Source of the DNA: an uncultured Gemmatimonadales bacterium
GTDB taxonomy: Bacteria > Gemmatimonadota > Gemmatimonadetes > JACCXV01 > JAHWKZ01
Length of the DNA: 34,213 nucleotides
Direction: 5' to 3'
Assembly: GCA_947259315.1 (NCBI GenBank)
Contig: CAMYLR010000001.1
Coordinates: 1 to 34,213, forward strand
The notes beneath the pieces were generated by a model. That model had not been told where the DNA came from and searched no databases. It saw only the letters and a program-made list of their open reading frames with translations. Positions 1-34,213 of this stretch are shown one piece after another. Each line of letters begins with the position of its first letter. Within the stretch, counting starts at the first letter, position 1. A program made the translations under genes and the position numbers.

Positions 1-21
1 CGCTTCGAGTGATCTGTCAGG

Positions 22-579
22 CTACGGTTTGCCGAGACGTCGCTGCGCTCGCGCCAGGACCAGACTCGCGACGATCGCCATGAGACCGGCGAGGGCGTTG
101 ATGCCGACATCGCGGAGGTCGTAGACGCGGTTGGGAAGAAGCGCCTGGATACCTTCGTCGAGCCACCCCAGCAATGCGGTCGCGGTTATGGCGAGAACCG
201 CCGGCGACCCGAACCCGCGGCCGTGTTTCGCCCGCTCCGAAAGAGCCTGGTGGATGAGCACGGCCAGCAAGCCGTACTCGAACAGGTGGGTGCGCTCCGC
301 CGGACCGATCCCCATCCGGACCACCACCATCCCGTAGACGGCCGCGACGCCGAGCGCGATCCAGACCTCGCGGCGTCCGGGGCGGGTCTTCAGCGCACTG
401 AGGACGATGGCGGCCACAACCAGCAGGAAGCCGACCCCGAACGCGACGCCTAACAGGTCGCGCTCGCGCAGTACCTCGGCCAGCGCACCCGCCAACCCAA
501 GGGTGGAGTAGATCGCCACCGTGACGGCCAGCGCCCAGAACCAGAAGCGCCGCTCTCGAGCGGAGGTGAAGGCAAACAA
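22..579 (-). CDS. VanZ-like membrane protein
   Basis: This 185-residue, strongly hydrophobic protein has about four predicted membrane helices. Its C-terminal half carries the VanZ-type pattern: an acidic residue and Gln in 'LDEGIQALLPNR', then Arg-Asp in 'YDLRDVGINALAG' leading into the last helix. VanZ-family proteins are small membrane proteins of mostly unknown function; some give low-level teicoplanin resistance. The reading frame begins at a TTG at 579, two bases past the end of the upstream DUF3592-like gene, so the two are probably cotranscribed. The start is uncertain because no clear Shine-Dalgarno precedes it and an in-frame alternative is lacking nearby. The family assignment rests on the motif pattern; the role in this organism is unknown. 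Confidence 0.8.
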   Translation of the reverse strand: MFAFTSARERRFWFWALAVTVAIYSTLGLAGALAEVLRERDLLGVAFGVGFLLVVAAIVLSALKTRPGRREVWIALGVAAVYGMVVVRMGIGPAERTHLFEYGLLAVLIHQALSERAKHGRGFGSPAVLAITATALLGWLDEGIQALLPNRVYDLRDVGINALAGLMAIVASLVLARAQRRLGKP

Positions 580-582
580 TCG

Positions 583-990
583 TCAGGTGATCATCAAGAC
601 CATGACGACCCACAGCACAATGATCCCGACCGTGACCGCGCGCGCGATCTGGTGGTCGGCGCGGATCTGGCTCAAGGGGTAGCTGTTGTCGGGGTGCTGT
701 CGCTCGTAGAGGATGTCGATCGTGTCGCCGACCTCGATACTGTCGAAGAACTCGGCGCGATTGAGGTCTTCCTGGTGGGTCACGGTTTCGCCACGGAAGT
801 TCGGAAACTCGTACGTGACGAGATAATGAACGACCGACTCACCGCCCTTGAGCCGTTCCTTTCCCACGACCGTCGCCTGCGTGGTCGTGCCGGAGTTGAG
901 GAGCCGCTGAAGCCGTAGGGTCTGTCGGCCGTAGAAGGCGAGAACACCGGCGCAAAAGACGCTGAGCATGATGAGCGGGATGTAGGCCAT
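583..990 (-). CDS. DUF3592-like membrane protein
   Basis: The 135-residue product has an N-terminal membrane helix (about residues 3-20), a soluble beta-rich middle and a C-terminal helix (about 113-134). The middle section, with 'GTTTQATVVG' near residue 34 followed by a 'VTYEF' strand and 'VGDTIDILYE', matches the usual arrangement of DUF3592 proteins, which are uncharacterised. The ATG at 990 is preceded on the minus strand by a TATAGT hexamer ending about 10 bases upstream, which may be a -10 element and would give a very short leader. It heads a probable two-gene unit with the VanZ-like gene and is transcribed away from the lipoprotein gene at 1193. Function unknown. Confidence 0.75.
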   Translation of the reverse strand: MAYIPLIMLSVFCAGVLAFYGRQTLRLQRLLNSGTTTQATVVGKERLKGGESVVHYLVTYEFPNFRGETVTHQEDLNRAEFFDSIEVGDTIDILYERQHPDNSYPLSQIRADHQIARAVTVGIIVLWVVMVLMIT

Positions 991-1192
991 GGTTCTCTAC
1001 TATAGGTTGGCGGAGTGGTGATCCCCAACCCGCGGCCGGTGACCCCGCCGTGCTTCTCTTGCCAAGAGTATCCTCCAGCCCTACCATGACTTGACCGAGA
1101 ATGTGGCATCGGGGGCCGGGTCACGGGGGACGGCGGAAACGCTCCGCGCACTCCCCATCAAACTGCCAGTTAACAAACTCGGAGGGACTGTC

Positions 1193-1693
1193 ATGAAACG
1201 TTATGCGCCGATGCTTGGCGTTGCGATGATTCTCGTCTTTGCTGGTTGCGCGCAGCAACCGGAACCCGCGCCGGAGCCAGACACGACTGCGGCCGACACC
1301 GAAGACCTTCGCGCACTGGTGGGCCAGTTCGTGGACGCGTGGAACGCCGCGGACATGGCCGCGATCGGCCCGATGGTGGCCGACGACGCCGTATTGATGC
1401 GGCCGGATGGGCCGTTGCTCGAGGGCCGCGAAGCGATCCTGGCCATGATGGCCGAATCCTACGACATCACGATGCTCCAGCAGACAGCTACAGTCGATGA
1501 AGTCATCGTGCTCGGCGACTACGCCTACACGCGCGGCACCTGGAACACCGACCCGACATCAGCGGCCGGGGCCGACGTGCCGAGCGCGAACGGCAAGTGG
1601 TCAGTGCTCTACAAGCGCGGGGCTGACGACGCGTGGCAGATGTCACGCTGGATGTGGAATCAGGAGGGCGCGGCAGACACGACTGAGGGCTAA
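1193..1693 (+). CDS. SnoaL-like/DUF4440 lipoprotein
   Basis: This 166-residue lipoprotein starts at ATG 1193 with GGAGGG at 1181-1186 as its ribosome-binding site, which decides the start over the longer upstream reading frame. The signal peptide ends in the lipobox 'VFAGC'. After a Pro/Glu-rich linker the mature part is a single NTF2/SnoaL-like cone fold: 'LVGQFVDAWNAADMAAIGPM' begins the first helix and 'DDAVLMRPDG' the first strand. DUF4440-type proteins of this kind are small ligand-binding or enzymatic folds with no reliable prediction of substrate. It faces the methyltransferase gene tail to tail; the stop codons of the two genes overlap in CTAA at 1690-1693. Confidence 0.8.
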   Translation: MKRYAPMLGVAMILVFAGCAQQPEPAPEPDTTAADTEDLRALVGQFVDAWNAADMAAIGPMVADDAVLMRPDGPLLEGREAILAMMAESYDITMLQQTATVDEVIVLGDYAYTRGTWNTDPTSAAGADVPSANGKWSVLYKRGADDAWQMSRWMWNQEGAADTTEG

Positions 1694-2397
1694 CCCCGGG
1701 TCTTCCGCCACACGAACACAAAGCTGATTAGCCGCCCGCGGTGCTTCTCCCAATGCGGCTTCTTCGCGATCCAGTCATCGTCGATCACGTTCTCGTCCAT
1801 CTCGATCAGCGTCAGCCCGGCGTGGCTGGCGGCCGCAAAGTGATCGCTGAACAGATGCACGTGCGTCTCGATCGCTACGGGCTCGCCCGACTCGCGGTGA
1901 AAGTGGGTCGGCATGCCGGTCGCCATGATGAAGTACGGATGGAACCCGACGATCACGAAGTGGCCGCCGCTCCTCATGACCCGGGAAGCCTCTGAATAGA
2001 GCGGTGCGATGTCGGCTAGGTGCTCGTCGACCAGCGAAGCGATCGCCAGGTCGTAGCTCGCGTCGCCCATGCCGGTCTCGGCAACGTTGCCGATGGTCAG
2101 CGTGCGGTAGATGCCCTTGGCCTGGGCGTGTTCGAGCATCTCCGGCGTGATGTCGATCCCGTCGATCTCACTAACCCCGGAGCGCTTCAGCCACGCACCG
2201 GTCCGACCGGTTCCGCACCCCAGATCGATCGCCTGTCGGGCCTCGCCCCACGGGACGGTCGTCAGCCTGCCAAGCAGGTCGAGATCCATCTCGTCCAGGA
2301 CGGTTTGCTCGTAGGTCGACTCCCACTCCCGGTAGCCGTCGCGAGCCGGCAGGATCGGGTATTTACGCGTGTCAAACTGGTCAAATTCGAGCTCCAT
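1690..2397 (-). CDS. Class I SAM-dependent methyltransferase
   Basis: The product (235 residues from ATG 2397) has the Rossmann-like SAM fold: motif I is 'IDLGCGTGRTGAWL', followed by the acidic 'DGIDITPEML' at the end of strand 2, and 'ASYDLAIASLVDEHL' at the motif IV position. A late 'VMRSGGHFVIVGFHPYF' is the usual post-motif strand. The substrate cannot be told; the shape is that of a Methyltransf_11/25 small-molecule methylase. The frame is open further upstream to 2493, but the extension reads like non-coding sequence, and 'MELEFDQFDTRKYP' looks like a natural N-terminus. No strong Shine-Dalgarno is visible before either start. It converges on the lipoprotein gene. Confidence 0.8.
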   Translation of the reverse strand: MELEFDQFDTRKYPILPARDGYREWESTYEQTVLDEMDLDLLGRLTTVPWGEARQAIDLGCGTGRTGAWLKRSGVSEIDGIDITPEMLEHAQAKGIYRTLTIGNVAETGMGDASYDLAIASLVDEHLADIAPLYSEASRVMRSGGHFVIVGFHPYFIMATGMPTHFHRESGEPVAIETHVHLFSDHFAAASHAGLTLIEMDENVIDDDWIAKKPHWEKHRGRLISFVFVWRKTRG

Positions 2398-2484
2398 CAG
2401 GGGCCAAGCTAATCGCCAAGCTGTAGGTTGGACGCAGCACGCCATCGATCCACCATAACCGTCAGGGGGGCGAGCATGTCGCAT

Positions 2485-2792
2485 AAGATCCATTCCATGC
2501 GGTCCCGCTCGGGCCGCAACGGACCCAGCTGTCGCTGTTTCCGGACGATGTGATGAAGCTGCAAGATGCGGCCAGCAAAGCCGGCCTCGCGCTGGATGGG
2601 CCCCACCCGGCGTTGCTCGTTCAGGGTGACGACGAGCTGGGCGCTTTTGCCGGGGTCCACGAGAAGCTCTACCAGGCGAGCGTCAATGTGTACGCATCCA
2701 CCGGCGTGACCGACGGGAGAGGGAGCTACGGCTACGTCCTGTACGTCCGGCCGGATGAGTACGAGCGGGCGGCTGCGGCGCTAAAAGTGTAG
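2485..2792 (+). pseudogene. ACT-like protein, 5'-truncated
   Basis: The only usable start is GTG 2550 or ATG 2553, giving about 80 residues, but family-like sequence continues in frame upstream ('RTQLSLFPDDVMKLQDAA') to a stop at 2484. The C-terminal half, 'PALLVQGDDELGAF' then 'KLYQASVNVYAS' and 'GSYGYVLYVRPDEYERAA', is typical of a widespread ACT-like family of about 130-140 residues, in which a first ACT-like half normally precedes this one. Here that half is missing. A well-placed ribosome-binding site (AGGGGG at about 2464-2470) and ATG 2476 lie in a different frame that stops at 2556. This looks like a gene damaged by a frameshift plus a deletion, though a functional single-ACT product from 2550 cannot be excluded. 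Confidence 0.5.
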
Positions 2793-2809
2793 TCGGCGGC
2801 TGACTGGCG

Positions 2810-3361
2810 ATGACTGAAGCACTGAGAAAATCCGTCGAGGAGTTGTGGCCCGAGCTCGGGTGGATCCAGGATACTGAGCTAAGGAAGCAGACGACCGTCG
2901 CCTGGATAAAGGCGTTCGAGCGGAGCCCGTTGGAGCCCGATGACCTCAACCAGATTCCGTTCACGCTGCTGGTGCCGAACTGCCCGGCCACGTTCATGGA
3001 GCACAAGCGATGTGTCGTTCACATCGCCAAGCAGTCGGCACTGGCGATGCAAGAGTTCCTCGGGAAGGCGCTGCCGATCGACCTCGATACGGTGATCGCG
3101 GGCGCCATCCTCGCCGATGTCGGCAAGCTGCTGGAGTATGAGAAGGTCGACGGCGAGCTCCGTCAGAGCGATCGCGGAAAAGCGCTTCGGCACCCGTTCA
3201 CCGGGGTGGCGCTCGCGGTGGAGTGCGGGGTGCCGGATGCGGTGTCGCACATCATCGCCACCCACGCGGCCGAGGGCGATTTAGTCAAGCGGTCGACCGA
3301 AGCGTTCATCGTGCACCATGCCGATTTCATGAGCTTCGAACCGTTCAAGGGTCTCGGCTGA
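2810..3361 (+). CDS. HD-domain protein with altered HD doublet
   Basis: This 183-residue protein has the layout of an HD-type metal phosphohydrolase: His65/His71, then 'GAILADVGKLLEYE' (residues 98-111), 'RHPFTGVALA' (His128), 'HIIATHAAEGD' (His147, His152) and 'VHHADF' (His169, His170, Asp172). In the second element the canonical His-Asp pair reads Ala102-Asp103, so one metal ligand seems to be lost even though the other His and Asp positions remain. It is the first gene of the tricarboxylate operon, and its TGA overlaps the ATG of the PrpD-like gene (TGATG), so the two are translationally coupled. Substrate unknown; it could be a nucleotide hydrolase, or a regulatory protein that has lost full activity. 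Confidence 0.75.
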   Translation: MTEALRKSVEELWPELGWIQDTELRKQTTVAWIKAFERSPLEPDDLNQIPFTLLVPNCPATFMEHKRCVVHIAKQSALAMQEFLGKALPIDLDTVIAGAILADVGKLLEYEKVDGELRQSDRGKALRHPFTGVALAVECGVPDAVSHIIATHAAEGDLVKRSTEAFIVHHADFMSFEPFKGLG

Positions 3362-4737
3362 TGTCAGACACGATTACCGCGACGATGGCCCGATGGGCCG
3401 CGGGTCTGCAGTACGATGACCTGGGCGAGCAGGCGATCCACGAGGCGAAACGGTACCTGCTCGATTCGCTGGGCTGCGCGTTTGGCGGATACCAGCAGGA
3501 GGATGTCAAGATCGCGCTCGACCTGCTGGATGAGATCGCCGGAGAGGGGCCGGCGACGGTTCTGGGCAGCGGAACACGCGTCGATCCGGTCTCGGCATCG
3601 CTCGCGAACGCGTTGATGGTCCGGGTGATGGACTACAACGACATCTACTGGCAGCAAGACCCCTCGCACCCTTCGGACATCATCCCCGCGGCGATCGCGT
3701 GTGGGGAGCGTACCCGGGGGGACGGGAAGGACCTGATCCTCGGCATCATCCTCGGCCACGAGTTCGAGATGCGTCTCTGCGAAGCCGCGTTTCCCGGCAT
3801 CCGGGAGCGGGGGTGGCACCACGCGACGTTGACCGCGTTCGTCTCGCCGATCGTAGCCGGTCGCGCGTTGGGTTTGTCTTGGGAGCAGATCCAACACGCC
3901 ATCGGCATCTCCGCCTCGCGTCACGCGACGTTGGGAGCGGTCACCGCCGGCAAGCTGACGATGATGAAGAACACGGTGGATCCGATGGCGACCCAGAGCG
4001 GCGTCCTGGCGGCGTTGCTGGCCGAGAAAGGGTACACCGGGCCGGAACACGTGATCGATGGGAAGGAAGGGTTGGTCCACTGCTACGGACCGGAATGGAA
4101 GCTAGAGGTGTTGACCGATGGCCTGGGAGAATCGTGGAGAATCGAGCGCTGCGGCATGAAGGCGTTTCCTACCGAGGCGCTCACGCACGCACCGATCTCC
4201 GCCGTGTTGGACATCGTGATCGAGAACGACCTCGCACCCGAGCAGGTCAAGAAGGTGCACATCCGGTCGCTAGCTCGCGCGGCCGACATCCTGGCCGATC
4301 CGAGCAAGTACGATCCACGTTCGAAGGAAACTGCGGACCATAGCCTGCCCTACGTCATCGCGGCGGCGATCGCGGAGCGGCAGGTAACCCCGGCGCAATT
4401 CGAACAAGAGAAGATCATGGATGAGCGGATCCGGGCTCAGCTGAACAAGGTTGAGGTAGTGGCGGATCCGGAAATCGAAGCCGTCTTCCCCGAGCTGCAA
4501 CGGGTCGTGGTGAAGATCGAGACCGAGGACGGCCGTGAGCTGACCAAGTCGCTGGACTACCCGAAGGGTGATCCTCGCAATCCGCTCAGCGATACCGAGG
4601 TCGAAGAGAAATTTGATGCGTTGGCAGGACCGGTACTATCGGATGGTGGACGAACGCGCCTCAAGGACGCGGTCTGGGGACTGGAGAAGGCTGGGTCGAT
4701 CAGTGAGGTGATGAAACTCTGCATTGCCGACGCCTGA
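3361..4737 (+). CDS. MmgE/PrpD family dehydratase
   Basis: The 458-residue product is a full-length MmgE/PrpD protein. Visible family features are the N-terminal helical region with 'AKRYLLDSLGCAFGG', 'RVMDYNDIYW' around residue 86, 'GHEFEMRLCEAA', 'HATLTAFVSPIVAGRALGLS' and the later 'MKAFPTEALTHAPISAVLDI'. The best-known members are 2-methylcitrate dehydratase PrpD and cis-aconitate decarboxylase; others act on citrate. It starts at ATG 3361 inside the stop codon of the HD gene and ends 14 bases into the longest frame of the next gene. Its place beside an aconitase-family protein and citrate lyase genes suggests it dehydrates a citrate-type hydroxy-tricarboxylate, but the exact substrate is not readable from the sequence. 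Confidence 0.88.
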   Translation: MSDTITATMARWAAGLQYDDLGEQAIHEAKRYLLDSLGCAFGGYQQEDVKIALDLLDEIAGEGPATVLGSGTRVDPVSASLANALMVRVMDYNDIYWQQDPSHPSDIIPAAIACGERTRGDGKDLILGIILGHEFEMRLCEAAFPGIRERGWHHATLTAFVSPIVAGRALGLSWEQIQHAIGISASRHATLGAVTAGKLTMMKNTVDPMATQSGVLAALLAEKGYTGPEHVIDGKEGLVHCYGPEWKLEVLTDGLGESWRIERCGMKAFPTEALTHAPISAVLDIVIENDLAPEQVKKVHIRSLARAADILADPSKYDPRSKETADHSLPYVIAAAIAERQVTPAQFEQEKIMDERIRAQLNKVEVVADPEIEAVFPELQRVVVKIETEDGRELTKSLDYPKGDPRNPLSDTEVEEKFDALAGPVLSDGGRTRLKDAVWGLEKAGSISEVMKLCIADA

Positions 4738-4765
4738 CAACGAACACCTGAGAGCGACGCCTGAC

Positions 4766-6712
4766 ATGTCTCAGACCGTCGTCGAAAAAATCGCTCAGCT
4801 CCACATGACCGCCGGGCCCGACCGGCCGCTGCGCACCGGCGACGTTATCTCCCTCGCACCACGGCACGTCATGACGCACGACAACACCGCCGCGGTGATG
4901 AAGAAGTTCGTGTCGATCGGCGCCAGCAAGATCCACGATCCCAAGCAGCCAGTCTTCACGCTCGACCACGACATCCAGAACACGTCGGAGACGAACCTCG
5001 CCAAGTACCGCGACATTGAAGTGTTCGCCAAGGAGCAGGGCGTAGACTTCTATCCGGCGGGAGCCGGCATCGGACACCAGATAATGGTGGCGATGGGATA
5101 TGTGGTGCCGGGGTCGCTGGTCGTCGCGTCGGACTCACACTCCAACATGTACGGCGCGCTCGGTGCGTTGGGTACGCCGGTAGTGCGCACCGATGCCGCC
5201 GCGATCTGGGCCACCGGAGAGTTCTGGTGGCAGATCCCGCGCTCGGTGCAGGTCGTGTTGCACGGAAAGCTCCGCGAGGGGGTGACGGGCAAGGACGTCA
5301 TCATCACGCTGTGCGGACTCTATGACCATGACGAAGTGCTGAACGCGGCGGTCGAGTTTGTCGGCTCGGGCGTGGCGAGCCTGTCGATGGACGCACGGAT
5401 GTCGATCTCGAACATGACCACTGAGTGGGGCGCGTTGGTCGGCGTGTTCCCGACGGATGGTGTCACGATCGGATACCTCGAGCGCCGCAAGGCGATCCTG
5501 AACGGTCTCGGAGTCGAGCGGTTTACGGATGAAGACCTGGAGCGGTGGAAAACCGGGCCGTTGGCTTCCGATCCCGCTGCGAGCTTCGCGGCAACGATCG
5601 AGCTGGATCTGGGCGCGGTGAGCCCCCATGTGTCGGGCCCCGACTCGGTCAAAGTGATGCGGCCGGTGAGCGAAATGGAGAAGGACCGGATCGCGATCCA
5701 GAAGGCGTATCTCGTCTCGTGCGTAAACAGTCGATTGGAAGATCTCGAGGCGGCTGCGCAGGTGGCCCGCGGCAAGAAAGTCGCCCCCGGGGTGGAGTTC
5801 TATGTGTCGGCGGCGAGCAAAGAAGTTCAGCAGGACGCCGAGGCGTCCGAAGCGTGGAGTGCTCTCTTGGACGCGGGTGCTAAGCCGTTGCCGCCCGGTT
5901 GCGGCCCGTGCATAGGGCTCGGCGCGGGTCTGCTCGAGCCGGGCGAGGTCGGGATCTCGGCTACCAACCGCAACTTCAAGGGGCGCATGGGTTCACGCGA
6001 GGCTCAGTGCTACCTGGCGAGCCCGGAGGTGGTCGCGGCGTCGGCGTTGGCAGGCCACGTCGCCGGACCGACGCGCGTCGAGGACCGGCGGCTGGAGTCG
6101 CGCTTTACGGAGCGCGCCGCCGCGCCGGAACCCGATGAAGCGGTCGCCATTCAGGATGGGTTCCCGGAGAAAGTCGCGGGGCGGCTGGTGTTCGTTCCGC
6201 AAGACAACCTCAACACGGACGGGATCTACGGGAAGGATTACACCTACCGCGAGGGCATGACGCCGGACGAGATGGCTCGCGTCGTGATGGAGAACTACGA
6301 CCCCGAGTTCGCCGCGCGCACCGCCGAGGGCGACGTGTTGGTGGGCGGCTCGAATTTCGGAACGGGGTCATCACGGGAGCAGGCGGCAACGTCGCTGCAG
6401 GCGAAGGGCATCCCGATGGTTATCGCCGCGAGTTTTTCGCAAACATATCTGCGCAACGCGTACAACAACGGGTATCCCTGTATCGCCTGCCCGGCGCTTG
6501 TAGAGCGCCTGAGGGAGTGGTTCGCGGACGAGGTGGCACGTGGTCAGCTGACGATTATTCCCGGCGACGAGATCGACATCGATTTCGCGCGTAGCAAGGT
6601 GAGCTTTCGCGGCGAGTCGTTTGGTTTTTCAGCATTGGGAGCGGTGCCGCAGTCGCTGGTCGTGGCTGGCGGCGTCGAGAATCAGGTCCGGGAGCGGCTC
6701 GGTCTCAACTAG
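4766..6712 (+). CDS. Homoaconitase-type hydro-lyase (fungal Lys4-like)
   Basis: This 648-residue protein is a single-chain aconitase-superfamily hydro-lyase: a large [4Fe-4S] domain followed by a swivel domain ('GGSNFGTGSSREQAATSL'). The three cluster cysteines are visible at 319 ('SCVNSR') and at 379 and 382 ('GCGPCIG'). Stretches such as 'TLDHDIQN', 'VRTDAAAIWATG', 'ISNMTTEWGAL' and 'ISATNRNFKGRMGS' match, from memory, fungal homoaconitase Lys4 more closely than bacterial AcnA/AcnB or LeuCD. Homoaconitase hydrates homoaconitate to homoisocitrate in the alpha-aminoadipate lysine route. ATG 4766 is preferred over the earlier in-frame ATG 4724, which overlaps the PrpD-like gene. Whether the substrate here is homoaconitate, aconitate or another homologue is inference. 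Confidence 0.85.
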   Translation: MSQTVVEKIAQLHMTAGPDRPLRTGDVISLAPRHVMTHDNTAAVMKKFVSIGASKIHDPKQPVFTLDHDIQNTSETNLAKYRDIEVFAKEQGVDFYPAGAGIGHQIMVAMGYVVPGSLVVASDSHSNMYGALGALGTPVVRTDAAAIWATGEFWWQIPRSVQVVLHGKLREGVTGKDVIITLCGLYDHDEVLNAAVEFVGSGVASLSMDARMSISNMTTEWGALVGVFPTDGVTIGYLERRKAILNGLGVERFTDEDLERWKTGPLASDPAASFAATIELDLGAVSPHVSGPDSVKVMRPVSEMEKDRIAIQKAYLVSCVNSRLEDLEAAAQVARGKKVAPGVEFYVSAASKEVQQDAEASEAWSALLDAGAKPLPPGCGPCIGLGAGLLEPGEVGISATNRNFKGRMGSREAQCYLASPEVVAASALAGHVAGPTRVEDRRLESRFTERAAAPEPDEAVAIQDGFPEKVAGRLVFVPQDNLNTDGIYGKDYTYREGMTPDEMARVVMENYDPEFAARTAEGDVLVGGSNFGTGSSREQAATSLQAKGIPMVIAASFSQTYLRNAYNNGYPCIACPALVERLREWFADEVARGQLTIIPGDEIDIDFARSKVSFRGESFGFSALGAVPQSLVVAGGVENQVRERLGLN

Positions 6713-6768
6713 TCGGGTCGCGCCTCGGCGGATTGAAAACATGGATCGGGAAGATGGGGTAGCGAACA

Positions 6769-7956
6769 ATGGCGAAACACACGGTAGTCACCATGCCCGG
6801 GGACGGCATCGGCCAGACCGTCCTCGCCGAATCATTGCGGGTGCTGGATGCGGTAGGGTTTGACGCCCAATACGTCCACGCGGACATCGGCTGGGATTTC
6901 TGGGTCAACGAGGGCAACCCTTTGCCCGATCGGACGATCGATCTCCTGCGAGAGCACAAGCTCGGGCTCTTTGGCGCGATCACCTCCAAGCCCAAAGTGC
7001 AGGCCAAGAAGGAGCTCAAGCCTGAGTTGCAGGACAAGGGATACGAGTACTTCAGCCCGATCGTCAACATGCGCCAGCTGTTCAGCCTCGATATCTGCAT
7101 TCGCCCGTGCCGTTCGTTTCCGGGTAACCCGCTCAACTTCGTGCGGCAGAAGGCGGGTGGTGGACTCGATGAGCCCAAGGTCGACGCGGTCATCTTCCGC
7201 CAGAACACCGAAGGCCTCTACTGTGGAATCGAGTGGACGAACCCGCCGCAGGTGGTGCGCGATGCCATAAGCACGCATCCGAAACATAAGGCGTTCGCGG
7301 AGATACCCAACGAGGAAATCGCCATCTCGATGCGGCTGTTCACGCGCAACGCCTGTCGCAGGATCGTGCGCGCCGCGTTCGAGTACGCGCAGAAGCACAA
7401 CTACGGGTCGGTAACGATCTGCGAAAAGCCGAACGTCTTGCGGGAGACCTCCGGAATGATGGAAGAGGTGGGTCGAGAGGTGCAGCGAGAGTTCTCGGGC
7501 ATCGAGTTGTGGTCGACCAACATCGACGCGCAAATGATGTGGATGACGAAGAGCCCCGAGGATTACGGCGTCATCGTAGCCGGCAACATGTTCGGAGACA
7601 TCATATCCGATGCGTACGCAGGGCTCGTGGGTGGCCTCGGCTTCGCGTGCTCGGGCAACATCGGTGATGACGTGGCCGTTTTCGAGCCGACACACGGATC
7701 GGCGCCCAAGTACCAGAAGCTTGAGCCATCGATCGTCAACCCGATCGCGATGGTGCTCAGCGCCGCGATGATGTTGGATCACGTCGGGGAGATCGACGCG
7801 GCGACTCGCATCCGGAACGGTGTCGCGGCGGTAGTAGAGGAGGGCGAGGTCCGGACGTACGACATGCAACGGTTGCCTGGCGGTCCCAAGGTCATCGAGC
7901 AGGGGGCCGCTTCGACCACTCAGCTCACGGATGCGATCATAGCCGCACTCGGGTGA
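6769..7956 (+). CDS. Isocitrate/homoisocitrate dehydrogenase family protein
   Basis: The 395-residue enzyme is a beta-decarboxylating dehydrogenase of the IDH/IMDH family. It opens with 'VVTMPGDGIG', carries 'FRQNTEGLYCG' and 'ICEKPNVLRETSGM' in the active-site half, metal-binding aspartates in 'NMFGDIISDAYAGLVGGLG', and the cofactor loop 'FEPTHGSAPKYQ'. The Lys-Tyr in that loop sits where E. coli IDH has Lys344-Tyr345, which bind the NADP 2'-phosphate, so NADP use is likely; NAD-type members usually have Asp there. The substrate loop 'VNMRQLFSLDICIRPC' is unlike that of standard IDH. It follows the hydro-lyase by 56 bases, and its TGA overlaps an upstream GTG of the next frame. It probably interconverts an isocitrate-type acid with a 2-oxoacid and CO2. 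Confidence 0.85.
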   Translation: MAKHTVVTMPGDGIGQTVLAESLRVLDAVGFDAQYVHADIGWDFWVNEGNPLPDRTIDLLREHKLGLFGAITSKPKVQAKKELKPELQDKGYEYFSPIVNMRQLFSLDICIRPCRSFPGNPLNFVRQKAGGGLDEPKVDAVIFRQNTEGLYCGIEWTNPPQVVRDAISTHPKHKAFAEIPNEEIAISMRLFTRNACRRIVRAAFEYAQKHNYGSVTICEKPNVLRETSGMMEEVGREVQREFSGIELWSTNIDAQMMWMTKSPEDYGVIVAGNMFGDIISDAYAGLVGGLGFACSGNIGDDVAVFEPTHGSAPKYQKLEPSIVNPIAMVLSAAMMLDHVGEIDAATRIRNGVAAVVEEGEVRTYDMQRLPGGPKVIEQGAASTTQLTDAIIAALG

Positions 7957-7967
7957 GGAGCGATTCC

Positions 7968-9182
7968 ATGACGGTGCGAGGTGAAGCCGGACGTGTAGGG
8001 GAAGACGTGCGATCCGATCTGTACGTCTTGGTGACGATCAACAAGACTGGTGGTAGAAAGGTCGACGTTTCATCCAAGGTCGGCGCGTACTATGGGGAGT
8101 CGATCGATCAAGTGACCGCGCGCGTTCTGGACGCCTTTGGGGTCGAGCACGCACAGGTCGAGCTGGACGACAAAGGAGCGCTGCCTTTTGTCATCGCCGC
8201 CCGGATCGAAACCGCCCTGCGTCGCGCCGGCGTCGAGAACAAGAGTGACGCGCGTCCCGAGCGGAGCGTCGGGTTGACCGCTGCGACGGAGCGCGAACGA
8301 TTGCGGCGCTCGCGGCTCTACCTTCCCGGCAATCAACCCAAGTTGTTCATCAACGCGGGGCTTCATCATCCCGATGCGGTGATTCTCGATCTGGAAGACT
8401 CCGTTCACGCCGATGAGAAGGACGCTGCACGGATCATCGTGCGCAATGCGCTGCGCTGCGTCGATTTCCACGACGCCGAACGGATGGTGCGGATCAACCA
8501 GTTGCCACTGGGGCTGGAGGACCTTGACGTCGTTGTCCCGGAGTCACCTCATCTGATCCTCATCCCTAAGACGGAGCACGCTGACCAAGTGCGTCGCGTG
8601 CGTGAACGCGTGCTCGAGATTCAAGAACAAGCCGGTATCGATCGGCCGGTCTGGTTGATGCCGATTATCGAGTCGGCGCTGGGCGTGGAGCACGCGTTCG
8701 AGATCGCCACCGCCGTCGACGCCGTCGTCGCGTTGACGATCGGTTTGGAGGACTACACAGCCGACATCGGTGTCGTGAAGACTCCCGAGGGTCGCGAATC
8801 ACTCCACGCTCGGTTGCGCGTTGTGAACGCGGCAAAGGCCGCGGGTATCCAGGCGATCGACTCGGTCTACGGTGACGTGGGCGACGTCGAGGGTTTGCGT
8901 GTGTGGGCCGCGAACTCGCGCAGCATGGGGTTTGAGGGAATGGGGTGCATTCACCCGCGCCAGATCGAGCCGATCCACCAGGCGTTCGCGCCCAGTCAAC
9001 CGGAGCTAGAGAAAGCGCTCAAGGTTGTGGCCGCGTTCGAGGACGCGGAGGCGAAAGGGCTAGGCGTCGTGAGTCTCGGGACGAAGATGATCGATGCCCC
9101 GGTCGTCAAACGCGCGTTGCGTCTCGTTGACCAGGCGAAGCGGGCTGGGTTGATCCCGGAGAACGGAGGGTCGGATGGGTAG
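7968..9182 (+). CDS. citE: CitD-CitE fusion: lyase acyl carrier and beta subunit
   Basis: This 404-residue protein joins two citrate lyase subunits. Residues about 1-95 resemble the acyl carrier protein CitD, with 'VDVSSKVGAYYGESI' and the characteristic 'VELDDKGALPFVIAARIETAL'. Ser16 in 'VRSDLYV' aligns, with one gap, with the serine that carries the phosphoribosyl-dephospho-CoA arm in E. coli CitD. From about residue 107 the CitE/HpcH TIM-barrel follows: 'RSRLYLPGN', 'DAVILDLEDSVHADEKDAAR', 'LIPKTEHAD', 'ALTIGLEDYTADIG', 'GCIHPRQI'. CitE cleaves the citryl thioester on the carrier to release oxaloacetate. GAGGAG at 7955-7960, seven bases before ATG 7968, decides the start. The CitD part is usually a separate protein of about 98 residues. 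No citC, citX or citG is present nearby. Confidence 0.88.
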   Translation: MTVRGEAGRVGEDVRSDLYVLVTINKTGGRKVDVSSKVGAYYGESIDQVTARVLDAFGVEHAQVELDDKGALPFVIAARIETALRRAGVENKSDARPERSVGLTAATERERLRRSRLYLPGNQPKLFINAGLHHPDAVILDLEDSVHADEKDAARIIVRNALRCVDFHDAERMVRINQLPLGLEDLDVVVPESPHLILIPKTEHADQVRRVRERVLEIQEQAGIDRPVWLMPIIESALGVEHAFEIATAVDAVVALTIGLEDYTADIGVVKTPEGRESLHARLRVVNAAKAAGIQAIDSVYGDVGDVEGLRVWAANSRSMGFEGMGCIHPRQIEPIHQAFAPSQPELEKALKVVAAFEDAEAKGLGVVSLGTKMIDAPVVKRALRLVDQAKRAGLIPENGGSDG

Positions 9183-10734
9183 CGGCATGGTGGAGAACGC
9201 GGCCGGGCGGAGTGTGCCCCGGACGGTGAACGGGCTCGACCAAGTGCCGTACAAGGGCGTCGGCGAGCACGTGCCGGAGACCGCCAAGCACGCACCGCGG
9301 ATACGATCGTGTCGTGACTACCCGGCGAGTGGTGACAAGCGCGTCGCGAATCTCGCGACGGCGCTCGAGAAGTGCGGGCTATCGGACGGGATGGTGATCT
9401 CGACCCACCACCACTTCCGAAACGGAGACCAAGTGGCGCTCATGGCGCTCGAGGCCGCCGCCGGTCTCGGGGCCAAGGACCTCATGTGGTTCCCGAGCGC
9501 CTCGTTCCCGTGCCACGAGCCGGTGATCGATCTGATGGACCGGGGCGTGGTGCACCACATCGAGGGCTCGATGAACGGTCCTCTCGGTCGCCACTGCTCC
9601 GAAGGCAAGATGCGAGGTCTTGGAGTGCTGCGGTCTCACGGTGGCCGCTGGCAGGCGATCCAGGACGGCGAGGTGAAGATCGACATCGCCGTCATCGCTG
9701 CGCCGACGGCCGATCCGTTCGGCAACTGCGATGGCTCCCATGGCCCGTCTGCGTGCGGTTCCCTCGGGTTCGCGCTGGCCGACTCGGTGCACGCCGAACG
9801 CGTGATCGTGGTAACGGACAACCTCGTTCCGTTCCCGTGTATTCCGTGGCAGATCCAGGGCAACAACGTCGACTACGTGGTCGAGGTCGAGTCCGTCGGC
9901 GATCCGTCGAAGATCGTCTCGGGAACGACCCAGATTACGAAGAGCCCGGATCGACTGCTCACCGCAGAGTATGTGGCCCGGTTCATTCGTGATACCGGGA
10001 TCATGAAGGACGGTTTTTCGTTCCAGGCGGGTGCCGGTGGTATCGCGCTGGCTTTTGTCCAGCACCTCAAAGAGATGATGAAAGCAGCTGGGGTGAAAGC
10101 ACGGTTCGTGCGGGGTGGTTCGACACAGTACCTGGTCGATCTGCTCAAAGACGAGCTGACCGACTACATCCTGGACGGCCAGACGTTCGACCTGGCCGGT
10201 GTCGAGTCGATCGCGTCAGATCCACGACACGTAGCGACGTCACCGTTCACGTCCTACAACTACCACGGCAAAGGCAACTTCGCCTCACTGGTGGACGCCA
10301 CGGTTCTCGGGGCGACCGAAGTGGACGTGAACTTCAACGCCAACGTCGTCACCCATTCCGATGGCGTCTTGTTGCACGGGATCGGCGGTTGGCAGAACTG
10401 TTTGTTTGCCGGGTGTACGATCCTCGCGATCCCGTCGTTCCGCGATCGCATCCCGATCATCGTCGATGAGGTCGCGACGGTGACGGGCCCGAGTGAGTTG
10501 ATCGATGTCATCGTCACCGAGCGTGGGGTCGCGATCAACCCGCGCCGCGAAGATCTTCTGGAGCGCGTCGTGGGCTCCGATCTCCCCGTGCGTACGATCG
10601 AAGAGATCAAGGTCGAGGTGGAAGGAATCGTGGGAGGCCCACCGCAGAAAGCGGTACTCACCGATGAACCGGTCGCCGTCGTGAAGTGGGTCGACGGGAC
10701 GGTGCTGGACACCGTCTGGAAGGTGGCAGACTAG
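9175..10734 (+). CDS. citF: Citrate lyase alpha subunit (CitF-type)
   Basis: The 519-residue product has the usual length of CitF and reads as that family throughout: 'GDKRVANLATALEKCGL', 'DGMVISTHHHFRNGD', 'GFSFQAGAGGIALAF', 'FNANVVTHSDGVLLHGIGG' and the C-terminal 'VTERGVAINPRR'. CitF is the CoA-transferase-type subunit that exchanges acetyl for citryl on the acyl carrier arm. ATG 9175 has GGAGGG at 9165-9170 and overlaps the end of citE by 8 bases, so CitDE and CitF are likely made together as a complex. Its stop codon lies in the palindrome CTAG (10731-10734), which also contains the stop of the converging antiporter gene. The substrate could be a citrate analogue, given the neighbouring hydro-lyase. 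Confidence 0.9.
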   Translation: MGSGMVENAAGRSVPRTVNGLDQVPYKGVGEHVPETAKHAPRIRSCRDYPASGDKRVANLATALEKCGLSDGMVISTHHHFRNGDQVALMALEAAAGLGAKDLMWFPSASFPCHEPVIDLMDRGVVHHIEGSMNGPLGRHCSEGKMRGLGVLRSHGGRWQAIQDGEVKIDIAVIAAPTADPFGNCDGSHGPSACGSLGFALADSVHAERVIVVTDNLVPFPCIPWQIQGNNVDYVVEVESVGDPSKIVSGTTQITKSPDRLLTAEYVARFIRDTGIMKDGFSFQAGAGGIALAFVQHLKEMMKAAGVKARFVRGGSTQYLVDLLKDELTDYILDGQTFDLAGVESIASDPRHVATSPFTSYNYHGKGNFASLVDATVLGATEVDVNFNANVVTHSDGVLLHGIGGWQNCLFAGCTILAIPSFRDRIPIIVDEVATVTGPSELIDVIVTERGVAINPRREDLLERVVGSDLPVRTIEEIKVEVEGIVGGPPQKAVLTDEPVAVVKWVDGTVLDTVWKVAD

Positions 10735-12446
10735 TCGGTGACCCGTGCCAGATCCTGCGCGTGCACGATCCGATCGAGCGCAGCCCAAACCTCAGCGTCA
10801 GTACTCGCCTTCTCGAGTTGTTCCCGCGCCGCGTCGTCGCTCAACCCGTGCGCGATGGCGGCCAGAATCTGAAGCTGTGACCCCTCCCCCTTCGTTGGGG
10901 TCAGGACCAGAAACACCAGGTGCACGGGCAATCCGTCGGGGGCGTCCCACTCGACACCGGCCATCGATCGTCCGAACGCGACGATCGGCTGCGCGAGTCC
11001 GTCCATCCGGGCGTGCGGAATGGCGGCGCCGTGGCCGGTTCCAGTTCCGAGGAGCTCTTCGCGCTGCCGAACCGCCGCCGCGCACTCGCGCGCATCGGAA
11101 ATCGCGCCGTGCGCGGCCAGGTTCTGACAGAGGTCGTCAATCACCTCTGATCGTGTCGTGCCGATCAGGTTGGGTATTGTTGCCGGCCGCACGAAGTACT
11201 CGAGAATGCTGACCGCTTTACGGCGTCGGATCGACCACGAGAGCAACGGCCCGACGAGCAGCGACGAGACGATCGCCGAAACCACGATCCCGACGAACAC
11301 GGGCGTCGTCAGGATCCCGTGGCTGAGCGCGATGTCGGCGACGACGATCCCTGTGACGCCACTGGGGATAAAAGCGATGCCAACCGACAACCGATCACTT
11401 CGTGACAAAGACGTGCCGAGCGCGCCGAGGTACGCGCCGGCGAACTTGGCGACGATCGAGATGACCGTGACGAAACCGACGATGTACCAGTCGAACTCTT
11501 GCAGGAAGTCGTACTGCAGACCGATACCCGCGAAGTAGAGCGGAACGAACACCGAATGCACCATCTGGCTCAGTATCTGTCGCGTGCGTTCGGTCAAGGC
11601 GTGTGAATCGCCAGCCATGATGCCGGCCAAAAAGAACCCCAAGAGCGCAGTCAAACCGACGCCGTGGGTCGCCGCGCCCCACGCCAACCCAAGACAACTG
11701 ACCAATGTCAACACCGCTCCGGGTTGCTCGGGCAGCTGCTGGCTCACGAACCGGATCGATCGATCGACCCACCGCAGGCCGTACGATAGGGAGAAGGCGG
11801 TGAATGCGATCGAAAACGCCACTACCCCTATCACCTTCGTGACGTTCACACCGGCTGGCGTGGCGAGACCTAGGACGACGCTCAAGATCACCCACGCCAG
11901 GATGTCGTTGACGGCGTAGCCGCATAGCGTCACCAGCCCCAGGTCGCTTTTTACGAGATCGAGGTCCTGTAGGACGCGAGCGATGATCACCATGGCGCTG
12001 ATCGCGATCGTCGTCCCTAGGAAGAGTGCGAACAAGATCCGGAGCGACGCGTCGGCCAGGTACCGTTCCGGTAGTCCCAGCGACAGCCAGAACCCGACCG
12101 CTAACGGCACGAGGACGCCGATGATTCCGACTCGCAGCGCGGGTCCGCGCTGGCGCCAGGCGGCGGACACGTCGACCTCGAGCCCGGTCTCGAGCAGCAG
12201 AAACAGCACGCCAAACCACGCCACGGTGCTCAGCATCGCCTGCTGGATCGGATCGGCCGGGAAAATCGCGCTCTGGAGCTCAGGCCAAGCGCGGCCGAGG
12301 ATCGTGGGTCCCAGCAACAGCCCGATCGCGATCTCGCCCACCAGCGGTGGGTGCCCAAATCGCCGCAGCACCTCGCCAAACCCCCGCGCGAGGCCCAACA
12401 GCAAGAAAACCTGGAGCAGAAATAGGCCTAAGTGTTCTTCGGTCAT
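10731..12446 (-). CDS. CPA2-type cation/proton antiporter with PTS EIIA domain
   Basis: The 571-residue protein has an N-terminal membrane part of about 12 helices (residues about 6-400) of the monovalent cation:proton antiporter-2 family ('RFGHPPLVGEIAIGLLLGP', 'ALLGFFLAGIMAGDS'). A C-terminal cytoplasmic domain of about 140 residues follows and matches the fructose/nitrogen-type PTS EIIA fold. Its phosphorylatable histidine is His478 in 'HGAAIPHARMDG'. Such fusions would let PTS phosphorylation state or a small ligand gate ion transport. The usual CPA2 partner domains are TrkA-N/TrkA-C, so this is a less common arrangement. It is divergent from the serine hydrolase gene at 12487 with only 40 bases between the starts, and convergent with citF. 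Confidence 0.88.
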   Translation of the reverse strand: MTEEHLGLFLLQVFLLLGLARGFGEVLRRFGHPPLVGEIAIGLLLGPTILGRAWPELQSAIFPADPIQQAMLSTVAWFGVLFLLLETGLEVDVSAAWRQRGPALRVGIIGVLVPLAVGFWLSLGLPERYLADASLRILFALFLGTTIAISAMVIIARVLQDLDLVKSDLGLVTLCGYAVNDILAWVILSVVLGLATPAGVNVTKVIGVVAFSIAFTAFSLSYGLRWVDRSIRFVSQQLPEQPGAVLTLVSCLGLAWGAATHGVGLTALLGFFLAGIMAGDSHALTERTRQILSQMVHSVFVPLYFAGIGLQYDFLQEFDWYIVGFVTVISIVAKFAGAYLGALGTSLSRSDRLSVGIAFIPSGVTGIVVADIALSHGILTTPVFVGIVVSAIVSSLLVGPLLSWSIRRRKAVSILEYFVRPATIPNLIGTTRSEVIDDLCQNLAAHGAISDARECAAAVRQREELLGTGTGHGAAIPHARMDGLAQPIVAFGRSMAGVEWDAPDGLPVHLVFLVLTPTKGEGSQLQILAAIAHGLSDDAAREQLEKASTDAEVWAALDRIVHAQDLARVTD

Positions 12447-12486
12447 GAGGTGGACAACCTAACAGATACCCGGATAGAGTTTGCCA

Positions 12487-13524
12487 ATGCTACGACGTGC
12501 TCCGCTGCTGACGCTTACGGTTGGCGCGTTTCTCGCTTGCTCAGACAAGGACACGGTCACCGGCCTCGTCCCGACGGAGCCCACCGAAGCGTGGCTCGTC
12601 GAAAGCTCGCCCGAGGAGGCGGGTTGGTCCGTCCAAGCGCTAGCCGAGGCGAGGCGGTTCTACGACAAACTCAACTCAGCGGCGCTGATGGTGATCGAGG
12701 ATGGCGAGATCGTCGTCTCGTGGGGTGCCGTCGACACGAAGTTCTTCTGCGCTTCGATCCGCAAGAGCTACCTGAGCGCGCTCTACGGCATTCACGTAGC
12801 GGCCGGCACGATCGATCTCAACAACACCCTGGACCAACTCGGCATCGACGATAACAACGGCGGATTGACCGACGCCGAGAAGCAAGCGCGCGTCAGCGAC
12901 ATCATCAAGTCGCGCTCCGGTGTCTATCACTTGTCGGCGGCGCAATCGGTCAGCGCCCGTGCCGGGTTACCCGAGCGTGGAAGCCACGCGCCGGGGACGT
13001 TCTGGCACTACAACAACTGGGACTTCAACGCGGCCGGGACGATCTTCGAACAGGAGACGGGCCTTGGAATCTTCGAGGAGTTCCAGCGCCAGATCGCCAT
13101 TCCCACCGGGATGCAGGACTTCATCCTCGACGAAGACACGCTCTACGACTTCGAGCTGCAGTACTCGATTCACCCCGCCTACCACTTTCAGATGACGGCC
13201 CGCGACATGGCCCGGTTCGGGCTGATGATGCAGCGTGGCGGACGCTGGATGGACCGGCAGTTGATCCCCCAGAGTTGGGTGGAGGAGGGCGCGCGCTCGC
13301 ACTCGTTCGTCGATGACGGCCTCGGCTACGGCTACATGTGGTGGGTGGTCGAGGGTGTCGGCTTCATGGCGTTGGGGCTCGGTGGCCAGATCATCGAAGT
13401 ACGACCAGCCGAAAACCTCACGATCGTCCACCTCGTCAACACCGATATCGGTGACACCGTGAGCGTGCCCGACTATCTGGAGTTGATGGAGCTCGTCTTG
13501 GCCGCGCGCAACTGGGGTTTCTGA
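12487..13524 (+). CDS. Beta-lactamase-fold serine hydrolase, lipoprotein
   Basis: This 345-residue protein has a short lipoprotein signal ending 'AFLAC' (Cys18) and a class C beta-lactamase-like domain. The nucleophile motif S-x-x-K is Ser90-Ile-Arg-Lys93, the second motif Y-x-N is Tyr175-Asn-Asn177 ('FWHYNNWDFNAAG'), and the third box region is 'GLGGQII' near the C-terminus. Proteins of this type include esterases, D-aminopeptidases and 6-aminohexanoate-dimer hydrolases, and few are true beta-lactamases. ATG 12487 gives the better signal peptide; an in-frame TTG at 12481 is also possible. It shares a 40-base divergent intergenic space with the antiporter. Substrate unknown; it is likely periplasmic and membrane anchored. 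Confidence 0.85.
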   Translation: MLRRAPLLTLTVGAFLACSDKDTVTGLVPTEPTEAWLVESSPEEAGWSVQALAEARRFYDKLNSAALMVIEDGEIVVSWGAVDTKFFCASIRKSYLSALYGIHVAAGTIDLNNTLDQLGIDDNNGGLTDAEKQARVSDIIKSRSGVYHLSAAQSVSARAGLPERGSHAPGTFWHYNNWDFNAAGTIFEQETGLGIFEEFQRQIAIPTGMQDFILDEDTLYDFELQYSIHPAYHFQMTARDMARFGLMMQRGGRWMDRQLIPQSWVEEGARSHSFVDDGLGYGYMWWVVEGVGFMALGLGGQIIEVRPAENLTIVHLVNTDIGDTVSVPDYLELMELVLAARNWGF

Positions 13525-13561
13525 ATGCAGCGATCATCCCCCTGACTTGCGAGGATCATGA

Positions 13562-13924
13562 ATGGCTAAACCCCCAGACCCAACAGATGCGATCCGGAGC
13601 CAAGCCGTCACATTCCCCGGCGTAGCGAAGGGAACGTCTTGCACTCAAAATGCGTTCAAGGCTGGCAAAGGCACATTTCTCTTCATCGGCCCTGGGCCGA
13701 AGGGGGAGGGGTTCAAGGCGATGTTCAAACTGAAGGCCTCTATGCCGCAGGCGCTGAAGCTGGCCGCGAAAGACCCGAAGCGGTTTGAGGTGGGTTCGAC
13801 CGGTTGGGTAACCGCCCGTTTCACCGCCGAGGAACCCTTGCCCAAGCGTATCTGGGGAAAATGGCTGGCGGAGTCCTATGAAGTGACGTGCGGAGCAGGC
13901 CAGAGCCCAAAGAAGGCAAGATGA
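13562..13924 (+). CDS. MmcQ/YjbR-like protein
   Basis: The 120-residue product is predicted from ATG 13562, with GAGGA at 13551-13555 six bases upstream. It fits the small MmcQ/YjbR family, whose members have a CyaY-like alpha/beta fold and DNA-binding proposals but no firm function. Supporting features are the N-terminal 'VTFPGVAKGTSC', the middle 'MFKLKASMPQALKLAAKDPKRFEV' and the closing 'LPKRIWGKWLAESYEV', which matches the typical end of the family. It lies 37 bases after the serine hydrolase and may be cotranscribed with it. A soluble cytoplasmic protein; the function is not predictable from its neighbours. Confidence 0.75.
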   Translation: MAKPPDPTDAIRSQAVTFPGVAKGTSCTQNAFKAGKGTFLFIGPGPKGEGFKAMFKLKASMPQALKLAAKDPKRFEVGSTGWVTARFTAEEPLPKRIWGKWLAESYEVTCGAGQSPKKAR

Positions 13925-14061
13925 CCGAGCGTTTCAGCGCCGACGAGCTTCGGTGCTCGTGCGGGTTGCCTGAGGGGTTTGTACCTTGGACTAGATGATG
14001 TTGTAAAGACTCGAAGGGCTTTGCTGCTGGCTGCAACCCACCTTGTCCGGAGCGGAAGACC

Positions 14062-15405
14062 ATGCGGATCACACCCCACATTCGGCTTTTCATCCTGTCC
14101 GGCTTCGCGCTCGCCCTCGTGTCTTGCGGCGCAACGGACGACACAGCCTCTCTCGACGCCCCCGACACGACGGCGACACCTAGCCCTTACCTCTACGTCT
14201 GGGCGGGAGACGCCGACGCGGCCGAAGGTGACTCGGACTTTCTGGCGGTGGTGGACGCCGACCCTGAGAGCCCGACGTACGGATCCGTGTTGGGGACGGC
14301 TCCGGTGGGTTCGGCGGGCAACGATCCCCATCATGCCGAGCCGATCGCACCGAGTGACGGGCTGCTCTTCGCCAACGGATTCAATGCGAACCGGACCTTC
14401 CTCTTCGACCTGTCTTCTCCCGGCGAGCCGGCGTTCGTGAGGGAGCTCGAAAAGGTTCCCGGATTCGAGTACCCGCACAGCTTCTACCGCCTGGAGAACA
14501 GCCACTTGCTGGCGACGATCCAGCGCGGGGACGGCAGCCAGCCGGGCGATACCGGTGGACTGGCCGAGTTCGACACGGACGGCGCCTTGGTGCGGGTGAC
14601 TTCCGCCGTTGACTCCGGCTTCGAAGGCGCCATGATTCGTCCGTACGCGCTCGAAGTGTTTCCCGAAGTCGATAGAGTTTTGACGACAAGCAACGCCATG
14701 CCGCTGATCGATCCCGAGACCGGTGGTTTCGTGTTTGAGCGCGCGGAGAACGTGGTTCAGCTCTGGCGGCTCTCCGATCTCAGCTTGCTCGCCACCCTGA
14801 CGCTTCCGGTACTGCCTCCCGCCGAAGAGCCGGAGTGCTTCGTCGACCACCTAATGACCGGTCAAGACTGCACTCCGTCGAGGATCCCCGGTCACGACCG
14901 TCCCTTCGAAATCCGTACGCTGCCCGACGGGTCGGCGATCCTGAACACGGTCTCGTGCGGCTTCTACAGGATCCACGCAATGGACACCGACGAGCCCCGG
15001 GTCGACGTGCTCATGAACTGGCCGGAGGCGGCCGGGTGCTCCGTGCCAACCATGGTCGGGAAGTTCGAGGTACTCCCGATCATGTTCGCTAACGAGATCG
15101 TGACGCTCGACGTGTCCGATCCGGCGAGCCCGGTCGAGGTGGCGCGACTGACGTTCGACGAGGGATTCTTGCCGCACTTGGTGCAGGTCGACCCCGGTAC
15201 TCACCGGGTCGTGGTGACCGGCATCGGTCCGGACGCTGGACAGGTGCTTATGTACTGGGTCGACCCGGACACGGGCGAACTGGCCCTCGACGAGGCGTTC
15301 GCGCAGGTGGACGGCCTCGGACAGGGCCTCTCAATGGCCCGGGACGAATGGTCGCATGGGCCGACGGGACCGGCTATCCCGCACGCGGCGCTGTTCGGAC
15401 GTTGA
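14062..15405 (+). CDS. Selenium-binding-protein-like beta-propeller lipoprotein
   Basis: The 447-residue protein has a lipoprotein signal with lipobox 'ALVSC' and a repeated-strand fold. Its opening, '[34 protein letters not shown]' split over residues about 42-75, resembles the start of SBP56/selenium-binding protein 1 (methanethiol oxidase), as does 'GNDPHHAEP'. The Cys-Ser-Ser-Cys-type element that follows the His pair in SBP56 is absent. Later strands such as '[18 protein letters not shown]' look like LVIVD-type propeller blades. It may be a metal-dependent oxidase relative or a propeller with another role. It heads the coupled gene run 14062-19146: its TGA overlaps the TTG start of the aldo/keto reductase. 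Confidence 0.7.
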
Positions 15406-16232
15406 GCGAAACGTTTGTACTCGGTGATCTCGAGGTTCGTCGACTCGGTTTTGGCGCCATGCGTGTCACGGGCCAAGGCGTGTGGGGCGAGCCCGACGAT
15501 CTCGAACGCGCGCTCGCCGTCTTGCGCCGCGTCATCGAGCTCGACGTCAACCTGATCGACACCGCCGATTCGTACGGCCCCGAGGTCTCGGAGAACCTGA
15601 TCGCCGAGGCGCTCTACCCGTATCCGGACGAGCTCGTGATCGCGACCAAGGGGGGCTACACGCGGCCCGGTCCAGGAAGCTGGGAGCCCAACGGTCGACC
15701 GGGGTACTTGCGCAAGGCGGCCGAGGGGAGCTTAAACCGGCTGCGGGTCGAACGGATCGATCTGTACCAGCTCCACACACCCGACGACGATGTTCCGTTC
15801 GAGGAGTCGGTCGGCGCGCTGGCCGATCTTCAACAGGAGGGGAAGATCCGCCATGTCGGGTTGTCGAACGTTGACGTGGACGAGCTCGAGCAAGCGCGCG
15901 CGATCGTCGACGTCGTCTCCGTGCAGAACCGCTACAACCTGGCGCATCGATCGTCCGAGGACGTGCTCGACCACTGCGAAAAGCTCGAGATCGGTTTTAT
16001 CCCGTGGTTCCCGCTCGACATGGGTCATCTCGCCGACGAGGGTGGCGCGCTCGCTAACGTCGCGCGCAACCACGGTGCAACGCCGGCGCAGATTGCGCTG
16101 GCGTGGCTGCTCCGCCGCTCCCCCGTCATGTTGCCGATACCCGGCACCGCATCGATCCCACACCTTGAGGAGAATGTCCGTGCGGCCCAGATCGAGCTGT
16201 CGGACGAAGAGTTGACCGAGATCGGACAGTGA
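15402..16232 (+). CDS. Aldo/keto reductase
   Basis: This 276-residue NADPH-dependent oxidoreductase has the complete catalytic tetrad of the aldo/keto reductase family: Asp53 and Tyr58 in '[14 protein letters not shown]', Lys83 in 'ATKGGY' and His125 in 'YQLHTPD'. Cofactor-side motifs 'GLSNV' and '[15 protein letters not shown]' are also present. The start is taken as TTG 15402, which overlaps the preceding stop as TTGA; a longer frame reaching 15348 would lie inside the propeller gene and adds non-family sequence. The next gene starts at GTG 16229, again overlapping the stop. Carbonyl substrate unknown. Confidence 0.88.
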
Positions 16233-17671
16233 CCGCTCAACCGCGGCTGATTCTTCTGACCGGCGCGACCGGGTACGTCGGTGGGCGTCTGCTCTCGCGG
16301 CTCGAGCATCTGCCCTACCGCGTTCGGTGCCTGTCGCGGCGACCCGAGGCGTTGCGGTCTCGCGCATCGGACAATGTCGAAGTCGTACAGGGTGACGTTC
16401 TGGATCCCGAGTCGCTGTCGGTGGCGCTCGAGGGCGTTGACACGGCGTTCTATTTCATCCACTCGATGGGTGCGACGCGAGATTTCGAGGAAGAAGATCG
16501 CGAGGCAGCGACCAACTTTGGCACGGCGGCCAAGGCGGCTGGGGTGCGGCGAATCGTGTATCTCGGCGGCCTGGGCAGCTCTGACGCGGATTTGTCCAAG
16601 CACCTGCGTAGTCGATTGGAAACGGGCGATGTTTTGCGCTCTTCAGGCGTTCCGGTGATTGAGCTTCGGGCCTCGATCATCATAGGGTCGGGTAGTCTGT
16701 CATATGAGCTGATTCGTGCGCTGGTGGAACGGTTGCCGGTGATGGTTTGCCCCAAGTGGGTGAGCGTGCTCGCGCAGCCGATCGCGATCGAAGACGTCCT
16801 GGGGTTTCTGGTTCAGTCGATCGAGCTGCCGGACAAGGAGTCCCGCATCTTTGAGATCGGCGGACCGGATCAGGTGTCGTACGGCGAAATCATGAGCGAA
16901 TACGCTCGTCAGCGCGGTTTGAGACGACTGATGATCCCCGTCCCGGTGCTGACGCCGTATTTGTCCAGCCTTTGGCTCGGTCTCGTCACGCCGGTCTACT
17001 CGCGCATCGGGAAAAAACTGGTCGAGAGTCTGCGCAACCCCACGCTCGTCTCGAGTGACCTTGCGGGGAAGGAGTTTACGGTTCGACCGCGAGGTCTGGC
17101 TGAAGCGATCGAACGGGCGATCGTCAACGAGGACCGCGAGTTCGCTGAGACCCGGTGGTCGGACGCGTTGTCCTCTGCGGGTGTAGTCAAATCGTGGGGT
17201 GGTGCCCGCTTTGGTTCGCGGATCGTCGATTCGCGAGAGGTGAAGATCGGCGCCTCCCGCGCGGCGGCGTTCGCACCGATCCAGCGGATCGGCGGCGACA
17301 CGGGGTGGTACTTCGGCGACTGGTTATGGCGATTGCGAGGTTTTCTCGATCTGTTGGTCGGTGGCGTTGGCGTGCGGCGCGGTCGGCGCGACCCGGTGAG
17401 CATTCGGGTTGGCGACGCGTTGGACTTCTGGCGTGTCGAGGCGTACGAGCCCAATCAGCTGCTTCGGCTGCAGGCGGAGATGAAAGTACCAGGACGTGCC
17501 TGGTTGGAGTTCGAAATCACCGGCGACGACGCTAGTAGCACGATTCGGCAGACGGCGATGTGGGATCCGGCCGGTTTGTTCGGACTCGTATACTGGTACG
17601 GGCTCTACCCGCTTCACCATCTGGTCTTCGCGGGAATGTTGAGAAACATCGCCCGGGCGGTAGAAGCTTGA
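16229..17671 (+). CDS. SDR-family NAD(P)-binding protein with DUF2867 domain
   Basis: The 480-residue protein has an NmrA/atypical-SDR Rossmann domain at its N-terminus ('[17 protein letters not shown]' is the nucleotide-binding loop, residues about 9-25; 'GDVLDPESL' and 'YFIHSMG' follow) and a C-terminal DUF2867 domain from about residue 320, with '[21 protein letters not shown]' and a hydrophobic end. This two-domain protein is common in bacteria and is often found beside photolyase genes, as here, in light- or stress-responsive clusters. It starts at GTG 16229 overlapping the TGA of the reductase and is followed by the photolyase through a TTGA overlap. It probably acts as an oxidoreductase; the substrate is unknown. 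Confidence 0.87.
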
Positions 17672-19146
17672 AGCGCCGTAGATCTCGCGTGCCCGACGTA
17701 CGCATGCGAAAGATCAACGACACCGAGATCGACACGGCGGGTGAGTTAGTCCTCTATTGGATGATCGCGGCTCGCCGGACCAGATGGAACTTCGGGCTGC
17801 AGCGTGCAGTCGATTGGGCGCGGGAGCTCGACAAGCCGCTCTTGGTGTTCGAGCCCCTGCGGTGTGGCTATCCGTGGGCTAGCGATCGTTTTCACGCGTT
17901 CGTCATCCAGGGCATGATCGACAACGCGCAGCGGTTGAGTCGCAAACGCTGCCTCTACTACCCCTACTTGGAGCACAAGCCCGGCGATGGGAAGGGACTC
18001 CTAGCGACGCTCGCCAAGCGGGCCGCGGTAGTCGTCAGCGACGACTACCCGGCGTTCTTCCTGCCGCGAATGACCGACGCCGCGGCCAAGCAGATCCCAG
18101 TATCGTTCGAGCTCGTCGACTCGAACGGAATCCTGCCGATGCGGGCCGCCGACAAGGTGTTCGCTCGCGCGCACGACTTTCGACGCTTCTTGCAGAAGAG
18201 TTTGCCACCGCACCTGACGGAGTTTCCGAGGCCCGATCCGTTGGCGCGAGTGGAGCTGCCAACGCTCGAACGGTTGCCGCCAGAGATCACGCGCCAGTGG
18301 CCGCCGACTGCGCTCGACGACACGAGCGCCACGCCCGATGTGTTGAAATCGTTCCCGATCGATCACGCCGTCGCTCCGACGACGACGGTAGGCGGTGCGA
18401 AAGCTGCCCAGAAGACGTTGCGCACGTTCTTGCGATCGAAGCTGACCCATTACGACGACGATCGGAACCAACCCGAAAGAGAAGCGACGAGCGGCTTGTC
18501 ACCCTACCTGCACTTCGGTCACATCTCGGCGCATCAAGTTTTCTCGGAGTTGATGGCGGATGACGGCTGGATGATCGATGACGTGGCCGACAAGGCCACC
18601 GGCAGCCGGCAAGGATGGTGGGGGGCGAGCCCGGCAGTCGAGGCGTTCTTGGATCAGCTCGTTACGTGGCGCGAGGTCGGCTACAACATGGCTTGGCAAC
18701 GGTCCGACTACGATCGGTACGAGTCGCTGCCCGACTGGGCCAAGAAGACGCTCGGCGAGCACGTTGTCGATCCGCGCGAGCACGTGTACACGCTCGACGA
18801 GTTCGAGAACGCCGAGACCCACGATGAGCTGTGGAACGGTGCGCAGCGACAGCTCGTGCGCGAAGGGCGAATTCACAACTACCTGCGGATGTTGTGGGGC
18901 AAGAAGATTCTCGAGTGGTCGAAGCGACCAGAAAGCGCGGTCGACATCATGATCGAGCTCAACAACAAGTACGCTCTCGATGGCCGCGATCCGAACAGCT
19001 ACAGCGGCATCTTCTGGTGCCTCGGCCGTTACGACCGAGCGTGGGGCCCCGAGCGCCCGATCTTTGGCAAAACCCGCTACATGAGCAGCGAAAACACCGC
19101 CCGTAAGGTCCGCGTACGAGCCTATCTGGAGAAGTACGGGTCCTAG
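17668..19146 (+). CDS. phr: Class II CPD photolyase
   Basis: The product (492 residues from TTG 17668) is a DNA photolyase of the class II type, a flavoprotein that uses light to split cyclobutane pyrimidine dimers. Features are 'LVLYWMIAARRTRWNF' at the N-terminus (antenna/alpha-beta domain), 'SGLSPYLHFGHISAHQ' (FAD-binding), 'TWREVGYNMAW', and the class II signature near the C-terminus: 'LRMLWGKKILEW', 'NNKYALDGRDPNSYSGI' and 'RPIFGKTRYMS'. The TTG overlaps the previous stop, matching the coupling seen upstream; GTG 17689 and ATG 17704 are alternative starts. Class II enzymes are less common in bacteria than class I. Confidence 0.93.
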   Translation: MKRRRSRVPDVRMRKINDTEIDTAGELVLYWMIAARRTRWNFGLQRAVDWARELDKPLLVFEPLRCGYPWASDRFHAFVIQGMIDNAQRLSRKRCLYYPYLEHKPGDGKGLLATLAKRAAVVVSDDYPAFFLPRMTDAAAKQIPVSFELVDSNGILPMRAADKVFARAHDFRRFLQKSLPPHLTEFPRPDPLARVELPTLERLPPEITRQWPPTALDDTSATPDVLKSFPIDHAVAPTTTVGGAKAAQKTLRTFLRSKLTHYDDDRNQPEREATSGLSPYLHFGHISAHQVFSELMADDGWMIDDVADKATGSRQGWWGASPAVEAFLDQLVTWREVGYNMAWQRSDYDRYESLPDWAKKTLGEHVVDPREHVYTLDEFENAETHDELWNGAQRQLVREGRIHNYLRMLWGKKILEWSKRPESAVDIMIELNNKYALDGRDPNSYSGIFWCLGRYDRAWGPERPIFGKTRYMSSENTARKVRVRAYLEKYGS

Positions 19147-19185
19147 GTTCCAACCTTTTCGTGCTCGAGGTTGTCCAATCAGTAT

Positions 19186-20955
19186 ATGGGGAAACTGCGG
19201 CCAACTCTGGCTCTGCTCCTGATCCCTGTTCTCATCCCCGGCGGACAAGCCGTGAATGGGATTCGGATCGGAGCGTCATGTCCGGATGATCTCATCGGGA
19301 CGTGGTCGGGTGATTTCCCGGCGGCCGATCTCTTGTCGTTGCAGATCTCGATCGCGAACTCATCACCCCAGGAGTACCAAGCTCGAATCGTCGGAGCGGG
19401 TCAGGCAGAAGAAGAGATCGCCGTGTGGACTGATGGTGATCGACTGCGTTTTCAATCGGCGAGGTTCCCGATCGCCTTCGACGGCCGACGTTCCGCCGAT
19501 GACCAGTCGATCGATGGTTTTGTTCACTACGCGGCGTTCTTGACCCACATCAGATTGCAGCGCGGGGCGCATGAATCGTGGGTGGCGAGCTGGACCCCGC
19601 TTGGCGTGACTGGTGCGTCGTTTCCGCTTGACCTCAGGGTCGTCTACGAAGAAGACAACTCGATCGCCGGGTACCTCTTTTTCCGCGAGCAACGGTTGCC
19701 ACGATTTTGGACTTACGGTCTCCAGTGTGACGAAGGGGCCATTCAGTTCCGGGACAAGAATTTCGGATTGGTCTTTGAGGGTGAGTTCGACCGCGAAGCT
19801 GATCTCTTGAAGATGGTCGTGTCCGTGAACGGTGGGACTCGTCCGATGACGTTTACCCATGCGTCCGACGATCCGAACCTCGACACGTCATCGCCGGATG
19901 CGACCGAACGCGTGTACGAGGAGCGTGCGCCGGAAACGATCGGCGATGGATGGCGGACGGCGGCTCCGGCGTCGCAGGGTGTAGATGGTGCCAAGATCGG
20001 TGAGATGATGGCAGCGATCTCGAGCGGTGAGCTGACGCTGACCCACAGCGTGCTCATCGCTCGTCGGGGGACGCTTGTCGTCGAAGAGTACTTCCACGGT
20101 TTTGACCGCGACACGTGGCACGACACTCGATCAGCTTCCAAAACGCTCGCATCCGCGCTGATCGGTTTGGCGATCGATCAAGGGCGAATCGCGGGCGTTG
20201 ATGCTGCGGTCCTCGGCTTCTTCCCCCAGTACCGGCAGCTCGCCAACTGGGACGACCGCAAGACACGCATAACGATCAAGCACCTTCTGACGATGAGCTC
20301 GGGGCTCGATGCGAACGACGGCGATCCCGAGTCCGTTGCCAGCGAGAACGCCTATCAGTCACAGACTGCACGGCCCGACTGGGTCGAGTTCGTGCTCGAT
20401 GCACCGATGATTGAAGAACCCGGCTCACGGCTTCTGTACGGCAGCGGCAACCCGCTACTCCTCGGTGGGGTCCTTGAGCACGTGTTTGAGGAATCGGTCG
20501 AATGGTTCGCTCATGACCATCTGTTCGGACCGCTCGGGATCGATCACTACAAGTACTTCCTGACGCCCACCGACCTGATCTACTTGGGCGGCGGTACACA
20601 CTTTCGGCCCCGTGACCTGGCGAAGTTCGGCCAGCTGTACCTGGACGGAGGAACGTGGGGCGGGCAGCGGATCTTGTCCGAGGCGTGGGTCCGCGAGTCG
20701 ACCGCGGGCTACGGCCGACTCGAGAACCGATCGGGCGTTGAGTACGGCTACCTATGGTGGCGGCGAGACTATGAGGTCGGCGATCGAACGATCACGTCGA
20801 TCGAGGCTCGCGGCTACGGTGGCCAGTACGTCTTCGTCGTCCCCGAGCTCGAGCTCGTGGCGGTGATCACCTCGGGCAATTACCGCAACGGTCGAACCCG
20901 CCAGCCAGAGGAGATCATGGAGCGGTTTATTCTGCCCGCCGCTCTAGGGTTCTAG
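19186..20955 (+). CDS. Secreted beta-lactamase-family serine hydrolase with N-terminal extension
   Basis: The 589-residue protein begins with a signal peptide ('LALLLIPVLIPGGQA'). About 230 residues of beta-rich sequence follow ('LIGTWSGDFPAADLLSLQI'), resembling a lipocalin-like domain. From about residue 260 comes a serine hydrolase domain: S-x-x-K is Ser316-Ala-Ser-Lys319, the Tyr motif region is 'LLYGSGNPLLLGG', and 'GYGGQYV' corresponds to the third box. ATG 19186 gives the best signal peptide; TTG 19171 is in frame but adds polar residues before it. The end overlaps the converging CocE-type hydrolase by 12 bases. It is probably a periplasmic or exported esterase or peptidase; the substrate is unknown. 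Confidence 0.85.
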   Translation: MGKLRPTLALLLIPVLIPGGQAVNGIRIGASCPDDLIGTWSGDFPAADLLSLQISIANSSPQEYQARIVGAGQAEEEIAVWTDGDRLRFQSARFPIAFDGRRSADDQSIDGFVHYAAFLTHIRLQRGAHESWVASWTPLGVTGASFPLDLRVVYEEDNSIAGYLFFREQRLPRFWTYGLQCDEGAIQFRDKNFGLVFEGEFDREADLLKMVVSVNGGTRPMTFTHASDDPNLDTSSPDATERVYEERAPETIGDGWRTAAPASQGVDGAKIGEMMAAISSGELTLTHSVLIARRGTLVVEEYFHGFDRDTWHDTRSASKTLASALIGLAIDQGRIAGVDAAVLGFFPQYRQLANWDDRKTRITIKHLLTMSSGLDANDGDPESVASENAYQSQTARPDWVEFVLDAPMIEEPGSRLLYGSGNPLLLGGVLEHVFEESVEWFAHDHLFGPLGIDHYKYFLTPTDLIYLGGGTHFRPRDLAKFGQLYLDGGTWGGQRILSEAWVRESTAGYGRLENRSGVEYGYLWWRRDYEVGDRTITSIEARGYGGQYVFVVPELELVAVITSGNYRNGRTRQPEEIMERFILPAALGF

Positions 20956-23127
20956 CACCGACACCTTTACACTCGATGGCCGTTCCGCGTCGTGATAGAT
21001 CCGGTGCGTTGCCTTCTGGAAATCCTCCTCATCGGCCTCGTAGATGTTGACGAACGTCTGCGGGTTGCGGTCGACGAGCGGGAACCACGAGTTCTGCACC
21101 TGGATCATGATCCGATGACCGGGCTCGAACGTGTGCATTACACCCGGTATCTCGAACCGCACTGACGTCACCTCGTCCGGAACAAACGGCTCCGGGGTCT
21201 CGAAACTGTTCCTGTACCGGCCGCGCAGGACCTCACCGCGCACCAGCATCTGGTAGCCGGCCATCGGGACCGACTTGTCATTGCTCGGGTAGTCGCGCAA
21301 CGAATCCGGGAACACATCGATCAGCTTGATCACGTAGTCGGCGTCCGTTCCGGTCGTAGAGACGAACAGGTCGGCCACGATCGGACCGGCCAGCGTCACC
21401 GGCTCGGTCAGGATCTCGGACTCGTACACCATGACGTCCGGCCGCCGAGCGGCGAACCGTTGATCGTCGGTCATGTACTCCCGCGTCCGGCGCTGATGGA
21501 CGTCCTCGGTGTACGGAACCGGTCGCATCGGATCGGCGACGTACTCGTCGTAGCTCTCGGCTGATGTCGGCGGAGAAAACGAGAGCCCCTCTCCGGCGTG
21601 GAAGTAGAGCTCCTTCTCTGCGATGCCCGCGGGTGGCCACGTTTCGAATTCGAGCCACTCGAGCGCACCGGTGTCATACATCGTGGCTTCCGCGAGATCG
21701 AGCGTTCCTTCGTCCTTCAGGTAGTAGTTGAAGAATCGCAGCTCGATGTCGTCGTAGAGATCCGACGTGTTATCGCTCCAGTGCACGTTCCCGAGGTTGT
21801 CGCCCTCGTCAAACGCCCACTGGCCGTGGAACCACGGCCCCATCAACAAGCGGTTCTCGGTTGTCGGTGGGCTCTGGGTCTCGATCGCTTTGTAAACGTT
21901 GAGCGGACCGAAGAGATCCTCAGCGTCAAACCAGCCGCCGACGACGAGCACCGCCGGCTCGATGTCCTTCAGATGGGGAAGCGGGTCACGAGCCTTCCAC
22001 CAGTCGTCGTAGTCGGGGTGATCCATGACCTCCGACCAGAAACGGATGCTGTCACCAAAGAACTTTGCTTCGACATTCTTGATCGGACCCAGCTCCAAGA
22101 AGAACTCGTAATTGTCTTGGTTCGGGAATTCGAAACCCGACAGCTGCTCGCGCGTGGGCTCGGGTCTCGGTCGCCCGAAAGAGGAGTAGAACCGAAACCC
22201 GTCCATCAGGAAGAACGCACCGTTGTGGTGAAAATCGTCGCCGATGAACCAGTTGGTGACCGGTGCTTGAGGCGACACCGCTTTGAGTGCCGGATGGGCA
22301 TCGGGCAGCGACATCGTAGCGTAGAATCCGGGGTACGAGATGCCGGAGATCCCGACGCTTCCGTTGTTGTGCGGCACGTTTTTGATCAGCCAGTCGATCG
22401 TATCCCACGTGTCGCTGTTCTCGTCGATGTCTTGCTCGCTCTGCTTGTCGGGATTGTACGGACGCACGTCCATGAACTCTCCCTCGCTCATGTAACGTCC
22501 TCGTACGTCCTGAAAAGCGAGGATGTAACCCTCCTCGACGAGATCGGCGTCGATCGCCAGACGCGGGGTGTAGCCGTCTTCTCCACGCGGCTCCGAGTTG
22601 TACGGTGTGCGGCGCAAGAGGATCGGATACGTTCGGCTCGTGTCTTTCGGGACGTAGAACGAAGTGAACAACCGTACGCCATCCCGCATCGGGATGTACA
22701 CCTCCGTCTTGGTCAGGCGCTCTGCCGACCATTCGGGGCTACCTCGCGGCGCCGCGGGCATCGTGCGGCCAAAGTCCAGCGCGTATTGCTGGCCTTCCAG
22801 CTGCAAGTTCCCGGCGATCGCCGTGAAACCGGTATCCACGCGGCCATCGTACTCGGCCCCAACGGCGCTCGTACGAAACGTGAACTGCCCGTTCTCGAAC
22901 GAGCACTCTTCGACCGGAACACCGCTGAATCCTTGGTCCGGGCTGCCGATCGTACCCGTGCATCCGGTCTCGGTCTGGTCGATATGGAGGGCGATGCGCA
23001 TCTGCATCATGCCCACGTCCAGCGTGCCGTACCAATCGCCGGTGACGTCTTGGGCCGCTACAGGAGTTGTGACCCACAAGAGGAGAACGAATGGAACCAG
23101 GAATGGGAGAATTCGCTTGTTTTTCAT
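20944..23127 (-). CDS. CocE/NonD family hydrolase (X-Pro dipeptidyl-peptidase type)
   Basis: This 727-residue exported protein starts at ATG 23127 with a signal peptide ('VPFVLLLWVTTPVAA'). Residues about 27-125 form a small beta domain ('DWYGTLDVGMMQMRIALHID') often seen fused to serine hydrolases. The alpha/beta-hydrolase domain of the S15/CocE family follows: 'IPMRDGVRLFTSFYVP', the oxyanion region 'QDVRGRYMSEGEF', and the nucleophile Ser264 in 'GISYPG'. The C-terminal jelly-roll of X-Pro peptidases ends the protein ('FEPGHRIMIQVQNSWFP'). Family members cleave acyl esters or X-Pro peptides; this one's substrate is unknown. The frame is open upstream to 23193, but the signal peptide fixes the start. 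Confidence 0.88.
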   Translation of the reverse strand: MKNKRILPFLVPFVLLLWVTTPVAAQDVTGDWYGTLDVGMMQMRIALHIDQTETGCTGTIGSPDQGFSGVPVEECSFENGQFTFRTSAVGAEYDGRVDTGFTAIAGNLQLEGQQYALDFGRTMPAAPRGSPEWSAERLTKTEVYIPMRDGVRLFTSFYVPKDTSRTYPILLRRTPYNSEPRGEDGYTPRLAIDADLVEEGYILAFQDVRGRYMSEGEFMDVRPYNPDKQSEQDIDENSDTWDTIDWLIKNVPHNNGSVGISGISYPGFYATMSLPDAHPALKAVSPQAPVTNWFIGDDFHHNGAFFLMDGFRFYSSFGRPRPEPTREQLSGFEFPNQDNYEFFLELGPIKNVEAKFFGDSIRFWSEVMDHPDYDDWWKARDPLPHLKDIEPAVLVVGGWFDAEDLFGPLNVYKAIETQSPPTTENRLLMGPWFHGQWAFDEGDNLGNVHWSDNTSDLYDDIELRFFNYYLKDEGTLDLAEATMYDTGALEWLEFETWPPAGIAEKELYFHAGEGLSFSPPTSAESYDEYVADPMRPVPYTEDVHQRRTREYMTDDQRFAARRPDVMVYESEILTEPVTLAGPIVADLFVSTTGTDADYVIKLIDVFPDSLRDYPSNDKSVPMAGYQMLVRGEVLRGRYRNSFETPEPFVPDEVTSVRFEIPGVMHTFEPGHRIMIQVQNSWFPLVDRNPQTFVNIYEADEEDFQKATHRIYHDAERPSSVKVSVLEP

Positions 23128-23254
23128 GTGACTGAGCCTTGCTGCGGGGTAATCGAGAAAACAGCGCGTAGTGGCGCCGCGACATTTATGCACAATTCGA
23201 AGCTGCCGACCCTCTGCGCCAGTGTCTGTCGGGGGGAACTCGCTACTGGATGTG

Positions 23255-23290
23255 GGGGAAAACCTGTCGCCGCATTAGAACGGCGACAGG
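23255..23290 (-). terminator. Rho-independent terminator of the oxidase operon
   Basis: A perfect 10-base inverted repeat, CCTGTCGCCG (minus strand, 23290-23281) and CGGCGACAGG (23272-23263), is separated by eight bases and followed on the minus strand by TTTTCCCCC. The 5' arm encodes the last codons of cbaA, and the stop codon sits in the loop. Confidence 0.8.
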
Positions 23291-24897
23291 CCTCGGGCGC
23301 CGAAACGCTCCAGCTGTAGGTGCTGGATGATCGGGAGCGCGTAGGCGGCGATCACGAGCACGATCGCTATCGCGGTCCAGACCTTCATGTTGTCGAGGAT
23401 CATCGCCTTGTGACCCGGCGGTTCGATCGGCTCGGCGAAGTCGATCTCCTTCTGTGGACGCTTGGTCCCGGCTAAACCGGTTCCGAGCATGACCGCCGCG
23501 AAGCACAGCGCGCTGCCGAATAGGAACAGCCCGCCGACCGCCGAGATCCCTGTCCCGGGAAGCCACTGCTGAGCGATCTCGCTGCCACCGTACTGGAACT
23601 GGTAGATCCGGCGCGGCATCCCCTGGAGTCCGGTGAGGTGATTCGAGATCGAGAACAAGAGCATCCCCATAAACCAGAGGTACGGCTGTATGATCGCAAG
23701 CAGACCCAGCTCCAGATCGCGCCCGGTCAAAGCGGGCATCAATCGGTACGAGAAACCCATAAAGGTGAGCGCCGTAGCGGTGCCGACCGTCAGGTGGAAG
23801 TGTCCCTGCACCCACGCCGTGTTGTGGACCATCGCGTTCATCCCATAGGCGGCGTTGATCGCTCCGCCCCAGCCGCCGATGGCGAAGATCATCATCGCCA
23901 GGGCGACGCTCGAGAACGCCGGATCGCCCCAGGGCAGCTTCTCGAGCCAGTCGAACCAACCTCTGGCGCCCTTCAATCGGCCCGCGACCTCGAACGACGC
24001 GATGATCGTGAATGCGGTCAACATACTCGGGAAGATGATGAGCTGCGTGTTGAACACGTGGAACAGCTTCCACGTCGCGTCGACGCCAGGGTCCATTAGC
24101 TGATGGTGGAACCCGACCGGGGTCGAAAGCACGATGAACATGACGAAGACGAGCCGCGCTAGCGGATCGCTGAACAGTTTTCCGCCCGCGACTTTGGGTG
24201 TGATCGTGTACCAGATGACGTAGGCCGGGATCAGCCAGAAGTAGACCAGTGGATGCCCGAACCACCAGAAGAGCATTCGCGCCAAAATCGGGTCGATCTT
24301 CTCAGTGAACCCAAGCGACCACGGGATCAGGAGCAGCAGCGCTTCGGCGGCGACGCCGACGGTCGCCAACAGCCAGACGATGATCGTCGCTAGCATCCCG
24401 TGGACCGCAAGCGGTGTTCGACTCTCGGGGTTCTCCCGCTTCCACACCAGATAGGTGCGGATCAACACCCAACTCCAACCCCACGACCCCACGATCAGCA
24501 GCGTCGCGCCGATGTAGAACAGCGGATGAGCCTTGAGCGGCGGATAGAAGGTGTAGAGAACCGACGCCTTGCCGAGCAGGATCGCGCCCGACGCCATGAG
24601 GGTTCCAAGCGTTGCCACACCAAACGAGATCCACCCCACGGTACGCTGTTCGATCGATCGATGGAACGCGCGTTCGGTGAAGAAATACCCTAGCGCCATG
24701 ATGAAGAACGTGGTGAAGACGATCGCCATCAAGACGCCGTGTGCCGTGACTGACAAGTAGTACATCTTGGGAGTGCGGAAGGGGAGATCGAGGTCGGCGC
24801 GCGACAGCGCCTGCATGAGCGCCATCGCAGACGCGATCGTAAAGGCCGAAACCGCCACCCACAGGTTCGCCAGCGCGAGCCGGTGTGAGGGGATCAT
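23275..24897 (-). CDS. cbaA: ba3-type cytochrome c oxidase subunit I
   Basis: This 540-residue membrane protein is a B-type heme-copper oxidase subunit I, close in pattern to Thermus CbaA. Visible ligands are His53 ('TAHG', low-spin heme), His215 with Tyr219 ('GHPLVYF', CuB and the cross-linked tyrosine), His264 and His265 ('GFHHQ', CuB) and His366 and His368 ('GHFH', high-spin and low-spin heme). It reduces O2 to water while pumping protons at the inner membrane. ATG 24897 overlaps the stop of cbaB (ATGA), so the start is secure despite a longer open frame. The terminator hairpin spans its stop codon. B-type oxidases usually have high oxygen affinity. Confidence 0.94.
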   Translation of the reverse strand: MIPSHRLALANLWVAVSAFTIASAMALMQALSRADLDLPFRTPKMYYLSVTAHGVLMAIVFTTFFIMALGYFFTERAFHRSIEQRTVGWISFGVATLGTLMASGAILLGKASVLYTFYPPLKAHPLFYIGATLLIVGSWGWSWVLIRTYLVWKRENPESRTPLAVHGMLATIIVWLLATVGVAAEALLLLIPWSLGFTEKIDPILARMLFWWFGHPLVYFWLIPAYVIWYTITPKVAGGKLFSDPLARLVFVMFIVLSTPVGFHHQLMDPGVDATWKLFHVFNTQLIIFPSMLTAFTIIASFEVAGRLKGARGWFDWLEKLPWGDPAFSSVALAMMIFAIGGWGGAINAAYGMNAMVHNTAWVQGHFHLTVGTATALTFMGFSYRLMPALTGRDLELGLLAIIQPYLWFMGMLLFSISNHLTGLQGMPRRIYQFQYGGSEIAQQWLPGTGISAVGGLFLFGSALCFAAVMLGTGLAGTKRPQKEIDFAEPIEPPGHKAMILDNMKVWTAIAIVLVIAAYALPIIQHLQLERFGARGLSPF

Positions 24898-25394
24898 CGT
24901 TCGGCTCCGGTGATTGCGCTCGGGTTTTCCTCGACGATCAAGGTCCCGAACATGTTGTGATGGCCGATTCCGCAGTACTCGTTGCACACGATCAGGTACT
25001 CGCCGGCTTCTTCGAATACCGTCGTGAACTGAGTGACGTAGCCCGGAACGACCATCGCGTTACCGTTGGTCTGAGCGATTTGAAAGCCGTGTATGAGGTC
25101 CGGGGTCGCGATCCGGAACGTGACCGGTTGGCCGCGTGGTACGTGGATCTCGCGCGGCAAAAACGCGTACATGATCGCCTGCACAACCACAGTCGCACTG
25201 CCATCGGCGTGGATCGTGACACCGGGTTCGCCAAACTCGGAATGGGAACGGACTTCATCTGGGTCGATCGTTTCGATGTGGCTCGGTGGCACGAACGCCT
25301 GGCTAAACGTCGTCACGCCGATCGAGATGAGAAACACGACGATGATCGCAGTCGCTCCCCACATCCAGATCCGCTCGTAAAGGTCGACGTGCAT
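24894..25394 (-). CDS. cbaB: ba3-type cytochrome c oxidase subunit II (CuA)
   Basis: The 166-residue protein has one N-terminal membrane helix (residues about 10-30) and a periplasmic cupredoxin domain. The CuA site is complete: His102 ('LIHGF'), Cys137 and Cys141 in 'CNEYCGIGHHNM', His145 and Met148. It accepts electrons from cytochrome c and passes them to the low-spin heme of CbaA. A TAAGG ribosome-binding site straddles the end of cbaD just before ATG 25394; GTG 25397 is a possible alternative. The gene order cbaD-cbaB-cbaA is the Thermus thermophilus order. Confidence 0.93.
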   Translation of the reverse strand: MHVDLYERIWMWGATAIIVVFLISIGVTTFSQAFVPPSHIETIDPDEVRSHSEFGEPGVTIHADGSATVVVQAIMYAFLPREIHVPRGQPVTFRIATPDLIHGFQIAQTNGNAMVVPGYVTQFTTVFEEAGEYLIVCNEYCGIGHHNMFGTLIVEENPSAITGAER

Positions 25395-25401
25395 CACGGC
25401 C

Positions 25402-25560
25402 TTACGGTGTGAGCGTGCCGCGCGGCACGAATACGAAGAAGTACAGAACCAACCAAGCCAACAAGAAAAGCGCGCCGTAGACGGCGACTATGGCGAGTGT
25501 CCCCTTGGGATGTGAACCGATTTCGACGGGTTCAGAAGATTCGACGCGGTCGTCGCTCAT
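25402..25560 (-). CDS. cbaD: ba3 oxidase subunit IIa, single-helix
   Basis: A 52-codon gene read directly from the minus strand, starting at ATG 25560 after a strong GGAGG ribosome-binding site and ending at TAA 25404-25402, seven bases before cbaB. An 18-residue polar N-terminus leads into 'HPKGTLAIVAVYG', one membrane helix, and ends 'VFVPRGTLTP'. The Pro-Lys-Gly-(Thr/Ala)-Leu-Ala entry to the helix and the basic Arg-Gly after it match the 34-residue subunit IIa of Thermus ba3 oxidase, which packs against subunits I and II. Position, size and motif agree; the longer N-terminus differs from Thermus. Confidence 0.88.
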   Translation of the reverse strand: MSDDRVESSEPVEIGSHPKGTLAIVAVYGALFLLAWLVLYFFVFVPRGTLTP

Positions 25561-25634
25561 GCGGCCTCCTCGAGCAGCGATTTGTTTCTACGATCGCCCG
25601 AACGTAGGGCCGTTTGTTTTACGACACAAGACCG

Positions 25635-26399
25635 TCAGCGCATCGCGATGATGAACAACCGGCGAAACGGGAATAGAGTCGTGCCGTCCGAGCGCCGCGG
25701 ATACGCGGCGCGCAACCGCCTTTTGTAATCGGCTTCGTAGGCTTGGCGTTCGTCATCATCCAGCGCTTCGAGTAGGGGTTCCCCCCACGTGGCGCCGGTC
25801 CACTCGGCGATCGGGTCGTCACCCTGCAACACTTGCAGGTAGACGGTCTCCCAGATCTCGAGCGACGATGCACTAGGCGCCAGGATATCGTAGTAGTGTT
25901 CTGGCTCGGCCACAGGTGGTGGCCGCATAAGTGGTGTGAGCCGATCGCGCCATGGCCCTTCGCGCGCCGCGTCGTACATCAGGGTGTGGGACGGCTCGCC
26001 AAAATTGCGCGGCATTTGGATCGCCAGTACGCCACCGGGTGTCACGGATTGGAGCAACTTGGGCAAGAGGTGCGCGTGCTCATCGTCGACAAAGTGCAGC
26101 GCGGCGTTGGAGAACACGAGATCGAGTGGCCCTGTCGGGCTCCAGTTCGCGATATCGGCTTGAACCCAGTCGATGTCGTCCGGAAGCTCCCGCGCTCGGG
26201 CCAGCATCTCGCGTGAGCTGTCGATCCCGGTCAACTCCGCTCGTGGCCAACGCTCCGCGATCATCTGTGTGACGTTGCCCACGCCGCATCCCAGATCGAC
26301 GATCCGCCGCGGTGACTGCAGTTCGACCCGCGTCAACAGGTCGATCGCGGGTCGCAACCGCAGGTCGGCGTAACGGATGTACTGGTCAGGGTCCCACAC
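25635..26399 (-). CDS. tam: Trans-aconitate 2-methyltransferase
   Basis: The 254-residue product matches E. coli Tam along its length, from memory: 'RRIVDLGCGVGNVTQMI' (SAM motif I), 'ELTGIDSSREML', 'VFSNAALHFV', 'VLAIQMPRNFGEPSH' and 'YYDIL', ending in 'FPFRRLFIIAMR'. Tam methylates trans-aconitate, the toxic spontaneous isomer of cis-aconitate, using S-adenosylmethionine. The start is a GTG at 26399 with no clear Shine-Dalgarno, giving 'WDPDQYIRY', which lines up with the E. coli 'DWNPSLYLHF'. It lies 74 bases upstream of cbaD and downstream of the small basic ORF, and may share their transcript. A related small-acid methyltransferase is possible. Confidence 0.85.
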   Translation of the reverse strand: MWDPDQYIRYADLRLRPAIDLLTRVELQSPRRIVDLGCGVGNVTQMIAERWPRAELTGIDSSREMLARARELPDDIDWVQADIANWSPTGPLDLVFSNAALHFVDDEHAHLLPKLLQSVTPGGVLAIQMPRNFGEPSHTLMYDAAREGPWRDRLTPLMRPPPVAEPEHYYDILAPSASSLEIWETVYLQVLQGDDPIAEWTGATWGEPLLEALDDDERQAYEADYKRRLRAAYPRRSDGTTLFPFRRLFIIAMR

Positions 26400-26446
26400 C
26401 TGACGAAAGTAGTGCGTTGCGCCGGTCGGGTTAGACCGTCAAACGG

Positions 26447-26605
26447 TTATCCGACGTGCCGCACAAAGCGAGCAGCAGGACGGCGGGAAAGCCATCGCTG
26501 ATACAAGACCGTTTGGCCATTTTTGCGCTGTTTTGAACCTTTCTGGCCAGTTCGGCGTGGATGCGTCGGAGCACCCGTGGACGAGACACTTCGATTGTAG
26601 CTCAT
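26447..26605 (-). CDS. Small highly basic protein, candidate
   Basis: A 52-codon ORF on the minus strand starts at ATG 26605 with a consensus AAGGAG eight bases upstream (26619-26614) and ends at TAA 26449-26447. The product has about 12 Lys/Arg, two His and no acidic residue; the core 'RRTGQKGSKQRKNGQTVLYQ' (residues 17-36) is followed by an Arg-rich tail. I do not recognise it. The sequence would suit a nucleic-acid-binding peptide, but no fold is visible. Support is the ribosome-binding site and a promoter-like sequence about 110 bases upstream; the coding part itself has little other evidence. It could instead be a leader peptide for tam or an untranslated RNA. Confidence 0.45.
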   Translation of the reverse strand: MSYNRSVSSTGAPTHPRRTGQKGSKQRKNGQTVLYQRWLSRRPAARFVRHVG

Positions 26606-26662
26606 GATCCTATCTCCTTATATAGTAAGGTCCTAAGCCCGGCGGAAGGTCTTCCGTCGGGG
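26606..26662 (-). promoter_or_regulatory. Structured 5' leader with SD-sequestering stem
   Basis: Two inverted repeats lie upstream of the small ORF. At 26638-26661 an 11-base arm pair (CCCGACGGAAG / CTTCCGCCGGG on the minus strand, one G-U-type mismatch) forms a strong hairpin with no T-tract. At 26616-26630, CCTTA and TAAGG flank a five-base loop, and the TAAGG arm contains most of the AAGGAG ribosome-binding site, so folding would hide it. This could be a translational switch such as an RNA thermometer. Confidence 0.4.
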
Positions 26663-26715
26663 TGTAACTGATAATAAAGTCACAGCTATACTAAATAAAT
26701 ATACTTAACAGGTAG

Positions 26716-26743
26716 ATAATAGCATAATTAAATCAGAAGTCAA
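26716..26743 (-). promoter_or_regulatory. Sigma70-type promoter
   Basis: On the minus strand TTGACT (26743-26738) and TATTAT (26721-26716) are separated by 16 bases inside an AT-rich stretch of an otherwise high-GC sequence. Transcription would start near 26709, about 100 bases before the small basic ORF, and could continue into tam and the oxidase genes. The match is by eye. Confidence 0.55.
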
Positions 26744-26754
26744 GCACGATAGCC

Positions 26755-27669
26755 CTACCGGAAGTGGTTTGTCTCCCGGTCGATGCGCCAGAATAGCCCG
26801 ACGACGAAACCCCAAGCGAAACCCGCCAGCATCGAAAAACGACTTGGTTTTGGTCCGTATGTAGCGGCGACCTCAGATCCACCGCCGACCCAACGTTTGG
26901 AGAGTCGCGCCAAGGCGCAGAGCATCGGGATCCGTGTGAGTCTCAAAGATTTGGCGAAGGCGGCTCCACTGCCGTACCAGTTGCGCCGAATCGTGGCCGC
27001 CCGATCCACCCAGAGAGTCGGCGAGTGATGCGTGGTTTCAACATCGGGTGTTTGCAGAACGTGATAACCGCGCGCGAGAGCACGAAGCGTTAGGTCGAGA
27101 TCCTCGGCTGAACGGAGTGGCGCACCGACACCGAGCTTTTCGTCAAAGCCATGCAGCTCTCGCCAGACGGATCGCCGTACTCCCATGTTGGCGGTCGTTC
27201 CGCTCAGGCGGTGGATATCGTCTAGTCCCTCGACGAGCGTTTCTCCCGACAAGACGCAACCGGGCACGAACCCATCGTCCCTTTGGTAAGACCCCGGCGA
27301 CACCGAGCCGAAGAGCACGCCGACGTTCGGGCGCGTGTCAAACGCGTCGATCATCTTCTTGAGCCAATCGGCGCGTACGGTGCAATCATCGCCGGTGATT
27401 GCGAGGATCTCGGCTTCGGTCAGCCTCGCACCATGATTCAGAGCTACACTCAGCCCGCCACCGGAGTGTGCGGTGTAGTGCACGCGAGGGTCGTCAAGAA
27501 GGACATCCAAGCGTTCTCGGCTGAGCTCGTCGGTGCTCTGATCGATGACATGCACCTCGTAGTCCGAAAGCGTACTGCGAAGCACGCTTTCCAAAGCGAC
27601 GACGATGTCCTGGGGACGTTGCATCGTAGCGATGATCGCTGCGACGCACGGCGGAGAGGATGCGGTCAT
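26755..27669 (-). CDS. Family 2 glycosyltransferase
   Basis: This 304-residue GT-A enzyme opens with 'VAAIIATMQRPQDIVVALESVL' (residues about 9-30, split here only as a motif), has the nucleotide-sugar/metal motif region 'LAITGDDCTV' and a later acidic 'SAEDLDLTLRALARGY' typical of the catalytic-base region of GT2 proteins. A hydrophobic segment near the C-terminus ('FAWGFVVGLFW') may touch the membrane. ATG 27669 overlaps the stop of the deacetylase gene as ATGA, so I prefer it to the in-frame ATG 27684. Sugar donor and acceptor are unknown; pairing with a polysaccharide deacetylase suggests surface polysaccharide or glycolipid synthesis. Confidence 0.85.
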   Translation of the reverse strand: MTASSPPCVAAIIATMQRPQDIVVALESVLRSTLSDYEVHVIDQSTDELSRERLDVLLDDPRVHYTAHSGGGLSVALNHGARLTEAEILAITGDDCTVRADWLKKMIDAFDTRPNVGVLFGSVSPGSYQRDDGFVPGCVLSGETLVEGLDDIHRLSGTTANMGVRRSVWRELHGFDEKLGVGAPLRSAEDLDLTLRALARGYHVLQTPDVETTHHSPTLWVDRAATIRRNWYGSGAAFAKSLRLTRIPMLCALARLSKRWVGGGSEVAATYGPKPSRFSMLAGFAWGFVVGLFWRIDRETNHFR

Positions 27670-28451
27670 CGAAGTCGCGCCCATGCACGCCGAGTGTTGC
27701 GCGGCACCGCCCGGAAGCGCAGGTAGGCCGGCAGGAGCGGGGTCGCCAGCAGGTCGAAAATCGGTCGGCGGCTGAAGTAATACATCTCGACTCGCTCGAG
27801 CGCGTACTTATCGCTGGCGCGGGTCACGACGCCGAGCCGATCCGAGCACGCGCAGTTGTAGTGCCGGGCCGCGATCTCTCGCGCTTGTTGGTCGTACTTT
27901 CCACGTGGGTACGCAAAGCTCTGAACGCTCACGCCGAGACGATCTTCCAGGATCGCTTTCGCGCCCACGATTTCCGCCTCGGCCTCCGACTCCCCCAAAC
28001 GGGTCAGATCGGGGTGCGTCAGCGTATGCGCTCCAACCGCGAAACCGGCACCGACCATCTCGCCGAGCTCTCTCCAGCTCACCATCGGTTGACCCTCGAT
28101 CGGGGGAAGCCTCTCGAAAGGATCCCGGCCGGCCCGGTGGCCAGTGGTCACGAAGACGGTCGCGGTCATGCCGTGCTCCTGTAGTGCCGGGAAAGCTTCG
28201 CGGTACGCGCTCTCGTAACCGTCGTCGATCGTGATTACGAGGCTCTTCGGGGGGAGCGGAGAACCGGCGCTTAGAGTCTCGACGGCGTCAAGGAGATCGA
28301 CGCTCCTGTACCCCCTGCGAGCGAGTCGCGCGAGCCCGCTCCGAAGCACCGCGGGCGGAAACGAAATAGTGGAAGCCGGCCTGGCAAAACCGTGAAAGGT
28401 CAGAATCGCCAGGTGGCCGGAACCAGAGGTAGTGGGCCAGTTTTCGCTCAT
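27666..28451 (-). CDS. Polysaccharide deacetylase (CE4 / NodB-like)
   Basis: The 261-residue product has the NodB homology domain of carbohydrate esterase family 4: motif 1 'TIDDGY' with Asp76 and Asp77, and the zinc motif 'HTLTHPD' with His142 and His146; 'SFAYPRGKYD' is the motif 3 region. These enzymes remove N-acetyl groups from chitin-like or peptidoglycan-type sugars. ATG 28451 is chosen because everything upstream in this frame is antisense to the P450 gene. The start codon shares the palindrome CATG with the P450 start on the other strand. No signal peptide is visible. It is coupled to the GT2 gene by an ATGA overlap. Confidence 0.87.
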   Translation of the reverse strand: MSENWPTTSGSGHLAILTFHGFARPASTISFPPAVLRSGLARLARRGYRSVDLLDAVETLSAGSPLPPKSLVITIDDGYESAYREAFPALQEHGMTATVFVTTGHRAGRDPFERLPPIEGQPMVSWRELGEMVGAGFAVGAHTLTHPDLTRLGESEAEAEIVGAKAILEDRLGVSVQSFAYPRGKYDQQAREIAARHYNCACSDRLGVVTRASDKYALERVEMYYFSRRPIFDLLATPLLPAYLRFRAVPRNTRRAWARLR

Positions 28452-29961
28452 GGAGCGCGCTCTGGAGTTGGGAGTCTTGTTGGTTGCGGCGACGTTGGCG
28501 CTGCGGATCCTGTCGATGCCGGCCGCTCGTCGGGAGTTGCGCGAACAGCCTCGATTCGCGGCGATCCTCGCCCTGCTGGGCGTCGCGTTGGCTGCAACGA
28601 TCTTGGCTGCAGTTCGCTCGCCGATCGCCCTGCGATTGGTTGCCATCGCTGCGGTCGCATGGGTCGCGTTCTTCGCATGGCGCTCCCGTCCTGGTTTTGG
28701 TCGCAGCCGCTCCCGCCCGCCCGGTTCCTTGGGCTTAAAGAACTCGCTTGATGCCATCGTAGATCGAAGCTTCTACGCAGGCCAGGCCCAGCGCCACGGC
28801 CCGGTGTTCAAGATGGCGCAGTTTCACCAGCCGGTCGTCTGCATCGTGGACATCGGAACGGGCCGAGAGCTCCTCAAACGCGAGTCCGAGAGCCTCGTGC
28901 TCGCCCCGCTGCCGATCAGCGCCGAGATCCCGCTCGGATTTATCCGCTACATGAAGCCCGACGATTACGCTGTCTACTCACAGCTGTTTCGGGCGGCGTT
29001 CTCGGAGGCTGTGCTCGAGCCGAATCGTGAGTTCGCGTTGGAAACCATCCGTCGAGAACTGGATGCGATCGCAGCTCCTGTCGACGGTGGATCCCAGGTC
29101 GTCGATCCGCGAGGTATCGTAGAGCGAATCATGTTCGCTGTATTGCTGCGGGTCTACTTCGGCGACGACATCAGTCCCGCTGATCGGAGCGTCATCGAAG
29201 GTTGTTGTCGAGACATCGGATCCGGTAACACGATCGGCAGAGCCAGTGCTCGGGCGCGACGCGCGTTACATACGTTCGAAGAATTGATTCGTGAGCGTAG
29301 CGGTAGCGACACGATCCTGCAGTACGCTCACTCCTCAGTATGGGGTAAGGTTTTGCGCTTGAGACCCGAGTCGGGTACCGATTCGACGGCGATCGGGAAC
29401 ACTCTCCTGCTGCTCGAGGCGTCGCGGGACAGCATCGGCGGGTTGCTGATGTGGATCCTGAAGAACCTCGCTGACAGTCCCGAGTCGATTGAGATGGTCC
29501 GCGGCGCGGAAAGCGGCGCGGCTTCTATCAAAGACTCGACGGATCGCGTCGTTCTGGAAACGCTTCGGTTGGCTCAGAGCGAGTACGTCTACCGCAAGGT
29601 CATTAGGCCGATCGAATTCGACGGCTTCCAGATCCCGAAAGGGTGGTTTGTCCGTGTTTGCGTGGCCGAGGTGCACACGCAGAACCCGCCGTTCGATCGG
29701 CCCGAGGCGTTCGACCCAACCCGGTTCGCGAACCGGCGGTTCACTCGTGACGAGTTCTCGCCGTTCGGGCTCGACCACCATGCGTGTATGGGCGCCTCGC
29801 TGACGATGTTCGTGGGCCGTGCTTTTGTCGACGTGCTGGCTCATGATTTTGATGTTCGTGTCGTTGCCGACGGCGCGCCCGAGCGCGGCAACCGGCACTG
29901 GAATCACTGGCGGCCGAGCTCCCAGTTCCGGGTCTCGCTGTCCCGTCGCGGAGTTGTTTGA
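28450..29961 (+). CDS. Cytochrome P450 with N-terminal membrane segments
   Basis: The 503-residue protein carries the P450 heme-binding motif 'PFGLDHHACMG' (Cys446 is the heme ligand) and the ExxR motif Glu370-Thr-Leu-Arg373. The I-helix region 'LLLLEASRDSIGG' departs from the usual (A/G)Gx(D/E)T pattern, which may affect O2 activation. Two hydrophobic segments (residues about 7-25 and 36-78) precede the P450 domain, unusual for soluble bacterial P450s. ATG 28450 is adopted; GTG 28432 lies in frame upstream. No redox partner gene is visible nearby. It is divergent from the deacetylase gene. Substrate unknown. Confidence 0.88.
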   Translation: MERALELGVLLVAATLALRILSMPAARRELREQPRFAAILALLGVALAATILAAVRSPIALRLVAIAAVAWVAFFAWRSRPGFGRSRSRPPGSLGLKNSLDAIVDRSFYAGQAQRHGPVFKMAQFHQPVVCIVDIGTGRELLKRESESLVLAPLPISAEIPLGFIRYMKPDDYAVYSQLFRAAFSEAVLEPNREFALETIRRELDAIAAPVDGGSQVVDPRGIVERIMFAVLLRVYFGDDISPADRSVIEGCCRDIGSGNTIGRASARARRALHTFEELIRERSGSDTILQYAHSSVWGKVLRLRPESGTDSTAIGNTLLLLEASRDSIGGLLMWILKNLADSPESIEMVRGAESGAASIKDSTDRVVLETLRLAQSEYVYRKVIRPIEFDGFQIPKGWFVRVCVAEVHTQNPPFDRPEAFDPTRFANRRFTRDEFSPFGLDHHACMGASLTMFVGRAFVDVLAHDFDVRVVADGAPERGNRHWNHWRPSSQFRVSLSRRGVV

Positions 29962-29977
29962 GCTCGATACGCGGCTG

Positions 29978-30433
29978 TTACGGTTCCGGCGAGTAGTCGA
30001 GGACTCCGGTCTGGGCGATCATCTTCCACTCGTCGCCCATCTTTGTGTAGATCTTGCATGTTCGGCCGGTCCACGACATTTCGGTTCCGTATCGATCCCT
30101 CCAAACGGTATCGATGTCGACGACGGCGAACGCACCATCCTCTTGATCGGAGACAACGATCTTCCGTGTTACGCGGTCGTTTCTGACCAGATCGTGTGTG
30201 TCAAAGAGTTTCCGCCACCCCTCGCGCCATCGAGCGGCGTCGTAGCGGCCCCACTCCATGACCCAGTCGATCGGATTGTGGTCGCGCGCGGTCGGCGGCC
30301 ACGGCCACACCATGTCGGGGTGGAAGACGGAGATCAGAAGGTCGACGTCCTGTGTGTCCCAGGCCTTCGTCTCGCGGTCGACGATCGCCTGGATTTCAAA
30401 CTCGGTGCCTGAGAGCGGCCCGGCGGCCGTCAT
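29978..30433 (-). CDS. SnoaL/NTF2-like protein
   Basis: A 151-residue soluble protein of the NTF2/SnoaL-like fold. The first helix is 'IQAIVDRETKAWDTQDVDLLIS' (residues about 15-36, given as a region), followed by 'VFHPDMVWPWPP', and a closing strand pair 'GDEWKMIAQTGVLDY'. Such proteins include isomerases, dehydratases and proteins with no known activity; no catalytic set can be assigned. ATG 30433 overlaps the stop of the transporter gene as ATGA (30430-30433), which fixes the start against the longer open frame. It is translated downstream of the CDF-type transporter. Confidence 0.75.
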   Translation of the reverse strand: MTAAGPLSGTEFEIQAIVDRETKAWDTQDVDLLISVFHPDMVWPWPPTARDHNPIDWVMEWGRYDAARWREGWRKLFDTHDLVRNDRVTRKIVVSDQEDGAFAVVDIDTVWRDRYGTEMSWTGRTCKIYTKMGDEWKMIAQTGVLDYSPEP

Positions 30434-31095
30434 CCAATCCCTGCCATTTCCGGCAACTCTTCGCATCGTTCGCCGCGCAACGCATGCACGCCCTCACGCG
30501 CGATCAATGGAACCATCGCTACTCCGGCGACCGGGTCCGCCCACCACCAACCGAGCGCGGCGTTGAGTCCGAGACCCAGGAGGAGGATCGCCGAGAGGAT
30601 CATGCAGATGTCGGTTTGGATCGAGTCAGCGTGAAGGGCGCGGCTGTCGAGCGCTGCCGCCACTCGTCGCTTCGCGCGGGCGAGGATCGGCATGACGATA
30701 AGCGATAATGCGGCGATCACGATCCCACCGAGACTGGCCCCTGCCGGCTCGTGCTTGATCAGTGCCGAGATCGACTCGAACGCGAGGTAGGTTGCAAGCG
30801 CCACAAACGATATACCAACCAGGCGCAGCGCGATCGCTTCGGCGCGCTCCGCGGATTCCATATCGCGGCGCGTCTGGAGCCGCCACAGAAGTACGAGTCC
30901 CGATGACGTCTCGATCAAGCTGTCGATCCCGAAACCGATCAGCGCGATGCTCCCGGCGAGCAGCGCAAACGCGATACTGATGACGCCCTCAGCGGAATTC
31001 CACGCCACCGTGAAGACCTCGAGCCGCCGTCCGCGACGCAAAAGCCGGAGTCTATCGTGCAACTCACCCTGTTGCGTGGTGCTCTGCTGACTCAA
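30430..31095 (-). CDS. CDF-type cation transporter, short form
   Basis: This 221-residue membrane protein has about six helices of the cation diffusion facilitator type. The metal-binding helices show 'GFGIDSLIE' (helix 2) and 'HADSIQTDICMIL' (helix 5, with the HxxxD-type site). The C-terminal cytoplasmic dimerisation domain of about 80 residues found in typical CDF proteins is missing, as in a known short subfamily. It would exchange a divalent metal ion for protons at the inner membrane; the metal cannot be told. It is followed by, and coupled to, the SnoaL-like gene. Confidence 0.8.
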   Translation of the reverse strand: MSQQSTTQQGELHDRLRLLRRGRRLEVFTVAWNSAEGVISIAFALLAGSIALIGFGIDSLIETSSGLVLLWRLQTRRDMESAERAEAIALRLVGISFVALATYLAFESISALIKHEPAGASLGGIVIAALSLIVMPILARAKRRVAAALDSRALHADSIQTDICMILSAILLLGLGLNAALGWWWADPVAGVAMVPLIAREGVHALRGERCEELPEMAGIG

Positions 31096-31141
31096 GCCTG
31101 GCCTGTTTCCTGAGTCCTCGGTGTGATCGTGGCCTACTTGT

Positions 31142-33010
31142 TTACGGTGACGCTCGTACCCCGTTCTTCATATTCGGGCTACCGACGGCGCAGCGCCCGA
31201 CCGACCACGTGGTGCACGAATCGGGTCCGCTGGCACCGCCGCTCCAACCGCCGGTTACGAGCGCTCCGTCGATCGGGTTGTGCTCGTGGTCGTGGACGGT
31301 AATCGTCACATCCGCCCTCCATCGTGATCCGAGCCGTACCTTGACCCCCAGTAGATCCCCGACGTGGACTTCGGCAGACGCGTTATCGACGGTTACGACG
31401 ACGGTGTCCTCGCCCTGCTTGCCGCCGAAGTCAGTCGCGACGGCGCGAACTGTCGACAACGAACCATTGGCGTGGGTCGATGTATCCCACTGGGCGGTAT
31501 AGCCGTCGATGGAGCTGGTGTCGACGCCGATGCTGTTCCCATCGACAAAGAACTCGACCTGGCTGACGCCGCCGTCGTCGACGGCCGAGGCCTCAACGCT
31601 GACGATGCCGTAGACGTTAGATCCGTCCGGTGGGTTGGTAATCGTCACCGTTGGCGAGCCATCGGGTGGGGGGCCGCTGCCGTCGATCGTGCAGCTCCCG
31701 TCGCCGCCGAAGATGGCACCGTTCAGGAAGAGCAGTGGCTCGTTCGAGCCCTGAGCGGCGTGTTCGTTCGTATACCCGCAAGCATCTTCCTGGGGTGTAG
31801 CCGCGGTGATCAAGGCCGTTTTGATCGCGTCGACGCCGGCGCCGTCGACGGCCGGGGTGGCACCCGTCGCGTGTAAGTAGAGCGCGACCGCGCCGGCGAC
31901 ATGCGGCGAGGCCATCGAGGTCCCGTTGAGCGTCGCCATTCCACCGCCGGGCCAAGTCGAGAGGATGCAAACGCCTGGCGCTGCGAGATCCATCGTCGGT
32001 CCGAAGTTGCTGAAATCGGCCAACGTATCGTCGAAATCGAATCGACAGGTGCTGGCGGCCGCGCCGCCCGCCTTGCCGTCGAAATCGGCGAGCGCGGAAA
32101 CGATGAGTGGTTCAGGCCAGCCCTGCTTGAGCTGGCCGTCGTTGCCGGCCGACATCGCCAACACAACGCCTTGGTCGATCATCGCGCAGGCGGCTTGATG
32201 TAGCGCTCCGGAGGAACCCGAGCACGGCTGAGCGTCGCCCGGGAAACCGATGCTCATATTGGCCGAGACGAAGTCGATCCCGCCCGATCGCCCGGCTTTG
32301 AAATCGGCTTTTCTGGCGGCGATCCAATCCATGCCCGCGACGCGTGCGCTGGTCGAACAAAGGCCGCCATCGTTGCAGACCTTGAAACCCCAGAGCCGAA
32401 CGCCGGGCGCGACGCCGACGACGCCGTCGGTGTTGTCCAGCGCTCCGACCGTGCCGGCCACGTGCGTTCCGTGACCGTTCTTGTCGCTCCACTTTTGTTT
32501 GTTGCCGCCGCTGAAGTTCCTTCCGCCGGCGACGTTGAGATCCGGATGGCCGGCATCGATGCCGGTGTCGAGGATCGCGACGTCGAACGGAACCGTGAGC
32601 GACGTGCCGTCATCGCCGATCGCTGGAAACGCCCGATCGGCTTCGGTGCGATCGATCCCGGTCGGCAGATCCTGAACGTCGATCGCGTGGATCTCGTCGA
32701 CCTCGACCGAGGCGACACGTGGGTCATTGCGAAGCGCGTTGAGACGCGCAGCGGGAATCGTGGCTGAGAAGCCGAATAGCGCCGTGCCATAGGTGTGTCG
32801 GGGCACAAGCCCGAACTCTTGTGCGACAGCCGCGGCGCGCGAATGGTTGGCCGCTCGTTCGCCGGGCGCGAACCCGCGGTCGAGGACGACGATCACGTTG
32901 GTCGGTCCAGACAGCGCAAGGCCGTTCTGGGACGGCGAAGTCGGAGCACGGGATTCGGTGCACGACGCGATTGAGAGTGCGGCCAACGGAACGAGGAGAA
33001 GACGTCTCAT
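31142..33010 (-). CDS. S8 subtilisin-like protease, lipoprotein with Ig-like domain
   Basis: The 622-residue product starts at ATG 33010 with a lipoprotein signal ending 'SIASC' (Cys17). Residues about 35-110 resemble an inhibitor I9 propeptide. The peptidase domain has the full triad Asp148 ('AILDTGID'), His180 ('NGHGTHVAGT') and Ser365 ('NGTSMASPHVAG'), with oxyanion Asn290 ('SAGNDG'). A bacterial Ig-like domain follows ('VSQVEFFVDGNSIG'), then a C-terminal module beginning 'DVTITVHDHEHNPIDGA' that seems cut short near 31142. The frame stays open upstream to 33661, but that part is antisense to typA. An exported scavenging protease is likely. Confidence 0.9.
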   Translation of the reverse strand: MRRLLLVPLAALSIASCTESRAPTSPSQNGLALSGPTNVIVVLDRGFAPGERAANHSRAAAVAQEFGLVPRHTYGTALFGFSATIPAARLNALRNDPRVASVEVDEIHAIDVQDLPTGIDRTEADRAFPAIGDDGTSLTVPFDVAILDTGIDAGHPDLNVAGGRNFSGGNKQKWSDKNGHGTHVAGTVGALDNTDGVVGVAPGVRLWGFKVCNDGGLCSTSARVAGMDWIAARKADFKAGRSGGIDFVSANMSIGFPGDAQPCSGSSGALHQAACAMIDQGVVLAMSAGNDGQLKQGWPEPLIVSALADFDGKAGGAAASTCRFDFDDTLADFSNFGPTMDLAAPGVCILSTWPGGGMATLNGTSMASPHVAGAVALYLHATGATPAVDGAGVDAIKTALITAATPQEDACGYTNEHAAQGSNEPLLFLNGAIFGGDGSCTIDGSGPPPDGSPTVTITNPPDGSNVYGIVSVEASAVDDGGVSQVEFFVDGNSIGVDTSSIDGYTAQWDTSTHANGSLSTVRAVATDFGGKQGEDTVVVTVDNASAEVHVGDLLGVKVRLGSRWRADVTITVHDHEHNPIDGALVTGGWSGGASGPDSCTTWSVGRCAVGSPNMKNGVRASP

Positions 33011-33190
33011 GGGCCCCCCGATGGGAAAGCGATACGCTGGATAGAGGACGATGACCTTAACCCCATTCACGGTGGCGTTCCAGAAGGGCGCCGTCGCGTG
33101 CGATCGACCTGGTCTTTTTGCGACTAAATGGCTAGCTTTGAATCCTCTCCCGATACTCCCTCTGCAAAAAACGCCAGACACGAGGCAGGC

Positions 33191-34213
33191 TTGACGACTC
33201 AGCTCAGGAACGTTGCGATCATCGCGCACGTCGACCACGGGAAGACGACCCTGGTCGACCACATGCTGCGGCAAGCGGGCGCGTTCGGCGCCCATGAGCA
33301 CGTGGCCGAGCGGGTGATGGACTCGAACCCCCTCGAGCGCGAGCGCGGCATCACGATCCTGTCGAAGAACACTGCGGTTCGGTGGGGCGAGACCAAGATC
33401 AACATCGTCGACACCCCAGGGCACCGTGATTTTGGTGGCGAAGTCGAGCGTATCCTCAGAATGGTCGATGGCGTGCTGCTCCTCGTTGACGCTGCGGAGG
33501 GGCCGATGCCACAGACGCGATTCGTCACTCGAAAGGCGCTCGAGCTCGGGCTGACGCCGGTGGTCGTTATCAACAAGGTGGACCGCCCGGATCAACGCGC
33601 AGAAAAAGTCCACGATGAAGTCTTGGAGCTTTTCCTCGAGCTCGACGCGACCGAATCCCAACTCGATGCCAAGTTCTTATACGCGAGCGGTCGCGATGGA
33701 TGGGCGAAACTCGAGCTCGAGGGTCAAGCGGAGGGGTTAACGCTGCTGTTCGAGACGATCGTCGGGTCGGTTCCGCCGCCGAGCGGGGACGTCGACGGGC
33801 CGTTTCAGATGTTGACCTCGACGCTCGATTACTCGAGTTACGTGGGCCGGATCGCGATCGGGCGAATCGAGCGAGGATCGGTGAGCGAGGGAGATAGCGT
33901 CGTTCTCCTTCCTCTCGGGGATCCGGGCGAAGTGCCTCAAAGCGAGGCGATCCCATCAAAGGTCCTCAAGATCTACGGTTTTGATGGACTCAAGCGAGTC
34001 GAGGTATCGACCGCCGGCACGGGGGACATCGTCGCGCTGGCGGGGCTCGAAGGGGTCGAGATCGGACAGACGATTACGGACCCGGACCACCGGGAACGCT
34101 TGCTCGGCATCGCCGTCGAGCAGCCGACGCTGTCGGTCGACTTCCGGGTCAACGACTCGCCATTCGCCGGGCGGGTGGGCAAGTACGTGACGACGCGCCA
34201 GCTCCGCGAACGG
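33191..34213 (+). CDS. typA: GTPase TypA/BipA, 3' end beyond window
   Basis: The reading frame runs 341 codons to the window edge without a stop, about 55 percent of a typical 600-residue TypA. It has all GTPase motifs: P-loop 'AHVDHGKTT', 'RERGITI', 'DTPGH' and 'NKVDRP', then domain II '[15 protein letters not shown]' and '[19 protein letters not shown]', characteristic of TypA/BipA. This ribosome-associated translational GTPase acts in 50S assembly and in stress and cold adaptation. TTG 33191, preceded by GAGG at 33182-33185, gives the usual N-terminus; the in-frame ATG 33128 would add 21 non-conserved residues. It is divergent from the S8 protease gene across a short intergenic space with no clear promoter seen. 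Confidence 0.95.

Follow-up and report, generated by a model that had tools for sequence, protein, structure and literature searches.

Does the interval between a glycosyltransferase gene and a methyltransferase gene on the minus strand of a 2.4 Mb Gemmatimonadota genome, with its AT-rich upstream part and its 52-codon open reading frame (ORF52), encode a small protein, or does it act on the gene that follows? By "the window" we mean the whole stretch of DNA analysed (34,213 nucleotides), and it was compared with G001, a Gemmatimonadota MAG of the same genus (79% complete), which was the only congener among the genomes compared. We give an even chance to the reading in which ORF52 is a genuine gene for a small protein restricted to the genus, first in a short operon with a tam-like gene, with its own promoter, a leader hairpin, an open AAGGAG and a basic product likely to bind nucleic acid or ribosomes.

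Gene order around ORF52 in two genomes

On the minus strand a family 2 glycosyltransferase gene (26755-27684; Pfam PF00535; 79% identical in G001), with its stop at 26755, is followed by ORF52 and then by a SAM methyltransferase gene (25635-26399; 72% identical in G001) starting at 26399, and the same order is found in G001. The methyltransferase matched two trans-aconitate methyltransferase models, PRK14103 and PRK01683, with scores under the curated cut-offs of both, and "tam-like" is therefore the safe name. It is the next gene after ORF52 and runs in the same direction, with a spacer of 47 nt in the window and 125 nt in G001. The G001 spacer includes a strong G-rich hairpin (GGGAGGGGGTGAGGTCACCCCTCCCC; contig L072, 2737-2771, minus strand) that is missing from the window.

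The first-pass annotation had placed this region upstream of both tam and the oxidase genes. The first half of that description holds, as a small gene with its own predicted promoter and a leader hairpin does precede tam. In the window coxIIa, coxII and coxI (heme-copper cytochrome oxidase; 23275-25560) lie 3' of tam and before an S15 hydrolase gene, but they are missing at the corresponding site of G001 (L072 1824-1905), where the hydrolase gene follows directly after tam, and oxidase subunit I was not found anywhere in that genome at its 79% completeness. The proposed link to the oxidase genes is thus not supported; it is tam, rather than the oxidase, that ORF52 accompanies.

Coding-type constraint in the 3' part of ORF52

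ORF52 (MSYNRSVSSTGAPTHPRRTGQKGSKQRKNGQTVLYQRWLSRRPAARFVRHVG; 52 codons plus TAA; 26447-26605, minus strand) is preceded by the ribosome-binding site AAGGAG (26614-26619, minus strand), which is read directly from the sequence 8 nt before the ATG. Both had been pointed out in the first-pass annotation and both recur in G001, where an ORF of the same length, 52 codons, has the identical hexamer 10 nt before its ATG. The further remark that the ORF is without any acidic residue is true of the window, which has no D or E in ORF52, but not of the G001 counterpart, which has five. Nor is charge conserved in the N-terminal half, which weakens any role that requires the whole protein to be basic.

Similarity between the two genomes is concentrated in codons 31-52 plus the stop (26447-26515, minus strand; Q.VL..RWLSRRPA.RFVRHVG), where 18 of the 22 residues are identical (82%) and dN/dS was about 0.17, against about 0.70 in codons 1-30. 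Thirteen base changes fall in this 3' block, and they alter the meaning of only 4 of its 23 codons where 8.4 would be expected (P = 0.003); read in the other two frames, the same changes affect 11 and 9 codons. This constraint, which comes from one genome pair (that of the window and G001), speaks modestly, though consistently, for a protein, and part of the 3'-end conservation could be at the level of RNA. AlphaFold predicted a helix at residues 21-41 followed by an arginine-rich tail, at a low confidence (mean pLDDT 66) too weak for a fold search, and comparison of the peptide with Pfam, NCBIfam and solved structures gave no match.

Distribution of ORF52

Outside the genus no relative of ORF52 beyond chance level was found in 61 close genomes or in about 395 genomes of the class and phylum. 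The peptide had no relative in GTDB contigs, and viral contigs, phages and plasmids gave chance-level matches only. Two candidates were rejected: a match in G304 (E 7.8e-4, 394 genomes) had unrelated neighbours and no tam context, and the best outsider, a match in G139 obtained with a C-terminal-only model (E 9e-5, 395 genomes), was taken as chance, lying in another frame in what is presumably a hemF/hemY-like region. Elsewhere, 51 loci with relatives of Tam (those outside the genus reaching 47% identity) had no ORF52 nearby. Among the 61 genomes searched, a close tam ortholog and ORF52 occurred in the same two. A search of the literature gave nothing relevant.

Predicted promoter and leader of ORF52

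Upstream of ORF52, positions 26606-26754 have 38.9% GC where the window mean is 62%, and the core of this stretch (26652-26751; 32% GC) is the lowest 100-base segment in 34 kb, the second-lowest having 46%. The sharp fall in base composition against both flanks, with which the first-pass annotation began, is therefore real, and so is the near-consensus minus-strand sequence that it had read as a promoter (TTGACT, 16 bases, TATTAT; 26716-26743), which is of sigma-70 type and has an extended -10 TG. Its score was reached in 0.5% of local shuffles (p = 0.005), and the pattern TTGACN-(15-19)-TATNAT occurs at nine sites in the 2.4 Mb genome, compared with one for a reversed control pattern, so the putative promoter is unlikely to be due to chance. 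Transcription would be predicted to start near 26709. The G001 leader has 54% GC and so does not share the AT-richness, and no comparable promoter was detected in it (best score 8, versus 11 in the window); the comparison thus gives no support for conservation of the AT-rich promoter.

The hairpin of the window leader (26638-26661, minus strand; 9 pairs with one internal A/C mismatch, -13.1 kcal/mol) ends 18 nt before AAGGAG, and in 149 of 150 shuffled leaders the best 30-nt hairpin was less stable. The first-pass annotation had credited it with 11 base pairs; the hairpin is there, but although 10 of the 11 arm positions are matched, a 2-base loop and the A/C mismatch leave only 9 pairs that can form. 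The G001 hairpin, at -15.2 kcal/mol, was equalled in none of 150 shuffles; its sequence is largely different, it stands about 18-19 nt before AAGGAG, as in the window, and it is the position of the hairpin, rather than its sequence, that is kept. Folding of the whole G001 leader gave another structure that competes with the hairpin, and the whole-leader fold of the window had a z of only -0.9.

Closer to the start codon, the small stem CCTTA-CTATA-TAAGG (26616-26630, minus strand) overlaps the ribosome-binding site. The letters for such a second stem are present, as had been claimed, but it does not cover the site to much effect: in ensemble calculations the unpaired probability of AAGGAG was 0.585 at 15 °C, 0.566 at 37 °C and 0.50 at 60 °C, the 37 °C value being more open than in most shuffles, and the stem is poorly conserved, with 5 pairs in the window and 3 in G001. 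Conservation of leader and ORF in relatives, with covarying stems, had also been suggested as something to look for; the ORF, the AAGGAG and the hairpin position were recovered in G001, the small stem was reduced to its 3 pairs, and the leader hairpins, being two sequences only, are not classed as covariation.

ORF52 as a candidate small-protein gene

The sequence features and the coding-type constraint between two genomes are established, and from these we infer the following course of expression. A promoter inside the AT-rich stretch would start the ORF52 transcript near the predicted position, giving a leader of about 104 nt whose stable hairpin would most likely serve in 5'-end protection or in the docking of a regulator. 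The open AAGGAG would allow ordinary translation of ORF52, which would be co-transcribed with the tam-like gene and come first. Its product would be a basic protein of 52 residues, variable in its N-terminal half and constrained at the C-terminal end, and most likely a small protein that binds nucleic acid or ribosomes.

Unannotated lineage-specific small proteins are found by conservation or by ribosome profiling. ORF52 resembles them in being short, in having a strong ribosome-binding site and a putative promoter of its own, in matching no family and in its coding-type constraint within the genus; it differs in that only the C-terminal 22 residues are constrained and in being known here from sequence alone. 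Probably it is an ordinary small gene, specific to its lineage, that stands before a methyltransferase gene. None of the curated libraries searched recognises it, a second genome supports it, and its phylum has been little studied. What is unusual is that, ahead of a methyltransferase gene, the N-terminal half is free and the C-terminal end fixed, which would allow a small protein to be told clearly and cheaply from a leader peptide; apart from this pattern of constraint the locus is ordinary.

Alternative explanations

The main rival, which we hold to be rather unlikely, is that ORF52 is a regulatory leader peptide (an upstream ORF), and that translating or stalling on its conserved C-terminal end controls tam. 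The constraint would suit this, as it is limited to the last 22 codons and extends to the stop, whereas the 30 codons before them drift in sequence and not in number, and so would the co-occurrence of ORF52 with the tam ortholog in the same two of the searched genomes. A small palindrome (ACCGTTTGACGGT; 26435-26447, minus strand) lies at the stop codon in the window and has a counterpart (ACCGATCATCGGT) at the same place in G001, which is suggestive only. Inspection of the start regions showed no AAGGAG or other ribosome-binding site before tam in either genome, which would also suit this reading, but the start region of the glycosyltransferase gene has no ribosome-binding site either, and the absence before tam is therefore not special. 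Against a leader peptide, the spacers between ORF52 and tam differ in length, they fold differently in the two genomes, and no conserved terminator or competing structure was found in them. SecM, TnaC and SpeFL are arrest or leader peptides that lie upstream of a regulated gene; like these, ORF52 is short, precedes a gene and is kept towards its C-terminus and stop, but neither a conserved structure over the downstream start nor a conserved terminator was found for it. A more specific version, in which ORF52 would be a new nascent-chain sensor whose C-terminal motif stalls the ribosome as a response to a metabolite, thereby linking translation with tam expression, we consider quite improbable.

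It is also improbable that the conserved thing is a DNA or RNA element, made up of the stop-codon palindrome as an operator and a structured 3' part, with the ORF incidental to it. The DNA of the 3' part is 85% identical over 67 nt, the window and G001 have the local stem GATGGC/GCCGTC in common, and the palindrome is retained with one paired change, its inner pair T-A becoming A-T in G001. However, the substitutions are coding-like in the ORF frame only, and start, AAGGAG, length and stop are all retained in G001.

We think it very unlikely that ORF52 is part of a now functionless cassette, inserted or in decay, that separates the glycosyltransferase gene from tam and derives for example from a duplication of the glycosyltransferase 3' end. 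This idea draws on a 21-nt direct repeat in G001 that links the glycosyltransferase stop to the start of tam (L072 2666-2686 and 3059-3079; 19 of 21 positions identical, better than 5000 random comparisons) and might be the trace of a former insertion of the ORF52 stretch or of its duplication. In the window the copy before tam (TACTTTCGTYAG) is retained at 26400-26411 and its partner has drifted, and the pair is not recognisable as a repeat; moreover, the 3' part of ORF52 is constrained, and the window genome has no other copy of ORF52.

Least probable of all is control of ORF52 translation by an RNA thermometer or another riboswitch-like leader: part of the ribosome-binding site can be paired in a stem, as in the FourU and ROSE thermometers of Rfam, and the leader hairpin is retained in position in G001, but AAGGAG is already 57% unpaired at 37 °C and becomes slightly less open from 15 to 60 °C, in G001 the stem is weak and unkept, the whole leader folds with a z of only -0.9, and Rfam gave no match above the gathering threshold and, at a lower one, only two unrelated weak matches (E up to 5). 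The temperature switch put forward in the first-pass annotation is accordingly not supported.

Among the neighbouring genes, the longest readings of a polysaccharide deacetylase gene (27666-28757, minus strand) and a divergent P450 gene (28432-29961, plus strand) overlap at their 5' ends, and at least one of the two starts probably lies further in.
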